From Streptomyces sp. NBC_01335 (GTDB lineage: Bacteria; Actinomycetota; Actinomycetes; Streptomycetales; Streptomycetaceae), in contig NZ_CP108370.1 of assembly GCF_035953295.1 (NCBI RefSeq), forward strand, positions 5,051,001 through 5,115,000: a DNA stretch of 64,000 nt, in the 5' to 3' direction. Shown one piece after another: positions 1 through 64,000 of this stretch. The translations under genes and the position numbers were made by a program. Below the pieces are notes generated by a model. It was not told the DNA's origin. It saw only the letters and a program-made list of their open reading frames with translations, and searched no databases. Numbering within the stretch: the stretch's first letter is position 1; each line of letters begins with the position of its first letter.

Positions 1-59
1 CAGGCCCGAGCGACGCGGACTGCGATTTCGCCACGGTTGGCGATGAGCACCTTGCGCAC
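1..59 (-). CDS. Acyl-CoA carboxylase alpha subunit (biotin carboxylase), N-terminus only
   Basis: Only the first 19 or so codons are inside the window and the gene runs off the left edge. The GTG start is preceded by a strong AGGAGGG ribosome site at 67-73. The visible peptide begins (fM)RKVLIANRGEIAVRVARA, the near-invariant start of the biotin carboxylase domain, in which ANRGE(I/V)A opens the ATP-grasp fold. In actinobacteria this subunit carries both biotin carboxylase and biotin carrier domains and serves the acetyl- and propionyl-CoA carboxylase complexes. The propionyl-CoA beta subunit, epsilon subunit and biotin ligase lie within 7 kb, which supports the call. Confidence 0.9.
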   Translation of the reverse strand, partial: MRKVLIANRGEIAVRVARA

Positions 60-423
60 GATGACTCCCTCCTAGGAACAAGCTGAGTTTAGGGACTACC
101 AACACGGCCGTACGACTCGTCCCCAGTGGTGAGCTTGCCCACACGGAGTGTGATTTCGAGGCCTCCGGAGTCGCAAAATCCCTTGTCGGACCACGGTACG
201 CCGCGATCCTTAACCGCACAGTAGCCACCAGGTGTGGTTCAGGTCTCTGTCTGTAGGCGCAACGACCGGTGGCTTTTCTTTGTCGGGTCCCCACGAATGG
301 ATGAAGAAATCCCTTGCCGTACGGCGGAACGGCGCCGACCGTGCGCACGCTCTTGTCCAGATGATTACCCGTTAGTAAGGTCCGCGGTGTCGGACGTAAC
401 TATGGGTAACAGGGGGTGGCGCC
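60..423. other. Intergenic region between divergent accA-like gene and a membrane protein gene
   Basis: 364 bases without a convincing gene. It must contain the leftward promoter of the carboxylase alpha subunit (a possible -10, TAAACT read on the minus strand, lies at 86-91, with no good -35) and the rightward promoter of the gene at 424. A small perfect inverted repeat, CACAC-GGA-GTGTG, sits at 140-152. An open frame from 234 crosses into the next gene in another frame and has no family resemblance. Confidence 0.5.
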
Positions 424-957
424 GTGGTGCGCAGACCGGTGGCCGTCGTGACCGCGCTCGTGCTCCTCGCCGAGGCCGTGGGGGTGGCGATCGTCAACAC
501 CGTCCTCGCCACCGTGGCGGAGAACCAGAACATGTCGCTGGCCGGACTGGAGCCCGGGGCCATGAGCACCGGCGCCTGGGTGATGGGCGGCGCCTCGGCG
601 GCCCTGCTGGTCGTCGTCGCGCTCGTCGCGCTGACCGCCGCCGTACGCGACCGCTCCCCGGGCCGGGTGGGCCGGTTCGCCCTGATCCTCACCGCCGTCG
701 CGCACGGGGTGCTCGGAGCCCTGGCGGTGGGCCTGGTCGGCTGGTACGCCTTCGGCTGCCTGATGGTGGCGCTGGCGCTGCTCGTCGGCACGCTGATCGG
801 GTACGGACCCGGGCGCCGGGCGCGCGGCACCGAGGGTGACGGTGGCGCCGGGGGTCCTGGCGGCCCTGGCGGCTTCGACGGTCCCGGGAGCTCCGAGGGC
901 CGGGCCCCCGTGGCGGGGGCACCGGCTCCGCCTGTGATCAGTCCCACAACTCCGTGA
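424..957 (+). CDS. Four-helix integral membrane protein, function unknown
   Basis: 177 residues from a GTG start. About four hydrophobic helices are visible (roughly residues 6-28, 51-76, 83-107 and 112-128), followed by a low-complexity Gly/Pro-rich cytoplasmic tail ([13 protein letters not shown]) and a short Pro/Ala-rich end. I recognise no enzymatic motif. It lies between the carboxylase alpha subunit and maf, and its last 20 bases overlap the 3' end of maf on the other strand. A small conserved streptomycete membrane protein is the best description. The start is uncertain because the upstream ribosome site is weak. Confidence 0.7.
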
Positions 958-1540
958 CGGAGACGCCCAGTTCGCCGAGGAGGCGTCGCAGCAGCGGCAG
1001 TGAGAGCCCGATCACGTTGGAGTGGTCGCCCTCGATGGAGTCGATGAACGGGCCCGAGAGGCCGTCCAGGGTGAACGCCCCCGCGACGTGCAGCGGTTCG
1101 CCCGTGGCCACGTAGGCGGCGATCTCGGCGTCGGTGGGGTCGCCGAAGCGGACGACGGTGGACGCGGTCGCGGACGCCGTACGGCCGCTCGCCCTGTCGA
1201 TCACGCTGTGGCCGGTCCGCAACACTCCCGCGCGCCCCCGCATCGCCCGCCAGCGGGCCGTGGCCTCCTCGGCGTCGGCGGGCTTGCCCAGCGCCTCCCC
1301 GTCCAGGTCCAGCACCGAATCGCACCCCACGACCAGGGCCCCGTCCGTCTCCGGGAGCGCCGCCACCGCGGTCGCCTTCGCCTGCGCCAGTACGAGCGCC
1401 AGCTCGCCGGGGGTCGGGGCGGAGAGCGCGTCCTCGTCCACCCCGCTGACGATCTTCTCGGGGGCGAATCCCGCCTGTCGCAGGAGGCCGAGACGGGCGG
1501 GGGAGGCGGAGGCGAGCACGAGCCGGCGCTGAGCAGTCAT
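938..1540 (-). CDS. maf: Maf-family nucleoside triphosphate pyrophosphatase
   Basis: 200 residues starting [17 protein letters not shown], which carries the Maf signature (S)ASPAR for phosphate binding. Further family blocks are [12 protein letters not shown], with the conserved Asp of the (D)TVV block, and [26 protein letters not shown] near the C-terminus. Maf proteins hydrolyse non-canonical or modified nucleoside triphosphates to monophosphates (house-cleaning) and act in the cytoplasm. An ATG three codons upstream (1549) is an alternative start. The gene converges with the membrane protein gene at 424-957 and overlaps it by 20 bases. Carboxylase, maf and biotin ligase lie close together, as I recall from other streptomycetes. 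Confidence 0.93.
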
Positions 1541-1720
1541 GCGGGCCATCGTAGGTCCCCGGGCGGGTGCGGTCCCGGCCGTCGGGCTCCTCGTGCGGCC
1601 CGCCTCGGCGCGGTGGCCGCAGGGCGCCGGGGCCCCTTCCGCACGGCGGGTGAGGGGTCGCCGGGCCCTTCTTCCCCGCGTGCGTGGGTACTTCCGCCGT
1701 CCGGCCGCGGAAGAGGCGCC

Positions 1721-1770
1721 TTGACGTGCCCGGACCATTCAATGCATCATTGAACTAGTTCATTGGTCAT
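1721..1770 (+). promoter_or_regulatory. Promoter/operator of the GntR-ABC operon with two overlapping palindromes
   Basis: A perfect inverted repeat TTCAATG-CAT-CATTGAA (1738-1754) overlaps a 12-bp perfect palindrome TGAACTAGTTCA (1751-1762), giving three half-sites of the type GTTCATTG. A -35-like TTGACG is at 1721-1726. The operator would cover the -10 and start of transcription, about 25-45 bp upstream of the GntR start. This is the typical autoregulatory arrangement for a YtrA-type repressor. Confidence 0.7.
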
Positions 1771-1785
1771 ACGGGAGGTGACGCC

Positions 1786-2199
1786 ATGGGGTTCGCCTTC
1801 CGGATCGACCGGCGCAGCGGCGTGCCGAACTACGTCCAGATCATCCAGCAGGTGCAGCAGGCGCTCCGGCTGGGTCTGCTGAAGCCGGGAGACCGGCTGC
1901 CCACCGCCCGGGCGGTGGTGGAGGCGACGGCGCTCAACCCCAACACCGTGCTCAAGGCCTACCGCGAGCTGGAGTCCCAGGGGTTGGTCGAGACCCGGCG
2001 CAGGCACGGGACCTTCGTCACCGGCACGCTCGGCGCGTCCTCGGCCGACTCGCCGTGGCGGACGGCGCTCGCGGACGTGGCGGCCCGGGCCGCCGCCGAG
2101 GGCGCCGAACGCGACGACCTCGCCGCCCTGTTCACCGACGTGCTGGACGATCTCTACCCTCAGAAGGAATCCGATGCCCCTCCGCACCAGCAGCCCTGA
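1786..2199 (+). CDS. GntR-family (YtrA subfamily) transcriptional regulator
   Basis: 137 residues from an ATG with a strong GGGAGGTGA ribosome site. The N-terminal winged helix-turn-helix (residues 1-80) shows the GntR hallmarks: GVPNYVQIIQQVQ, LKPGDRLPTARAV and LNPNTVLKAYRELESQGLVE. The short C-terminal extension with no ligand-binding domain is characteristic of the YtrA subfamily, which nearly always represses a co-transcribed ABC transporter. The stop codon overlaps the next gene (an ABC ATPase) by 26 bases, so the three genes to 3978 form an operon. The double palindrome just upstream is the probable operator. The inducing signal is unknown; cell-envelope-active compounds are a known class for YtrA systems. 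Confidence 0.92.
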   Translation: MGFAFRIDRRSGVPNYVQIIQQVQQALRLGLLKPGDRLPTARAVVEATALNPNTVLKAYRELESQGLVETRRRHGTFVTGTLGASSADSPWRTALADVAARAAAEGAERDDLAALFTDVLDDLYPQKESDAPPHQQP

Positions 2200-3064
2200 C
2201 ACAGCGCTCGCCGCCCGCGGGGTCACCCAGAGATTCGGGCGCAAGGGGCGCGACGTCCTCGACGGCTGCACCTTCGAGGTCCCCGCGGGAGTCGTGTCCG
2301 CCCTGGTGGGACCCAACGGCGCCGGGAAGTCGACGCTGTTGGAGCTGGTGGCCGGTATGCGACGGCCCGCGTCGGGAACGCTCGACGTCCTGGGCGGACC
2401 GCCCGGAGCCGGGCACCCCCGGGTCGCGTACCTGGCCCAGCACCGGCCGCTCTTCCCTCGGTTCACGGTCCGTCAGATGCTGGACCTGGGCGCCCGGACC
2501 AACCAGTCCAACTGGGACGCGGAGCTGGCCGGGCGGATCGCGGAGCCGTTGGGGGAAGACGACCGGGTCGGGACCCTCTCCGGCGGCCAGCGCACCCGTC
2601 TGGCCCTGGCCCTCGCCCTCGGCAAGCGCGCCGACCTGCTGCTGCTGGACGAGCCGATGGCCGACCTCGACGTGCTGGCACGACAGGAGGTGATGGGGCT
2701 GCTCATGGCGCACGTCGCCGACACCGGCACCACGGTGGTGATGTCCTCGCACATCATCTCCGAGCTGGCCGACGTCTGCGACCACCTGCTCCTGCTCGAC
2801 CGGGGCGCGGTCCGGCTCTGCGGCGACATCGACGAACTGACCGCGTCCCACGCGGTGGTGGCCGTGCCCGGCGGCCCCGACCGCCTCGGCGGCCACACCG
2901 TCGTCGAGGCCCGCCCGGCCGGACGCGGCACCAGCGCGCTCATCCGCCCCGCCGGGCCGCTGCCCGCCGAGTGGGACGCACGGACCCCCTCGCTGGAGGA
3001 ACTGGTCCTCGCCCACCTCACGCCCGCCGCCCCGACCGCCCTCAGCAAGGAAAACGCCGCATGA
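2174..3064 (+). CDS. ABC transporter ATP-binding protein
   Basis: 296 residues. All nucleotide-binding motifs are intact: Walker A LVGPNGAGKST (about residues 45-55), signature LSGGQRTRLALALALG, Walker B LLLLDEPMADLD and a switch His in VVMSSHIISELADVCDHLL. The start at 2174 has AGAAGGA just upstream and lies inside the 3' end of the GntR gene. Its own stop overlaps the next start as ATGA, so translation is probably coupled. It would energise the membrane protein encoded next. The fold resembles the CcmA/YtrB class of small exporter ATPases. Substrate unknown. Confidence 0.93.
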   Translation: MPLRTSSPDTALAARGVTQRFGRKGRDVLDGCTFEVPAGVVSALVGPNGAGKSTLLELVAGMRRPASGTLDVLGGPPGAGHPRVAYLAQHRPLFPRFTVRQMLDLGARTNQSNWDAELAGRIAEPLGEDDRVGTLSGGQRTRLALALALGKRADLLLLDEPMADLDVLARQEVMGLLMAHVADTGTTVVMSSHIISELADVCDHLLLLDRGAVRLCGDIDELTASHAVVAVPGGPDRLGGHTVVEARPAGRGTSALIRPAGPLPAEWDARTPSLEELVLAHLTPAAPTALSKENAA

Positions 3065-3978
3065 GCGCCACCACCGCCCCGACCGCCCGGCCCACCCGCC
3101 CCGCGCCCGGACGACGCCTGCCGCTCGTGCTCATCGCCGTACGGCAGTACCGCTGGGTCGCGCTCGTCCTCGTGCTGCTGGCCGCCCGCGTCTGCGCCGC
3201 GCTCCTGTACCACTACGGCAGTTGGGCGGACGCGACAGCCCTGCTCGCCCATGTCGGCGGCCAGGAGTACCACTTCGGGCGCTACGCGAACGACGCCCAC
3301 CACGTGACCGAGCAGCTCGTGAACGACGGCGCCTCCCTCGCCTTCCAGCCCGCCCTGCTCGCCGCGATCGTCACCGCCGTGCTGACCGCGCGGGAGTGGG
3401 AGTCCCGCCGGGTCGTCCTCGCGCTGACCCAGTCGGTCACGCCCCGGCGGTGGTTCACCGTCCGCTGGGCGGTCCTGGCGGCGGTCCTCGCGGCGGTGAC
3501 CATCCCCCCGGTGGTGCTGTACCGGATCAGCGCCGTGCACGGCTTCCGCCTCGGCCTGCTCACCTACGGCGCCGAGCGGCAGAACGCGTACTACACGATC
3601 GGCCCGGTGACCGTCGCCCACGTCCTCCTCGGAGTCGCGGCCGGCGCGCTGGCCGGCACACTCCTGCGCCGCACCTTGCCGGCGCTCGTCGCGGCGCCCG
3701 TTCTCACCTGGCTGGTCGCCGGGGTGCTGGTCCGCTCCCGGGCGGTGCTGCTGGTCGACTTCCCGCTCTTCTCCCAGGTCGACGGCTTCCACCTGGGCGG
3801 CGTGTTCGGCCTCCAGTTCTACGACGCCCTCCCGCAGGACAGCTTCCTCATGAACGCCCTGAAGCCCGGCGACTACTGGGGCTTCCAGATCGCCTCCAGC
3901 GTGCTGGTGCTCGCCGCCGCGGCCCTGCTCACCGCCGCCGCACTCCGCGTACTGCGCCGCCGCACCGCCCAGTACTGA
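3061..3978 (+). CDS. ABC transporter permease of the GntR-controlled operon
   Basis: 305 residues beginning in an ATGA overlap with the ATPase stop. About six hydrophobic segments are visible: near residues 20-45, 100-120, 135-160, 180-215, 222-240, and a C-terminal helix SVLVLAAAALLTAAALRVL. A large loop between the first two helices (about residues 45-100) contains Tyr/His-rich sequence. No recognisable domain beyond an ABC-2-like membrane protein; the role follows from the coupled ATPase. Downstream, a 14-base direct repeat (GTACTGACCACTGA) at about 3971 and 3992 marks the end of the gene. Confidence 0.8.
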   Translation: MSATTAPTARPTRPAPGRRLPLVLIAVRQYRWVALVLVLLAARVCAALLYHYGSWADATALLAHVGGQEYHFGRYANDAHHVTEQLVNDGASLAFQPALLAAIVTAVLTAREWESRRVVLALTQSVTPRRWFTVRWAVLAAVLAAVTIPPVVLYRISAVHGFRLGLLTYGAERQNAYYTIGPVTVAHVLLGVAAGALAGTLLRRTLPALVAAPVLTWLVAGVLVRSRAVLLVDFPLFSQVDGFHLGGVFGLQFYDALPQDSFLMNALKPGDYWGFQIASSVLVLAAAALLTAAALRVLRRRTAQY

Positions 3979-4114
3979 CCACTGACGCGCCCGGTACTGA
4001 CCACTGACCACCACGAGCTTCACCGCCCGACGCGCTGACCGAGCCGTCCGCGGCAGCTCCGTCCTGCCCTGCCGCTCTTCACTCTCCAGCTCTTCCACCG
4101 AGAAAGCAGCAACC

Positions 4115-4645
4115 ATGAAGACGCACGCCACCGACCACCAGGACACCGACGGCCAGGAGGTGCGCCGCCACCCGGGCGAGAACCGGCCGGACACGAAGGT
4201 CCCCGCGTGGAGCAACCCCCTCCCGATCGTGTGGTGCCTGATGGTGGGTGCTCTGGTGAGCCTGCTCAGCCAGCTCCCGGGCGACGAGGGGATCTACGAG
4301 ATCTTCACGCTCCCCGTCTTCCTGCTGACCTTCGGCGCCGCCGCGGCGCTGTGCTTCTCGCCGTGGTGGAGCCGGTCCCGCAAGGTGGTCGCCCTCGTCT
4401 GGCTCCTGGTGCCGAACTTCTTCCTGGCCTTCGCGATAGCGGCCACCGACAGCCGGGCCATCCAGATCACGGTGAGCTGCGTGTCGCTCGTCGTGCGCGC
4501 CGGTGCCATCTGGTGGATCTGGCACAACCGGACCGTCCCCGCTCCCGGCCGCTACCGCTTCCCGCGCTGGGCCAAGGTGCTGACCTGGATCGTCGTGGTC
4601 GCCGCCTTCGCGGGCGAGGCCGTCCTGTGGGCCGTCACGCTGTAA
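4115..4645 (+). CDS. Polytopic membrane protein, possible fourth member of the GntR-ABC operon
   Basis: 176 residues with a hydrophilic, His/Asp-rich N-terminus (about 30 residues) followed by five or six hydrophobic helices (near 34-54, 62-82, 90-112, 118-136, 152-174). No known motif. It starts 137 bases after the permease on the same strand, with only a weak ribosome site (AGAAAG), so co-transcription is plausible but not shown. The product is Trp-rich near the membrane interfaces (SPWWS, IWWIWH). Function unknown. Confidence 0.7.
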   Translation: MKTHATDHQDTDGQEVRRHPGENRPDTKVPAWSNPLPIVWCLMVGALVSLLSQLPGDEGIYEIFTLPVFLLTFGAAAALCFSPWWSRSRKVVALVWLLVPNFFLAFAIAATDSRAIQITVSCVSLVVRAGAIWWIWHNRTVPAPGRYRFPRWAKVLTWIVVVAAFAGEAVLWAVTL

Positions 4646-4670
4646 GCGCGACGGGCCGGCGGCCGACGGC

Positions 4671-4799
4671 TCAGCGCAGGCCGATCACGAACATCCCGAC
4701 CACCATGGCCAGCGCGAGCAGGAACCCCGCGCGCCGCAGCATCTCCTGGGCGTCGCGCAGTTCCTTCGGCGGGCGGTCGTCGGGGTCGGACCAGAGCAT
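4671..4799 (-). CDS. Small single-helix membrane protein (42 residues)
   Basis: Short frame reading MLWSDPDDRPPKELRDAQEM followed by LRRAGFLLALAMVVGMFVIG and LR. A charged, amphipathic N-terminal half is followed by one clear transmembrane helix and a two-residue tail. Codon third positions are almost all G or C as in neighbouring genes, which supports real coding. It lies downstream of the carboxylase epsilon subunit on the same strand but beyond that gene's hairpin terminator. No family recognised. Confidence 0.6.
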   Translation of the reverse strand: MLWSDPDDRPPKELRDAQEMLRRAGFLLALAMVVGMFVIGLR

Positions 4800-4864
4800 G
4801 CGTCCGATCCTGCTCCGCCCGCCGCCGTCCTGCCTGAGTACGGGTACTCAACCACCCGTTTGCC

Positions 4865-4895
4865 GGGGCCCGGTCACCCTCGGCGACCGGGCCCC
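4865..4895 (-). terminator. Hairpin terminator after the acyl-CoA carboxylase epsilon gene
   Basis: Perfect 11-bp stem, GGGGCCCGGTC (4865-4875) paired with GACCGGGCCCC (4885-4895), around a 9-base loop, without a T-run as is usual in streptomycetes. It lies 19 bases past the epsilon gene stop on the minus strand. Confidence 0.75.
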
Positions 4896-4913
4896 GGGGC
4901 GCGTCCAGGCCGC

Positions 4914-5123
4914 TCAGGCGGGCCAGTAGGTGCGCGCCCAGGCCCCCGGCCCGGGCGACGGCCGGGTGGTGCGGGCGATCCGCGCCGGGTCGGACCACGG
5001 CGCGCGCGGCGCCGGGCCCCCGGTGTCCTGCACCGCCGCCGCCGAGGCGGCGCGCGCCCGGACCACCGCGAGGGCGGCGGCGAGTTCCTCGGGGGTCGGG
5101 TTGCCCCGTACGACCCTGATCAT
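4914..5123 (-). CDS. accE: Acyl-CoA carboxylase epsilon subunit
   Basis: 69 residues, MIRVVRGNPTPEELAAALAV at the N-terminus and a Trp-rich end (PGAWARTYWPA). The pattern R(V/I)xxGxPTxEE(L/V)AAL with a C-terminal W...W is diagnostic of the small epsilon subunits of actinobacterial acyl-CoA carboxylases, which bind the beta hexamer and stimulate activity. It begins 44 bases after the pccB stop and is almost certainly co-transcribed with it. The low-complexity middle (about residues 35-60) is typical. Confidence 0.92.
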   Translation of the reverse strand: MIRVVRGNPTPEELAAALAVVRARAASAAAVQDTGGPAPRAPWSDPARIARTTRPSPGPGAWARTYWPA

Positions 5124-5167
5124 GGCGGGCTCCAATCCGTTCCGTGCTCGTGCGTCCCGGACGCTTC

Positions 5168-6748
5168 CTACAGCGGGATGTTGCCGTGCTTCTTCGGCGG
5201 CAGGGACTCGCGCTTGGTGCGCAGCTGCCGGAGCGCCTTCACCACGTGCTTGCGGGTGTCCGAGGGCATGACCACCGCGTCCACGTAACCGCGTTCGGCC
5301 GCGACGTACGGGTTGAGCAGCGCGTCCTCGTACTCCGCCATCAGCTGCGCGCGGGTCGCCTCCGGGTCCTCGGCGGCGGCGATGGTGCGGCGGTGCAGGA
5401 TGTTCACCGCGCCCTGCGCGCCCATGACGGCGATCTGGGCGGTCGGCCAGGCGAGGTTGACGTCGGCGCCCAGGTGCTTGGAGCCCATGACGTCGTACGC
5501 CCCGCCGAACGCCTTGCGGGTGATGACCGTGATCAGCGGGACGGTGGCCTCCGCGTAGGCGTAGATCAGCTTGGCGCCCCGGCGGATGATGCCGCCGTAC
5601 TCCTGGTCCACGCCCGGCAGGAAGCCCGGCACGTCGACGAAGGTCAGCACCGGCACGTTGAACGCGTCGCAGGTACGGACGAAGCGCGCGGCCTTCTCGC
5701 TCGCGTCGATGTCCAGACAACCGGCGAACTGCATCGGCTGGTTGGCGACCACACCCACCGGGTGGCCCTCCACCCGGCCGAAGCCGGTGATGATGTTCGG
5801 CGCGAACAGCGCCTGGGTCTCCAGGAACTCGGCGTCGTCCAGCACGTGCTCGATGGCGGTGTGCATGTCGTACGGCTGGTTCGCCGAGTCCGGGATCAGC
5901 GTGTCGAGCTCGCGGTCCTCGTCCGTCGTCTCCAGGTCCGCCTCCTCCGGGAAGACCGGCGGCTCGGAGAGGTTGTTCGAAGGGAGGTACGACAGAAGGG
6001 ACTTGACGTACTCGATGGCGTCCTTCTCGTCGCCCGCGAGGTGGTGCGCCACACCGGAGGTGGTGTTGTGGGTGCGGGCTCCGCCCAGTTCCTCGAAGCC
6101 CACGTCCTCGCCGGTGACGGTCTTGATGACGTCGGGTCCGGTGATGAACATGTGCGAGGTCCGGTCGACCATCACCGTGAAGTCGGTGATCGCGGGCGAG
6201 TAGACCGCGCCACCCGCGCAGGGGCCGACGATCAGCGAGATCTGCGGCACCACACCGGAGGCGTGCACATTGCGCCGGAAGATCTCGGCGAACAGCCCGA
6301 GCGCCGCCACCCCTTCCTGGATGCGGGCGCCGCCGCCGTCGTTGATGCCGATGACCGGGCAGCCGGTCTTCAGCGCGAAGTCCATGACCTTCACGATCTT
6401 CTCGCCGTACACCTCGCCCAGCGAACCGCCGAAGATCGTGAAGTCCTGCGAGTACACGCACACCGGACGGCCGTCGACCGTGCCGTACCCGGTCACCACC
6501 CCGTCCCCGTAGGGGCGGTTCTTCTCGATCCCGAAGTTGGTGGACCGGTGGCGGGCGAACTCGTCCAGTTCCACGAAGGAACCCTCGTCCAGCAGCAGGT
6601 CCACCCGCTCCCGCGCGGTGAGCTTGCCCTTCGCGTGCTGCTTCTCGACCGCGCGCTCGGAACCCGCGTGCGTGGCTTCGCCGATACGGCGCTGCAGGTC
6701 CGCGATCTTGCCCGCGGTGGTGTGGATGTCGCTCTGCGGCTCGGACAT
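5168..6748 (-). CDS. pccB: Propionyl-CoA carboxylase beta subunit (carboxyltransferase)
   Basis: 526 residues with the carboxyltransferase fold in two crotonase-like halves. Visible landmarks are [16 protein letters not shown] (oxyanion hole of the N-terminal half), [33 protein letters not shown] (C-terminal half) and [20 protein letters not shown]. From established work on S. coelicolor PccB and AccB, an Asp in GGAYDVM (here residue 419) favours propionyl-CoA, whereas acetyl-CoA-accepting paralogues carry Ile. The enzyme makes methylmalonyl-CoA, a precursor for polyketides and odd-chain metabolism. I chose MSEPQSD (6748) because family members start there; an ATG at 6781 would add 11 residues. 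The epsilon subunit follows, and the biotin ligase is divergent. Confidence 0.95.
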
Positions 6749-6906
6749 CGGGTGGCGGCTCCCTGCCTGGTGACGGGACATGACGGGGGCTCGGTCCCGG
6801 GGACGGGCCCGGCACGCACCCGCGGGGAAGCCCTCGTTCCTGTTCAGCTACTGCCCCGTAGCGTATCGGCGGCCCCACGGATCGGCAGTGCGTCCTTTGC
6901 CACACC

Positions 6907-6922
6907 TAGGGTTACTTGCATG
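6907..6922 (+). promoter_or_regulatory. -10 element of a predicted leaderless biotin ligase transcript
   Basis: TAGGGT at 6907-6912 ends 7 bases before the ATG at 6920, and no purine-rich ribosome site lies between them. Transcription would begin at or next to the start codon. The -35 region is weak. Confidence 0.5.
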
Positions 6923-7792
6923 ACACCTCCGGATGCGCCTTCGAACCGCTGGTCGGACCTGGACCGGCCGCCCCTGAACACCACCGCGCTCCGCCGCGGA
7001 CTGCTGCGGCCGGGCGCTCTGTGGACCTCGCTCGACGTGGTCGAGGAGACCGGCTCCACCAACACCGACCTCGCCGCCCGGGCGGCCTCGGCGAACCCGC
7101 CCGCCGAGGGCGCGGTGCTCGTCGCCGAGGTGCAGAACGCCGGACGCGGCCGGCTCGACCGGGTCTGGACCGCCCCGCCGCGCTCCGGGCTCTTCCTCTC
7201 CGTCTACCTCGCGCCCACCGACGTACCCGTGGCGCGCTGGGGCTGGCTGCCGCTGCTCACCGGCGTCGCCGCCGCGACCGGCCTGGCCCGCGCCGCCGGG
7301 GTGGACATGGCGCTGAAGTGGCCCAACGACCTGCTGGTGACCGTCGACGGCGTGGAACGCAAGACCGGCGGCATCCTCGCCGAACGCGCCGGGGACGGCG
7401 TCGTCGTCGGCCTCGGCGTCAACGTCTCGCTCCGCGCCGACGAACTCCCCGCCCCCACCGCCGGCTCCCTCGCCCTCGCCGAGGCCGTCTCGCTCGACCG
7501 CGAGACCCTGCTGCGGGCCGTCCTGCGCTCGCTGGAGCAGTGGTACGGCGAGTGGCGCGCGGCCGGCGGCGACGCGGCCCGCAGCGGGCTCCAGGCGGCG
7601 TACGCGGCCGGCTGCGCCACGCTCGACCGCACCGTGCGGGCCGAGCTGCCCGGCGACCGCTCGGTGGTCGGGCAGGCCGTCGCGGTCGACGGCGACGGCC
7701 GTCTCATCCTCTCCACCGGCGACGGGCTCCAGCAGCCGGTCTCGGCGGGCGACATCGTGCACCTGCGCGGCGCGGCGGGCGGGCTCGTCTGA
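6920..7792 (+). CDS. birA: Biotin--[acetyl-CoA-carboxylase] ligase
   Basis: 290 residues. The biotinyl-5'-AMP binding loop GRGRLDRVW (family GRGRxGR), the ATP/biotin motif KWPNDLL and ERKTGGILAE with the conserved Lys are all present, followed by a small C-terminal SH3-like domain. There is no N-terminal DNA-binding domain, so it is a monofunctional ligase rather than a BirA repressor. It attaches biotin to the carrier domain of the carboxylase alpha subunit encoded nearby, and is divergent from pccB. The ATG at 6920 is probably leaderless. Confidence 0.95.
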   Translation: MTPPDAPSNRWSDLDRPPLNTTALRRGLLRPGALWTSLDVVEETGSTNTDLAARAASANPPAEGAVLVAEVQNAGRGRLDRVWTAPPRSGLFLSVYLAPTDVPVARWGWLPLLTGVAAATGLARAAGVDMALKWPNDLLVTVDGVERKTGGILAERAGDGVVVGLGVNVSLRADELPAPTAGSLALAEAVSLDRETLLRAVLRSLEQWYGEWRAAGGDAARSGLQAAYAAGCATLDRTVRAELPGDRSVVGQAVAVDGDGRLILSTGDGLQQPVSAGDIVHLRGAAGGLV

Positions 7793-7963
7793 CGGCGGAC
7801 GGCGGGAACGGGATCGCGCGCAGGTGTGTGGATCGCGTGGATGTACGGACGGGGGCGTACGGAGAGTGAACACGCGCCGCCCGGAAGGGTGAACGCGGCG
7901 CGCGCCGGAGTGCGAAAGCGTGAGTTGTCACGTCCGACGCACCCGTACCGGGCCATCGAGGAC

Positions 7964-7977
7964 GTGAGCCAGGGCAC
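7964..7977 (+). promoter_or_regulatory. Possible Crp-type site upstream of the adenylate cyclase gene
   Basis: GTGAGCCAGGGCAC fits the S. coelicolor Crp pattern GTG-N6-GNCAC that I recall, and in a wider window (cGTGA-N6-GCACA) is close to the general CRP palindrome. It lies 82 bases before the cya start. The rest of the 266-base intergenic region (7793-8058) shows no gene. Confidence 0.4.
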
Positions 7978-8058
7978 ACCTGCCGTATCGTTGAGGCGAT
8001 CCAGCGACAGATCACAGATCGGCAGGGCAGTGCGCAGGGAACGGGCAGGAGGCGGGCA

Positions 8059-9264
8059 GTGACCGTCGGCGACACGGGTTCGGACGGGGGCGCGAGGCCA
8101 CCTTCGGACCCCTCGGTCCATGCCACGCCCCATCACGAGGTCGATCACACGGCCGAACCGACCGACGACCCGCTGGCGATCCGGCTGGAACAGCTGATCC
8201 TCGGCGCCGAGCGCCAGTACACCCCCTTCCAGGCGGCCCGCACCGCAGGCGTCTCCATGGACCTGGCCTCACGGTTCTGGCGCGCCATGGGCTTCGCCGA
8301 CATCGGCCAGGCCAAGGCGCTCACCGAGGCCGACGTGCTGGCGCTGCGCCGCCTCGCCGGTCTCGTGGAGGCCGGGCTGCTCAGCGAGCCGATGGCCATC
8401 CAGGTGGCCCGCTCCACCGGCCAGACCACCGCCCGCCTCGCCGAATGGCAGATCGACTCCTTCCTGGAGGGCCTCACCGAGCCGCCCGAGCCCGGGATGA
8501 CCCGCACCGAGGTCACGTACCCCCTGGTCGAACTGCTGCTGCCGGAGCTCCAGGAGTTCCTCGTCTACGTGTGGCGGCGGCAGCTGGCCGCCTCCACCGG
8601 GCGGGTCGTGCAGGCGCAGGACGACGAGGAGATGGTCGACCGGCGGCTCGCGGTGGGCTTCGCCGACCTGGTCGGGTTCACCCGGCTCACCCGGCGGCTG
8701 GAGGAGGAGGAGCTCGGCGAACTCGTCGAGGCCTTCGAGACGACCGCCGCCGACCTGGTGGCCGCGCACGGCGGACGGCTGGTGAAGACCCTCGGGGACG
8801 AGGTGCTCTTCGCCGCCGACGACGCCGGCACGGCCGCAGAGATCGCGCTCCGGCTCATCGAGGCGATGTCGGCCGACACGACGATGCCCGCCCTGCGCGT
8901 GGGCATCGCCTTCGGCACCGTCACCACCCGGATGGGCGATGTCTTCGGCACCACCGTCAACCTGGCCAGCCGGCTCACCTCGATAGCCGCGAAGGACGCC
9001 GTCCTGGTGGACGGGGCGTTCGCCGAAGAGCTGATCCGTACGGGCGACACCCCGGAGTCCGAGGCCAGGGCCGCCGAGGAGATCCTCGCCGCGGCCGAAC
9101 GCGCCCGGATCGCCGAGAAGGAGGGCCGGACGCTCACCGACGAGCCGCCGCTGCCCGCCTACCGCTTCCAGCTCCAGCCCATGTGGCAGCGGCCGGTACG
9201 CGGACTCGGCGTGGTCGAGCCGTGGATGCTGACCCGCCGCACCCCGCGCGAGGGCGGTCGCTGA
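8059..9264 (+). CDS. cya: Class III adenylate cyclase
   Basis: 401 residues from a GTG start with AGGAGG six bases upstream. Residues about 45-170 form an N-terminal regulatory region starting with a helical, winged-helix-like segment (FQAARTAGVSMDLASRFWRA). The catalytic domain (about 195-330) keeps both metal aspartates (VGFADLVGFTRLTR and KTLGDEVLFAADD) and the transition-state Asn/Arg pair in VNLASRLTSIA, so it should make cAMP from ATP. The layout resembles the soluble actinobacterial cyclases such as Rv1264/Rv2212. A possible Crp-type site upstream suggests feedback by cAMP-Crp (inference). The enoyl-CoA hydratase gene follows after 68 bases. Confidence 0.95.
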   Translation: MTVGDTGSDGGARPPSDPSVHATPHHEVDHTAEPTDDPLAIRLEQLILGAERQYTPFQAARTAGVSMDLASRFWRAMGFADIGQAKALTEADVLALRRLAGLVEAGLLSEPMAIQVARSTGQTTARLAEWQIDSFLEGLTEPPEPGMTRTEVTYPLVELLLPELQEFLVYVWRRQLAASTGRVVQAQDDEEMVDRRLAVGFADLVGFTRLTRRLEEEELGELVEAFETTAADLVAAHGGRLVKTLGDEVLFAADDAGTAAEIALRLIEAMSADTTMPALRVGIAFGTVTTRMGDVFGTTVNLASRLTSIAAKDAVLVDGAFAEELIRTGDTPESEARAAEEILAAAERARIAEKEGRTLTDEPPLPAYRFQLQPMWQRPVRGLGVVEPWMLTRRTPREGGR

Positions 9265-9332
9265 GACCGCTCCGGTTCGCCCCGGACTCTAAGCTCCCCC
9301 GGAACGCCACCACCACCGGAGGGATGGAACCC

Positions 9333-10148
9333 ATGAGTGTCACGTCCGAGCAGCGGTTCGGGGAGTTCGTCGTCGTACGGCGCCACACGGAGTCCGGGTA
9401 CGTCGCGGAGCTGGTCTTCGACCGCCCGAAGGCCATGAACGCGGTCTCCTCGGAGATGGCCCGGTCCGTCGCCGCCGCCTGCGAGGCGCTCGGCGCGGAC
9501 CCGGACGTACGCGTCACCGTCGTCTCCTCCAGCAGTCCGCGCGCCTTCTGCGTGGGCGCGGACCTCAAGGAGCGCAATTCCCTCAGCGACGCCGAGCTGG
9601 GGCGGCAGCGGCCGGTCTCGCGCGCCGCGTACACCGGGGTGCTGGAGCTGCCGATGCCGACCGTGGCCGCCGTGCACGGCTACGCGCTCGGCGGCGGCTT
9701 CGAGCTGGCGCTCTCCTGCGACGTGATCGTGGCCGACCGCACCGCCGTGGTGGGGCTGCCCGAGGTGTCGGTCGGGGTGATCCCGGGCGGCGGCGGCACC
9801 CAGCTGCTGCCCCGCCGGGTCGGCGCGGCCCGGGCGGCCGAGCTGATCTTCACCGCGCGCCGGGTGGAGGCGGCGGAGGCCCATGCCCTGGGGCTGGTGG
9901 ACGAGCTGGTGGCGGAGGGCACGGACCGGGACGCGGCGCTGGCGCTGGCCGGCCGTATGGCCGCCAACTCCCCGGTCGGGCTGCGGGCCGCGAAGCGCGC
10001 CCTGCGCCTCGGTCACGGGCTCGACCTGCGGACGGGGCTCGAGGTGGAGGACGCGGCCTGGCGCTCGGTGGCCTTCTCCGGCGACCGTACGGAGGGCGTG
10101 GCCGCCTTCAACGAGAAGCGCGAGCCCCGGTGGCCGGGGCTGGGGTGA
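9333..10148 (+). CDS. Enoyl-CoA hydratase/isomerase family protein
   Basis: 271 residues. The crotonase fold is clear: AFCVGADLKER (first oxyanion loop), AAVHGYALGGGFELALSCD (second), then LPEVSVGVIPGGGGTQLLPR with the catalytic Glu region of hydratases. It probably hydrates 2-enoyl-CoA in fatty-acid or branched-chain amino-acid breakdown. GGAGGG lies 9 bases before the ATG at 9333. It sits between adenylate cyclase and the diguanylate cyclase on the same strand and may be co-transcribed with cya. Substrate cannot be read from the sequence. Confidence 0.92.
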   Translation: MSVTSEQRFGEFVVVRRHTESGYVAELVFDRPKAMNAVSSEMARSVAAACEALGADPDVRVTVVSSSSPRAFCVGADLKERNSLSDAELGRQRPVSRAAYTGVLELPMPTVAAVHGYALGGGFELALSCDVIVADRTAVVGLPEVSVGVIPGGGGTQLLPRRVGAARAAELIFTARRVEAAEAHALGLVDELVAEGTDRDAALALAGRMAANSPVGLRAAKRALRLGHGLDLRTGLEVEDAAWRSVAFSGDRTEGVAAFNEKREPRWPGLG

Positions 10149-10246
10149 CCCGGCCCGGCCTCTCCCCTCCGGGTGGACGACGCAGCGTGACGGCGGTGCC
10201 GGGGCGGCATCGGGGAGTCACCGGCCCGGCCCGGATCCGTCGGGTG

Positions 10247-10282
10247 ATCACACCGGCTCATACGTACATAAGCTGGTGTGAT
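10247..10282 (+). promoter_or_regulatory. Inverted repeat flanking the promoter of the diguanylate cyclase gene
   Basis: ATCACACC (10247-10254) and GGTGTGAT (10275-10282) form perfect 8-bp arms separated by 20 bases. The -10-like TACATA (10265-10270) lies between them, and the right arm runs into the start codon region. Possible operator for a dimeric regulator; alternatively an mRNA structure if transcription starts further upstream. Confidence 0.5.
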
Positions 10283-11435
10283 GAGTGGTGACGATGTGCG
10301 ACTGCGAGCGGTGGTGTCGCTGGCGCAGACCATGGCGGCGGCCTACACCGCGAAGGAGTCGTGGCGGGCCGCGGCCGTAGGCGCCCGCGAGGCGCTGGGC
10401 GGCTCCTTCGCCGCGCTCTCCGTGTGGGAGCGCGACCGGGGCAGGCTCCGCGTCCTGGTGAACGCGGGGGAGCGGGCCGAGGGGGAGGAGGAGTTCCCCG
10501 AGGAGGAGGCGTACCCCGTCCACCGGTTCCCGGAGATCACCGAGTTCCTGCACGAGCGCTGGGCGGGCGGCGGCGAACCCGACGCCTGGGTGGAGACCGC
10601 GGAAGGGCACCCCGGCGGCGGCGCACCGGCCCGGGGGGCCCGCCCGTTCTGCCACCAGCGGGTCGCCGCGCTCCAGCGGCGCGGCCGGGGATGCTGCGTG
10701 GTCGCGCCGATCGTGCTGCACGGCCGGGCCTGGGGCGAGCTGTACGTGGCCCGGCCGGTGGGGGTGCCCGTCTTCGACCGGGACGACGCCGACTTCGCGA
10801 CGGTGCTCGCGGCCGTGATCGCGGCGGGCATCGCGCAGACCGAGCGGCTGGAGGAGGTGCGCAAGCTCGCCTTCACCGACCCGCTGACCGGCCTCGCCAA
10901 CCGCAGGGCCGTGGACATCCGGCTGGACGAGGCGGTGGAGCGGCACCGTGTCGAGGACGTCGTGGTGAGCCTGGTGGTCTGCGACCTCAACGGGCTCAAG
11001 GCGGTCAACGACACCCACGGCCACGCCGTCGGCGACCGCCTGCTGGAACGTTTCGGCTCGGTGCTCTCGCGGTGCGGGGCCATGCTGCCGGACGCCCTCG
11101 CCGCCCGGCTCGGCGGCGACGAGTTCTGCCTGATCTCCGTGGGCCCCGGGGCGGACGAGGTGATCGGGGTCGCCGCCGAACTGTGCGAGCGCGCCGCGGC
11201 GCTGGAGCTGGGCGAAGGGGTGGCCTGCGGGGTCGCCTCGACCGGCGACCCGATCGGGCCGGTCAACTCCGCCCGGCGGCTCTTCCGGCTCGCCGACGCC
11301 GCGCAGTACCGCGCGAAGGCCGACCGTGCGGTGGGCCCGGTGGTGGCCGGGCGGGACGGCGAGGTGATGCGGCTGGCCGACTCGCCGCCGACACCGGCCC
11401 ACGACCGCCGGAGGCTGCGGGGGAACCTGCCGTGA
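10281..11435 (+). CDS. GAF-GGDEF diguanylate cyclase
   Basis: 384 residues from ATG 10281; GTG 10278 is equally possible and could be leaderless. Residues 1-190 form a GAF-like sensory domain (ALSVWERDRGRLRVLVNAG, CCVVAPIVLHGRAWGELYVA). The C-terminal GGDEF domain (about 200-360) starts at TDPLTGLANRRAV and has an intact RLGGDEFCLIS active loop, so c-di-GMP synthesis is expected. The inhibitory I-site RxxD is absent, with non-consensus residues at the Arg and Asp positions. From memory it corresponds to the S. coelicolor GGDEF protein near hutH. c-di-GMP in Streptomyces acts through BldD and WhiG/RsiG to control development. Confidence 0.9.
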   Translation: MSGDDVRLRAVVSLAQTMAAAYTAKESWRAAAVGAREALGGSFAALSVWERDRGRLRVLVNAGERAEGEEEFPEEEAYPVHRFPEITEFLHERWAGGGEPDAWVETAEGHPGGGAPARGARPFCHQRVAALQRRGRGCCVVAPIVLHGRAWGELYVARPVGVPVFDRDDADFATVLAAVIAAGIAQTERLEEVRKLAFTDPLTGLANRRAVDIRLDEAVERHRVEDVVVSLVVCDLNGLKAVNDTHGHAVGDRLLERFGSVLSRCGAMLPDALAARLGGDEFCLISVGPGADEVIGVAAELCERAAALELGEGVACGVASTGDPIGPVNSARRLFRLADAAQYRAKADRAVGPVVAGRDGEVMRLADSPPTPAHDRRRLRGNLP

Positions 11436-11518
11436 GAGCGGCTGGGGCGGGCCGTCGGTGGAGCCTGGGACAGGCGGGTGCCGGGGCGGGCCGTCGGTAA
11501 GGGGTCAACCCGTCGAGC

Positions 11519-11559
11519 ACTGGTGACATGGCCAGTTTCAGTGCGTAGGGTCCTGAATA
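11519..11559 (+). promoter_or_regulatory. Leaderless hutH promoter with overlapping inverted repeat
   Basis: GTGACA (11523-11528), a 17-base spacer and TAGGGT (11546-11551) form a good vegetative promoter whose start would fall on the ATG at 11559. An inverted repeat ACTGG-N8-CCAGT (11519-11536) overlaps the -35 and is a candidate operator. Just upstream a 16-base sequence (GGGGCGGGCCGTCGGT) is repeated at about 11446 and 11483. Confidence 0.65.
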
Positions 11560-13109
11560 TGGATATGCACACTGTCGTGGTGGGGACCTCCGGAACCACC
11601 GCCGAGGACGTCCTGGCCGTGGCCCGCGAGGGCGCGCGCGTGGTCCTGTCCCAGGAGGCCCTGGACGCCCTCGCCGCCGCCCGCAGGACCGTCGACGCGC
11701 TCGCGGCCCGCCCCGAACCCGTCTACGGGGTCTCCACCGGCTTCGGCGCCCTCGCCACCCGCCACATCAGCCCCGAGCTGCGGGGCCGCCTCCAGCGCAA
11801 CATCGTCCGCTCGCACGCCGCGGGCATGGGCCCGCACGTGGAGCGCGAGGTGGTGCGCGCGCTGATGTTCCTCCGGCTCAAGACGGTCGCCTCCGGCCAC
11901 ACCGGCGTACGCCCCGAGGTCGCCCAGACCATGGCCGACCTCCTCAACGCCGGGATCACCCCCGTCGTCCACGAGTTCGGCTCGCTCGGCTGCTCCGGCG
12001 ACCTCGCCCCGCTCTCGCACTGCGCCCTCGCGCTGATGGGCGAGGGGGAGGCCGAGGGGCCGGACGGCACCGTGCGCCCCGCCGCGGAACTCCTCGCGGA
12101 GCACGGAATCACCCCGGTGGAACTCCGCGAGAAGGAGGGCCTCGCCCTCCTCAACGGCACCGACGGCATGCTCGGCATGCTGGTGATGGCCCTCGCCGAC
12201 CTGCGCGCCCTCTACACCAGCGCCGACATCACCGCCGCGCTCTCGCTGGAGGCGCTGCTCGGCACCGAGAAGGTCCTCGCCCCCGAACTGCACGCCATCC
12301 GCCCGCATCCCGGGCAGGGCGTGAGCGCCGCCAACATGCTGCGGGTGCTGGAGGGTTCCGGCCTCACCGGCCACCACCAGGACGACGCGCCCCGCGTCCA
12401 GGACGCCTACTCCGTACGCTGCGCGCCCCAGGTCAACGGCGCGGGCCGGGACACCCTCGCGTACGCCGCCACGGTCGCGGACCGGGAGCTCGCCTCCGCC
12501 GTCGACAACCCGGTGGTGCTGCCGGACGGGCGGGTGGAGTCCAACGGCAACTTCCACGGCGCCCCGGTGGCGTACGTCCTCGACTTCCTGGCGATCGTCG
12601 CCGCCGACCTCGGCTCCATCTGCGAGCGCCGCACCGACCGGCTGCTGGACAAGAACCGCTCGCACGGGCTGCCGCCGTTCCTCGCCGACGACGCCGGGGT
12701 GGACTCCGGTCTGATGATCGCTCAGTACACCCAGGCGGCCCTCGTCAGCGAGATGAAGCGGCTGGCCGTGCCCGCGTCCGCGGACTCGATCCCGTCCTCC
12801 GCGATGCAGGAGGACCACGTCTCGATGGGCTGGTCGGCCGCGCGCAAGCTCCGTACCGCCGTGGACGACCTCTCCCGGATCGTCGCGGTCGAGCTGTACG
12901 CGGCGGCGCGCGCCGTCGAACTGCGCGCCGCCGGAGGGCTGTTCCCCGCCCTCGCCTCCCGCGCCGCCGTCGAGGCGCTGCGCGAGGCGGGCGCCGAGGG
13001 GCCGGGGCCGGACCGCTTCCTCGCCCCCGACCTGGCCGCCGCCGACGCGTTCGTCCGCGGCGGCGGGCTGGTCCGGGCCGTGGAGCGGGTCACCGGACCG
13101 CTGGACTGA
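11559..13109 (+). CDS. hutH: Histidine ammonia-lyase
   Basis: 516 residues, first step of histidine degradation (histidine to urocanate and ammonia). The MIO-cofactor region reads GSLGCSGDLAPLSH (residues 141-154); the cyclising triad is Cys145-Ser146-Gly147 rather than the usual Ala-Ser-Gly, keeping the essential Ser and Gly. Also seen are YGVSTGFGALATR with the catalytic Tyr, QDAYSVRCAPQVNG and SNGNFHGAP. An ATG two codons downstream is an alternative start. Other hut genes are not adjacent, which is normal in streptomycetes. A hairpin region separates it from the convergent gene at 13185. Confidence 0.96.
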   Translation: MDMHTVVVGTSGTTAEDVLAVAREGARVVLSQEALDALAAARRTVDALAARPEPVYGVSTGFGALATRHISPELRGRLQRNIVRSHAAGMGPHVEREVVRALMFLRLKTVASGHTGVRPEVAQTMADLLNAGITPVVHEFGSLGCSGDLAPLSHCALALMGEGEAEGPDGTVRPAAELLAEHGITPVELREKEGLALLNGTDGMLGMLVMALADLRALYTSADITAALSLEALLGTEKVLAPELHAIRPHPGQGVSAANMLRVLEGSGLTGHHQDDAPRVQDAYSVRCAPQVNGAGRDTLAYAATVADRELASAVDNPVVLPDGRVESNGNFHGAPVAYVLDFLAIVAADLGSICERRTDRLLDKNRSHGLPPFLADDAGVDSGLMIAQYTQAALVSEMKRLAVPASADSIPSSAMQEDHVSMGWSAARKLRTAVDDLSRIVAVELYAAARAVELRAAGGLFPALASRAAVEALREAGAEGPGPDRFLAPDLAAADAFVRGGGLVRAVERVTGPLD

Positions 13110-13126
13110 CGCACCCGCCCGGCCAA

Positions 13127-13173
13127 CCGCCCTGTCGTCCGTCCCCCGGTCCGGAGGGCGGGCGGCAGGGCGG
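13127..13173. terminator. Hairpin between convergent hutH and the gene at 13185
   Basis: CCGCCCTG (13127-13134) pairs with CAGGGCGG (13166-13173). The 31-base interior is also very GC-rich and can pair partly. It likely ends both transcripts. Confidence 0.55.
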
Positions 13174-13184
13174 CCGCTGTCATG

Positions 13185-13496
13185 TCACGCGGGCGAGGAG
13201 GACCGGCGGTCCGAGCGCGCGACGTACCCCGCGCCGAGGCCCAGCAGGACCGTGCCGCCGATCAGATACGGCGTGGCGCCCGTGCCGGAACCGGAGCCCG
13301 CCTGGGCGAACTCCCGGCTCGACGAGCCGTACGACTCGTCCGTCCGCTCCACCGGAACGGTGGCCGCGGCTCTCGCCGACGCGGTGTCCGCAGCATGCGT
13401 GTCGACCGTGGTCTTCGCCGACGGTACGAAGCAGAGCGCGCCCAGCACGATGCCCGCGGCGGAGACGGTCAGCAGTGTGCGACGAGTGATGGTCAC
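13185..13496 (-). CDS. Small exported or membrane-anchored protein, function unknown
   Basis: 103 residues from a GTG with AGGGGATC upstream. The N-terminus MTITRRTLLTVSAAGIVLGA looks like a Sec signal or membrane anchor (cleavage possible after PSA, about residue 27). A Ser/Thr/Ala-rich linker follows, then a C-terminal helix YLIGGTVLLGLGAGYVA and a positively charged tail RSDRRSS. This resembles a sortase substrate tail, but I see no LPxTG or LAxTG motif. Divergent from the acidic protein at 13725. Confidence 0.65.
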   Translation of the reverse strand: MTITRRTLLTVSAAGIVLGALCFVPSAKTTVDTHAADTASARAAATVPVERTDESYGSSSREFAQAGSGSGTGATPYLIGGTVLLGLGAGYVARSDRRSSSPA

Positions 13497-13643
13497 AGAT
13501 TCGATCCCCTGACGACGACCTTGAGTTGACCCCCGTGGGCCGATGGTACGACCTTCATCAAGGGGCACCGAGCGGCCCCGGCGCGTCCGGCCCCCGGGGC
13601 GTACCGCTCCGGCGAACGGGCCTTCCCGCGAACGGACCTTCCC

Positions 13644-13678
13644 GCGAACAGGACCCGCCGGCAGCGGGTCCTGTTCGC
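13644..13678. other. Strong 15-bp hairpin between divergent genes
   Basis: GCGAACAGGACCCGC (13644-13658) and GCGGGTCCTGTTCGC (13664-13678) are exact reverse complements around a 5-base loop. It lies in the 228-base gap between two divergent genes, where a terminator is not expected. Just upstream a short motif (CCTTCCCGCGAAC) is directly repeated. Confidence 0.75.
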
Positions 13679-13703
13679 AGCGGGTCGCTGGAGCGCGCGG
13701 GAA

Positions 13704-13722
13704 CCGGAGCCATACGCTCCGG
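13704..13722 (+). other. Hairpin directly before the 13725 start codon
   Basis: CCGGAGC (13704-13710) and GCTCCGG (13716-13722) are perfect 7-bp arms around CATAC, ending two bases before the ATG. No ribosome site is present, so either the transcript is leaderless with the -10 inside this palindrome, or the structure hides the start. Confidence 0.55.
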
Positions 13723-13724
13723 CC

Positions 13725-14171
13725 ATGAGTACTTCCGAGAGCACTTCACAGAACATGGCGCGGGGCCTGGCCCGGGACGCGCGGGAGCCGGTGGCGGAAG
13801 ACGTTCCGCAGCCCGCGTTCATCCGCCTCCAGGTGGAGCTGGTGGTGGAGGTCACCGACCTGGAAGCCCTCACCGGCACCGCCCTGGAAGCGGTCGCCGC
13901 CGAGTACGAGGACGCCCTCCCCGACCCCGACGACGACGGGGCGGACCAGGAGCGCAGGCATGCCGAGTCCCTCGTACGGGCAGACGCCGCAGAGGCGCTC
14001 GCTTCGCTGATCGACCCGTTCGACCTGGTCAGCGCCGTACCCGGGATCGAGCTCGCACAGGCCTCCTGGAGCAGTGAGGCCGTCGAACACGACGCGTACG
14101 ACGGCGAGGACGACGACGCGGACGCCTACGAGTACTACGACGAGGACGACGAGGAGAGCGGGAAGGAGTAG
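13725..14171 (+). CDS. Acidic hypothetical protein
   Basis: 148 residues, strongly acidic, ending in an Asp/Glu/Tyr-rich tail (EYYDEDDEESGKE). The central part (about 30-115) looks folded: FIRLQVELVVEVTDLEALTG suggests a beta strand then a helix, and LASLIDPFDLVSAVPGIEL another unit. No family recognised. The gene is probably monocistronic, with a hairpin terminator 7 bases past its stop. No conventional ribosome site is visible. Divergent from a small exported protein. Confidence 0.7.
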   Translation: MSTSESTSQNMARGLARDAREPVAEDVPQPAFIRLQVELVVEVTDLEALTGTALEAVAAEYEDALPDPDDDGADQERRHAESLVRADAAEALASLIDPFDLVSAVPGIELAQASWSSEAVEHDAYDGEDDDADAYEYYDEDDEESGKE

Positions 14172-14177
14172 CCGGTC

Positions 14178-14210
14178 CCCGGCCCGGCTCCGCACCGGGG
14201 CCGGGCCGGG
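14178..14210 (+). terminator. Hairpin terminator after the acidic protein gene
   Basis: CCCGGCCCGG (14178-14187) and CCGGGCCGGG (14201-14210), 10 bp, loop of 13 bases. The remaining 14211-14501 stretch holds no gene; it carries the promoter region of the L,D-transpeptidase gene. Confidence 0.65.
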
Positions 14211-14438
14211 AATCCCGGCAGCCGGGGAGAATGGAAGGGACGACCACGCGGGCAGCCGTCCGCGACGACCGGCCCGACCGGTGAGGACACGGTTTCCGGG
14301 CCGCGCGCCGGCCCGCACCGGAACCGCACCGGGCCGGACATGCGGAGGCGGGAACCAAGGCCGCCGGAGACGCGTCGATGAGTGGTGTTCCCCACATCCG
14401 GTACGGATGTGGAACGGATCGCCACCGACCGGGGTTCT

Positions 14439-14463
14439 GGAACATTGACGGGGATTCGCGTCT
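14439..14463 (+). promoter_or_regulatory. Sigma-E-like promoter of the L,D-transpeptidase gene
   Basis: GGAAC (14439-14443), a 15-base spacer and CGTCT (14459-14463) match the ECF sigma-E pattern (GGAAC / CGTCT-type) of the streptomycete envelope-stress regulon as I know it. Transcription would start near 14471, about 30 bases before the ATG at 14502. Confidence 0.55.
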
Positions 14464-14501
14464 GGCGGCGCCGTTACGGGGATTTTGGGGAATTGGCAAC
14501 G

Positions 14502-15770
14502 ATGGAGAAGCGTGTGATCACGGACAGCAAGCGGCGCAAGGGCCTCATGGCCGCGTCCGCCCTGCTCGGCGGCGTGCTGGTGCTCTCGGCGTGCAGCGGC
14601 GGCGACGATTCGAGTCCCACGGGTGCCGGCAGTTCTCAGAAGTCCCAGACCGCGGTCGACGAGGCCGCGGCCCAGGACGTGTCCGAGGCCCAGATATCGA
14701 TCGAGCCGAAGAACGGCTCCACCAACGCCAGCATCAACAACGCGGCCAAGGTCACCGTCGCCAAGGGGACGCTGACCACCGTCACCATGACGACCGCCGC
14801 CGGCGACGCCGTGGAGGGCACGCTCGCCACGGACGGGAAGAGCTGGAAGCCCGCCGCCCAGCTGGAGCGCTCGACCACGTACAAGGTCATCGCCACGGCG
14901 AAGGACTCCAAGGGCCGCGAGGCGCACGAGAACGGTTCCTTCACGACCGTCTCGCCCGACAACAGCTTCATCGGGAACTTCACCCCCGAGGACGGTTCCA
15001 CCGTCGGCGTCGGCATGCCGGTCTCGATCAACTTCAACAAGGCGATCACCGACAAGGCGGCCGTCCAGGCCGGCATCACCGTCACGTCGAGCAGCGGCCA
15101 GCAGGTCGAAGGCCACTGGTTCAACTCGCAGCGCCTCGACCTCCGCCCCCAGGCCTACTGGACGAGCGGCTCCACCGTCACGCTGAAGCTCGCGCTGGAC
15201 GGCGTCGAGGGCGCCGACGGCGTCTACGGCGTGCAGCAGAAGACGGTCACCTTCAAGGTGGGCCGCAACCAGGTCTCCACCGTCGACGCGGCCGCGCACA
15301 CCATGACCGTCACCCAGGACGGGAAGACGATCAAGACGATCCCGATCTCCGCCGGTTCGCCCGACAACCCCACGTACAACGGTCAGATGGTGATCTCCGA
15401 GAAGTACAAGGAGACCCGGATGGACGGCGCCACGGTCGGCTTCACCGACGACGACGGCAAGGGCGAGTACGACATCAAGGACGTCCCGCACGCCATGCGC
15501 CTCTCCAGCTCCGGCACCTTCGTGCACGGCAACTACTGGGGCAGCTCCAGCATCTTCGGCTCGGCCAACACCAGCCACGGCTGCGTCGGCCTCCAGGACG
15601 TCAAGGGCGCCGGCGACGCCGACCAGCCCGCCGCGTGGTTCTACAACCACTCGATCATCGGCGACGTCGTCATCGTGAAGAACTCCCCGGACAAGACCAT
15701 CGCCCCCGACAACGGTCTCAACGGCTGGAACATGAGCTGGTCGGAGTGGACCGCCGACTCGGCGGCCTGA
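14502..15770 (+). CDS. L,D-transpeptidase lipoprotein (YkuD domain)
   Basis: 422 residues. A lipobox LSACSGG follows the N-terminal hydrophobic stretch, so the mature protein is anchored outside the membrane. Two Ig-like domains come next (about residues 60-150 and 155-245; FTPEDGSTVGVGMPVSINFN is typical of actinobacterial L,D-transpeptidases). The YkuD catalytic domain (about 255-385) ends in TSHGCVGL, with catalytic Cys and the His/Gly of the S-H-G-C motif, Gly replacing the common Arg after it. It would form 3-3 cross-links in peptidoglycan. Starts at 14502 (ATG) or 14514 (GTG, with GGAGAAG upstream) are both possible. A sigma-E-like promoter upstream fits envelope stress control. Confidence 0.93.
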   Translation: MEKRVITDSKRRKGLMAASALLGGVLVLSACSGGDDSSPTGAGSSQKSQTAVDEAAAQDVSEAQISIEPKNGSTNASINNAAKVTVAKGTLTTVTMTTAAGDAVEGTLATDGKSWKPAAQLERSTTYKVIATAKDSKGREAHENGSFTTVSPDNSFIGNFTPEDGSTVGVGMPVSINFNKAITDKAAVQAGITVTSSSGQQVEGHWFNSQRLDLRPQAYWTSGSTVTLKLALDGVEGADGVYGVQQKTVTFKVGRNQVSTVDAAAHTMTVTQDGKTIKTIPISAGSPDNPTYNGQMVISEKYKETRMDGATVGFTDDDGKGEYDIKDVPHAMRLSSSGTFVHGNYWGSSSIFGSANTSHGCVGLQDVKGAGDADQPAAWFYNHSIIGDVVIVKNSPDKTIAPDNGLNGWNMSWSEWTADSAA

Positions 15771-15795
15771 TCCCCGGCCCCCCGCTTTCCCCCTC

Positions 15796-15850
15796 CCGAG
15801 GGCGGTGGCACCCCCGGTCCGCACGGACCGCCGGTGCCACCGCCCTCGGG
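15796..15850 (+). terminator. Long hairpin terminator after the L,D-transpeptidase gene
   Basis: An 18-bp perfect stem, CCCGAGGGCGGTGGCACC (15796-15813) with its complement at 15833-15850, encloses a second small palindrome (GGTCC-GCAC-GGACC). Confidence 0.85.
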
Positions 15851-15918
15851 CGTTGGTGGGGGTTCCTGATGCTTCGCGAAGCTTGCGCACCGGCCGCGGA
15901 GTTCCCGTCCCGGCAGGT

Positions 15919-15979
15919 TCTCATTCTCCTCTCATGATGGCCTTAACCCACCATCACGCCCGGTCCATAGGTTCGCGGC
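15919..15979 (+). promoter_or_regulatory. Leaderless promoter with two 11-bp-spaced direct repeats
   Basis: TCTCAT occurs at 15919-15924 and 15930-15935, one helical turn apart, as in OmpR/PhoP-family response regulator sites. TTAACC (15943-15948), 17 bases and CATAGG (15966-15971) follow. The start of transcription would be at or just before the ATG at 15980, and no ribosome site is present. Confidence 0.5.
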
Positions 15980-17467
15980 ATGTTCTTCACCTACCTCCGG
16001 CGCGAGCTGCGCCGCCGCAGAAAGGCGGCGCTCGTCGTCGCCTCGGGGCTCGCCCTCGGCATTGCGCTGGTCATCGTCGTCAGCTCGGTCACCGCCGGGA
16101 TGGGCAAGGCCCAGGACAAGGTCCTGGAATCGCTGTACGGCCTCGGCACGGACATGACCGTGACCAAGGCCGCCGCGGCCCAGGGCACCACGGGTGCCCA
16201 GGAGCGCCCGAAGTTCAACTTCGACGCCAAGGACAGCGACGACGACGCGACGCAGAGCACCGACCGCGTCATGGTCCAGGGCTTCCAGACCCTGGCCGAC
16301 TCCACCGTCACCAAGGTCGGACAGCAGTCCGGTGTGGCGACCGCGGTCGGCGGGCTGAGCCTGAACGTCATGAAGGTCGACGGCCAGTTCAAGCGCGGCG
16401 AGTTCAAGCAGGACAGCTCGTCCGGTGGCAACAGCGGCGGCCAGGGCGGCTACGGCGGCCAGGGCGGCGGCGCCCCGCAGGGCCGCGTCCAGGGCGGCGG
16501 CGCCTCCTTCGACGTCAACTCCTTCACCGTGTACGGCACCGACGTCGCGCACCAGGACCTCGGACCGCTGACCTCCTCCGAGATCACCAAGGGCCGTACC
16601 TTCAAGACCACCGAGACGAACGGCAAGGTCGCGATCGTCGACGCCTCCTACGCCAAGGAGAAGTCGCTCGCGGTCGACAAGACCGTCACCATCTCCGGCA
16701 CCAAGTTCACGATCATCGGTGTCTCCACCGCCAGCAGCGGTGACGCCGCCGCGAACGTCTACATCCCGCTCCAGCAGGCCCAGACGCTCTCGGACTCGAA
16801 GGCCAAGGTCACCACGGTCTACGTGAAGGCCAAGGACTCCACCGCCATCGACAGCGTCAAGTCGGCCATCCAGAAGAACATCTCGGGTACCACCGTCACC
16901 ACCTCCGCCGACCTGGCCGACACGGTCTCCGGCTCCCTCTCCACCGCCTCCGACCTGGCCTCCAGCGTCGGCAAGTGGCTCTCCATCGTCGTCCTGATCG
17001 CCGCCTTCGTGGTGGCGGGCCTGCTCACCTCCTCGGCGGTCAGCCGCCGCGTCCGCGAGTTCGGCACCCTGAAGGCGCTCGGCTGGAAGAGCGGCCGGGT
17101 CACCCGCCAGGTCGTCGGCGAGGCGCTCGTCAACGGCCTCATGGGCGGTGTCCTCGGCATCGCCGTCGGCCTGGCCGGTGCCTACATCGTCACCGCGATC
17201 AGCCCCACCCTCACCGCGGAGCTCGGCTCCTCCGGCGGCGGCGGCGGTGGCGGCGGCTTCGGCGGCATGGGCGGCGGCGGGATGGGCGGCCCCGGCCGTC
17301 AGGCCGCCGCGAAGACCCTGGACATCGCGCTGACCGCACCGGTCTCCCTCTCCACCATCGTGATCGCTGTCGTACTGGCCGTGGCGGGCGGGCTCATCGC
17401 CGGCGCGTTCGGCGGCTGGCGCGCCTCCCGGCTGCGCCCGGCCGACGCCCTGCGCCGCGTCGAGTAG
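15980..17467 (+). CDS. MacB/FtsX-type ABC transporter permease
   Basis: 495 residues. The N-terminal helix (LVVASGLALGIALVIVVSSV) is followed by a large extracytoplasmic domain of the MacB periplasmic-core type (about residues 40-325), with a Gly/Gln-rich insert at about 140-175. Three C-terminal helices follow (about 335-355, 385-410, 460-480). FGTLKALGWKSGRVTRQVV is the typical FtsX-domain coupling segment. A second Gly/Met-rich loop (GGGGGGGGFGGMGGGGMGG) lies between the last helices. The partner ATPase follows after 49 bases. Such pairs export peptides or lipoproteins or sense antibiotics; substrate unknown. Confidence 0.9.
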   Translation: MFFTYLRRELRRRRKAALVVASGLALGIALVIVVSSVTAGMGKAQDKVLESLYGLGTDMTVTKAAAAQGTTGAQERPKFNFDAKDSDDDATQSTDRVMVQGFQTLADSTVTKVGQQSGVATAVGGLSLNVMKVDGQFKRGEFKQDSSSGGNSGGQGGYGGQGGGAPQGRVQGGGASFDVNSFTVYGTDVAHQDLGPLTSSEITKGRTFKTTETNGKVAIVDASYAKEKSLAVDKTVTISGTKFTIIGVSTASSGDAAANVYIPLQQAQTLSDSKAKVTTVYVKAKDSTAIDSVKSAIQKNISGTTVTTSADLADTVSGSLSTASDLASSVGKWLSIVVLIAAFVVAGLLTSSAVSRRVREFGTLKALGWKSGRVTRQVVGEALVNGLMGGVLGIAVGLAGAYIVTAISPTLTAELGSSGGGGGGGGFGGMGGGGMGGPGRQAAAKTLDIALTAPVSLSTIVIAVVLAVAGGLIAGAFGGWRASRLRPADALRRVE

Positions 17468-17516
17468 TCACCGGCTCCACGACCTCAACTTCCGTACGTA
17501 CAGCAGGAGTCCACAC

Positions 17517-18200
17517 GTGTATCAGCTCAGAGGCGTCACCAAGCGCTACCTGCGGGGAAAGACCAAGGTCGACGCGCTCGCCGGGGTCGACCTGACCATC
17601 GAGGACGGTGGCCGGCTCGTCATCCAGGGCCCCACCGGCGGCGGCAAGTCCACCCTCCTCCAGATGCTCGGCGGTCTCGACCGGCCGACCGAGGGCACCA
17701 TCGAGCTCGACGGCGTCGACCTCGCCAAGCTCTCCGAGGCCAAGCTCACCAAGGTCCGGGCCGAGTCCATCGGCTTCGTCTTCCAGAGCTTCAACCTGAT
17801 CCCGACGCTCACCGCCGCCGAGAACGTCGAGACCGCCCTGGTCCCGCTCGGCATCAGCGCCAAGCTCCGCCGCGAGCGGGCCATCGAGGCGCTGGAGTCG
17901 GTCGGCCTCGGCGACCGCCCCACCCACCTGCCGAGCGAGATGTCCGGCGGGCAGCAGCAGCGCGTCGCGATCGCCCGCGCGCTCGTCAAGAAGCCCAAGG
18001 TGCTCCTCGCCGACGAGCCGACCGGCAACCTCGACGAGTCCATGCGTGACGAGATCATGACGCTGCTCGAAGGGCTCTGGAAGGAGCTGGGGCTGACCTT
18101 CGTCATGGTCACCCACGACAGCTCCCTCGCCCGCAAGGCCCCGCGCCTCGCCACCATCCGCAAGGGCAAGGTCACCATCACGGAGAACGCCTCCGCCTGA
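17517..18200 (+). CDS. ABC transporter ATP-binding protein (MacB/LolD type)
   Basis: 227 residues from a GTG with GCAGGAG upstream. Walker A is GPTGGGKST, signature MSGGQQQRVAIARALV, Walker B VLLADEPTGNLD, and the switch His is in FVMVTHDSS. The Q-loop reads FVFQSFNLIPTLTAAENV. These are the hallmarks of the MacB/LolD/FtsE class, which pairs with the FtsX-type permease encoded just upstream. A hairpin terminator follows, so the two genes form a complete operon. Confidence 0.94.
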   Translation: MYQLRGVTKRYLRGKTKVDALAGVDLTIEDGGRLVIQGPTGGGKSTLLQMLGGLDRPTEGTIELDGVDLAKLSEAKLTKVRAESIGFVFQSFNLIPTLTAAENVETALVPLGISAKLRRERAIEALESVGLGDRPTHLPSEMSGGQQQRVAIARALVKKPKVLLADEPTGNLDESMRDEIMTLLEGLWKELGLTFVMVTHDSSLARKAPRLATIRKGKVTITENASA

Positions 18201-18221
18201 TCCTGTCGCCCCGCACCACGA

Positions 18222-18253
18222 ACGCGCCGACCACCCCCGGGTGGCCGGCGCGT
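18222..18253 (+). terminator. Hairpin terminator after the ABC operon
   Basis: ACGCGCCG-A-CCACCC (18222-18236) pairs with GGGTGG-C-CGGCGCGT (18239-18253), with one mismatch and a very tight loop. Confidence 0.7.
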
Positions 18254-18265
18254 CCGTGTGCGCGG

Positions 18266-18315
18266 GCACGTTCCGTACGGCGGCACGTTCCGTACGTGGG
18301 GGGGCGTTCCGTGCG
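18266..18315 (+). repeat. Three direct repeats upstream of gdhA
   Basis: GCACGTTCCGTACG at 18266-18279 and 18283-18296, plus a degenerate copy (GGCGTTCCGTGCG) at 18303-18315, spaced about 17-20 bp. They lie just past the ABC operon terminator, 400 bases before gdhA. Function unknown; possibly a regulator-binding array. Confidence 0.55.
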
Positions 18316-18338
18316 GGGGCGGCCGGACGTCGCTCCGC

Positions 18339-18354
18339 TGTGATTCCGGTCACG
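18339..18354 (+). promoter_or_regulatory. Crp-type binding site upstream of gdhA
   Basis: TGTGATTCCGGTCACG matches the CRP consensus TGTGA-N6-TCACA in nine of ten fixed positions and the narrower S. coelicolor pattern GTG-N6-GNCAC exactly. It is about 360 bases upstream of the gdhA start. The rest of 18355-18710 contains no gene I can support. Confidence 0.6.
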
Positions 18355-18521
18355 TCGAGAGGTGTTCGTCCGGGTGGCGGCAAGACGGTGATCCTTCGGA
18401 ACCGTACGGCCGTTCGTCGGCCCGGTCCGCCCGGCACGACCGTCGCGCGGTGGCCACTATGTGGATGATCCGGAGGGTGCGCGCCTTCCGAGAGGACAAT
18501 TGAGCCATACACCGGTTCTGA

Positions 18522-20090
<1,569 letters not shown>

Positions 20091-20114
20091 CCTGACGGGT
20101 GACCGTTCTCGGCC

Positions 20115-20158
20115 GGGGGCCGGTTCCGTGCGTGCGGGTGCGCGTGGAACCGGCCCCC
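20115..20158 (+). terminator. gdhA terminator
   Basis: GGGGGCCGGTTCC (20115-20127) and GGAACCGGCCCCC (20146-20158), a 13-bp perfect stem with an 18-base loop. Confidence 0.8.
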
Positions 20159-20323
20159 GGTGCTCGGGCGGTGAGGCGGCGGGGCGGTGCTCGGGGGTGG
20201 TGTTTCTGGGCGGCGGGGCGGTGTTACGGGGCCCTGGGGTTGCGCTGTTTCTCCGTCAGCAGATCCGCCGAGGGCACAGCGCTGTACGCCCCACGGGCGC
20301 GGCGCCGCTTCTACGCTTGAACG

Positions 20324-20863
20324 ATGACGAACCGAGCGAGGGACACCAGCCCGTACGAACCCGGCCCGTACGAACCCAGCCCGTACGAACGCGGCCCGTA
20401 CGACGACCGGCAGGCGCGTGGGGCCGGGCGCGGCCTCACGCGTGGCGCCCGGGTGATACCCCTGCGGCCGGTCCCGGCGACCCCGGCTTCCGGGGCCCCG
20501 GCCTCCGCGCCCCCCGCCCCCCGGACTCCCGCATCGGCCGCGCCCCGGGAGCCGCTGCTGCGCGACCTCGTCGGCGAGGTGCTGCGGCAGGAACGCCTCT
20601 CCCAGGAGCGCACGCTGAAGGACGTCGCGGATTCGGCGCGGATCTCCTTCGCGTACCTCTCCGAGCTGGAGCGGGGCCGCAAGGAGGCATCCTCCGAGGT
20701 GCTCGCCTCCGCCGCGCACGCGCTGGGGCTCGGCCTCGCCGACGTGCTCGGCCGGGCGGCGTCGGAGCTGGCCCGCCGGAGCGCGTTCCGCGCGGCGGCC
20801 CGTGCGACCGGGCTCGTCCCCTCCCGCTCGATACCCAGGGCCCAGGTGCGGCTGGCCGCCTGA
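20324..20863 (+). CDS. ClgR/PopR-like XRE-family regulator ending in Leu-Ala-Ala
   Basis: 179 residues. The N-terminal 75 residues are low complexity, with a tandem Pro-Tyr-Glu repeat (PYEPGPYEPSPYERGPYDD) encoded by a 15-base DNA repeat. Residues about 78-150 form a helix-turn-helix matching ClgR and PopR: LLRDLVGEVLRQERLSQERT, DSARISFAYLSELERGRKEA and SSEVLASAAHALGLGLADVL. The protein ends in VRLAA. In S. lividans the C-terminal Ala-Ala of ClgR and PopR is a ClpP degradation signal (known), so this factor may be a Clp substrate too (inference). A -10-like TACGCT 7 bases before the ATG suggests a leaderless transcript. Confidence 0.85.
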   Translation: MTNRARDTSPYEPGPYEPSPYERGPYDDRQARGAGRGLTRGARVIPLRPVPATPASGAPASAPPAPRTPASAAPREPLLRDLVGEVLRQERLSQERTLKDVADSARISFAYLSELERGRKEASSEVLASAAHALGLGLADVLGRAASELARRSAFRAAARATGLVPSRSIPRAQVRLAA

Positions 20864-20969
20864 CGGGACGACGGCTCGTCGGCCTGCCGAGGACGGCCCG
20901 GGCTGCCCCGTAAAATCCCGTGGCGAGCGGGCACGGCGAGCGGGCACGGCGATCACGGGGGCGGGACAC

Positions 20970-21389
20970 ATGGAGCACGGCAACGGCACGGACGGCATAC
21001 CGGCGACGGACGGCATACCGGCGACGGCCGGGGGACCGGAGCCGGCACCGGCTCCGGGAGACACTTCCGCGCCCGCGCCCAGGAACCGGGCGGCGACGGT
21101 CAGCGGGTTCTTCGCGCTGGGCGCCGTCGGTGCCGTCGGGAACTTCGCCACCGGCATCGCGCTGATGAACCCGGCCGTCTTCATCGCCCTCGCGGTCCTG
21201 TGCGCGCTGATCGCCATCCCCGCCGGACACGTGGCCCGCTTCCGGGGCAAGCGCCTCGGCGGCGCCGGGCGCGGGGTCGCCCTGGTGTCCATCCTGACAG
21301 GCTGGCTGGTGCTGCTCCTCTGCCTGCTCGGGGTGCTGGCCCTCGTCGGCCTCGTCGCCGGCTTCGCCGCGCTCACCGGCGCCACCTGA
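20970..21389 (+). CDS. DUF4190-like small membrane protein
   Basis: 139 residues. The first 40 are Gly/Pro/Thr-rich and disordered, with a short repeat (TDGIPATDGIPAT). A two-unit membrane region follows (about residues 48-90 and 105-137), with the conserved polar centre IAIPAGHVARFRGKRLGGAGRG and LVSILTGWLVLLL, the pattern of DUF4190-type proteins. Function unknown. It follows the ClgR-like gene on the same strand and is separated from msrA by a hairpin. Confidence 0.7.
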   Translation: MEHGNGTDGIPATDGIPATAGGPEPAPAPGDTSAPAPRNRAATVSGFFALGAVGAVGNFATGIALMNPAVFIALAVLCALIAIPAGHVARFRGKRLGGAGRGVALVSILTGWLVLLLCLLGVLALVGLVAGFAALTGAT

Positions 21390-21418
21390 TCCGTCCAGGG
21401 CGCCCCGCCCGGAACGGC

Positions 21419-21451
21419 GGCGAGGGACGCCCGTGGTGGACGCCCCTCGCC
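21419..21451. terminator. Hairpin between the DUF4190-like gene and msrA
   Basis: GGCGAGGG (21419-21426) and CCCTCGCC (21444-21451), 8 bp, between convergent genes. Confidence 0.55.
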
Positions 21452-21506
21452 GAGGTGTTCTGTCGTGCCGGACCCGGGTTCGCCCCTGGGCCCGGCACGG
21501 TTCGGA

Positions 21507-22169
21507 TCAGCTGCCCGCGCGGGCCACGCCGATCGGGCAGGAGACTCCGGTGCCGCCGATGCCGCAGTAGCCGCCCGGGTTCTTCTCCAGGTACTGCTGG
21601 TGGTAGCCCTCGGCCGGCCAGAAGGTGCGGCCCTCGGCGGGCAGGACCTCGGTGGTGATGTCGCCGTATCCGGAGCCCGTCAGGACCTTCTGGTACGCCT
21701 CGCGCGAGGCGGCGGCGGCCTCGGCCTGCCCGGCGGAGTGGGTGTAGAGCGCCGAGCGGTACTGCGTACCGACGTCATTGCCCTGGCGGAAGCCCTGGGT
21801 CGGGTTGTGCGACTCCCAGAACAGTTTCAGCAGCTCGGTGTAGGGGACGACCTCGGGGTCGAAGACCACGCGGACCGCCTCCGTGTGACCGGTCTGGCCG
21901 GAGCAGGTCTCCTCGTACGTGGGGTTCTCGGTGTAGCCGCCCTGGTAGCCGACGAGCGTCGTCCAGACGCCCTCCGTCTGCCAGAACTTGCGCTCGGCTC
22001 CCCAGAAACAGCCCAGCGCGAAGTCGGCGACCTCCAGGCCCTCCGGGTACGGCCCCTGCAGCGGGTTGCCGAGCACGATGTGGCGGTCGGGCACCGTGAA
22101 CGTCGGGGTCGGGCTGCCCTTCAGGGCCTGCTCGGGGGTGGGGAGCACGGGCGTACGGCCGAACAACAT
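21507..22169 (-). CDS. msrA: Peptide-methionine (S)-S-oxide reductase
   Basis: 220 residues. The active site is [13 protein letters not shown] with the catalytic Cys. [28 protein letters not shown] core residues are present (split here: [10 protein letters not shown] and [11 protein letters not shown]), and resolving cysteines lie near the C-terminus ([16 protein letters not shown]). The ATG has a perfect AAGGAGG upstream. MsrA repairs oxidised methionine in proteins. It is the last of four leftward genes, downstream of two paralogous membrane-anchored proteins and an M48 protease, and is only 88 bases from the nearest of them. Confidence 0.96.
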
Positions 22170-22257
22170 GATCGGTCCTCCTTCTGCGGGGCGGTATGGG
22201 GACAACGCCTGCGTACCGCCCCGCATTCCTCGCGGGAGGCCGGGTCGGGAGGCCAGG

Positions 22258-23382
22258 TCAGGAGGCCTTCGCCACCGCCTTCACGGACAGGTCGCGCAGG
22301 TGGCAGTAGAGCCTGGCCGGATCCCCGTCGTACGACCACGGCAGCGAGCCGACGTACCCGTCCACGAGCGTGAACTGCTCCACCGCCTCCGCGTCGCGGT
22401 CCTGGAACGAGAGGAAGTAGGCCAGCACGTGGCGGACCTCCGCCAGACGCGGGTGGTCGGGGTCGGCGGCGGCGGCGTCCGCGAGTGCGGCGTCCACGAG
22501 CGCGAGCACCTCGGGCGTCTTCGTGAAGTCGCCGTCGGAGGTGTCGTCGTGCTCGAAGTGAGCGATCAGCGGGAACACCTTCAGCAGGCTGCCCAGCGGA
22601 GCTTTCGCGGCGGTCTCGGCGGCGAAGGCGTGGGCCAGCTCCTTTGATCCGCGCCACTTCTTGCACCAGTACTGGAGCGCCGAGAAATGCGCCTCGTAGT
22701 GGTGCGGCGCACGGGCCGTGATCTCCGCCCAGAGCCGGTCCATCTCCGCATGCGGGTAGCCCAGCCCGAGACCGGTCCAGATCTCGGTGATGTACGGGGT
22801 GGGGTCGGCGGGGTTCAGCTCGGCGGCGCGGGCCATCTCCTCGCGGGAGCGGGCCAGGACGGTGTGGAACCCCTGGAACTGCTCGCTCGTCGTGGACGTG
22901 GCCCGCTTCGCGCCCCGGATGTTCCAGGCCAGCGAGACGGTGCTGCGCGCCCGCACCACCGCCGCGTCCGGGTCGTCGGGGCGCGCGGTCTCCCAGGCCA
23001 GCAGCCAGGCGTCGTCCTCCGCCGCCTTGTCACCCAGCGTGTACGCGAACCCGGAGCGGCGCTCCCAGTCCTTGGCCTCGGCCGTCTGCCGCATCAGCTC
23101 GGCGGCAGGCTTCCAGTCACCGGCCACCGCGGCGGTGAGCGCGGCGGTCACCACCTCGGGCTCCGGGCCGGGCGCGGTCTTGTCCAGCCGGTCGCGGGGG
23201 AGCAGGCCGAGCGCCGCACACTCCTCGGGCAGCTCGTACGCGTCGCCGTTCGCGTCGTTCTCGGAGGTCCCCTCCCGCCAGCCCTCGACGGCCCCCGACA
23301 CGATCGCCTTGAGGAAGTAGCCCACGATGGCCAGGACGATGAGGGCGATGGGGGTCAGGACGACCCAGAGCAATATGGTCAC
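22258..23382 (-). CDS. Membrane-anchored helical-repeat protein (paralogue of 25297-26403)
   Basis: 374 residues from a GTG. One N-terminal transmembrane helix ([20 protein letters not shown]) is followed by an acidic linker and a long, mostly helical domain (about residues 60-365) resembling tetratricopeptide-like repeats. Motifs shared with the second paralogue upstream are [32 protein letters not shown] and DGYVGSLPW. It starts 70 bases after the M48 protease gene, which it may serve as a partner (inference). I do not recognise a named family with certainty. Confidence 0.75.
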
Positions 23383-23452
23383 GTCGTGTCTCTCTGTGAA
23401 TCCGTGCGGTGGTGAACAGTGCGGAGTCGTGTGTGCGCTCTTCCGCCAGGGC

Positions 23453-25108
23453 TCACGCGGCGGAGCCGGGGGCCGGCGAGTCCGGCGAGTCCGGGGAGGT
23501 CGTGACGGGTGCGACCAGCGCGCGCAGCGCGGCCGTCTCGGGGACGTCGGCCACCGCCGCTTCCACAGCGGCCTCGACATCGGGCTCGGTGCCGTCCGGA
23601 AGCGGGACGACACGCGGCGCGGCCGGCTCCGACCAGGAGAACTCCCAGGTCAGGCGGGATTCGGCGGAGAGCTCCGCCAGTGCCATCGCCTTCACCCCGC
23701 CGAGGAGTGAGGGCCGCGCGAACTCGCGGAACGCGCGCCCCTTGGCGGCGGCGGCCTGCTCGGAGAGCGGCAGCCGCTGCGCGAGCTTCCAGAGCTGACC
23801 GTCCTCGATCACCTTCAGCAGCGCACCGAGCGTCGGCGGCGCCTGCGTGTACATGGCCAGCGCGCGGTGCACGGGGGAGTCCGCCGAGCGCAGCCGCGCG
23901 TCCATGGACGCGTCCAGCAGCTCCTGCCAGCCGGCCGCGCGGGGCAGCGAGCGCACCTTCTCGACCAGCACCACGTCCTCCAGTGCCGCCAGCGTCCGGT
24001 TCATGTCGGCGAGCAGCCCGGACGCGGCGCCCTTGCCCTCGTCGGTGCGGCCGTCGGGGGCCAGCGACTCGATGCGGCGCACGCGCTCCTGGATCGGCGG
24101 GTGCGAGTCGTAGCGGGAGACGGCCTCGGCGGGCAGCTCGGCGCGCATCGAGGCGAGTTCCAGTTCGCGCGCCGTCAGCATCCGGCCGAAGCCGCCGAAC
24201 ACCTCGCCGCGCGGCGGCATCAGATCCGCGGGCAGCCCGAGCGTCGCGTACCGGTCGAGGTAGAAGTCGTGGGCGGCGCTCAGCCCGGGGATCTCGCGCA
24301 GCGCCGACGCGGTCGCGTCGCGCCCCGTGATCCGGGCCGCCGCCGCGTCCGCCGCGAACTCCTGGCGGCGGGCACCCGCGAGCGTCGCCCAGAAGTAGAA
24401 CCGGGCGTACAGGCCGTACACCTTCGACATCGCGCGGAAGCTGATGCCCGCCCGGCCCGGGTCGACGTCCTTGGGCCGCTTGCCCTTGGCGACGGCGCGG
24501 TCGGACTTCTCCTGCAGCCGCGCGCGTTCGCGGTCCGCCGTCCGGCCGGCGCGCTCCTCGAACCGCGCGATGGTACGCAGCACCTGGGCGCGGCCCCGGA
24601 CGGTGATCCCGGCCAGCCGGGTGTCGGCGTGCGAGTAGTGGCCCAGCTCGTGGGCGAGCACCGAGCGGAGCTGCGCCTCGCTGAGCCCCTGAACGAGCGG
24701 GACGCCGAGGTAGAGGGCGCGCGGGCCGGGCAGCATGCCGAGGAAGCGGGAGCGCTCGGAGACGGCGGCGTTGACGTCGCCGGTGAGCACGATCCGGGAC
24801 GGGGCCCGGGTCTGGACGGCGTCGGCGAGCTCGCGCACCGTACGCCAGAGCGCCGGCTCGTCGGCCTCGGAGACCTCCAGCCCGGGAGGTTCCTCGCCTT
24901 CCGGTGTCCGGAGCATCAGGAAGCCCTGGACGATCGGCAGCGCCACGACCACCGAGAGGACGTACAGCTTCAGCAGGTTCGGGCCGCGCAGGCCGACCTG
25001 GGTGAGGGACACGTCGACGGCGAGGATCGCCGCGAGGAGCAGCAGCCCGAAGACGTAGAAGCCGGCGAGCAGGACGAGGGCGCGCAGCGCGCGCAGGGTT
25101 GCGCCCAC
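23453..25108 (-). CDS. M48-family membrane zinc metalloprotease
   Basis: 551 residues from a GTG (GGGGGGAACC upstream). Two N-terminal transmembrane helices (about 10-32 and 45-66) precede the protease domain, with the zinc motif HELGH at 153-157 and a likely third ligand Glu in RRQEFAADAAAARITG. SHPPIQERVRRIESL is the conserved C-terminal M48 block. The layout is like HtpX/Ste24-type proteases. About 200 further residues are Ala/Glu-rich and helical, ending in a Ser/Pro/Asp tail. Two paralogous membrane-anchored proteins flank it in the same orientation, then msrA. The combination suggests membrane-protein quality control (inference). Confidence 0.88.
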   Translation of the reverse strand: MGATLRALRALVLLAGFYVFGLLLLAAILAVDVSLTQVGLRGPNLLKLYVLSVVVALPIVQGFLMLRTPEGEEPPGLEVSEADEPALWRTVRELADAVQTRAPSRIVLTGDVNAAVSERSRFLGMLPGPRALYLGVPLVQGLSEAQLRSVLAHELGHYSHADTRLAGITVRGRAQVLRTIARFEERAGRTADRERARLQEKSDRAVAKGKRPKDVDPGRAGISFRAMSKVYGLYARFYFWATLAGARRQEFAADAAAARITGRDATASALREIPGLSAAHDFYLDRYATLGLPADLMPPRGEVFGGFGRMLTARELELASMRAELPAEAVSRYDSHPPIQERVRRIESLAPDGRTDEGKGAASGLLADMNRTLAALEDVVLVEKVRSLPRAAGWQELLDASMDARLRSADSPVHRALAMYTQAPPTLGALLKVIEDGQLWKLAQRLPLSEQAAAAKGRAFREFARPSLLGGVKAMALAELSAESRLTWEFSWSEPAAPRVVPLPDGTEPDVEAAVEAAVADVPETAALRALVAPVTTSPDSPDSPAPGSAA

Positions 25109-25296
25109 GGAATGGTTCCCCCCACGGGAATCAGGCAACAGCAGATGGATGTGACAGACCACGAACAACGACAAAGTGCGAGGTCAAAAGGTTGTGGGGG
25201 GTGATCGGATCGTGTCCCACCGGTGACCTGGCGGGCGCGAGGGACCCAGGGGGCGCGTCAGCCCCGGTGCGACGGCGGTCGCTGTCCGAGGGGTAG

Positions 25297-26403
25297 CTAT
25301 CCGAGCAGTCGCGCCGGGCTGCCGCCGTTCGCCTCGTAACCGGCCACCGCGAGCGCGCGGTAGACCGCGTACGTGCCGGCCGGGTCCGCGTCCTCGGTCC
25401 AGGGCAGCGCCCCGACGTACCCGTCGATGCGGACGAACTGGTGCATCGCCTCGGACCAGCGCTCCATCCGGACCAGGAACAGCACCAGCAGATGCCGGAC
25501 ATGGGCGAGCGTCGGGTCGTCCTGGCGCGCCGAGTGCACCGCGAACATCGCCCCCTCGACGGCCTTCGTCACCGCCGCGCTCCGGTAGAAGCTCGGCGTC
25601 AGGTTCACCTCGGGCAGGTTGTCGTAGAGCGAGAACAGCGGCAGCGCGGCGAGGAGCGACCCCTGCGGGGCGCGCGCGGCGGCGGAGGTGGCGAACCGGT
25701 CGGCCAGTTCGCGCGAGCCGTGCCACTTCGAGGACCAGTAGTGCAGTGCCGCCAGATGCGCGCCGAAGTGCGCCGGGGCGCGGTCGAGGACCTCCGCCCA
25801 GAGCCGGTCGAACTCCTCGGGGGCGTACCCCAGTCCACGCGCCACCGCCAGGTGCGTGAGGTACGGAACGGGGTCGCCCGGAGCGAGCGCCGACGCCTCA
25901 CCGGCGACCGTGCGCGCCTCGTCCAGCAGCACCCGGAAGTCCTCGCTGCCCACCGCGGAGGACCGCCACGCCCGCTGCACCAGGAACTCCGCGTGCACCT
26001 CCGCCGCACCCGGATCCTGGGGCGCCTCGGCACGCCACGAGCGCAGCCAGGCACCGCCCACGCCGGGCCGCTCACCGAGTTCGAGCGCGGCTGCCCCTGC
26101 GAACGCCTGTACCCGCTGCCACCGGATCTCGCCCTCCTCCGGCGTACCGGCGAGCAGTTGGGCCGCCGCACGCCACTCCTGGGTGGCCTGCACCACGTGG
26201 AGCACGTCGGCCAGGTCCTGGTCCGGGCCGGGCAGCCGCACGTCCAGCGACTCCTGCCGCAGGAAGCCGTACGTCTCCGGGTCGGCCGCGTCCGGCGAAC
26301 CGGGCGTCGCGAGCTGGATGCCGCCGCCCCGGCGGCGCCACAGCAACGGCCCCAGCACCGCTGTGATCATGCAGAGCGCGAGCAGCAACCACAGAATCTC
26401 CAT
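25297..26403 (-). CDS. Membrane-anchored helical-repeat protein (first paralogue)
   Basis: 368 residues. A single N-terminal transmembrane helix (MEILWLLLALCMITAVLGPL) is followed by an RRRGGG stop-transfer and a helical domain similar to the product of 22258-23382. Shared blocks are APAHFGAHLAALHYWSSKWH, GSRELADRFA, APQGSLLAALPLF and RIDGYVGALPW. It is the first of four leftward genes, followed after 188 bases by the M48 protease gene, and divergent from metB with 67 bases between. The two paralogues plus protease look like a conserved unit; the biochemical role is unknown. Confidence 0.75.
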   Translation of the reverse strand: MEILWLLLALCMITAVLGPLLWRRRGGGIQLATPGSPDAADPETYGFLRQESLDVRLPGPDQDLADVLHVVQATQEWRAAAQLLAGTPEEGEIRWQRVQAFAGAAALELGERPGVGGAWLRSWRAEAPQDPGAAEVHAEFLVQRAWRSSAVGSEDFRVLLDEARTVAGEASALAPGDPVPYLTHLAVARGLGYAPEEFDRLWAEVLDRAPAHFGAHLAALHYWSSKWHGSRELADRFATSAAARAPQGSLLAALPLFSLYDNLPEVNLTPSFYRSAAVTKAVEGAMFAVHSARQDDPTLAHVRHLLVLFLVRMERWSEAMHQFVRIDGYVGALPWTEDADPAGTYAVYRALAVAGYEANGGSPARLLG

Positions 26404-26470
26404 GGACCCATTGTCCCCGTACGGCCGAGCGTCCGGTGCGGGCCCTCGCGACGAACTACGCTCGGGCCTC

Positions 26471-27616
26471 ATGACCGACCAGCACAGCTTCGAGACCCTC
26501 GCGATCCACGCGGGAAGCACCGCCGATCCGCTCACCGGCGCCGTCGTTCCGCCCATCTACCAGGTGTCCACGTACAAGCAGGACGGTGTCGGCGGACTGC
26601 GCGGGGGATACGAGTACAGCCGCAGCGCCAACCCGACGCGCACCGCCCTGGAGGAGAACCTGGCGGCGCTGGAGGGCGGCCGGCGCGGACTCGCCTTCGC
26701 CTCCGGACTCGCCGCCGAGGACTGCCTGCTCCGTACGCTGCTCACCCCCGGCGACCACGTGGTGATCCCGAACGACGCCTACGGCGGCACCTTCCGGCTG
26801 TTCGCCAAGGTCGCGTCGCGCTGGGGCGTGGAGTTCTCGGTGGCCGACACCTCGGACGTGGCCGCGGTACGCGCCGCGATCACCCCGCGCACCAAGGCGG
26901 TCTGGGTCGAGACGCCCTCCAACCCGCTGCTCGGCATCACCGACATCGCGGCCGTCGCGGACGTGGCCCGCCAGGCCGGTGCCCGGCTGGTCGTCGACAA
27001 CACCTTCGCCAGCCCCTACCTCCAGCAGCCGCTGGCGCTGGGCGCGGACGTCGTGGTGCACTCCACCACCAAGTACATGGGCGGCCACTCCGACGTGGTC
27101 GGTGGCGCGCTGATCGTCGACGACGCCGGTCTCGCCGAGGAGTTGGCCTTCCACCAGAACGCGATGGGCGCGGTCGCGGGCCCGTTCGACGCCTGGCTGG
27201 TGCTGCGCGGCATCAAGACCCTCGCCGTCCGCATGGACCGGCACACCGAGAACGCCGGCCGGATCGCCGAACTGCTCACCCGCCATCCCGAGGTGACGCA
27301 GGTCCTCTACCCCGGACTGCCGGACCACCCGGGCCACGAGGTCGCCGCCAAGCAGATGCGGGCGTTCGGCGGCATGGTCTCCTTCCGCGTGCGCGGCGGC
27401 GAGGAGGCGGCCGTCAACGTCTGCGACCGTGCGAAGCTGTTCACCCTCGGCGAGTCGCTCGGCGGCGTCGAGTCGCTGCTGGAGCACCCGGGCCGGATGA
27501 CCCACGCCTCCGCCGCCGGCTCCCCGCTGGAGGTCCCCGCCGACCTGGTACGGCTCTCCGTCGGCATCGAGAACGGCGACGACCTGCTGGCCGACCTCGC
27601 CCAGGCACTCGGCTGA
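26471..27616 (+). CDS. metB: Cystathionine gamma-synthase
   Basis: 381 residues, Cys/Met metabolism PLP enzyme. PLP Lys is in VVHSTTKYMGGHSDVVGG, with the expected YEYSRSANPTRTALEENLA and ETPSNPLLGITDI blocks and SLGGVESLLEHPGRMTHAS near the C-terminus. It condenses O-acyl-homoserine with cysteine for methionine synthesis; cystathionine gamma-lyase is harder to exclude, but the sequence pattern favours MetB. A -10-like TACGCT (26457-26462) lies 8 bases before the ATG with no ribosome site, so the transcript is probably leaderless. A hairpin terminator follows. Confidence 0.92.
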   Translation: MTDQHSFETLAIHAGSTADPLTGAVVPPIYQVSTYKQDGVGGLRGGYEYSRSANPTRTALEENLAALEGGRRGLAFASGLAAEDCLLRTLLTPGDHVVIPNDAYGGTFRLFAKVASRWGVEFSVADTSDVAAVRAAITPRTKAVWVETPSNPLLGITDIAAVADVARQAGARLVVDNTFASPYLQQPLALGADVVVHSTTKYMGGHSDVVGGALIVDDAGLAEELAFHQNAMGAVAGPFDAWLVLRGIKTLAVRMDRHTENAGRIAELLTRHPEVTQVLYPGLPDHPGHEVAAKQMRAFGGMVSFRVRGGEEAAVNVCDRAKLFTLGESLGGVESLLEHPGRMTHASAAGSPLEVPADLVRLSVGIENGDDLLADLAQALG

Positions 27617-27629
27617 CGAACTCGGCTAC

Positions 27630-27658
27630 GGCGGAGGGTCGTTGATCGCCCCTCCGCC
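27630..27658 (+). terminator. metB terminator
   Basis: GGCGGAGGG (27630-27638) and CCCTCCGCC (27650-27658), 9-bp perfect stem, followed by a short CT-rich stretch. Confidence 0.75.
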
Positions 27659-27684
27659 CTTCCGGGCGATGTCCGCCCGTACGA

Positions 27685-27714
27685 ACGGTGCCGGGGAACG
27701 CGCCCCGGCACCGT
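27685..27714. terminator. Second hairpin in the metB/DUF1059 gap
   Basis: ACGGTGCCGGGG (27685-27696) and CCCCGGCACCGT (27703-27714), 12 bp with a 6-base loop. It probably ends the leftward DUF1059 transcript. Confidence 0.7.
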
Positions 27715-27775
27715 ACTCCCGGACACCCGCAGACACCGCGGAACATCCGGCAGGTTCTCGGGCTTCCAAGCTCTC

Positions 27776-27807
27776 GGGCTCTGTGGCTCCTGGGCTCTGT
27801 GGCTCCT
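27776..27807. repeat. Tandem 16-bp repeat
   Basis: GGGCTCTGTGGCTCCT occurs twice in immediate succession, with partial copies on both sides. It lies between the hairpins and the end of the DUF1059 gene. Confidence 0.7.
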
Positions 27808-27838
27808 GGGCTCGCGGGGCCGAGGGGCTTCCGGTCGC

Positions 27839-28036
27839 TCAGACGGCGGACTTCGCGTTCTCGTCGTCCAGCGAGGCCCTGATCTGCTCACGCAGTTCGG
27901 GGCCGTCCTTGTGCTCGTGCACCGAGACGGCGTGCTCGGCCGCTGCCCGGACGACCTCGTTCTCCTCGCCGGAGATGGTCAGTGAGCAGCCCGACACGCT
28001 CGGATACTTACGGCAGTCGGCGACTTTCCTGGTCAT
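27839..28036 (-). CDS. DUF1059 small protein
   Basis: 65 residues: MTRKVADCRKYPSVSGCSLT, then ISGEENEVVRAAAEHAVSVH and an acidic helical C-terminus. The two Cys and the AAxHAxxxHxH pattern (AAEHAVSVHEH) are the DUF1059 signature and may bind metal (inference). GAGGAGG precedes the chosen ATG. It lies just downstream of a MarR regulator on the same strand, 51 bases after its stop. Confidence 0.85.
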   Translation of the reverse strand: MTRKVADCRKYPSVSGCSLTISGEENEVVRAAAEHAVSVHEHKDGPELREQIRASLDDENAKSAV

Positions 28037-28087
28037 GGCGGCCTCCTCGTCCTTCACGTGGGCCTGCTGTTCCAGGGTAGTTCCAGG

Positions 28088-28618
28088 TCAGTCGCTCTGC
28101 GGCTGGTGAGCCGCCTGCCGGAGCGCGAGAGCACTGTTGAAGCGCGTCAGCAGGGCGCAGAAGGTCTCCCGCTCCTCCTCGCTCCAGTCGTCCGTGACCT
28201 GCGACATCAGATCCCGGCGGGAGGCGCGCACCTCGTCGAGGCGGGCCTGCCCGCGCGGCGACAACTGGAGCACCACCGCCCGGCCGTCCTCCGGGTGCGA
28301 GGTCCGCTTGACCAGCCCGGTGTCCACGAGCGGGGCGACCTGACGGGTCACCGTCGAGGAGTCGATGCCCATGCCCGCGGCCAGCGCCTTCACGCCCATC
28401 GGGCCTTCCCGGTCCAGCCGGTTCAGCAGCAGGTACGCGGCCCGGTCCATCGAGTTGCGGACCTTGCCGACGCCACCGAGACGGGTCTGCTCGGCACGCC
28501 GGGCGAAGACCGCCACCTGGTGCTGGAGCGTGTCGAGGACGACGGGGTCGGGACCCTGTGGAGGGGAGACGTCGTCCCCGGAAGGAGACGCAGCATTCGT
28601 CATGTCCTGAGGGGGCAT
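28088..28618 (-). CDS. MarR-family transcriptional regulator
   Basis: 176 residues. Winged helix in the middle: YLLLNRLDREGPMGVKALAA, GIDSSTVTRQVAPLVDTGLV and RTSHPEDGRAVVLQLSPRG, with the Asp-x-Arg wing typical of MarR. Long helices at both ends make the dimer interface. ATG 28618 has AGAGAG upstream; ATG 28603 is an alternative. It is divergent from threonine dehydratase with 177 bases between and may control it or itself (inference). The DUF1059 gene follows. Confidence 0.88.
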   Translation of the reverse strand: MPPQDMTNAASPSGDDVSPPQGPDPVVLDTLQHQVAVFARRAEQTRLGGVGKVRNSMDRAAYLLLNRLDREGPMGVKALAAGMGIDSSTVTRQVAPLVDTGLVKRTSHPEDGRAVVLQLSPRGQARLDEVRASRRDLMSQVTDDWSEEERETFCALLTRFNSALALRQAAHQPQSD

Positions 28619-28795
28619 GGCCAATAGCTCTCTTCGTGCGGTGTCGGATGGGTGGAGGACACAGTACGCGGCGATGCGGGCGGGTGTGTCCACGGTAGGC
28701 AAACCCGACCATCCGAGAACAGGCGGGGTGCCGGGGCGGGTGGGGGCCGGACCACTCGGCGGGCGGCCCGGCGGCGAGCTGCGAGACTGGCGGTC

Positions 28796-30028
28796 ATGAG
28801 CTTCCGTACGTCCGCACCCCACCCGCCGCTGATCCTCGACGACGTCCGGGGCGCCCAGAAAATACTGTCCGGCGTGGCCAGAACGACCGTGATGGAGGGC
28901 AGCCGCCACCTGTCGGAGCTCGTCGGCGCCCCCGTCCAGTTCAAGTGCGAGAACCTCCAGCGCACCGGCTCCTTCAAGCTGCGCGGAGCCTACGTACGCA
29001 TCGCCGGCCTCACCCCGGAGGAGCGGGCGGGCGGAGTCGTCGCCGCGAGTGCCGGAAACCATGCGCAGGGTGTCGCACTCGCCTCCTCTCTGCGCGGCGT
29101 ACGTTCCACGGTCTTCATGCCGGTCGGCGCTCCCCTCCCCAAGGTCGCCGCGACCCGCGAGTACGGCGCCGAGGTCCGGCTGCACGGCCAGGTCGTGGAC
29201 GAGACCCTGGCCGCCGCCCAGGAGTACGCGGAGCGGGCCGGAGCGGTCTTCATCCACCCCTTCGACCACCCCGACATCATCGCGGGCCAGGGCACCGTCG
29301 GCCTGGAGATCCTCGAACAGTGCCCCGAGGTCCGCACCATCGTCGTGGGCATCGGCGGCGGCGGACTGGCCGCCGGCATCGCCGTCGCCGTCAAGGCACT
29401 CCGCCCCGACGTGAAGATCATCGGCGTGCAGGCGGCGGGCGCCGCCGCGTACCCGCCCTCCCTCGCCGCCGGGCACCCGGTCGCCCTGGAGACGACCCCG
29501 CAGACGATGGCCGACGGCATCAGGGTCGGCCGCCCCGGCGACGTACCGTTCGGCCTGATCCAGGAGCTGGTGGACGAGGTCCGCACGGTCACCGAGGACG
29601 AACTCTCCAGCGCCCTGCTGCTCTGCCTGGAACGGGCCAAGCTCGTCGTCGAGCCCGCGGGCGCCAGCCCCGTCGCCGCGCTGCTCAGCGACCCGAAGTC
29701 CTTCCGGGGGCCGGTCGTCGCCGTGCTCTCCGGCGGAAACGTGGACCCGCTGCTCATGCAGCGCACCCTCCGCCACGGCATGGCCGCGGCCGGCCGCTAC
29801 CTGAGCCTGCGGGTGCGGATGGTGGACCGGCCCGGCGCCCTGGCCGCCCTGCTGGCCACCCTCTCCGGCGCCGACGCGAACGTGCTCGACATCAGCCACG
29901 TACGGACCGAACCGCGCCTCGGCCTCACCGAGGCGGAGGTCGAACTCCACCTGGAGACCAAGGGCCCCGAGCACTGCGAGGAGGTCGCCGCGGTCCTCCG
30001 CGCCGCCGGGCACCTCATCGTCGAGTGA
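28796..30028 (+). CDS. ilvA: Threonine ammonia-lyase with C-terminal ACT domain
   Basis: 410 residues. Fold type II PLP enzyme: RTGSFKLRGAYVR carries the PLP Lys, SAGNHAQGVALAS the phosphate/substrate loop, and GIGGGGLAAGIAVAVK the tetraglycine phosphate cradle. The last 75 residues (RMVDRPGALAALLATLSGAD, NVLDISHVR) form one ACT-like regulatory domain. With a single short ACT domain, it resembles the actinobacterial enzymes of about 410 residues annotated either as biosynthetic IlvA or catabolic TdcB. It converts threonine to 2-oxobutyrate. No ribosome site precedes the ATG; a leaderless start is possible. Confidence 0.92.
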   Translation: MSFRTSAPHPPLILDDVRGAQKILSGVARTTVMEGSRHLSELVGAPVQFKCENLQRTGSFKLRGAYVRIAGLTPEERAGGVVAASAGNHAQGVALASSLRGVRSTVFMPVGAPLPKVAATREYGAEVRLHGQVVDETLAAAQEYAERAGAVFIHPFDHPDIIAGQGTVGLEILEQCPEVRTIVVGIGGGGLAAGIAVAVKALRPDVKIIGVQAAGAAAYPPSLAAGHPVALETTPQTMADGIRVGRPGDVPFGLIQELVDEVRTVTEDELSSALLLCLERAKLVVEPAGASPVAALLSDPKSFRGPVVAVLSGGNVDPLLMQRTLRHGMAAAGRYLSLRVRMVDRPGALAALLATLSGADANVLDISHVRTEPRLGLTEAEVELHLETKGPEHCEEVAAVLRAAGHLIVE

Positions 30029-30043
30029 GTCGGGGCCGCCGTT

Positions 30044-30104
30044 TCGCACACGGCGGGCCCGCTGTCTCGCGCACGGCGGGTCTGCTGTCTCGCGCACGGC
30101 AGGG
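30044..30104 (+). repeat. Direct repeats after ilvA
   Basis: The unit GCTGTCTCGCGCACGGC(G)GG occurs twice, with a third related copy (TTTCGCACACGGCGGG) before it. A second small repeat (ACAGCAGACGG, twice, 15 bp apart) lies just before the next gene at about 30197-30218. No function evident. Confidence 0.55.
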
Positions 30105-30232
30105 CCGCGCCCGGCCGTTCCCCTCGGGTGTGAATTGTCCGGAACGTCCTAGGATGCGCACCGTAGGTATGTGAACGGACAACCGGTCCGTCCGACAGCA
30201 GACGGTCCCACAGCAGACGGGGGGTACCTCCT

Positions 30233-31309
30233 GTGCCAGGTGCGATCCACGCCGAAGGTCTGGTCAAGACCTTCGGCGACGTACGAGCGCTGGACGGCGT
30301 CGATCTCGACGTCCCCAAAGGAACGGTCCTCGGCCTCCTCGGCCCCAACGGCGCGGGCAAGACCACCGCCGTACGCGTCCTCACCACCCTGCTGCAACCC
30401 GACAGCGGCCGGGCCGAGGTCGCGGGCATCGACGTCCTGGCCAAACCCAACGAGGTACGCCGCTCCATCGGGCTGTCCGGGCAGTTCGCCGCGGTCGACG
30501 AGTACCTGACCGGCCGCGAGAACCTCCAGATGGTCGCCCGGCTCTACCAGATGCGCGCCCGCGACGCGAAGAAGCGGGCGGACGAGCTGCTGGAGCGGTT
30601 CCACCTCACAGACGCGGCCGACCGGACCGCCAAGACGTACTCGGGCGGCATGCGGCGCCGGCTCGACCTCGCGGCGGCCCTCGTGGTCCGGCCGCCGGTC
30701 ATGTTCATGGACGAGCCGACCACCGGCCTCGACCCCCGCAACCGCCAGCAGCTCTGGGAGGTCATCGAGGAACTCGTCGGTGGCGGAACGACTCTGCTGC
30801 TGACCACGCAGTACCTCGAAGAGGCCGACCACCTCGCCCACGACATCTGCGTCATCGACCACGGCAAGGTCATCGAACGCGGTACGTCCGACCAGCTCAA
30901 GGCCCGTACCGGCGGCGAACGCGTCGAGGTCGTCGTCCACACCCCGGAAGAGATCGAACCCGCCCGCGAGGCACTGGCCCGGTACGGCAAGGGCGAAGTC
31001 ACCGTCGTGCGGCACATGCGCAAACTCACCATCCCGGTCACCGGCGGCGCCAAACTCCTCGCCGAGGTCATCCGCGACCTGGACGGCCGGAACGTCGAGA
31101 TCGACGACATCGGGCTGCGCCGCCCCACCCTGGACGACGTCTTCATCTCGCTCACCGGCCACGCGGCCGAGGGCGAGAACGGGAACGGCGAGGGACGGAA
31201 CGGCGAAGGGCCGGACGGAGAGAGCGGCAACACCGGAGGCGGCACGGGAGGGGGCGGCTCGACGGCGGCTTCCCCCGGGTCCGGGAACGCGAAGGAGGAC
31301 GCACGGTGA
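30233..31309 (+). CDS. DrrA-type ABC transporter ATP-binding protein
   Basis: 358 residues from a GTG. Walker A is GPNGAGKTT, signature YSGGMRRRLDLAAALV, Walker B VMFMDEPTTGLDPRN, and LTTQYLEEADHLAHDICVID is the typical DrrA switch region. The C-terminal domain (about 230-305, LDDVFISLTGHAAEG) matches the daunorubicin-resistance ATPase family. A low-complexity Gly/Asn/Ser tail of about 45 residues is added. Stop and next start overlap as GTGA. It should power export of a drug-like or lipid substrate with the permease encoded next. Confidence 0.93.
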   Translation: MPGAIHAEGLVKTFGDVRALDGVDLDVPKGTVLGLLGPNGAGKTTAVRVLTTLLQPDSGRAEVAGIDVLAKPNEVRRSIGLSGQFAAVDEYLTGRENLQMVARLYQMRARDAKKRADELLERFHLTDAADRTAKTYSGGMRRRLDLAAALVVRPPVMFMDEPTTGLDPRNRQQLWEVIEELVGGGTTLLLTTQYLEEADHLAHDICVIDHGKVIERGTSDQLKARTGGERVEVVVHTPEEIEPAREALARYGKGEVTVVRHMRKLTIPVTGGAKLLAEVIRDLDGRNVEIDDIGLRRPTLDDVFISLTGHAAEGENGNGEGRNGEGPDGESGNTGGGTGGGGSTAASPGSGNAKEDAR

Positions 31310-32160
31310 CCACGCGCACGGAAGAGGCCCCGACGAGCCTGGCCCCCCGCCCGTCCGGCGGCATCGTCCAGTCGGTCGGCGACTCCCTGGTGATCGCCAA
31401 ACGGAACCTGATCAGGATGACCCGCATCCCCGAGGTGGTTCTCTTCGGGCTGATCCAGCCGATCATGTTCGTGGTGCTGTTCAGCTACGTCTTCGGCGGC
31501 TCGATGAACGTGGGCGGCTCGACCTCCCCGGAGGTCTACCGCAACTTCCTGATGGCCGGCATCTTCGCCCAGACCGTCACCTTCGCCACGGCGGGAGCCG
31601 GCGCGGGCATCGCGGACGACATGCACAAGGGCCTCATCGACCGGTTCCGCTCCCTGCCCATGGCCCGGGGCGCGGTCCTCACCGGGCGGACCATCGCCGA
31701 CCTCGTACAGACCACCCTCACCGTGATGGTGCTCGTGGTCGTCGCCCTGCTCGTCGGCTGGCGCATCCACGAGGGCATCTGGAAGGCTCTGGGCGCCTTC
31801 GGCCTGCTCCTGCTGCTCGGGTACGCCTTCTCCTGGATCGGCGCCCTCATCGGGCTGACCGTACGCACCCCGGAGGCGGCGACCTCCGGCGGCCTGATCT
31901 GGCTCTTCCCGGTGACGTTCATCTCCAACGCCTTCGTGGACTCCAGCCAGATGGCGTCCTGGCTCCAGCCGATCGCCGACTGGAACCCGTTCAGCGCGAC
32001 CGTGCAGGCGTGCCGCGTCCTCTTCGGCAACCCGGGTGTCTCCCCGTCCGACGCCTGGCCGATGCAGCACCCGGTCTGGGCCTCGCTGATCTGGTCCGTC
32101 GTGATCACCGTGGTCTTCCGGACGCTGGCGGTCCGCAAGTACCGGCGGGCGGCGGTCTGA
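31306..32160 (+). CDS. DrrB-type ABC-2 transporter permease
   Basis: 284 residues with the ABC-2 membrane topology: six hydrophobic helices (near 45-68, 85-110, 130-160, 163-187, 195-215, 260-280). Family blocks are LIQPIMFVVLFSYVFGGSM, FRSLPMARGAVLTGRTIADL and WLFPVTFISNAFVDSSQMAS. It is translationally coupled to the DrrA-type ATPase. No biosynthetic cluster is next to it, so it is probably a housekeeping or self-resistance exporter of unknown substrate. A 20-bp hairpin follows between it and greA. Confidence 0.92.
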   Translation: MTTRTEEAPTSLAPRPSGGIVQSVGDSLVIAKRNLIRMTRIPEVVLFGLIQPIMFVVLFSYVFGGSMNVGGSTSPEVYRNFLMAGIFAQTVTFATAGAGAGIADDMHKGLIDRFRSLPMARGAVLTGRTIADLVQTTLTVMVLVVVALLVGWRIHEGIWKALGAFGLLLLLGYAFSWIGALIGLTVRTPEAATSGGLIWLFPVTFISNAFVDSSQMASWLQPIADWNPFSATVQACRVLFGNPGVSPSDAWPMQHPVWASLIWSVVITVVFRTLAVRKYRRAAV

Positions 32161-32267
32161 GGCTCGCGCCCCACTGAGCGACCAACGGCTGTGTCCCCGC
32201 CCGCAGAAGCCGGCGAACAGGGGCACACCTGTACGGAGTTCGGGCCAGGGCGCCGGTGGTCACGCGA

Positions 32268-32310
32268 AAGCCCCGGTCGCGGACTCCTCGGGAGTCCGCG
32301 ACCGGGGCTT
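32268..32310. terminator. Bidirectional terminator between the exporter operon and greA
   Basis: A 20-bp perfect stem (32268-32287 with 32291-32310) around the 3-base loop TCG, between convergent genes. One of the strongest hairpins in the window. Confidence 0.9.
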
Positions 32311-32345
32311 CGTACGTCGCGGCGCGACGCGGGAGACTCGGTGGC

Positions 32346-32843
32346 TCAGCCGGTGTACGGCTTGGCCGACAGGATCTTCACCGTGGCCTTCTTGCCGTTG
32401 GGCAGCTCGTACTCCGCGTCGTCGCCCATGCGCTTGCCGTTGACGCCCTTGCCGAGCGGCGACTGCGGCGAGTACGTCTCGATCTCCGTGCTCGCGTACT
32501 CACGGGAGGCGAGCAGGAAGGTCACCGTGTCGTCCTCGTCGCCGTCGAAGGCGATCGTCACGACCATGCCGGGCTCGACCACACCGTCGTCGGCCGGCGC
32601 CTCGCCGACCTTCGCGTGCTCCAGGAGCTGGGTGAGCTGACGCACCCGGAGCTCCATCTTGCCCTGCTCTTCCTTGGCCGCGTGGTACCCGCCGTTCTCG
32701 CGGAGGTCGCCCTCCTCGCGGGCCGCCGCGATCTTTACGGAGATCTCCGTGCGCGCGGGACCAGACAGGTACTCCAGCTCGGCCTTGAGCTGGTTGTACG
32801 CCTCCTGCGTGAGCCAGGTGACGTTTTCGCTGGTCTGGGTCAC
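32346..32843 (-). CDS. greA: Transcription elongation factor GreA
   Basis: 165 residues from a GTG with GAGGAG upstream. N-terminal coiled coil (WLTQEAYNQLKAELEYLSG through KIAAAREEGDLRENGGYHAA), with the catalytic acidic tip (EEGDLRENGGYHAAKEEQG) that rescues backtracked RNA polymerase. The C-terminal FKBP-like domain has YSPQSPLGKGVNGKRMGD. Length and motifs match actinobacterial GreA. Convergent with the exporter operon. Confidence 0.96.
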   Translation of the reverse strand: MTQTSENVTWLTQEAYNQLKAELEYLSGPARTEISVKIAAAREEGDLRENGGYHAAKEEQGKMELRVRQLTQLLEHAKVGEAPADDGVVEPGMVVTIAFDGDEDDTVTFLLASREYASTEIETYSPQSPLGKGVNGKRMGDDAEYELPNGKKATVKILSAKPYTG

Positions 32844-33051
32844 AGGTGCTCCTCGTCGGTGCTGGGAATACAAAGCATCGCCCTACCCCGAGCTTGTTCC
32901 CTCACGGGTGGGCGAAACCACGAGCCTAACAATTTCCCGGGCAAAGGGGGAGAAGGTTACCCGGCGCCACTGGAGGCGTGGCGGACAGTACGGGCGGCAC
33001 GGGGCGCACAGCGCGCACGGGGCGGTCCGCGGCGAGCGGAACGCCGGGGGC

Positions 33052-33465
33052 TCAGCCGGCCGAGCCGCCGCTCGTGCAGCCCACCAGCTCCACCGCGCTG
33101 GCCCGGGCCGTCGTCCGCAGCGCCACGACCTCGTCGACGCGCCCCACGTGCTGGTCGAAGCGGAAGTCCTTGCGGGCCACCTCGCTGCCCGCCGCGTCCA
33201 GGGCGCGGACCGTGCAGAAGCCGCCTGAGTCCTTGTCCTTGTGCACTTCGAGATGGGCCTCGGCCCGCTCGTCGGAGACGACCTTGGACTTGATCAGCTC
33301 GGCGCTGATGTCCGTACCGCCGATGTAGTCCACACCGATCCACACGATCACGCCGACCAGCGCCGCACCCAGGACCGCGCCGACCACCCTGAGCTTGCGG
33401 TCGGCCTGCTCGTCCCGGCTCCGGCCGTACCGGCCCTCGGGTGTGGCCTCGCGCAGCGCCGTCAT
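33052..33465 (-). CDS. DUF4307 membrane protein
   Basis: 137 residues. A cytoplasmic N-terminus (GRYGRSRDEQADRKLRVVGA) leads into a single helix (VVGAVLGAALVGVIVWIGVD) and an extracytoplasmic beta-rich domain with two Cys that may pair (GGFCTVRALDA and LVGCTSGG). This is the DUF4307 architecture found beside mca in actinobacteria. AGGAGGAACGATC precedes the ATG. Divergent from mca with 97 bases between. Function unknown. Confidence 0.85.
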   Translation of the reverse strand: MTALREATPEGRYGRSRDEQADRKLRVVGAVLGAALVGVIVWIGVDYIGGTDISAELIKSKVVSDERAEAHLEVHKDKDSGGFCTVRALDAAGSEVARKDFRFDQHVGRVDEVVALRTTARASAVELVGCTSGGSAG

Positions 33466-33497
33466 GATCGTTCCTCCTGTGCAGGGAATCGAGGAAT

Positions 33498-33526
33498 TTT
33501 CCACCTTCCCGTTCGGTCACTATAGG
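33498..33526 (+). promoter_or_regulatory. Vegetative promoter of mca
   Basis: TTTCCA (33498-33503), 17 bases, TATAGG (33521-33526), a good fit to the principal sigma consensus, about 30 bases upstream of the mca start region. Confidence 0.5.
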
Positions 33527-33562
33527 AGTTGCCCATCGCGACGAATAACTGAGGACCGAGTC

Positions 33563-34444
33563 TTGACCGAGCAGCTGCGCCTGATGGCCGTCCACGCCCA
33601 CCCCGACGACGAGTCGAGCAAGGGCGCGGCCACCATGGCCAAGTACGTGTCCGAGGGGGTGGACGTCATGGTCGTCACCTGCACCGGTGGCGAGCGTGGT
33701 TCCATCCTCAACCCCCGGCTCCAGGGAGACGCGTACATCGAGGAGAACATCCACGAGGTGCGCAGGAAGGAGATGGACGAGGCCCGCGCGATTCTCGGCG
33801 TCCAGCAGGAATGGCTCGGCTTCGTCGACTCCGGCCTCCCCGAGGGCGACCCGCTGCCTCCGCTTCCCGAGGGCTGCTTCGCACTGGAGGACGAGGAGAC
33901 CGCCGCAGGGCGCCTCGTCGCCCGGATCCGTTCGTTCCGCCCGCAGGTCGTCACCACGTACGACGAGAACGGCGGCTACCCGCACCCCGACCACATCATG
34001 ACCCACAAGATCACGATGATCGCGTTCGACGGTGCGAACGACAAGGAGCGCTTCCCCGAGGACGAGTTCGGCCCCGTCTGGGAACCGCGGAAGCTGTACT
34101 ACAACCAGGGCTTCAACAGGCCCCGCACCCTCGCCCTGCACGAGGCGCTCCTGGCGCGCGGCCTGGAGTCCCCGTACGGCGACTGGCTGAAGCGCTGGGA
34201 CGAGATGCAGCACACCGAACGCACCCTGACCACGCACATCCCGTGCGCGGAGTTCTTCGAGGTGCGTGACCGTGCGCTCATCGCCCACGCCACGCAGATC
34301 GACCCGGAGGGCGGCTGGTTCCGCGTGCCGATGGACGTGCAGAAGGAGGTCTGGCCGACCGAGGAGTACGAGCTCGTGAAGTCGAGCGTCGATACCTCCC
34401 TCCCCGAGAGCGATCTCTTCGCGGGCATCCGCGACAATGCCTGA
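33563..34444 (+). CDS. mca: Mycothiol S-conjugate amidase
   Basis: 293 residues from a TTG start (GAGGA upstream) giving MTEQLRLMAVHAHPDDESSK as in known Mca proteins. Zinc ligands are in AVHAHPDDESSKGAA and GYPHPDHIMTHKI, and CTGGERGSILNP is conserved. Mca cleaves mycothiol-toxin conjugates to release mercapturic acids for export, a detoxification step peculiar to actinobacteria. Its paralogue MshB acts in mycothiol synthesis, but the longer C-terminal part fits Mca. The next small membrane protein gene overlaps the stop codon. Confidence 0.95.
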   Translation: MTEQLRLMAVHAHPDDESSKGAATMAKYVSEGVDVMVVTCTGGERGSILNPRLQGDAYIEENIHEVRRKEMDEARAILGVQQEWLGFVDSGLPEGDPLPPLPEGCFALEDEETAAGRLVARIRSFRPQVVTTYDENGGYPHPDHIMTHKITMIAFDGANDKERFPEDEFGPVWEPRKLYYNQGFNRPRTLALHEALLARGLESPYGDWLKRWDEMQHTERTLTTHIPCAEFFEVRDRALIAHATQIDPEGGWFRVPMDVQKEVWPTEEYELVKSSVDTSLPESDLFAGIRDNA

Positions 34445-34715
34445 TATGTACTCCACCCAGGCACTGACGCATCTCGTCCCGCTGGCCGCCGACGAGCTCG
34501 ACAAGAACAAGGTGACCCCCGGCGTTCTCGGCTTCCTCGTCTTCGCCGCGCTCGCCGTCGGCGTGTGGCTGCTGATGAAGTCGATGAACCGCCACATGGG
34601 CCGGGTGAACTTCGAGGAGACCCCGGACGAGACCGAGGCACCCGCGCCCGCCGCCACCGGTGCCGGTCACGGTGCCGCCCCGGGGACCGCTTCCGCCGGA
34701 GCCGGCGGGAAGTAG
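34437..34715 (+). CDS. Small single-helix membrane protein coupled to mca
   Basis: 92 residues if started at 34437 (overlapping mca by 8 bases) or 89 from ATG 34446. A short N-terminus is followed by one transmembrane helix (VLGFLVFAALAVGVWLLMKSM), a basic stretch (NRHMGRVNF) and an Ala/Pro/Gly/Thr-rich disordered tail. It recurs next to mca in actinobacteria as far as I know. Translational coupling suggests a related role, perhaps locating Mca at the membrane (speculative). An 11-bp hairpin follows. Confidence 0.8.
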   Translation: MPDMYSTQALTHLVPLAADELDKNKVTPGVLGFLVFAALAVGVWLLMKSMNRHMGRVNFEETPDETEAPAPAATGAGHGAAPGTASAGAGGK

Positions 34716-34750
34716 TACCCGGGCGCCGTCCTTCGGGCGGTGCCCTGTTC

Positions 34751-34782
34751 CGCCCCGCGCCATGTCCGTACGGCGCGGGGCG
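34751..34782 (+). terminator. Terminator of the mca operon
   Basis: CGCCCCGCGCC (34751-34761) and GGCGCGGGGCG (34772-34782), 11-bp perfect stem, 10-base loop. Confidence 0.75.
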
Positions 34783-34887
34783 CGGGGGTGTGCCCTCGCC
34801 TCCCCGCGACCCCTTAGGGGAGCTTTCCCGGACCGGGTAGGGACGTCCCCGATAGGCCGGACGCCGGGCGACTGCGAGTCTCCTCGC

Positions 34888-35484
34888 ATGACTCCGAAAC
34901 TCACGGGCGGCCGCGACGCAGCCGTCCTCGTCGCCCCGCTTCTGCTGGTCCTCTACGGCGTTCTGCGCCTTGTCGACGGGCTGGACGGAAAGCACGGGCC
35001 AGGGCTTGCCTGGAACGTCGGGCACACCCTGTTCTTCGTCGGCTTCTTACTCTTCGGTGTGGTGACGTTCCGGCTGCGGCGGATCGCTCGCGCCACCACC
35101 GGCTACGGGCGTCACGCCGCTGACGCGGCCACGGCGGTCAGCCTGTTCGGGATCGCCTGTTTCCTCCGGGTGATTCTCGGCGACCTGTTCGCGGCCCTGG
35201 ACGACGCCGCACCCCTGCCCGAACCGCTGCAACTGGCGGGCCCGCTCGCCTTCCAACTCGGCTGGCTGGTTCTTCTGATCATGCCGGTGACCGCCACGCC
35301 TCGTGCGCTGCCGGTGTGGAGCCCTCTGCTGGTGCTCGCGGGCTTCCTTCTCTTCTCGGTCGACCTCGACCTGCTGCCGGTCGGCGGGCTGCTCCTGACC
35401 GCCGGACTGCTCCCGGTGGCCCGCATCGCCGTCACCGGGCGCCGACCCGGCTCGCCGCCGGGCGTGCGTCAGAGCCTTCGGTGA
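34888..35484 (+). CDS. Polytopic membrane protein, function unknown
   Basis: 198 residues with six hydrophobic helices (near 10-30, 43-62, 78-100, 115-135, 142-162, 163-182). Arg/Ala-rich short loops lie between them. No motif recognised. The ATG at 34888 lacks a ribosome site; GATAGG and TAGGGA upstream are possible -10 elements. Monocistronic by position. Confidence 0.65.
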   Translation: MTPKLTGGRDAAVLVAPLLLVLYGVLRLVDGLDGKHGPGLAWNVGHTLFFVGFLLFGVVTFRLRRIARATTGYGRHAADAATAVSLFGIACFLRVILGDLFAALDDAAPLPEPLQLAGPLAFQLGWLVLLIMPVTATPRALPVWSPLLVLAGFLLFSVDLDLLPVGGLLLTAGLLPVARIAVTGRRPGSPPGVRQSLR

Positions 35485-35499
35485 GCCCCGCCGTGTCTC

Positions 35500-35740
35500 A
35501 ACCCCGGAGAAGGACACGGCCGCCTCGATCGCGCCGGTGAACATCTCGGGGTCCCGGTAGCTCTTCGTGGCCGGGTCGAGGACGTTCGTGTAGATGATCG
35601 GGACACGGACCATCCGCATGGACCCACGGGGTGAGCCATCGGATCGGAGCCCCGTCGCCCGGGTAAAGGTCGATGGGCTCGACTGCCCCATCGGGCGCCC
35701 GAGTGGCAAGCCGACATGCGCCAGATTCTGGGCCGCCCAC
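35500..35740 (-). pseudogene. Possible decayed gene fragment between the membrane protein and Uma2 genes
   Basis: The 378 bases 35485-35862 contain no intact gene. On the minus strand, about 40 codons read from 35619 (MRMVRVPIIYTNVLDPATKS, then YRDPEMFTGAIEAAVSFSG) have the GC-rich third positions of real coding sequence, then lose them. A second frame just upstream (PDGAVEPIDLYPGDGAPIRW) is also protein-like, as if a frameshift separated two parts of one gene. I do not recognise the family. Confidence 0.3.
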
Positions 35741-35862
35741 TGCGCGGGGCCCGTCCGGAAAGGGGTTCGGTGCTTCCCCGGGCCTCCTTCATCGTGGTGG
35801 ACGACCCGCAGCGCCGCGACGCCATATCCTGAGGGGCGAAGGGACAAGGGAAGGGGCTGTTG

Positions 35863-36408
35863 ATGAGCGTCGACGCGGTCATGCACACCGAGTTCCCCGC
35901 GGGGTACGTGGTCTTCTTCGGTACCGACGGGAAGGTGGTCATGACTCCGCGGAGCGAGGAGCACTCCAACACCATCAGGTCGATGCAGATCGACTCCTTG
36001 GCCCTCGGTCGGCACGCGAAGGTCATCTCCGACGTGTACATCGAATTCCCGGCCGACGAGAACTCTGCCCCCGACTTCGCGATCATGCGGGAGGACGCGC
36101 AGCGGCACGGCAAGCGTTACGGCTTCGAGGACGCGCTGCTGATCGCCGAGGTGGTGTCGGTCTCCTCAGCGCGCAAGGACTACGACGACTGCACCGCGAA
36201 GTACGGCCGCTCCGGCATCCCGGTCTACGTGGTGGTTGACCCGTACGCCGCCGAGGTCGTCGTCCACACCCGACCCGCCGGATCCCGCTACATCGCGGCC
36301 CACACGCACAACTACGGCTCGGGCAAGCTGCCCATCGAGCTGGCCGACGGACGTACGTACACCCTCGACCTGGACGAACTGCCCCGGCCCGAGCCGGACG
36401 CCCGCTGA
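35863..36408 (+). CDS. Uma2-family (DUF820) restriction-endonuclease-like protein
   Basis: 181 residues. The PD-(D/E)xK core is visible as ENSAPDFAI...LLIAEVVSVSSARKD, followed by YGRSGIPVYVVVDPYAAEVV, the Uma2 pattern. The N-terminal Glu-containing motif of most family members (YELxDGELVxM) is replaced by GTDGKVVMTPRSEEH, so one expected acidic residue is missing. Uma2 proteins are very numerous in Streptomyces and their role is unsettled. A decayed region precedes it. Confidence 0.85.
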   Translation: MSVDAVMHTEFPAGYVVFFGTDGKVVMTPRSEEHSNTIRSMQIDSLALGRHAKVISDVYIEFPADENSAPDFAIMREDAQRHGKRYGFEDALLIAEVVSVSSARKDYDDCTAKYGRSGIPVYVVVDPYAAEVVVHTRPAGSRYIAAHTHNYGSGKLPIELADGRTYTLDLDELPRPEPDAR

Positions 36409-36451
36409 CCCTACGGCGGAGTCCGGCCCGCGCCTTTGCGCGTCAGAGGCG

Positions 36452-36646
36452 TCACGACGTCCAGGTGACCGGCGCCCGAGGACATTCGGCTTGTTGTCGG
36501 GCGGTGTGGGGCTGGGCGAAGAGCTGCTGGATTCCGGTGATGCCGAGGAGGCGCCGGAGGAACGGGGGCCGGTTGTCCAGGTGGAGGCATGCACTGCCGC
36601 GGCCGGTCTCTGCCGTCAGGGTGAAGGAGGAGGGCAGAGGCATCAT
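36452..36646 (-). CDS. Miniature STAS-like protein, probably an internally deleted anti-anti-sigma factor
   Basis: 64 residues starting in an ATGA overlap with the stop of the cobalamin-binding protein, so it is translated with it. The first 22 residues (MMPLPSSFTLTAETGRGSAC) resemble the first strand of streptomycete STAS proteins. Residues 23-46 (HLDNRPPFLRRLLGITGIQQ, LF) resemble their last helix (pattern PPxLRRLLxITG). The roughly 50-60 central residues that normally carry the phosphorylatable Ser are missing. Codon use is normal. It may be a recent in-frame deletion or a real minimal protein. The rest of 36409-36451 is empty. Confidence 0.6.
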   Translation of the reverse strand: MMPLPSSFTLTAETGRGSACLHLDNRPPFLRRLLGITGIQQLFAQPHTARQQAECPRAPVTWTS

Positions 36647-37728
36647 GTGGTCGCTCCGGGGTGCGGCCCGGTGGCGGCGGGTGCACGGTCCAGAGCGAAG
36701 CGTGCCTGGTCGAGCAGCCGTGTGGTCCGGGGGAAGTCCTTGAGTTCGGTGGCCAGGATGTCCAGGGCGGGGTGCAGGGAACGGGCGGGTACCTGGCGTG
36801 CGGTGAGGATGCCCGCGGTCCAGGTGATGAACGTGGTGAACAGGTCGTCGTCGTCCGTGTAGAGGGCGACGGCGAGGAAGTCGACGATGTGGGCGAGGTC
36901 TTCGGCGGTGCGCTCACGCTGGTGGTTGGTGTAGGTGGCCATCGCGGGGAAGCGGTCTTCGAGCCGGGTGAGAACGGTCTTGACGAGCTGCGGCTGGGTG
37001 CGGCTGACGAGCGTGTACTCCTGGTCCGTCAGATGGGGCAGGTCGTCGATCTGCTGGTGCCCGCGAGCGGGTGTGGGGGCGGGGATGCCGTCGGCGAGTC
37101 GGCAGGCCGCGGCGCGTGCGTCGGGGGCCCAGGCGTCTGCGCCGAGGAGGCGGGCGTATCGGCCGTCGGGTCCGAAGGCTGCGCCGCCGACGAGGACGGG
37201 GATGCCGATGGCCTGGCAGGCGGTGATCGCCGCGTGGGCGGCGGGCAGCCGGGTGGGGAGGGAGGAGGAAAGGGCCACCGTGTCGGCGCCGCTGTTGTGG
37301 AGGTGGGCGATGAGGTGCGGGGTGGGGACCTGGGCGCCGAGGAAGTCGACCCGCCAGCCGCGCAGGGTGAGGACTTCGGCCAGGAGGCGGGCGGGGAGCG
37401 AGTGCCATTCCTGTTCCACGCAGGCCACGGTGATGTGACCGAGGCTGGGTGGGGTGCGGTGGGCGGGGTGGTGGGCGAGGGCGGCGATGACCCGTTCGGT
37501 GATGGCGCTGGCCGCGTGCTCCTGCGCGACGCTGAGCCGGTTGGCGGCCCATTCGGCGCCCACCTTCGCCTGCACGGGGGCGATGAGCGCCAGCAGGGCC
37601 GTCTCCGCGTCCAGGCCGTCGTCGAGAGCCGTGAAGACGATGTCCGCGGCGCGGTACTCGTCACGGGACGTGACGGCCGCCCACAACTGATCCCGCAGAC
37701 CCTGGACGTCGGTGCTCGTGGGGGTCAC
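36643..37728 (-). CDS. Cobalamin-binding sensor protein with CarH-type photoreceptor signature, no DNA-binding domain
   Basis: 361 residues from a GTG overlapping the upstream phosphatase stop (GTGA). Residues about 10-95 form the helical cap of B12-binding proteins and contain W60-x9-E70-H71 (EWAANRLSVAQEHAAS), the motif that defines adenosylcobalamin photoreceptors of the CarH type. Residues 97-215 form the Rossmann-like B12-binding domain with the probable lower ligand His109 in E-W-H (CVEQEWHSLPARLL), then SSSLPTR and VLVGGAAFG. The last 125 residues are an all-helical domain of unknown type in place of the MerR domain of CarH/LitR. It is encoded between a PP2C phosphatase and a STAS-like protein, so it may signal by protein contact rather than by binding DNA (inference). 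Confidence 0.88.
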   Translation of the reverse strand: MTPTSTDVQGLRDQLWAAVTSRDEYRAADIVFTALDDGLDAETALLALIAPVQAKVGAEWAANRLSVAQEHAASAITERVIAALAHHPAHRTPPSLGHITVACVEQEWHSLPARLLAEVLTLRGWRVDFLGAQVPTPHLIAHLHNSGADTVALSSSLPTRLPAAHAAITACQAIGIPVLVGGAAFGPDGRYARLLGADAWAPDARAAACRLADGIPAPTPARGHQQIDDLPHLTDQEYTLVSRTQPQLVKTVLTRLEDRFPAMATYTNHQRERTAEDLAHIVDFLAVALYTDDDDLFTTFITWTAGILTARQVPARSLHPALDILATELKDFPRTTRLLDQARFALDRAPAATGPHPGATT

Positions 37729-39446
37729 GCGGTGTACCTGCCCCGGGTGCGGCCGTTCACGGCGCTGAGATGCTGGGTGCGGGGTGCACTGATGGCGATG
37801 AGGGCCATGTCGTCGTGGCGGCCGTCGCGCAGCCACTGGGAGGCGAGCATCTGGATGCGCTCGACGACGGCTTCGGCCGGCATGTCGGCGCACTCGGCCA
37901 GGGCCTGTCGCAGGCGTTCGTCTCCGAACATCTCGTCACCCAGGGGGCCGCCGCGGGCTTCGGTGAATCCGTCGGTGTAGAGAAGGCAGGTGTCGCCCGG
38001 CTCCAGAACGGCTTCCACGGTGAGGGCCTCGATCGTGGGGAGGACCCCTATCAGCGAACCGCGGGTGGGGACCTCCTCGATGATTCCGTCGGCGCGGACC
38101 ACGAGGGGGCTGGGATGGCCGGCCGACGTGAGGCGCAGTCGCACCTCGTTCTCCGTACGGTGCACCGAGGCCAGTACGAGCGTGGCGAAGCGGGTGTGAT
38201 GGGAGCTCAGCAGGGCGCCGTTGAGGAGTCGCAGCATTCGTTCGTGGTCGTCAGCCATCGGGAGCAGCGCTTGCAGGGTGTTGCGGATCTTGCCGGTCAG
38301 GACGGCGGCTTCCAGTCCCTTGCCGCACACGTCCCCGAGGACCACCAGGGACGCGTCCGCCACGGTGGTTCCGGGGTGGACGTCGTAGAAGTCGCCCCCG
38401 ACCTGTTCGGCGGAGCCGGCGGGGCGGTAGCCGCCGGCGATCTCCACTCCGTCCAGGCGTTGCAGGCTCGGGGGCAGCAGGTCGCGCATCAAGGTCTGGG
38501 TGATGGCGCTCTGCTCGCTGTAGAGGCGGGCGGCGGACAGCGCGGCACCGGCTCGGGCCGCGAACAGGCGGGCGAAGACCTCTTCGTTCTCGTTGAACCG
38601 GGTGCGACCGCTGCGGCGGAGCAGGATCAGGGCTCCCGCCGGCACCCCGTGGCCGGGCAGGGGGGTCACGACGACCGACTCGACCTTCTCGGTGAAGCCG
38701 TCGGGGAGGACCCACGCCGGCAGTGCGGCGGGGTCGATCCAGCGCGACGGTACGGGCGGGAACCCCTGGAGCGCTTCCGCGAGTCCGGGGAGATCGGACG
38801 GGTCGGCGACGAGCAGAGCGCGGTCGGCTTCCTGCCCGGTGAGGGCTCGGGAGACGGGCAGTTCGCCGCCCTTCGCGGGGGCGACGACGATGGCGACGTC
38901 CGCGAGGTACTCGGCGGCGAGCTGCGCGGTCGCGGCCATGCACCTGTCGGTGTTCAACGAGGCCAGCAGGACATTGGACGCCTCCGAAAGGAAACGAGTG
39001 CGTTCACGCTCCGTGAGAAGCGCCTCTTCCGCGAGCCGCCGATCGGTGTCGTCGACCAGCCACCACACCACACTCCCCTCCGGTGTGCGCGTGGCATGTG
39101 CCTCGAAGCTCTGGGCCCCGATCCGCCCCGACACCGGGGCCGGCGCGGCGGACTCCTCGTCGGCCCGTCGGGCGGAGCCGATGTGTGCCTCCGTCATGCG
39201 TCGGTGGGCTTCGGCCAACCAGCCGGGAGCCACGTCCCGCATGCTCGCCCCGGGCGTCGCACCGCCCAGGAGGAGGTCGGCCGCGCTGTTCAGATCAAGA
39301 AGCGTCCCAGCCGCGTCCGCCACCATGGCGGGGTAGGGGGCCAAGCCCCACCAACTGGTTCGGGTAGCGGTATTTTCCCTGGTTGAGGCCATGGAATAGG
39401 GCCCGCCCTGGGCGAACCGCACCACCTTCCCCTGCTCGTTGAACAT
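37725..39446 (-). CDS. PAS-GAF-PP2C (RsbU/SpoIIE-type) serine phosphatase
   Basis: 573 residues from ATG 39446; ATG 39392 is an alternative. PAS domain about residues 30-130 (APYPAMVADAAGTLLDLNSA), GAF about 140-310 (LLASLNTDRCMAATAQLAAE), PP2C-SpoIIE about 330-555. The metal-binding residues are intact: GGDFYDV, GDVCGKGLEAAVL, LLYTDGFTEAR and GRHDDMALIAIS. Such enzymes dephosphorylate STAS anti-anti-sigma factors and so free a SigB-type sigma factor. It is coupled by GTGA overlap to the cobalamin-binding protein, making that the likely signal input. A 14-bp palindrome (TTGCCGTGCGGCAA, 39449-39462) abuts the start. Confidence 0.92.
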   Translation of the reverse strand: MFNEQGKVVRFAQGGPYSMASTRENTATRTSWWGLAPYPAMVADAAGTLLDLNSAADLLLGGATPGASMRDVAPGWLAEAHRRMTEAHIGSARRADEESAAPAPVSGRIGAQSFEAHATRTPEGSVVWWLVDDTDRRLAEEALLTERERTRFLSEASNVLLASLNTDRCMAATAQLAAEYLADVAIVVAPAKGGELPVSRALTGQEADRALLVADPSDLPGLAEALQGFPPVPSRWIDPAALPAWVLPDGFTEKVESVVVTPLPGHGVPAGALILLRRSGRTRFNENEEVFARLFAARAGAALSAARLYSEQSAITQTLMRDLLPPSLQRLDGVEIAGGYRPAGSAEQVGGDFYDVHPGTTVADASLVVLGDVCGKGLEAAVLTGKIRNTLQALLPMADDHERMLRLLNGALLSSHHTRFATLVLASVHRTENEVRLRLTSAGHPSPLVVRADGIIEEVPTRGSLIGVLPTIEALTVEAVLEPGDTCLLYTDGFTEARGGPLGDEMFGDERLRQALAECADMPAEAVVERIQMLASQWLRDGRHDDMALIAISAPRTQHLSAVNGRTRGRYTA

Positions 39447-39593
39447 ATTTGCCGTGCGGCAAGCATCCTCCAGGGGTGTCCTCGATGGCAACCTGCCCCC
39501 GCGTGCCGTGTTCCCGTCCCGGTGTGCTGCACGCGAGGCGCACACCGCGGGACCGGAACCTTCACGCGTCGATCACACAAGTGCGCCCGGAGG

Positions 39594-39761
39594 CTAGGCC
39601 GTGTCTGACCATTCCCGCCGGGCGGTCGGCGCCCGGCACGGCACCTCGCGGTGTTGTCGGACCGCCCGCGTACAGCCAGTACGCGGGCGGTCCTCCGCCT
39701 TGCGAGGCACCGCACCGGACACCGCCCGCGGATCCGACGCGCATGGTCAGACACGGCCTAG
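39594..39761. mobile_element. 168-bp MITE with 19-bp terminal inverted repeats
   Basis: The ends 39594-39612 (CTAGGCCGTGTCTGACCAT) and 39743-39761 are perfect inverted repeats of 19 bp, including CTAG at each outer edge, the type of target used by IS5-related elements. Inside, a 15-bp hairpin with a 5-base loop (39659-39673 / 39679-39693) sits near the centre. There is no coding capacity. The right CTAG supplies the TAG stop codon of the neighbouring PP2C gene. A related end occurs at 42748. Confidence 0.8.
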
Positions 39762-40948
39762 TTCTCCCGTTCGACGGTGGGGCGTCCGTGCCAGTCCAGG
39801 CACATCACCAGCGAGTCGTCGGCGGCCGGGCCGGAGCCGCGGTGTCCGAGCAGTTCCTGCAGCATCGCCCGGGGCACCTGGGAGGCGGGGAGCAGCCGCG
39901 TGCTGGTGATCGACCTCGCCAGGGCCCGCAGGCTGTACTTCTCTCCGCCGGGTGACAGTGCGTCGTAGACGCCGTCACTGATGAAGAACAGGCGGTCACC
40001 GGGCTCGACGGCAAGGCGCTGGGGAACGTAGGCGGTGTCCTCGAACATCCCCAGCGGATCCTGCGCCTCCAACTCGACCGTCTCGACCGTGCCCGCCCGA
40101 AGCCGCCACACCCGCGGCGAGCCCGCGTCGATGACCTCCACCTCACCGGTCGGCAGATGGAACCGGAGCAGCAGCGTCGCCAGGTACTTGGTGCCCCCGT
40201 ACTGCCCGTGGACGGCCTGGTCCGCGAGATACGCCTGGTCGCTGAGGCTCAGTCCGGCGCGGCGGGCGTTGCGCAGGGCGTTGACGGCGAGGTTGGTCAG
40301 CAGCGCGGCGTCGATCCCCTCGCCCATGCCGTTGCTCACGGTCAGGTACAGATCGTCGGCGGAGGCGGACCAGTCGAAGCTGTCGCCGAAGATGGCGTAC
40401 GCGGGCTCCAGTTGCGCTCCGAGGCTGTACTCGGGGCGGGCGCAGGAGCGGCCGGGCAGCAGCTGCCACTGCATCTCGGCGGCCAGCGTCAGCCGCTCGG
40501 CCCGACGGGCCTGGAGGAACACGTCGGTGTCGCGTCCCGCCACGACCACTTCATGAGCCAGCGCGTCCGCGCACAACTGGAGTTCCCCGGCCACGTCCGC
40601 CTCCTCCGTGTCCCCGGTGGCCGGCAGGGTGACGCTCAGCACGCCGAGCCGGTCCCCGCGGACGCTGACCGGCAGGTGCACCGTTACCGTGGAAGCCGGG
40701 GCGTCGTACACGCAGTGCGCCTCCTGGGCCCCGAACGCGCGGCCCGGCGCGCTCTCGTGCACCGGCAACGGCCGCAGCGTGTGCGGCAGCACACCGACGG
40801 GCTGCAGCCTGGTCATGGCGTAATCGGCCATCAACAGTTCCACGGCGTGGGCGCGGAAACGATCCTCGATCAGGGAACGGAGCACGTCGAAGATCTCGTG
40901 GGGCGCGGCCTCGCGCAGAGCGCGCTCAACCGCACTGGGTCTCTCCAC
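39758..40948 (-). CDS. GAF-PP2C-like phosphatase with degenerate metal site
   Basis: 396 residues from a GTG (AAGGAAAGGAAG upstream). N-terminal GAF-like domain (about 1-150), then a SpoIIE/PP2C domain (170-390). YTDG and DD equivalents are present (FFISDGVYDALSPGG, AADDSLVMCLDW), and GGDxxD is FGDSFDW. The second motif reads SNGMGEGIDAALLT where GDVxGKGxxAA is expected, with Asn for the metal Asp. Activity may be reduced or altered. The stop codon TAG lies in the CTAG at the MITE edge, so the C-terminus may have been trimmed by insertion. Divergent from a MarR gene. Confidence 0.85.
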   Translation of the reverse strand: MERPSAVERALREAAPHEIFDVLRSLIEDRFRAHAVELLMADYAMTRLQPVGVLPHTLRPLPVHESAPGRAFGAQEAHCVYDAPASTVTVHLPVSVRGDRLGVLSVTLPATGDTEEADVAGELQLCADALAHEVVVAGRDTDVFLQARRAERLTLAAEMQWQLLPGRSCARPEYSLGAQLEPAYAIFGDSFDWSASADDLYLTVSNGMGEGIDAALLTNLAVNALRNARRAGLSLSDQAYLADQAVHGQYGGTKYLATLLLRFHLPTGEVEVIDAGSPRVWRLRAGTVETVELEAQDPLGMFEDTAYVPQRLAVEPGDRLFFISDGVYDALSPGGEKYSLRALARSITSTRLLPASQVPRAMLQELLGHRGSGPAADDSLVMCLDWHGRPTVEREN

Positions 40949-41045
40949 CGGTACCGGTCTTCCTTTCCTTCACATATCTTCATCTATGCGACTGCTCACA
41001 TCGACCAGCCAGAACGGGCACGAAGCGCCCACTCGGGAGTGTCAC

Positions 41046-41534
41046 ATGCGCGAGGCCCACGCCTCCCACGACCAGCACGCCTCCCGCACCGCGCCCGGAA
41101 TCGGCGACATGCTGGAGCTGCTGGAGGCAGCGTGGGAGCGCCACCGCGACACGCTCAGCACCGCGCCGCTCTCCTCCGCCCAAACCCGTGTGATGTACCT
41201 CATCGAACGCGAACCAGGCATCAACCTGACCGCGCTCGGCCGTCGCCTCTCCTCGGCCGCACCGTCCGTCACCCGCCTGTGCGACCGCCTCCAGGCCGCC
41301 GGATTCCTCCGCCGCACCCCCCACACCGAGGACCGGCGCGCCACGCAACTGGAACTCACGGAGGCCGGCGAGGCCTACCTCCACGGCATCCGGCACCGCC
41401 GGGAACAGGTCCTGTGCCAGGCCATGGATCGCATGAGCCCCGACGCCCAGAGCGCCCTAGCCGTAGGCCTCGCCGCTCTGTGCGACGCCGTCGGCGAGCC
41501 CACCGCGCAACCCGAGCACCGCGAAACCGCCTGA
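41046..41534 (+). CDS. MarR-family transcriptional regulator
   Basis: 162 residues from ATG 41046 (GGGAG upstream). ATG 40986 would add 20 residues, but those codons lack the usual GC-rich third positions. Winged helix: SAQTRVMYLIEREPGINLTA, AAPSVTRLCDRLQAAGFL and TEDRRATQLELTEAG. Divergent from the GAF-PP2C gene with about 100 bases between, which must hold both promoters. Its location within a sigma/phosphatase cluster suggests that it regulates part of it (inference). Confidence 0.85.
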   Translation: MREAHASHDQHASRTAPGIGDMLELLEAAWERHRDTLSTAPLSSAQTRVMYLIEREPGINLTALGRRLSSAAPSVTRLCDRLQAAGFLRRTPHTEDRRATQLELTEAGEAYLHGIRHRREQVLCQAMDRMSPDAQSALAVGLAALCDAVGEPTAQPEHRETA

Positions 41535-41685
41535 GCGGCCCACTCCTCACCACGGGGTGCTCGTCGGCCACGAGGAGTGCACCCCGTCTCCCTCCTCGGC
41601 TGCGCCGCGGGAAGCCGCAGGCATGCTTGACGGCCCCCGGGTGCCTGCGCGTGACCGGGGGCCGTCGAGGGAGAGGGAAGCGGGG

Positions 41686-42588
41686 TCAGGCCACGACGTT
41701 CATGCCTTCGCGGAGCTTGCGCAGGATGCGGTTCAGCAGCCGGGAGACGTGCATCTGGGAGATGCCGAGTTCCGCGCCGATCTGGGCCTGGGTCATCTCG
41801 GCGCCGAAGCGCATCCGGACGATGAGGCGCTCGCGTTCGTCGAGCTGCTCCAGGTGTGGGGCCAGGTCGTGGAGGTTCTCGAAGGTCTCCATCGCCGTGT
41901 CCCAGTCGCCGAGCACCTCGGCGTAGCCACGCTGTTGGCGCCCGTCGTCGCCGTCGGAGGAGGGAACGTCGAGCGATCCGGCCGAGTACCCGTTGGCGGC
42001 CACGAGCCCCTCGACGACCTCTTCCTCGCTCAGGGCGAGGTGGGCGGCGAGCTCCTTGACCGTCGGGTCCCGGTCGAGCCTGACGGACAGCGTCTCCTTG
42101 GCCTTGGCGAGCTCGACCCGCAGCTCCTGCAGGCGCCGGGGGACATGGACGGACCAGCTGGTGTCGCGGAAGAACCGCTTGATCTCGCCCACGATGTACG
42201 GGATCGCGAAGGTGGTGAACTCGACTTCGCGTGACAGGTCGAAGCGGTCGATGGCCTTGATCAGGCCGATCGTGCCGACCTGGACGATGTCCTCGGTGTC
42301 GTCTCCGGCGCGGTTGCGGAAGCGCTGCGCGGCGTAGCGGACGAGGGAGAGGTTCATCTCGATGAGTGTGTTGCGCGCGTACTGGTAGGTGTGGGTGCCT
42401 TCCTCCAGCGTCCGGAGGCGGTCGAAGAACACCTTCGACAGGGACCGTGCGTCCTGGGGAGCGATCTTCCCGGCATCCTCGACCCACGGCAGATCCTCCA
42501 CCGCGGACCGTGTGTCCACACCGGTCATGACGCACGGCTCCGTGAGCACGTTGCGTTCCGCGGCGGTTCGCGCCGACACGGCCGTCAT
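41686..42588 (-). CDS. SigB/SigF/SigG-type stress sigma factor
   Basis: 300 residues. Region 2 (NLSLVRYAAQRFRNRAGDDT, EDIVQVGTIGLIKAIDRFD, EVEFTTFAIPYIVGEIKRFF, RDTSWSVHVPRR) is the pattern of the streptomycete SigB family. Region 3 (RDPTVKELAAHLALSEEEVV) and region 4 (QLDERERLIVRMRFGAEMTQ, QAQIGAELGISQMHVSRLL) follow. GAAGGTG precedes the ATG at 42588. No anti-sigma kinase gene is adjacent, unlike many sigB loci, but two PP2C phosphatases and a STAS remnant are within 6 kb. I did not find a clear GTTT/GGGTAT self-type promoter. Confidence 0.94.
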   Translation of the reverse strand: MTAVSARTAAERNVLTEPCVMTGVDTRSAVEDLPWVEDAGKIAPQDARSLSKVFFDRLRTLEEGTHTYQYARNTLIEMNLSLVRYAAQRFRNRAGDDTEDIVQVGTIGLIKAIDRFDLSREVEFTTFAIPYIVGEIKRFFRDTSWSVHVPRRLQELRVELAKAKETLSVRLDRDPTVKELAAHLALSEEEVVEGLVAANGYSAGSLDVPSSDGDDGRQQRGYAEVLGDWDTAMETFENLHDLAPHLEQLDERERLIVRMRFGAEMTQAQIGAELGISQMHVSRLLNRILRKLREGMNVVA

Positions 42589-42747
42589 GGTGTCACCTTC
42601 CCTTTTCCGCACTCCTACGCGCGGTCCTTTGCCCCGCCGCCCGGAGGCCATTCCCGCTTCTTTCGGAAAACTTCTGATGTGTCGTCACCGAGCCGGCCGA
42701 GATGAACCGGAGGGGCCGTGTCGCAGCAGGCGTGCGCGAGGCCGCTC

Positions 42748-42763
42748 GGCCGTGTCCGACCAT
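42748..42763 (+). mobile_element. Degenerate copy of the MITE terminal repeat
   Basis: GGCCGTGTCCGACCAT matches the MITE end in 15 of 16 positions. The following bases (GCGCGCCGG) also resemble the MITE interior. It lies between the sigma factor and the MerR-like gene. No matching opposite end was found close by, so it looks like a solo end or decayed copy. Confidence 0.5.
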
Positions 42764-42790
42764 GCGCGCCGGCACGGCTGCCCGCCGCGG

Positions 42791-43129
42791 TCATCCGGCG
42801 CCGGCCGGGCTGACGGTGGGGTGGGTGCGCTGGTGTTCGGCGTTGATCCGCTGTGCTTCTTCGAGCTGGTCTTCGAGGATGATGATGCGGCAGGCGGCTT
42901 CGATGGGGGTGCCCTGGTCGACGAGCTCGCGGGCGCGGGCGGCGATCCGCAGCTGGTAGCGGGAGTACCGGCGGTGTCCGCCGGCGGAGCGCAGGGGGGT
43001 GATGAGGCGGGCCTCGCCGAGGGCGCGCAGGAAACCCTGGGTGGTGCCGAGCATGTCGGCGGCCCGGCCCATGGTGTAGGCGGGGTAATCGTCGTCGTCG
43101 AGACGGTCGTACGAGTCGTCTGCGGTCAT
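42791..43129 (-). CDS. MerR-like small transcriptional regulator
   Basis: 112 residues from ATG 43129 (GAGGTG upstream). A MerR-type winged helix fills residues 15-75: YTMGRAADMLGTTQGFLRAL, GEARLITPLRSAGGHRRYSR. A predicted coiled coil follows (EAACRIIILEDQLEEAQRIN). No effector domain is present. Such short MerR-like proteins are common in streptomycetes near stress sigma genes. It lies upstream of the sigma factor on the same strand with 202 bases between. Confidence 0.85.
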   Translation of the reverse strand: MTADDSYDRLDDDDYPAYTMGRAADMLGTTQGFLRALGEARLITPLRSAGGHRRYSRYQLRIAARARELVDQGTPIEAACRIIILEDQLEEAQRINAEHQRTHPTVSPAGAG

Positions 43130-43155
43130 TCGCACCTCTTCCTGGAACGCGTGGA

Positions 43156-43186
43156 GGGGCCCTGGTGCCTGTGGCACCAGGGCCCC
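43156..43186. terminator. Strong hairpin upstream of the MerR-like gene
   Basis: GGGGCCCTGGTGCC (43156-43169), loop TGT, GGCACCAGGGCCCC (43173-43186). A 14-bp perfect stem only 27 bases upstream of the MerR-like start, so it may insulate that gene from upstream transcription or lie in its leader. Confidence 0.7.
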
Positions 43187-44170
43187 GAAGGAACTGCTAC
43201 ACCATCTGCCGGCCCTGGTTCTGCGCCGGCCTTCTGTGTCCGCCGTCCCGACCTGAACGGTGTCGGGGATGCGGGGATCGCGGTTGCTTGACCGGAGACC
43301 ACCTCACTATCGATGTCCTGCGGTACCCGGACCCTGTTGTTCCGTCCGGGCGATCCTGATGGCGCTCGCCTCCTCCGTTCTTCCCTCGGTGATCGACTGC
43401 CTACCAGTGGGGACTGGGAACTGCTGGTACTGCTCTCTTGCGTACTGCTGGTGATGCGAACTGCTCGGCGGCCTCGACCCGCGCCGCTCTTCGGCAGCCA
43501 GCCCCGTCGCCCGTCCTGCGTCTGCTCCGGCTTGGAACCCCACTGCCGAACCACCCGGTGCGCGCGTCCGCAGCCGACGCCTTCACCGAGGTACCTCTCA
43601 CTCCACTTCGCTGCTGGGTACTGCCCTTGCGTGAACCGCGGTACTGCTCGCGGCGGCCCCTGATCACTGCGGGCCACCCGGTCCGGTCGTCAGCCACGTC
43701 GCCGTCCTGCGTCTTCTCTGGCTTCGCGACTCCACCACCGCACCGTCCTGCGCACTGCAACTACAGGTACTGCGCCCGGCAGTTCGTATCTGTCGGGCCC
43801 TGCTGTCTCTCTGGGCTACGAGAGAAACCATAACCACACCGCCACCCAATGTCTACTCCCGCCAGTGCAGATTTTCGCCCGTTCGATGATGAGGTATTCG
43901 GCTTCGAACAGTGACGGATGCGGCCGGGAACGCACCCGCCGTCGCGATCGGCAGAGCCGCGGTCCCGGCAGAAGCGGACACCGGGCGGAGGATGCCGAAC
44001 CGCGACGCCGAACCCTCACCGACTCGGGAACACCCGCTTCACCGGACGAGCTGACCCGTAGTCGGCGCCGAAAGTCAGGGGCGCGCGGGAGCCCGAGCGG
44101 GCGCCCCCGATGCCGCGCCCGCAGCGCGGATGGCCGCCCGCCACGGGTGGGACCGTGCAACGATGGCGGC
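43187..44170. repeat. Non-coding, decayed region with a duplicated unit of about 191 bp
   Basis: About 980 bases without a supportable gene and with lower GC than the surroundings in its first part. Two degenerate direct copies start at 43426 (GGTACTGCTCTCTTGCGT) and 43617 (GGTACTGCCCTTGCGT). They share a second block at 43506-43533 and 43698-43724 (core CGTCCTGCGTCT), giving a period of 191-192 bp. A third GGTACTGC is at 43766. On the minus strand both copies encode KPE(K/Q)TQDG, so this may be the remains of duplicated coding sequence. 43861-44170 precedes the DUF255 gene and shows nothing clear. Confidence 0.5.
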
Positions 44171-46260
<2,090 letters not shown>

Positions 46261-46276
46261 GCCCGCCGATCCCGAA

Positions 46277-46320
46277 GACGGCTGTGGCCGCGGCCTTTCG
46301 AGGCCGCGGCCACAGCCGTC
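46277..46320. terminator. 20-bp bidirectional terminator with TTCG loop
   Basis: Perfect 20-bp stem (46277-46296 with 46301-46320) closed by the stable tetraloop TTCG, between convergent genes. Confidence 0.9.
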
Positions 46321-46342
46321 CTGGACGTACCTGCGGAAAGGA

Positions 46343-47029
46343 TCAGCCGTGCTGGTAGGCGACGAGCGAGATGCCCACGTAGTGGGCGGCGAACGCCGCG
46401 AGGGTCAGCGAGTGGAAGACCTCGTGGAAGCCGAAGAACCGCGGTGAGGGGTTGGGCCGCTTGAGGCCGTAGATCACGCCGCCCGCGCTGTAGAGCACCC
46501 CGCCGACGACGACGAGGACCAGGACGGCGACGCCGCCGGTCCGCATGAAGTCCGGCAGGAAGAAGACGGCCGCCCAGCCCATCGCGATGTAGCAGGGCGT
46601 GTAGAGCCAGCGTGGCGCGCCGACCCAGAACACCCGGAACGCGATTCCCGCCAGCGCCGCCGCCCAGACCGCCCAGAGCAGCGGGCGCCCGGTGGAGTCC
46701 GGCAGCAGGAGCAGGGTGAGCGGGGTGTACGTGCCCGCGATGATCAGGAAGATGTTCGCGTGGTCCAGCCGCCGGAGCACCGCCTCGCCGCGCGGGCCCC
46801 AGGTGCCGCGGTGGTAGATCGCGCTCACGCCGAAGAGCAGGCAGGCGCTGAGGACGTACACCGCGCAGGCGATCCGTCCCTTGGTGCTGTCCGTGAGCGT
46901 GATGAGCGCCAGCCCCGCGACCAGCACCGCGGGGAACATTCCGGCGTGCAGCCAGCCGCGCATCCGTGGCTTGATCGGACGTGCGTCCAGGACGGCGGTT
47001 TCGGGTGCGGACGCACCTGCAGCAGTCAT
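46343..47029 (-). CDS. Hemolysin III / PAQR-family membrane protein
   Basis: 228 residues with seven hydrophobic helices. Conserved PAQR residues are present: SAIYHRGTWGPR (Ser/His), LDHANIFLIIAGTYTPL (Asp), and FGFHEVFHSLTLAAFAAHY (two metal-ligand His). The family (HlyIII/YqfA) is widespread; the name comes from weak haemolysis by a Bacillus homologue and does not imply virulence. Zinc-dependent hydrolase activity is known for eukaryotic relatives. TAGCAT six bases before the ATG suggests a leaderless transcript. Divergent from PEPCK. Confidence 0.92.
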   Translation of the reverse strand: MTAAGASAPETAVLDARPIKPRMRGWLHAGMFPAVLVAGLALITLTDSTKGRIACAVYVLSACLLFGVSAIYHRGTWGPRGEAVLRRLDHANIFLIIAGTYTPLTLLLLPDSTGRPLLWAVWAAALAGIAFRVFWVGAPRWLYTPCYIAMGWAAVFFLPDFMRTGGVAVLVLVVVGGVLYSAGGVIYGLKRPNPSPRFFGFHEVFHSLTLAAFAAHYVGISLVAYQHG

Positions 47030-47234
47030 GTCCGCATGCTACCTACGCCTCCGTAAGTGCCGCCTATGGGCGGTGGTGTTCACGCTCCGGTCGGCGGCGG
47101 CCGCGTTCTCGGAGCCTCGGAAAGTCCCGGATGTTCCCAAAGATTCCCGGTGATTTCCGGAGCTTCTGCACTTCCGGGGCTCGCGGGGGAGCCCCGATCC
47201 GAGGGTGTCGAAGCCGACACGGGGAGTGGCGATG

Positions 47235-47246
47235 CTCACATGTGAG
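47235..47246 (+). promoter_or_regulatory. 12-bp palindrome upstream of PEPCK
   Basis: CTCACATGTGAG is a perfect palindrome about 147 bases before the PEPCK start, in a 363-base gap between divergent genes. It contains the CRP half-sites TCACA/TGTGA in inverted order without a spacer, so it is not a standard CRP site. The rest of the gap has imperfect TTCC(C/G)G repeats (about 47125-47175) and no gene. Confidence 0.45.
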
Positions 47247-47392
47247 GCCCCCTGGACAGATGGGCGGTCTCGGCGGATGATCAAATGAGTGCGGTCGGCA
47301 CCGGATGAGCGCCAGGGATGACGCGAGTCGAAGCGTCCGGGTCGAAGCCCCCACGGGGCATCAACGAAATCCACCCTCGACAAGGAGCGATC

Positions 47393-49219
47393 GTGGCGCG
47401 CGACATCGCAGCTCCCTCCCCTCTTCCCTCCCGGCACCAGGAACTCGTCTCCTGGGTAGACGAGATCGCGACCCTCACCCAGCCGGACCGTGTGGTCTGG
47501 TGCGACGGTTCCGAAGCCGAGTACGAGCGCCTGTGCGAGGAGCTCGTCGCCAAGGGCACCTTCACGAAGCTGGACGCGACGCTGCGCCCGAACTCCTACT
47601 ACGCCGCGTCCGATCCGAGCGACGTCGCCCGCGTCGAGGACCGCACCTTCATCTGTTCCGCGAAGGAAGCGGACGCGGGCCCGACCAACCACTGGAAGGA
47701 CCCCGCCGAGATGCGGGAGATCTTCTCCGGCGAACAGGGCGTCTTCCGGGGCTCGATGCGGGGCCGCACCCTCTACGTCGTGCCCTTCTGCATGGGCCCG
47801 GTCGGCTCCCCGCTCTCCGCGATCGGCGTGGAGCTCACCGACTCCGCGTACGTCGCCGTCTCCATGCGCACCATGACGCGGATGGGGCAGGAGGTCCTCG
47901 ACGAACTCGGCACCGACGGCTTCTTCGTGAAGGCGGTGCACACCCTCGGCGCCCCGCTCGCCGAAGGCCAGGCGGACGTGGCGTGGCCGTGCAACACCAC
48001 CAAGTACATCTCGCACTTCCCCGAGGACCGCGAGATCTGGTCGTACGGCTCCGGCTACGGCGGCAACGCCCTGCTGGGCAAGAAGTGTTACGCGCTGCGG
48101 ATCGCCTCCGTCATGGCGCGCGACGAGGGCTGGCTCGCCGAACACATGCTGATCCTCAAACTCACGCCACCGCGCGGGGAGTCGAAGTACGTCGCCGCCG
48201 CGTTCCCGAGCGCCTGCGGCAAGACCAACCTCGCCATGCTGGAGCCCACCATCTCCGGCTGGAGCGTCGAGACCATCGGCGACGACATCGCCTGGATGCG
48301 CTTCGGCGAGGACGGCCGTCTCTACGCGATCAACCCCGAGGCCGGGTTCTTCGGCGTCGCGCCCGGCACCGGCGAACACACCAACGCCAACGCCATGAAG
48401 ACCATGTGGGGCAACTCCGTCTTCACCAACGTCGCACTCACCGACGACGGCGACGTCTGGTGGGAGGGCATGACCGAGGAGCCGCCCGCGCACCTCACCG
48501 ACTGGAAGGGCAACGACTGGACCCCCGCGTCCGGCGTCCCCGCCGCCCACCCCAACGCCCGCTTCACCGTCCCGGCCGGCCAGTGCCCGATCATCGCCCC
48601 CGAGTGGGAGGACCCGAAGGGCGTGCCGATCTCGGCCATCCTCTTCGGGGGCCGCCGCGCCACCGCCGTACCGCTGGTCACCGAGTCCTTCACCTGGCAG
48701 CACGGAGTCTTCCTCGGCGCCAACGTCGCCTCCGAGAAGACCGCCGCGGCCGAGGGCAAGGTCGGCGAGCTGCGCCGCGACCCGTTCGCCATGCTGCCGT
48801 TCTGCGGCTACAACATGGGCGACTACATGAACCACTGGATCAAGGTGGGCGCGGACAAGCCCGACCAGTCGAAGCTGCCGAAGATCTACTACGTGAACTG
48901 GTTCCGCAAGGACGACGCGGGCCGGTTCGTCTGGCCCGGGTTCGGCGAGAACAGCCGGGTGCTCAAGTGGATCGTGGAGCGGCTGGAGGGCAAGGCCGAG
49001 GGCGTCGAATCGCCGATCGGCATCCTGCCGGCCAAGGGCTCGCTCGACACCGACGGACTCGGGCTCTCCGAGGCGGAGTTGGACTTCCTGCTCACCGTCG
49101 ACAAGGAGGTCTGGCGCGAGGAGGCGGCGCTGGTCCCCGAGCACCTCAACACCTTCGGCGACCACACGCCGAAGGAACTGTGGGACGAATACCGGGCGTT
49201 GGTGCGGCGCCTGGGCTGA
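47393..49219 (+). CDS. pckG: Phosphoenolpyruvate carboxykinase (GTP)
   Basis: 608 residues from a GTG with AAGGAG five bases upstream. GTP-type PEPCK: P-loop [15 protein letters not shown], substrate loops [16 protein letters not shown] and [20 protein letters not shown], metal-binding and guanine-binding segments [14 protein letters not shown] and [13 protein letters not shown]. It interconverts oxaloacetate and PEP and is the main gluconeogenic enzyme. The length and an isolated gene with its own terminator agree with the S. coelicolor pattern as I recall it. Confidence 0.97.
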
Positions 49220-49254
49220 GCCCGGCGAGGCCCCTGGAGCGAGCGCGTGAACGG

Positions 49255-49281
49255 CCCCCGGAACCCGAGTGGTTCCGGGGG
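49255..49281 (+). terminator. PEPCK terminator
   Basis: CCCCCGGAACC (49255-49265), 5-base loop, GGTTCCGGGGG (49271-49281), with additional outer pairing AGCGCG/CGCGCT. Confidence 0.85.
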
Positions 49282-49447
49282 TCGCGCTGTTTCGGCGCCC
49301 CGGGATGTGCACCGGAGCCGTCCCGGACTGCGTGACACGCCGGTTTTCACCAATCCCTTGCGCATGTGGTGTTCACGAGAGTTACCTGTCCTTCGCACGC
49401 CTCCGGGAGTCGCCCGTAGGTGTCGACACGTGTGTGGGGGAAGTACG

Positions 49448-51193
49448 TTGAGGAACTCGAAAATCCGTCTGCGAGCCGCCGCGGCGGTCGCCGCGCTCTC
49501 GCTGGGCGCCGTCGGCCTGACCGCCCTGGCCGCGCCCGCCGCCCGGGCCGCCGACACCGGGACGGCCGGGGAACAGGTCGTCAAGCTGCCGATCAGCTCG
49601 TTCGGCTCGCTCGTCGTCGACTCGGTCCACCAGCGCGTCTACGTCAGCGACGACCGCAGGACCAGCGGTACGGGTTCGGTCCAGGTCTACGACTTCGGCG
49701 GCGAGAAGGTCACCACCCTGGCGACGGACGACGTGCCGTCCACCATGGCGCTCAGCTCGGACAGTTCGACGCTGGAGGTCGGTCAGACGTCGGGCGTGGT
49801 CTCGTTCGACACCACCAGCTACGCCCGTACCGGCCGCGTGTACGGCACCTACGACGTGTACTGCCCCCGGGACACCGGCTTCGCGGGCGGCCGGACCTGG
49901 TACACCGGGACCAACTACGACAGCGACTGCGACAACCGGACCTACACCGTGTACGGAACGGCCAACGGTACGAACACCACGACCGGCTGGAACGACACCG
50001 GCCGGCTCCGGCTCTTCAGCACCCCGCAGACCCCGGACCGGCTGATCATGGCCCAGCCCCGGGGGACCGCCGTGACCGACCCGCACCTCGCCGTCTTCGA
50101 CGCGAGCGGCACCAGCCTGGTCCGCACCGCCGAGCGCCGGTTCGCCGACAGCACCGGCCAGGGCGGACTGGACATGCGGGACGTGGCCGAGTCCGCGGAC
50201 GGCAGCCTGATCGCCGTCGCGGACGCCCGTACCGGCACCCGGCTGCTGAACGCGGACGACCTCTCCGACGCCTCCACCGCCTACCAGCCGCTCCCCGACG
50301 GCGCCGTGGCCAGCGCGGTCGCCTTCAGCGGCGACGGGAAGTACATCGCGCGGGGCGCCGCCGCCACCGGCTCCACCGCCGACCTGCTGGTCCAGGCCGC
50401 CGACCCGGCGGACGCCACGCCCCCGCTGGAGTTCGCCTTCGAGGGCGCGCTCGACGGGAGCAAGGTCGTGCCCCGCGGCCTCGCCTGGTCGGAGGACGGC
50501 TCCCGCCTCTTCGCCGTCACCAACGGCGGCACCGGATACGAGTACTGGCTGCACATCGTCCAGCCGCCCGCCGCACAGTACGACACCCGCTTCACCGGCC
50601 CGCTCTCCACCAGTGCGGCGCGGCCCGTGGTCGGCGAACCCCTCGGTATCCGGGGCCGGCTGGAGATCGACGGGCCCGCACCGGCGCAGCCCGTCAAGGT
50701 GACGGCCGTACGCCACGACGCGGGCGGCGACCGTACGCTCGCCCCCGCCGAGGTGGACTCCGACGGGACGTTCACCGTGCTGGACGTGCCCTCGGTGGTC
50801 GGCCCGGCCACGTACACCGTCTCGTTCACCGGTGACCTGACCCACCGCCCGACCGAGGACATCGCCCTGGAGACCGAGGTGGCGAAGGCCCCGACCTCGA
50901 TCGCGCTGACCGCCCCGGCGGAGGGCACCAAGGGCGTGGGCCTGCGGATCACCGGCACCCTCACCGGTCAGGGCCGTGCGCTGCCCGCCGGGATCACGCT
51001 CTCCGTCGTGCGTACCGACAAGAGGGGCACCGGCACGCTGACGTCGGCGGCCGTCGCGGCGGACGGCACCTTCACCATCGACGACATCCCCGGCGCCAAC
51101 GGCGAGGTGACGTACCAGGTCGGCTACGCGGGCGACGACGTGCACCTCGCCGCCGGTGCGACGGCGACCATCCGGGTCCGCAAGCCGGTCTGA
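49448..51193 (+). CDS. Secreted protein with beta-propeller and two Ig-like domains
   Basis: 581 residues from a TTG (GGGGGAAG upstream). A Sec signal peptide (RLRAAAAVAALSLGAVGLTA, cleavage after AARA, about residue 35). Residues 45-375 show YVTN-like beta-propeller repeats (SLVVDSVHQRVYVSDDR, TMALSSDSSTLEVGQTSG, AVAFSGDGKYIARG, GLAWSEDGSRLFAVTNGG). Residues 390-580 hold two Ig/Big-type domains (VTYQVGYAGDDVHLAAGATA). An extracellular, possibly wall-associated adhesin-like or binding protein; target unknown. No enzymatic motif seen. Confidence 0.85.
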   Translation: MRNSKIRLRAAAAVAALSLGAVGLTALAAPAARAADTGTAGEQVVKLPISSFGSLVVDSVHQRVYVSDDRRTSGTGSVQVYDFGGEKVTTLATDDVPSTMALSSDSSTLEVGQTSGVVSFDTTSYARTGRVYGTYDVYCPRDTGFAGGRTWYTGTNYDSDCDNRTYTVYGTANGTNTTTGWNDTGRLRLFSTPQTPDRLIMAQPRGTAVTDPHLAVFDASGTSLVRTAERRFADSTGQGGLDMRDVAESADGSLIAVADARTGTRLLNADDLSDASTAYQPLPDGAVASAVAFSGDGKYIARGAAATGSTADLLVQAADPADATPPLEFAFEGALDGSKVVPRGLAWSEDGSRLFAVTNGGTGYEYWLHIVQPPAAQYDTRFTGPLSTSAARPVVGEPLGIRGRLEIDGPAPAQPVKVTAVRHDAGGDRTLAPAEVDSDGTFTVLDVPSVVGPATYTVSFTGDLTHRPTEDIALETEVAKAPTSIALTAPAEGTKGVGLRITGTLTGQGRALPAGITLSVVRTDKRGTGTLTSAAVAADGTFTIDDIPGANGEVTYQVGYAGDDVHLAAGATATIRVRKPV

Positions 51194-51286
51194 CCGGGAC
51201 GGATGCCGGGCGGGGGGTGACCTGCGAGCGGGCCGGCCACCTCCCGCGCGGGCCGGGGCGCGGCGATCACGAGATCGCACACAACT

Positions 51287-51309
51287 TTAGACTGATTCCA
51301 AGATAGGAT
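51287..51309 (+). promoter_or_regulatory. Promoter with a Fur-like imperfect palindrome
   Basis: TTAGACTGATTCCAA (51287-51301) is a 7-1-7 inverted repeat with 5 of 7 matching pairs, resembling Fur-family boxes. TAGGAT (51304-51309) behind it could be the -10. The region is conspicuously AT-rich compared with the rest of the window. Confidence 0.35.
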
Positions 51310-51339
51310 GGTTGTCCAGCAGAACCTGGAGGCCATCCC

Positions 51340-51738
51340 ATGTACGAGCCGATCCGCACCCCGTCGGTCCACACACCGGCCGACACCGCCGGATTTCCGC
51401 ACCGCAGCCGCGAGGAGGAGCTGGACATCCAGCTCGCCGGACACCTCGCCGCGCTGCTCTCCGTCACCGACGAGCTCGGGCTCGACGCGGCCGGAGACCG
51501 CATCGCCGAGCAGGTGTCCCGGCTGCGCGGCACGCCCCCCGCCCGCCACGCCGGACTGATCGACGCCCCGCCCGCCGCCCTGCACCGCCGCGCCCACGCC
51601 CTCGCGGGCCGGGCGCTCGTGGTGGCGGCGTCGCGTGCCGACACCGCAGCGGCGATCCTCGCGGCGGAACGGATGGACGCGCACGCCGAAGCGCTGTCGA
51701 CGGCCGCCGGAACCCCGCGCCTGGTCCCGACCGTCTGA
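51340..51738 (+). CDS. Hypothetical helical protein
   Basis: 132 residues from an ATG with GGAGG seven bases upstream. Mostly Ala/Arg/Leu-rich helices (ELDIQLAGHLAALLSVTDEL, ALHRRAHALAGRALVVAASR, AERMDAHAEALSTAA). No signal peptide, no membrane segment, no family recognised. Convergent with the aminotransferase gene. An AT-rich promoter with a weak Fur-like box precedes it, so metal or redox control is possible (speculative). Confidence 0.65.
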   Translation: MYEPIRTPSVHTPADTAGFPHRSREEELDIQLAGHLAALLSVTDELGLDAAGDRIAEQVSRLRGTPPARHAGLIDAPPAALHRRAHALAGRALVVAASRADTAAAILAAERMDAHAEALSTAAGTPRLVPTV

Positions 51739-51820
51739 GGTCCGGGGGCCGCTGCGGGCACCGGCTCCGGCCGGCCCGAAGCTCCTGGCCATTCCGCTCA
51801 CCGCCGACGGCGGCCTTCAC

Positions 51821-53032
51821 TCACGGCTGGCTGTAACCGTCCAGGAAGTGCGCGATCCGCGTCACCGCGTCCCGGAGGTCCTCCGCCGAGGGCAGCGTGA
51901 CCACCCGGAAGTGGTCGGGTTCCGGCCAGTTGAACCCGGTGCCGTGCACCACCATGATCTTTTCGGCCCGCAGCAGGTCCAGCACCATCTGCCGGTCGTC
52001 CTTGATCTTGTAGACCTTCGGATCGAGCCGGGGGAAGAGGTAGAGGGCGCCCTTCGGCTTCACGCAGGTCACCCCGGGGATCTGCGTCAGCAGGTCGTAC
52101 GCCACGTCCCGCTGCTCCAGGATCCGGCCGCCCGGCAGCACCAGATCGTCGATCGACTGCCGGCCGCCGAGCGCCGTCGCCACCGCGTGCTGGGCCGGCA
52201 TGTTGGCGCAGAGCCGCATGTTGGCGAGGATGGTCAGCCCCTCGATGTACGAGGAGGCGTGCTCCTTCGGCCCGCACACCGCCAGCCACCCGGAGCGGTA
52301 TCCGGCCACCCGGTAGTTCTTGGACAGACCGTTGAAGGTGAGGACCAGCAGGTCCGGGGCGATCACCGCGGTCGGGGTGTGGGTGGCGCCGTCGTAGAGG
52401 ATGCGGTCGTAGATCTCGTCCGAGCAGACCACCAGGGAGTGGCGGCGCGCGATCTCCGTCAGCCCGCGCAGCATCTCGTCGTCGTACACGGCGCCGGTCG
52501 GGTTGTTCGGGTTGATGATCACGATGGCCTTGGTGCGGTCCGTGATCTTACGCTCGATGTCGGCGAGGTCCGGCATCCAGTCGGCCTGCTCGTCGCAGCG
52601 GTAATGCACCGCCGTGCCGCCCGCCAGCGAGACCGAGGCGGTCCAGAGCGGGTAGTCGGGCGCCGGTACGAGGACCTCGTCGCCGTCGTCCAGCAGCGCC
52701 TGCATCGACATCTGGATCAGCTCGGAGACGCCGTTGCCGAGGTAGATGTCCTCGACGTCCAGCGGGATGCCCTTGGTCTGGTAGTGCTGCATCACGGCCC
52801 GGCGCGCCGACAGCAGGCCCTTCGCGTCGCCGTAGCCGTGCGCCCCCGCGACGTTGCGCAGGATGTCTTCGAGGATCTCGGGCGGGCACTCGAAACCGAA
52901 CGCCGCCGGGTTGCCCGTGTTCAGCTTGAGGATGCGCTGACCGGCAGCTTCCAGCCGCATCGCCTCCTCCAGCACGGGGCCCCTGATCTCGTAGCAGACG
53001 TTGGCGAGCTTCGTGGACTGGATGACCTGCAT
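51821..53032 (-). CDS. Class I PLP-dependent aminotransferase (alanine transaminase-like)
   Basis: 403 residues. Fold type I: NNPTGAVYDDEML, SDEIYDRILYDG, and the PLP Lys in TFNGLSKNYRVAGYRSGW. The N-terminus (MQVIQSTKLANVCYEIRGPV) and LNTGNPAAFGFECPPEI match the AlaA-type glutamate-pyruvate transaminases. It would link alanine and glutamate pools. TAAGCT seven bases before the ATG with no ribosome site suggests a leaderless transcript. Confidence 0.9.
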   Translation of the reverse strand: MQVIQSTKLANVCYEIRGPVLEEAMRLEAAGQRILKLNTGNPAAFGFECPPEILEDILRNVAGAHGYGDAKGLLSARRAVMQHYQTKGIPLDVEDIYLGNGVSELIQMSMQALLDDGDEVLVPAPDYPLWTASVSLAGGTAVHYRCDEQADWMPDLADIERKITDRTKAIVIINPNNPTGAVYDDEMLRGLTEIARRHSLVVCSDEIYDRILYDGATHTPTAVIAPDLLVLTFNGLSKNYRVAGYRSGWLAVCGPKEHASSYIEGLTILANMRLCANMPAQHAVATALGGRQSIDDLVLPGGRILEQRDVAYDLLTQIPGVTCVKPKGALYLFPRLDPKVYKIKDDRQMVLDLLRAEKIMVVHGTGFNWPEPDHFRVVTLPSAEDLRDAVTRIAHFLDGYSQP

Positions 53033-53472
53033 GTCAGCGAGCTTACGGCGGTGTTTCGCGGCGTGCTCGGGAGTCGCGTTCCGGCGGCCCCTTCGGGAGC
53101 GGGCCGGTCGGCCGCCGAGGCTTCCATCGCCATGCGGCCGGGCGGGTGAGCCGTGGGAACGCCCGGTCGTGCCGGTGGTGCGGCTTGGAATGCGCGTGTG
53201 TCGCAGCCGTGGGTGAGATGCGCCACGCGGGTTCCCCCGCTCGCACGCGCATACGTACGGGCAGGTGGGGCCGGACGCGCGTACGGAACGCGGGGGCGGA
53301 GGGCGCGGCGGGCGGAGGGGGAGCGGGGGCTGCCGGTGCGGCGGGCGTCGGGGGCAGCGGGCGGCGGGCGCGGGTGCGGCGGGCGTCGGGGCGGCAGGGA
53401 CTGCGGGTGCGGTGCCTCAGATGTTGCTCAACCCGTGCGCCGGGGCCGGGCTCCCCGGGAAGAGTGCGCATC
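53033..53472. repeat. G-rich intergenic stretch with 19-bp direct repeats and a quadruplex-like motif
   Basis: 440 bases between divergent genes. GGTGCGGCGGGCGTCGGGG occurs at 53335-53353 and 53373-53391. Between them, runs GGGGG, GGG, GGG, GGG with short spacers (about 53349-53374) meet the G3-N1-7 quadruplex pattern on the plus strand. Several open frames cross this stretch but none resembles a protein. Confidence 0.6.
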
Positions 53473-53799
53473 ATGGGCCTCTTCGTGAAGAACCATCTCG
53501 CCGTCCTCGTCCTGCACGACGCCACCGGCATCCTCGACGCGCTCCGCGAGGAACTGGCGGCGGCGCCTCCCGCCGACCGCCCGGGCCTGGAGCGCGCGCT
53601 CGCCCTCGTCGGGCCGTACACCGACCGCCCCGAGGCCGAGTTGCGCGTCCGCTGGGTGCGCGAGCGGCTCACGGCGGCCGGTCACGCGGGCCCCGCCGAC
53701 TCCACCGAAGCGATCAGGGTGCTGCGCAAGGCCGAGCCGGGCCTCTCGCTCCTCCAGGCCGTGACCTACGCCAGGGAAGCGGCGGCGGCCGGGGCCTGA
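53473..53799 (+). CDS. Hypothetical protein
   Basis: 108 residues from ATG (GGAAGAG upstream). An alpha-helical, soluble protein: MGLFVKNHLAVLVLHDATGI, LDALREELAAAPPADRPGLE, then RVRWVRERLTAAGHAGPADS and TEAIRVLRKAEPGLSLLQAV. Length and composition suggest a small conserved actinobacterial protein; no family recognised. It lies between the aminotransferase (divergent) and a secreted protease. Confidence 0.65.
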   Translation: MGLFVKNHLAVLVLHDATGILDALREELAAAPPADRPGLERALALVGPYTDRPEAELRVRWVRERLTAAGHAGPADSTEAIRVLRKAEPGLSLLQAVTYAREAAAAGA

Positions 53800-54015
53800 A
53801 CCGGGCCCGGCCGCCGCGCGGGCTCCCTCGCGGGGGAAGCCGGGCGCTCCCGAGCCTGCCGGGGATCTGCCGGGCGCGGCTTGATTCCGCCCCTTGTGGG
53901 GGTCCCGGGGGTACGTGACCATGCTCATGCCAAGGCCGGAAGATCTCCGGCCACGCGTGTGCGGGCCCGCCCAACCCGGTGCGCCCGCGCACCAGGTCAT
54001 CGGAGGGGACCCCCC

Positions 54016-54954
54016 ATGAAAAAGCCTCTCGTCGCCGCGCTCCTGAGCGCCCTTCTCCTCGGCGCCGGCGCGGTGCCGGCTGTCGCCGCCACCGACACCG
54101 CCGGGGCGACCGCCTCGGAGGCGTCCGCGTCCGTGGTGTCCGTCGGCAAGTCCGCGCCCGCCGCCGGTGCGACTTCCGCGGCCCCGGCCGTCGCCGGTGC
54201 GAGGGCCGTCGCCGGTGTGCAGGCGGTCGGCTTCGCCGGCACCGTGGCGCTGAGCAACTGTTCCGGCTCCGTCGTCCGTACCCCCACCGCCCTGCCCACC
54301 GATCCCGCGCTGGTCCTCTCCAACGGCCACTGCCTGGAGACGGGCTTCCCGGCCGCCGGGCAGGTCATCGTGAACCGCGCGTCCACCCGGTCCTTCGCGC
54401 TGCTCAACGCGGCCGGTACCGGCGTCGGCACCCTGCGCGCCAGCAAGATCGCCTACGGCACGATGACCGACACCGACATCTCGCTCTACCAGCTCACCCG
54501 CACCTACGCCCAGATAGAGAGCAGCTACGGCATCAAGGCCCTGGAGCTCTCCGCCACCCACCCCGTCCAGGGCACCGCGATCACGGTCGCGTCCGGCTAC
54601 TGGAAGCGGACCTACTCCTGCGCCGTCGACGGCTTCGTCTACCGTCTCAAGGAAGGTGCGTGGACCTGGAAGGACTCGGTCCGCTACACCTCCGCCTGCC
54701 AGACCATCGGCGGCACCTCGGGCTCCCCGGTGATCGACAACGCGACCGGCAAGGTCGTCGCCGTCAACAACACCGGCAACGAGGACGGCGAGCAGTGCAC
54801 GGAGAACAACCCGTGCGAGGTCGACGCCAACGGCACGGTCACCGTGCGCCAGGGCATCAACTACGCCCAGGAGACCTATGGCATCGTGCCCTGCGTCGGC
54901 CCCGCCAGCGTGATCGACCTCACCCGCAGCGGCTGCACCCTGCCCAGGCCGTAA
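54016..54954 (+). CDS. Secreted trypsin-like serine protease
   Basis: 312 residues (ATG 54016 with GGAGGGG upstream). Sec signal MKKPLVAALLSALLLGAGAV with cleavage around AVA-A (residue 24). An Ala/Val-rich propeptide-like region runs to about 75. The catalytic triad is visible: His in VLSNGHCLE, Asp in MTDTDISLYQL and Ser in IGGTSGSPVIDN. Several Cys (NCSGS, HCLE, YSCAVD, SACQ, QCTENNPC, PCVG, GCTLP) suggest disulfides. Closest to the glutamyl-endopeptidase/V8-like S1 group; specificity not determined. Confidence 0.88.
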   Translation: MKKPLVAALLSALLLGAGAVPAVAATDTAGATASEASASVVSVGKSAPAAGATSAAPAVAGARAVAGVQAVGFAGTVALSNCSGSVVRTPTALPTDPALVLSNGHCLETGFPAAGQVIVNRASTRSFALLNAAGTGVGTLRASKIAYGTMTDTDISLYQLTRTYAQIESSYGIKALELSATHPVQGTAITVASGYWKRTYSCAVDGFVYRLKEGAWTWKDSVRYTSACQTIGGTSGSPVIDNATGKVVAVNNTGNEDGEQCTENNPCEVDANGTVTVRQGINYAQETYGIVPCVGPASVIDLTRSGCTLPRP

Positions 54955-54964
54955 GGCCGTCGGT

Positions 54965-55011
54965 GCCTTCCCGGGCCCCCGCACGGTCCGGGAAGCACGG
55001 CCGGGGAAGGC
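54965..55011. terminator. Hairpins between the protease and deacylase genes
   Basis: Alternative stems CTTCCCGG/CCGGGAAG (54967-54974 with 54988-54995) and GCCTTCCC/GGGAAGGC (54965-54972 with 55004-55011) between convergent genes. They are mutually exclusive. Confidence 0.55.
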
Positions 55012-55037
55012 GCACCCCGGGAGTGCGCGGCCCCGGG

Positions 55038-56654
55038 TCAGCGTGCGGTCGAGCGGACCGAGCGGCCCGCCAGCACTTGGGTCCTGCGGCCGTCCTCGAT
55101 GACGAACCGGCCGTCGATCAGCACGTGCGGGATGCCCACCGGAAGGGTTCGGGGCGCCTCGAAGGTCGAACCTGCCGCCACCGTCGAAGGATCGAAGAGT
55201 ACGAGGTCGGCGCGGTACCCGGCGCGGACCAGCCCCCGGTCCGCGAGGCGCAGCCGGGCCGCCGGGCGGGAGGTCAGGTGCGCCACGCACTCCTCCAGGG
55301 TGAGAACCCCCAACTCCCGCGCGTAACGCCCGAGATAGTGCGGGAAGGTGCCGTACGCGCGGGGGTGCGGCTTGTCGCCGCGCAGGATGCCGTCGCTGCC
55401 GCCGGTGTGCACGCGGTGGCGCATGATCCGCCGGACGTTCTCCTCGTGCCCCACGTGCTGGAGGATCGTGGAGCCGAGGCGGTCCTCGGTGAGCAGCCGC
55501 CGCGCGGTGGTCCACGGCTCCTCGGCGCGCTCCCGCGCCGAGCCGGCGACCGTGCGGCCCACGTACCCGGCGAGCGCGGGGGAGGTGACGCCGGAGATCT
55601 CGATGGTGTCCCAGTCGATCGGCACCCCGTGGCAGCCGTCCGATCCGGTGACCTCCAGGTCGTGGCGTATCCGCGCGGCGGTGGCGGGGTCGGCGAGCCG
55701 CGCCAGGGTCGCCTCCGGGCCGCCCTCGCTCGCCCAGCTCGGCAGCATCGCCACCAGCGTGGTGCACCCGGGGGTGTACGGGTACGTGTCCAGCGAGATG
55801 TCGGCGCCCTCGTCCAGCGCCCGGTCGAGCAGGTCGAGCAGTTCGGGCGCGCGGCCCTCGTTCACCCCGAAGTTCATGGTGGCGTGGGCGAGATGGAGGG
55901 CGCACCCCGCCTTCCGGGTGAGCCGCACCATCTCCTCGTACGCCTCCAGCGCACCCGCCCCGTACGAGCGGTGGTGCGGGCAGTAGTAACCGCCGTGGTC
56001 CGCCACCACCCGGCAGAGTTCCGTGAGTTCGGCGTCGTCCGCGTACATCCCGGGGGTGTAGGTCAGGCCGGACGACATGCCGACCGCGCCCTCCCGCATG
56101 CCCTGGGCGACGAGCCCGCGCATCCGGTCCAGTTCGGCCCCGGTCGCGGGGCGGTCCTCCCAGCCCACCGCGTACATCCGGACCGTGCCCTGCGGGACGA
56201 GGTAGGCGGCGTTGACGGCGATGCCCTCGCCGCCGAAGTTCCCGTCCAGCCGGTCGAGGTACTCGCCGACCGTGCGCCAGTCGAAGTCGACGTCCTCGCC
56301 GCCGCCGTTCCACCCGGCGATGGTCCGGCGGACCTCGGCGAGCGTGCGGTCGTCCACGGGGGCGTACGACAGGCCGTCCTGGCCCAGGACTTCGAGCGTG
56401 ACGCCCTGGGCGGCCTTCGCGCTGTGGTCGGGGTCGCGGAGCAGCGCGAGGTCGCTGTGGGCGTGCATGTCGATGAAGCCGGGAGCCAGCGCGAGGCCGT
56501 CCGCCTCCAGGGTGCGGCGGGCGGTCGGGCGCCGGCCCGGGGAGCCCTCCGGGTGGATCGCGGCGATCCGCCCGCCGTCGACGGCGACGTCCGCCCGGAA
56601 GGACGGGCCGCCACCGCCGTCGACGACACGCGCGTCGCGGATGACGAGGTCCAT
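55038..56654 (-). CDS. N-acyl-D-amino-acid deacylase (D-aminoacylase)
   Basis: 538 residues, amidohydrolase superfamily. Metal motif GFIDMHAHSDLALL near residue 60, then GQDGLSYAP, GMSSGLTYTPGMYAD, and CALHLAHATMNFG with metal His residues. HHRSYG and GSDGILRGDKPHPRAYGTFP near the C-terminus carry the catalytic Asp and the D-aminoacylase-specific block. It releases D-amino acids from N-acyl forms. Its stop-to-start position behind the D-serine deaminase-like gene (99 bases) supports one leftward operon for D-amino-acid use. The gap holds short CTTACGACG-type repeats. Confidence 0.93.
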   Translation of the reverse strand: MDLVIRDARVVDGGGGPSFRADVAVDGGRIAAIHPEGSPGRRPTARRTLEADGLALAPGFIDMHAHSDLALLRDPDHSAKAAQGVTLEVLGQDGLSYAPVDDRTLAEVRRTIAGWNGGGEDVDFDWRTVGEYLDRLDGNFGGEGIAVNAAYLVPQGTVRMYAVGWEDRPATGAELDRMRGLVAQGMREGAVGMSSGLTYTPGMYADDAELTELCRVVADHGGYYCPHHRSYGAGALEAYEEMVRLTRKAGCALHLAHATMNFGVNEGRAPELLDLLDRALDEGADISLDTYPYTPGCTTLVAMLPSWASEGGPEATLARLADPATAARIRHDLEVTGSDGCHGVPIDWDTIEISGVTSPALAGYVGRTVAGSARERAEEPWTTARRLLTEDRLGSTILQHVGHEENVRRIMRHRVHTGGSDGILRGDKPHPRAYGTFPHYLGRYARELGVLTLEECVAHLTSRPAARLRLADRGLVRAGYRADLVLFDPSTVAAGSTFEAPRTLPVGIPHVLIDGRFVIEDGRRTQVLAGRSVRSTAR

Positions 56655-56753
56655 GTGCGTTTCTCCCGGAGGTGGTTGGGGCTGTTCGTCGGCTCACGGC
56701 GGCTTACGACGCCTTGCGACGGCTTACGGCGGGTCGCGACGGAGTGCGGCGGC

Positions 56754-58115
56754 TCAGAAGTAGGTGCGCAGGTACTCCGTCACCGTGCCGTCCTCCCGCA
56801 CGACGGGGATGAGCTGCCACTTGTCGAAGGAGGTGCACGGGTGCGAGAGCCCCAGGCCGACCCAGTCGCCGACTTCGAGCCCGGTGCCCGGCTCGGTGGC
56901 CAGCCAGCCGTGCTGGTCGGAGAGGCCGGTGACGGTGATCCCGGTCGCCGGCCGCACCGAACCGTCCCGGGCCGAACGGACCACCTGGGCCTCGGGGAGG
57001 TGGAGGTCGTAGGCGGCGTCCCGCTTCCCCGCGTTGACGAACGCCTGGCCGTCGGTGGGGCGCGAGACGACCTGCGTCCACAGCCGGAAGGAGGGCCGCA
57101 ACTCTCCTTCCTCCGGTACCCGGTTGAAGGGAGTGAGGCTGCGGTACTGGCCGTCGTCGTGCGAGACGTACGCCCCCGAACGCAGCAACTTGCACACCGG
57201 GCGGCTCAGTTCGGGGATCTCGGCGAACATCTCGGCGACCACGTCGAACCAGGCGCTGCCGCCCGCGCTCACCAGAATCTCCTCGCCCCCGGAGAGTCCG
57301 TCGAACCGGCCCGCCTTGTCGAACTCCCCGGCGAACGCGACCAGTCGGCGCAGCCAGTCGCCGACCCGCTCGGTGGTGGCACCCGGCACCTCGCCCTCGT
57401 AACCGGCGACCCCGACCAGCCGCAGGGTGGACACGGCGGCGACCGCCTCCGCGACCGCCGCGCCCTCCGCCTCTGTGCGTACGCCGGTACGGGCCCCCTC
57501 GCCCGCGCCCAGCTCCACCACCACGTCCACCGCGCGGCGGGCGCCCGCAGCGCGCAGGGCCTCGTCCATCAGCTCGACCCCGCGCACCGAGTCGACGTAG
57601 ACGACGACGGTGAACTCCGGGTCCGCGTCCAGCTCGCGCGCCAGCCAGGTCAGCGCGACCGGGTCCACCACCTCGTTGGCGAGGAAGATCCGCCGGATGC
57701 CGTGGTCGCGGTAGACCCGGGCCTGGTGCGGTACGGCGGCGGTGATCCCCCAGGCGCCGTGGCGGAGTTGGCGGGCGAAGAGCTGCGGGGACATCGAGGT
57801 CTTGCCGTGCGGCGCGAAGGCCAGCCCGTGCCGCTCGGTGTACGTCTCCAGCAGCGCGAGGTTGGCGTCGAGGGACTCGGCGGAGAGCGTCAGCAGCGGG
57901 GTGGTGAACCCGCCGGAGAAGAGTTGCCGGGCCTCCGCGGCGAGAGCGCCCACGGTGAGCCCCTCGGCGTCCGGGGGCAGGCCCTTGAAGCGGGAGTCGA
58001 TCCGCTCGTCGGCGAGCGCGGCGGCATGCCGCTCCGCGACCGCCACCGCGTCCTCGGCCCCGCCGGTCGCCGTGGTGCCCGTCTTACCGCTTCCGGATGT
58101 CGCGTCGGCTGCCAT
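56754..58115 (-). CDS. D-serine deaminase-like PLP enzyme (alanine racemase N-terminal fold)
   Basis: 453 residues, AGGGGATC upstream of the ATG. Fold type III: the PLP Lys is in FAPHGKTSMSPQLF, followed by TAAVPHQARVYRDHGIRRIF. VVELGAGEGARTGVRT is the typical phosphate and substrate region. The C-terminal zinc-site pattern H-x-C is present in LGLSHPCTSFDKW, as in eukaryotic-type D-serine dehydratase and D-threonine aldolase. It is annotated in relatives as amino-acid deaminase. First gene of a leftward operon with the D-aminoacylase, behind a palindromic operator. Confidence 0.88.
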   Translation of the reverse strand: MAADATSGSGKTGTTATGGAEDAVAVAERHAAALADERIDSRFKGLPPDAEGLTVGALAAEARQLFSGGFTTPLLTLSAESLDANLALLETYTERHGLAFAPHGKTSMSPQLFARQLRHGAWGITAAVPHQARVYRDHGIRRIFLANEVVDPVALTWLARELDADPEFTVVVYVDSVRGVELMDEALRAAGARRAVDVVVELGAGEGARTGVRTEAEGAAVAEAVAAVSTLRLVGVAGYEGEVPGATTERVGDWLRRLVAFAGEFDKAGRFDGLSGGEEILVSAGGSAWFDVVAEMFAEIPELSRPVCKLLRSGAYVSHDDGQYRSLTPFNRVPEEGELRPSFRLWTQVVSRPTDGQAFVNAGKRDAAYDLHLPEAQVVRSARDGSVRPATGITVTGLSDQHGWLATEPGTGLEVGDWVGLGLSHPCTSFDKWQLIPVVREDGTVTEYLRTYF

Positions 58116-58145
58116 GCGGATCCCCTTTTCCCGGTTTCCCGGAGC

Positions 58146-58162
58146 GTTGCATCCTCTGCAAC
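58146..58162. promoter_or_regulatory. IclR-type operator in the divergent D-amino-acid promoter
   Basis: GTTGCA-TCCTC-TGCAAC is a perfect 6-5-6 inverted repeat, 31 bases upstream of the deaminase-like gene and between it and the divergent kinase-IclR operon. TTGCA-N5-TGCAA-like palindromes are common for IclR regulators in actinobacteria, and an IclR gene is in the divergent operon. Confidence 0.75.
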
Positions 58163-58284
58163 ACTCATTGCGTATGTCGCTCCAGGCTGTCTAACATCCG
58201 AGCCGACGCCGGGTCAACGACGAGCCGGCGCCGACGGCAGCCCCACAGACGGCGGCCGTGACCAGCGACCAGCGAGGAGCCCAG

Positions 58285-59553
58285 GTGTCCGGAACCGGAA
58301 CGGGAACGGGAACGGCCGGCCCCGCGGACGCCGGCGCTCATGAGCCCGCCCGCGCCGGTGCCCTTGAGCCCGACCGCGCCGCCGGTGCCTTCGAGCCCGC
58401 TCACGCCGGTGGCGGCGAGCCCGCTCACGCCGGTACCCCCGGCGCCGTCGAGGTCGTCTGCCTCGGCGAGTCGATGGTGACCTTCCACCCCACCGGGCCC
58501 GGCCGCCTCGCCGACGTACCCGGCTTCCTGCGCGGAATCGGCGGCGCCGAGTCCAACGTCGCCTGCGCCCTGGCCGGGGCCGGGCACCGGACGGCCTGGG
58601 TCGGCCGGGTCGGCGACGACGGCTTCGGCGACCACCTCGTCTCCGCCATCGCCGGACACGGCGTCGACACCTCCGTCGTGCACCGCGACCCCGACCGCCC
58701 CACCGGCGTCTACTTCCGCACCGCCGCCGACCGCGCCGACCCGGACCACGAGGTCGCCTACTACCGCGCCGGGTCCGCCGCCTCCGCGATGTCCCCGGCG
58801 AACGCCCCGTACGACACCCTCTTCGCCGGCCGCGTCCTCCACCTCACCGGTATCACCGCCGCGCTCTCCGCCGACTGTCTCGCGCTGATGCGCACGCTCA
58901 CCGCCCAGCGCCCCGGCAGGCCCCTGGTGTCCTTCGACATCAACCACCGCCCCCGCCTCTGGCGCGGACACCCCCAGGGCCCCGGGGTCCTGCGCGACCT
59001 GGCACGCGGCGCCGACGTGGTGTTCGTCGGCGAGGACGAGGCGGCGGAGGCCTGGGGCGTGCACGGACCCGAGGCCCTGCGCGCCGCCCTCCCGGAACCC
59101 GCCGTCCTCGTCGTCAAGCGCGGCGCGGACGGTGCGACGGTCCTCGCCCGCCCCGACTCCACCCCGCCCGGCGCGGCGACGGACGAGATCACCACGGTCC
59201 CGGCCCCCCGCGTGGACGTGGTCGCCGCCGTGGGCGCCGGCGACGCCTTCGCCGCCGGCTTCCTCTCCGCGACCCTGCGCGGCCTGCCCGTGCGCGACCG
59301 GATCCGCCACGGCCACCTGCTGGCCGCCGCCGTCCTCACCGTCCCCGGCGACCTCGCCCACCCCCCGGCCCGCGCCCACGCCGACCGGCTCGCCGCGCTG
59401 GACGACGACGCATGGGGGAGACTGCGACTCGGCCCCGGATGGACCGGACCCACCGGGACGGAGGCCACGGAGGCCACGGAGGCGGAGCGTACGGACGCGG
59501 GACGTACGGGAGCCGGGCGTCCGGGAGCGGCGGCGGAAGGAGTCACCGGATGA
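58285..59553 (+). CDS. PfkB-family sugar kinase (KdgK-like)
   Basis: 422 residues from GTG 58285 (GAGGAG five bases upstream; GTG 58258 has no ribosome site). The first 50 residues are an Ala/Gly/Pro/Glu repeat (GAHEPARAG, GALEPDRAA, GAFEPAHAG, GGGEPAHAG) encoded by imperfect 24-base DNA repeats. The kinase domain starts at VVCLGESMVTFHPTGPGRLA. The catalytic signature is VGAGDAFAAGFL, and GGAESNVACALAGAGHRTAW is typical. Most like 2-dehydro-3-deoxygluconate kinases. Its stop overlaps the IclR start as ATGA. Its association with D-amino-acid genes and RidA resembles loci for D-amino-acid or sugar-acid breakdown. Confidence 0.88.
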   Translation: MSGTGTGTGTAGPADAGAHEPARAGALEPDRAAGAFEPAHAGGGEPAHAGTPGAVEVVCLGESMVTFHPTGPGRLADVPGFLRGIGGAESNVACALAGAGHRTAWVGRVGDDGFGDHLVSAIAGHGVDTSVVHRDPDRPTGVYFRTAADRADPDHEVAYYRAGSAASAMSPANAPYDTLFAGRVLHLTGITAALSADCLALMRTLTAQRPGRPLVSFDINHRPRLWRGHPQGPGVLRDLARGADVVFVGEDEAAEAWGVHGPEALRAALPEPAVLVVKRGADGATVLARPDSTPPGAATDEITTVPAPRVDVVAAVGAGDAFAAGFLSATLRGLPVRDRIRHGHLLAAAVLTVPGDLAHPPARAHADRLAALDDDAWGRLRLGPGWTGPTGTEATEATEAERTDAGRTGAGRPGAAAEGVTG

Positions 59554-60344
59554 GCCAGACCGTCGACCGAGCGCTGAGCATCCTGCCGCTGCTCGCCGAG
59601 GGCCCCGCCGACCTGGGCCGCGTCGCCGACCGGCTCGGCGTCCACAAGTCCACGGCGCTGCGCCTGCTGCGGACCCTGCGTGAACACGGACTGGTCTACC
59701 GCCAGGAGGACCAGCGCTACCGCCTCGGAGCCCGCCTCTTCGCGCTCGCCCAGGAGGCCGTCGAGAACCTCGACGTCCGCGAGATCGCCCACCCGCACCT
59801 CGTGGAGCTCAACGAGAACTGCGGACACACCGTCCACCTCGCCGTGTACGAGGAGGGCGAGGTCCTCTACATCGACAAGGTCGACAGCCGCTACCCGGTC
59901 CGGATGTACTCGCGCATCGGCAAGACCGTCGCCATGTCCGTGGCCGCCGTCGCCAAGCTGCTCCTCGCCGACCTCCCCGAACCGGAGCGCCGGGCCGTCG
60001 CCGAACGGCTCGACTACCCCTCGTACACGCCCCGTTCGACGCCCAACGCCGCAGCCTTCCTCCGCGAACTCGCCACCGTCCGCGCCCAGGGCTGGGCCAC
60101 CGACCTCGGCGGCCACGAGGAGTCCATCAACTGCGTCGGCGCCCCCGTCCGGGGAGCCGACGGACGCGTGGTCGCCGCGATGTCGGTCTCCGCGCCGAAC
60201 GTCCTGGTGACCGCCGAGGAACTGCTCGCCCTGCTGCCCCTGCTGCGCCGCACCGCCGACACCATCAGCCGCGAGTACTCGGGCACGGCCGTGCCCGCCG
60301 TGTCCGCAGCACCTGCCGCACTCGATACGAACACCGCACCGTAG
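59550..60344 (+). CDS. IclR-family transcriptional regulator
   Basis: 264 residues, ATGA overlap with the kinase. N-terminal winged helix (RALSILPLLAEGPADLGRVA, DRLGVHKSTALRLLRTLREH), then the IclR effector domain (about 80-245): ENCGHTVHLAVYEEGEVLYI, RIGKTVAMSVAAVAKLLLAD and GGHEESINCVGAPVRGADG, the typical effector pocket. It probably binds the GTTGCA palindrome at 58146 and controls both divergent operons (inference). RidA is encoded 11 bases downstream. Confidence 0.94.
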   Translation: MSQTVDRALSILPLLAEGPADLGRVADRLGVHKSTALRLLRTLREHGLVYRQEDQRYRLGARLFALAQEAVENLDVREIAHPHLVELNENCGHTVHLAVYEEGEVLYIDKVDSRYPVRMYSRIGKTVAMSVAAVAKLLLADLPEPERRAVAERLDYPSYTPRSTPNAAAFLRELATVRAQGWATDLGGHEESINCVGAPVRGADGRVVAAMSVSAPNVLVTAEELLALLPLLRRTADTISREYSGTAVPAVSAAPAALDTNTAP

Positions 60345-60355
60345 AAGGACGATCC

Positions 60356-60766
60356 ATGACCGAGAAGACCGCTCTCACCCCCAGCACCCACACCACCCCG
60401 CCCGCGAAGTTCTCGCACGGGGTGAAGAAGGGGAACATCCTCCAGGTGGCCGGCCAGGTCGGCTTCCTCCCCGCCGTGGACGGCCAGGCCCCGACCCCGG
60501 CCGGTCCCACCCTCCGTGAGCAGACTCTCCAGACCTTCGCCAACGTCAAGGCGATCCTGGAGGAGGGTGGCGCGAGCTGGGACGACGTGATGATGATGCG
60601 CGTCTACCTCACGGACGTGGACCACTTCGCCGAGATGAACGAGATCTACAACGCGTACTTCGAGGAGCAGGGCCTCAAGGCCCCCGCCGCCGCGCGCACC
60701 ACGGTCTACGTCGGCCTGCCCAAGGGCCTGCTCATCGAGATCGACGCGCTCGCCGTACTCGGCTGA
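60356..60766 (+). CDS. ridA: RidA-family reactive-imine deaminase
   Basis: 136 residues, AGAAGGA upstream. RidA/YjgF pattern: LQVAGQVGFLPA, TLQTFANVKAILEEGGASWD, MMMRVYLTDVDHFAEMNEIY, and ARTTVYVGLPKGLLIEIDAL with the conserved Arg that binds the carboxylate. RidA hydrolyses 2-aminoacrylate and similar imines released by PLP dehydratases, which fits the D-serine deaminase-like enzyme encoded in the same locus. Likely the last gene of the kinase-IclR operon. Confidence 0.93.
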   Translation: MTEKTALTPSTHTTPPAKFSHGVKKGNILQVAGQVGFLPAVDGQAPTPAGPTLREQTLQTFANVKAILEEGGASWDDVMMMRVYLTDVDHFAEMNEIYNAYFEEQGLKAPAAARTTVYVGLPKGLLIEIDALAVLG

Positions 60767-60818
60767 GCCCGCGCGTCCCGCCGTTCTCGGCCGGGCCCGC
60801 GCACCCCTGCCGTACCTC

Positions 60819-60864
60819 CACCGCTCCTCCGGAGACGCCGAAAAGCGCCACCGGGGGAGCGGTG
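60819..60864. terminator. Terminator between ridA and the chitinase gene
   Basis: CACCGCTCC-T-CCGG (60819-60832) pairs with CCGG-G-GGAGCGGTG (60851-60864), 14 bp including one G-T pair, between convergent genes. Confidence 0.75.
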
Positions 60865-60940
60865 ACGCCTTTCGACGGTGTGGCTCCGGCCGTCGGCTCA
60901 CGGCCGGTTGTTCACGGCCGGTCGCCGGTGGCCGGTCCGG

Positions 60941-62671
60941 TTACGGCAGCGCGTGGACGCTCGCGCCGACCGCGCTCGACCAGGCGTTGCCCGCGGTGGC
61001 GTCCCAGTTGGTGGACCAGGTCATCGCGCCGCGCAGCGTCGGGTAGGTCTTGGACGGCTTGAACGAACCGCAGTTGGTGCCCTTGGCCAGGCAGTCGAGC
61101 GCGGCGCTCACGATCGACGGGGCGACGTAACCACTGCCCGCGCCCCGGGTCGAGGCGGGAACGCCGAGGCCGACCTGCGAGGCGTCGAGTCCGCCCTCCA
61201 GCTGGATGCAGGCGAGCGCGGTGAGGAAGTCCACCGAACCCTGCGAGTAGACCTTGCCGTCGCAGCCGAGCATCGAACCGCTGTTGTAGTACTGCATGTT
61301 GACGACGGTCAGGATGTCCTTGACGTTGAGCGCCGTCTTGAAGTACTCGCCGGACGTCGACTGCATGTCGATGGTCTGCGGGGCCATCGTGATGACCAGA
61401 CCCGAGCCCGCCTTGGTGGAGAGCGAGCGCAACGCCTTCGACATGTAGGTGGAGTTGAGGCCGTTCTCCAGGTCGATGTCGACGCCGTTGAAGCCGTACG
61501 TCTGCATCAGGGAGTAGACCGAGTCGGCGAAGGCGGTGGCGGAGGCGTCGCTGTTGACCGCGACCGCGCCCTTCTCGCCGCCGACCGAGATGATGACGTT
61601 CTTCCCGGCGGCCTGCTTCGCCTTGATGTCGGCCTTGAACTGGTCGACCGTGTAGCCGTTCAGACCGGCCGAGTCCAGCGTGAAGGAGACCGCGCCCGGC
61701 GTGGACGTGGCGTCCGCGAAGGAGACCGCGATGATGTCGTAGGCGGCCGGCACGTCACTGAGCTTCTGGACGGTCGCGCCGTTGTTGAAGTTCTGCCAGT
61801 AGCCGGTCACCGCGTGCTTCGGCACCGTGGTCGACGGGGGCGGGTTCGTGGTGCCCGAGGTGGACGTACGGACGCTGAGCGCGGCCGACTTGGCCGACTC
61901 GCCCGCCGCGTTGGTCGCGCTGACCGCGAAGGAGTACGCGGTGTCGGCGGAGAGCCCCGAGATGGTCGCCGAGGTCCCGGTCGAGGTGGTGGCCTTCGCG
62001 CCGTCCTTGTAGACGGTGTAACCGGTGGCCCCGGAGACGGAGTTCCAGGCGAGCGACACGGAGGACGAGGTCTTGGAGCCCGAGGTGAGACCCGCCGGAG
62101 TGGCCGGGACCGTCGGGGCGGGGTCGGTGCCACCGCCGCCGTCCGGGCCGGTGACCGCGAAGTCGTCCGCGTAGTAGGCGGGCTGGCCGTACCAGCCGTG
62201 GGTGTAGACGGTGACCGAGGTGGTGGAGGCACCCGTCGTGAAGCTCGTGGCGAGCTGCGTCCAGCTCGTGGCGCTCGGCGTCCAGGTGGAGACGTCCGTG
62301 GTGCCGGTGCCGCTCACGCCGAGGTAGACGTAACTGCCCTGCACCCAGGAGGAGAGCGAGTACGTCGAGTTGGGCTTCACCGCGACGGTCTGGCTGCACT
62401 GGGCGTTGTCCAGCCCGGCGGGGGTCGCCTTGAGCGCGGCGGAGCCGCCGTGCACGGGCGAGGAGACGGTGGCTCCGCTGCCGCCCGTACAGGTCCAGTT
62501 GGTCAGGCCCGACTCGAAGCCTGCGTTCTTGGCCACGTTGACGTCGGCGGCCTCCGCGCTGCTCACCATGCCGGTGAGGGTCAGCGCGCCCGCCGCGACG
62601 ACCGCCATGGCGGCGCCGAGCGCGGGACGGGTGTGGGGCCTTCGGTGCCTGCTGCCTGCGGTGCGTTCCAC
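60941..62671 (-). CDS. Secreted GH18 chitinase with carbohydrate-binding and fibronectin III domains
   Basis: 576 residues from a GTG (GGAGGATG upstream). A long Sec signal ends near SSAEA-A (residue 41). A CBM-like beta-sandwich (about 45-180: KNAGFESGLTNWTCTGG, SYVYLGVSGTG) is followed by a fibronectin III domain (about 190-275) and a Pro/Thr linker. The GH18 barrel (about 285-575) begins VTGYWQNFNNG and has the catalytic DxxDxDxE as FNGVDIDLENG and the Tyr block NMQYYNSG. It cleaves chitin to chitooligosaccharides outside the cell. A DasR-type element overlaps its promoter. Confidence 0.94.
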   Translation of the reverse strand: MERTAGSRHRRPHTRPALGAAMAVVAAGALTLTGMVSSAEAADVNVAKNAGFESGLTNWTCTGGSGATVSSPVHGGSAALKATPAGLDNAQCSQTVAVKPNSTYSLSSWVQGSYVYLGVSGTGTTDVSTWTPSATSWTQLATSFTTGASTTSVTVYTHGWYGQPAYYADDFAVTGPDGGGGTDPAPTVPATPAGLTSGSKTSSSVSLAWNSVSGATGYTVYKDGAKATTSTGTSATISGLSADTAYSFAVSATNAAGESAKSAALSVRTSTSGTTNPPPSTTVPKHAVTGYWQNFNNGATVQKLSDVPAAYDIIAVSFADATSTPGAVSFTLDSAGLNGYTVDQFKADIKAKQAAGKNVIISVGGEKGAVAVNSDASATAFADSVYSLMQTYGFNGVDIDLENGLNSTYMSKALRSLSTKAGSGLVITMAPQTIDMQSTSGEYFKTALNVKDILTVVNMQYYNSGSMLGCDGKVYSQGSVDFLTALACIQLEGGLDASQVGLGVPASTRGAGSGYVAPSIVSAALDCLAKGTNCGSFKPSKTYPTLRGAMTWSTNWDATAGNAWSSAVGASVHALP

Positions 62672-62799
62672 TGCATCCTCCGGGGGGAGTCGGGGTGGTG
62701 GCGGGGGTGCGCCGGGGGGTCCGTGCGGGTCCGTGCGGTTATGCGTGGGTGTCGCCGCGGGAGGGCGACGGGAGGACGGTGGCCACCGCTGGCCGATAA

Positions 62800-62826
62800 A
62801 CTGGTCCAGACCAATCGACTTGTCAA
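62800..62826 (-). promoter_or_regulatory. Chitinase promoter with DasR-responsive element
   Basis: ACTGGTCCAGACCAAT (62800-62815) matches the dre consensus ACTGGTCTAGACCACT with three differences, and the central TGGTCCAGACCA is nearly palindromic. On the minus strand TTGACA (62821-62826) is a perfect -35, and the dre lies in the spacer, so DasR should block transcription until glucosamine phosphates accumulate. Confidence 0.75.
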
Positions 62827-63584
62827 GACCTCTGATGACGATTCACTCGTCCTAGCGGTTGTGGGGCGGTCCGGGCGGCGCTTCGTTCTGTCCGGTACGG
62901 GTGGTTCCGTGATCTGAGTACGAGCCCCTCCGCGCCCCGGCCCACGGGGCGGCGGCCCGAACCTTTGCGACCGTGTGGATCCTTTCCCCGATGTCAACGC
63001 GGCGCGCCCGTAAAGCCGTTGCTGAGGTGCCGTGAGGTCGCGCGCTCACCGGAGCGGATCGCTCCGGTCGTCTTCGCGTCGCCCCTGCTGAGGGCGGCGC
63101 GGCGGGGGTCGGGACCCGGCGGCGGGTCCGGGCGTGCCCCCCTCCCGGTCCGGTGGCCGGCCGGGCCGCCCCAAGATCCGGATAAAATGGCGTCTGCAAA
63201 GAAGGGTTGGCGGTCGCCTCGACGGGCATCATGCGGACGCACGGGGGAGCGGGTGGCGTCAATGAGTTCTCGTACTCATCAATTGCCGTATGCGGACGCG
63301 GCCGACGGTGAGTGAAACGCCAACGCCCGCACAAGATCAGCGGTTTGGTGAATGGCTGGGAAAACGCCGGATAAACCTCCTCGGCGTCTGGAATTCAACT
63401 ACCTTCGCCCCGTGCGGATATGGGACCGGCGGAGACGCCGCGTTCCCGGTATCCGTCTCCATATTGATTCCTGAAGACGGTTTCCCGCCCTGGTAGGACG
63501 TGACTACAGTGCTGTCGGAGAACCACGGACAGGAGCGATTGCGGTCGGCGGTGCGACGCCGGCCGGAGCCGAACGGGGAACAGC
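62827..63584. other. Intergenic region between the chitinase and the right-end gene
   Basis: About 760 bases without a supportable gene. A hairpin CCGGAGCG-GAT-CGCTCCGG lies at 63049-63067. A very good -10 (TAAAAT, about 63182-63187) and possible short frames to 63315 follow; the frame from 63187 (MASAKKGWRSPRRASCGRTG, ending ADAADGE) cannot be judged. TTCCCG (63482-63487), 17 bases and TACAGT (63505-63510) could serve the last gene. Confidence 0.45.
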
Positions 63585-64000
63585 GTGCCGATCGCCATTG
63601 CAGTGACCAGTGCTGACCTGGTGCTGCCACCGACCGACCAGCAGACGCCGACCGCCGCCCTGCTGCACGCACCGGAGGATCAGGCGCTGGAACTCGCCGT
63701 CGGCGACATCCATCTCCTGCTGGAGCAGCACGGATACGTGATCGCCGTGTACCCGTCCTCCCTGCCGCCCGCCCACGAGCGGCGGCTGTACGCCATCCGC
63801 TCGGTGCTGGAGAGCGACCGGATCGCGCTGCTCAAGGTCGATCTGCCACCGCTCGGAGTCGCCGTGCTCGTACGGCAGTTGAGGCAGCTCTCCATCTGTG
63901 ACTTCAGCCCCGGCGTGGTCGCCTCCGCCGTCCGGCTGCTGGCCCACTACATCCACGCCGGAGCCCTGCTGAACTCCGTGGCCAAGCTCGACCGTTTTCC
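63585..64000 (+). CDS. Hypothetical protein, 5' part only
   Basis: GTG start with GGGGAA upstream; the gene runs off the right edge. The visible 138 residues begin MPIAIAVTSADLVLPPTDQQ and contain ALELAVGDIHLLLEQHGYVI, AVYPSSLPPAHERRLYAIRS and VAVLVRQLRQLSICDFSPGV. Soluble, helical and hydrophobic-residue rich, with no signal peptide. Conserved-looking, but I recognise no family. Confidence 0.7.
   Translation, partial: MPIAIAVTSADLVLPPTDQQTPTAALLHAPEDQALELAVGDIHLLLEQHGYVIAVYPSSLPPAHERRLYAIRSVLESDRIALLKVDLPPLGVAVLVRQLRQLSICDFSPGVVASAVRLLAHYIHAGALLNSVAKLDRF

Follow-up and report, generated by a model that had tools for sequence, protein, structure and literature searches.

A standalone photocobilin gene beside a PP2C phosphatase gene in Streptomyces as a candidate light input to partner switching

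Described photocobilins and related regulators

Photocobilins are a family of light sensors, described in 2024, that use vitamin B12 together with a bile pigment (Zhang et al. 2024, PMC10979010). The standalone photocobilin from Saccharothrix syringae, SasPcob (8J2W/8J2X), was tested there on a foreign diguanylate cyclase, on which it had an effect in trans, and STAS, SpoIIE and PP2C proteins were named as its predicted partners from a STRING interaction network. The same paper also includes a gene-neighbourhood analysis, and it was the only literature report combining these terms that we found. A preliminary description of the locus presented here knew of no characterised system of this composition; the photocobilin is one, with the predicted partners of SasPcob already flagged in PMC10979010. 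AbDPcob, whose sensor structure is 8J2Y, is fused to a diguanylate cyclase, whereas our locus has a separate PP2C phosphatase; moreover, the biliverdin Asp is a His in AbDPcob.

Bacillus uses the RsbP/RsbU-RsbV partner switch, in which a sensor-coupled PP2C acts on a STAS protein, and YtvA serves as light input to SigB. Our locus would resemble this arrangement, albeit with a separate B12/bilin protein as photoreceptor and with anti-sigma and sigma factors outside the operon. AerR (7te2) offers another likeness as a B12-binding regulator without a DNA-binding domain of its own that acts on a partner protein. The S. coelicolor genes SCO7323-7327 were considered as a match and rejected, being a different cluster of RsbR/RsbV type (PMC8346170, PMC9739823, PMC2687793, PMC7244524).

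The photocobilin gene and its pocket residues

We analysed a 64-kb stretch of DNA (the window) from Streptomyces sp. NBC_01335, whose genome measures 8.36 Mb. The gene for a photocobilin-type B12/bilin photoreceptor lies at 36643..37728 and encodes 361 amino acids from a GTG start (37728 to 36643); the preliminary description gave the same position, to which we add the minus strand, shared by the domains and operon genes below. Pfam matched B12-binding_2 (PF02607) at residues 11-84 (37477..37698; E 2.5e-13) and B12-binding (PF02310) at residues 98-206 (37111..37437; E 9e-17), bearing out the proposed cobalamin-binding fold. The former corresponds to a four-helix cap over the upper axial side with W60, E70 and H71, which map to W61, E71 and H72 of SasPcob, and the latter to a Rossmann B12-binding domain with the predicted lower ligand H109 and with H138, the counterpart of SasPcob H137. 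Both the W60-x9-E70-H71 motif in the cap and the E107-x-H109 lower-ligand site were found exactly where they had been placed. Taken by itself, the W-x9-EH pattern is no great rarity, occurring in 192 of 20,000 shuffles of the protein; W, E and H are kept in 144 of 147 aligned close relatives, with gaps at the site in the remaining three.

The C-terminal part had been read as all-helical and without a MerR domain. It is indeed helical in the predicted model, and a Pfam scan of the 361-residue protein found no HTH family. This reading was incomplete, as the bilin-binding globin domain went unrecognised: fused to the B12 domain is a five-helix, globin-like, putative biliverdin-binding domain at approximately residues 231-349 (36682..37038). 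The SasPcob biliverdin contacts Asp270, Trp296 and His137 correspond to D277, W303 and H138 of the window protein.

The predicted model matches SasPcob over residues 5-353, and the two proteins agree in domain order and length, are 49% identical (160/327 aligned positions) and share all seven checked chromophore residues. They differ in the residue after the tryptophan, which is Ala in the window protein and Gln in SasPcob, and photochemistry is measured for SasPcob and predicted for the window protein. By sequence and model comparison, membership of the photocobilin family is solid. The comparison also supports a CarH-type AdoCbl pocket in a protein without a DNA-binding domain. Membership of the CarH/LitR group itself was rejected, since the protein lacks an HTH/MerR domain, has an extra globin domain and scores 48.3 bits against NF052513, with a cut-off of 400. 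Its nearest relatives in a protein search were mostly from Streptomyces.

In CarH-type proteins, AdoCbl supply elicits a response just as light does, and the window protein could sense B12 or bilin status, or redox, instead of light, with its pocket reading AdoCbl supply. We regard this as improbable: both the bilin pocket and the residues used in the light mechanism of SasPcob are retained in the alignment of close relatives.

The PP2C and STAS neighbours

Immediately upstream of the photocobilin gene lies a full-length PP2C gene (37725..39545, with the true start likely near 39392, M52), encoding GAF- and PAS-like N-terminal segments and an RsbU/SpoIIE-type phosphatase domain with the intact catalytic motifs that a partner switch needs. 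The photocobilin gene overlaps the PP2C gene by a GTGA stop/start (37725..37728) and the downstream STAS remnant by an ATGA stop/start (36643..36646), both present as described. Past its catalytic domain, the PP2C has a strongly conserved C-terminal tail (GHTRGRYTA type, 37725-37790). Ribosomes translating the photocobilin gene likely bind in a region that overlaps this stretch, making protein and RNA constraints inseparable.

The third gene (36452..36646), described earlier as STAS-like, is the remnant of a STAS (anti-anti-sigma) gene according to alignment with the intact STAS genes of two related loci (L009 and L011), although the 64-residue product itself matched no Pfam or NCBIfam family. 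An in-frame internal deletion has removed 189 bp including the conserved Asp-Ser, and both deletion ends carry a short CCACCT/GCACCT-like repeat. Among relatives in the STAS profile set, the phosphoacceptor position reads DS in 54 of 59 and DT in 2 of 59; the window operon has thus lost the intact STAS with a phosphoacceptor Ser/Thr of a partner switch, and the proposed relay via the operon's own STAS is broken in this strain. A putative nuclease gene of Uma2 type (35860-36408) is convergent with the remnant.

The neighbours were compared in two sets of loci. For set A, 169 relatives were retrieved from a genome contig collection and the best 80 kept. For set B, a survey of 147 Streptomycetales genomes gave 71 photocobilin places, located in 66 of the genomes; 70 places were taken (one in G089 was left out) and 69 counted after exclusion of the window's own gene; some records are common to set A. 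The same three-gene order was found widely. A partner profile located an RsbU-like PP2C upstream of the photocobilin in 80/80 loci of set A and 67/69 of set B, and a STAS gene was detected downstream by profile in 78/80 and 57/69, respectively. The photocobilin match starts at most 150 bases from the PP2C stop in 143 of 149 PP2C-bearing loci, counting the window's own. PP2C is missing from two loci, L125 and L132, whose photocobilin copies lack the W-E-H part. With 31 SpoIIE matches in the source genome, a PP2C would fall within 1 kb by chance at about 0.4% per locus; of eight B12-domain places in this genome, only the two photocobilins adjoin a SpoIIE match. The photocobilin gene is lost now and then, as a stop inside was flagged in 9 of 72 matches of the Streptomycetales order sample.

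The second photocobilin belongs to another complete PP2C-photocobilin-STAS operon with an intact STAS (L120, G000:C1:7293000-7303500). It is 67% identical to the window photocobilin, and no other paralogue comes near its PP2C in similarity to the window PP2C (698 versus 167 bits), as if the pair moved as a unit.

Gene order gives good support to the PP2C as probably the partner of the photocobilin; contact, light dependence and direction are inferred. Fusion of photocobilin and PP2C was rejected as a sign of contact, as no single ORF joining them occurred among the ORFs examined. The explanation we favour, at a probability of roughly two in three, is that a standalone photocobilin alters the upstream PP2C by contact when light breaks its dimer, and so feeds a SigB-type partner switch. 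Family, pocket residues, operon and STAS deletion are read from the sequence and the predicted model, and chromophore binding, photochemistry and the PP2C contact with its direction and targets would follow this course. In the dark, AdoCbl, held by H109 below and enclosed by W60, E70 and H71 above, would maintain a head-to-tail dimer, while biliverdin, held in the globin domain by D277 and W303 together with H138 from the other chain, would add red sensitivity. Light would break the Co-C bond, the adenosyl group would leave, the E70/H71 helix would move and the dimer would dissociate. The changed photocobilin would then directly contact the PP2C encoded immediately upstream and alter its dephosphorylation of STAS anti-anti-sigma proteins. 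As the cognate STAS is deleted in this strain, either the PP2C must use a different one, such as the second operon's STAS, or this branch is defective. One counter-point is that 8 of the 66 photocobilin genomes had no heme oxygenase match.

Conserved gene order denotes a functional link, not contact, and the photocobilin might touch STAS rather than the PP2C. The photocobilin would then sequester or release STAS, and the PP2C would merely reset it. The frequent STAS gene downstream is in keeping with this, as is its start at a 4-base overlap in 54 of the 61 set A loci where it was found by motif; STAS lies near even in L172, where Pfam finds it divergent from the PP2C, and L175 is alike by profile. 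PP2C is, however, kept more faithfully than STAS. Five loci (L121, L122, L171, L172 and L175) have a PP2C and no STAS directly downstream of the photocobilin, and STAS has decayed both here and in L150 with photocobilin and PP2C still open. Profiles found no STAS downstream in 12/69 whole-genome loci and 2/80 of set A. On inspection of 12 loci without a STAS hit, STAS was in another frame in L092, the photocobilin itself was out of frame in L123, and nine loci beyond these and L150 showed no STAS in the 560 bases downstream. This pattern makes STAS the less constant third member and photocobilin and PP2C the core, and we consider STAS an unlikely primary target.

The losses could also mean that the operon is decaying in this strain and no longer signals, the more so as this genome has another operon that is complete. 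We think this improbable as well, because the window photocobilin and PP2C are full-length with their motifs intact.

The preliminary description also connected the operon to a SigB-type sigma factor encoded nearby, in a relay from photocobilin through PP2C and the operon's STAS. A sigma factor of the SigB/SigF/SigG family is indeed present 4 kb upstream (41686..42651, minus strand; TIGR02980, 287.5 bits, cut-off 234). In between lie a second SpoIIE-type PP2C (39758..40948, minus strand; PF07228, E 3.5e-36), matched in 23/80 relative loci, and a MarR-type regulator on the opposite strand (40986..41534, plus; PF01047), and hence the sigma gene is not part of the photocobilin operon. The source genome holds seven matches to the SigB/F-type family. 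A similar sigma factor occurred in 3/80 (L058, L076 and L078) and 0/40 loci (P ~0.15); such a neighbour is not enriched, and it was rejected as a general feature. No HATPase_c_2 anti-sigma kinase matched anywhere in the 64 kb, and the window operon contains neither a cognate anti-sigma kinase nor a sigma factor. HATPase-type genes lie near the second operon and in G103, G116 and G138, from which nothing is drawn given 68 matches to the family in the source genome. With its STAS truncated as well, the full relay is highly improbable for the window. In L078 the sigma gene directly follows STAS on the same strand, and the whole chain may hold in that single species.

A phylum sample of 396 genomes contained 25 with a photocobilin match at E 1e-20 or better, and 23 places were fetched. 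PP2C was upstream in six (L160, L161, L162, L171, L172 and L175); apart from L181 and six Pfam-scanned neighbourhoods, all described below, the partner profile found none in the remaining places. We scanned one or two genes with Pfam at each of these six neighbourhoods outside the class: a GGDEF gene was just upstream of a standalone photocobilin in three (L163 5238-7449, L166 4362-6371 and L173 5432-7494) and absent among the scanned genes of L168, L169 and L177. A photocobilin beside its output enzyme would fit, by analogy, the published diguanylate cyclase fusion and the trans effect of SasPcob. An antibiotic-biosynthesis-monooxygenase-type gene sits between GGDEF and photocobilin in L163, and another precedes the photocobilin in L168. 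D277 is lost in the alignment of L121, L122, L171, L172 and L175, and bilin use may therefore vary even among PP2C-linked forms; the last three carry divergent photocobilins (group f5/g7). In L181 (5151-7402), a B12-only protein of about 223 residues keeps W-E-H, has no globin domain and lies directly upstream of, and overlaps, a PAS-GAF-PP2C gene. It is possibly a simpler B12 photosensor-phosphatase pair, judging by sequence.

Carotenoid genes and a possible light-protection role

LitR and LitS induce carotenoid (crt) genes by light in Streptomyces (PMC12705666). We examined photocobilin positions relative to lycopene cyclase genes in the 147 genomes, where 60 photocobilin places came from genomes that also matched lycopene cyclase strongly. 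The two genes shared a contig in 33 of these; in 11 of the 33 they lay no more than 20 kb apart, at 2.5-13 kb, and in the remaining 22 the distance was 67 kb to 8.4 Mb. About 0.3 cases within 20 kb would be expected by random placement, and 2.0 under the harsh assumption that both genes are confined to 1.2 Mb of chromosome arms. Heme oxygenase served as control: in none of the 30 cases where it shared a contig with lycopene cyclase did the two lie within 20 kb. In set A, lycopene cyclase was within 5 kb in 5/80 loci. A lycopene cyclase gene lies 13 kb away from the second photocobilin of the source genome, and between the two is a MerR-B12 gene resembling LitR; the window's own photocobilin is 2.2 Mb from the crt genes.

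On the photocobilin tree, proximity to crt genes required six changes, at least four of them on well-supported branches, and so does not define one clade. The label is nevertheless clustered, with as few changes in only 3 of 500 shuffles, and the 11 cases are thus not independent events, with gain and loss indistinguishable. Lycopene cyclase was present in 55/66 photocobilin genomes and 26/81 others (Fisher 3e-10), or 55/63 and 26/69 within the same genus (4e-9), and heme oxygenase in 58/66 and 59/81 (P 0.04), all three values ignoring relatedness. This clustering and co-occurrence with genes that are light-induced via LitR/LitS also speaks against a pure status sensor.

We found no prior report of this link, although the photoglobin paper of Schneider et al. 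2022 may treat gene contexts. The accessible text of PMC10979010 contains neither 'lycopene' nor 'LitR', and 'carotenoid' once, for CarH. In the accessible part of an M. kansasii light-response paper, the words cobalamin, B12 and photoreceptor are all absent.

In S. griseus NCTC13033 (L058, 3280-9538), the PP2C, photocobilin and STAS genes come first, then a SigB-type sigma gene in the opposite orientation, then crtY. S. griseus reportedly activates its carotenoid genes through a SigB-like factor, CrtS. Tentatively, and with considerable doubt, photocobilin and PP2C might form a second, red-extended actinobacterial light input parallel to LitR, acting through STAS phosphorylation and SigB-type sigma factors on carotenoid and photoprotection genes. 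This would explain the repeated photocobilin operons beside crt clusters, as well as the sigma gene between operon and crtY in S. griseus NCTC13033.

To the published picture our analysis adds the near-invariant PP2C pairing, its contrast with the GGDEF neighbours elsewhere, the STAS loss and the crt linkage. The near-invariant PP2C neighbour is a candidate target protein of standalone photocobilins, and its proximity to crt genes in a number of genomes points to a possible function of photocobilins in protecting against light. Strains without the STAS gene are natural experiments on which link of the chain matters. If the control of PP2C holds true, protein dephosphorylation could be switched by green and red light, which would be of use in optogenetics.
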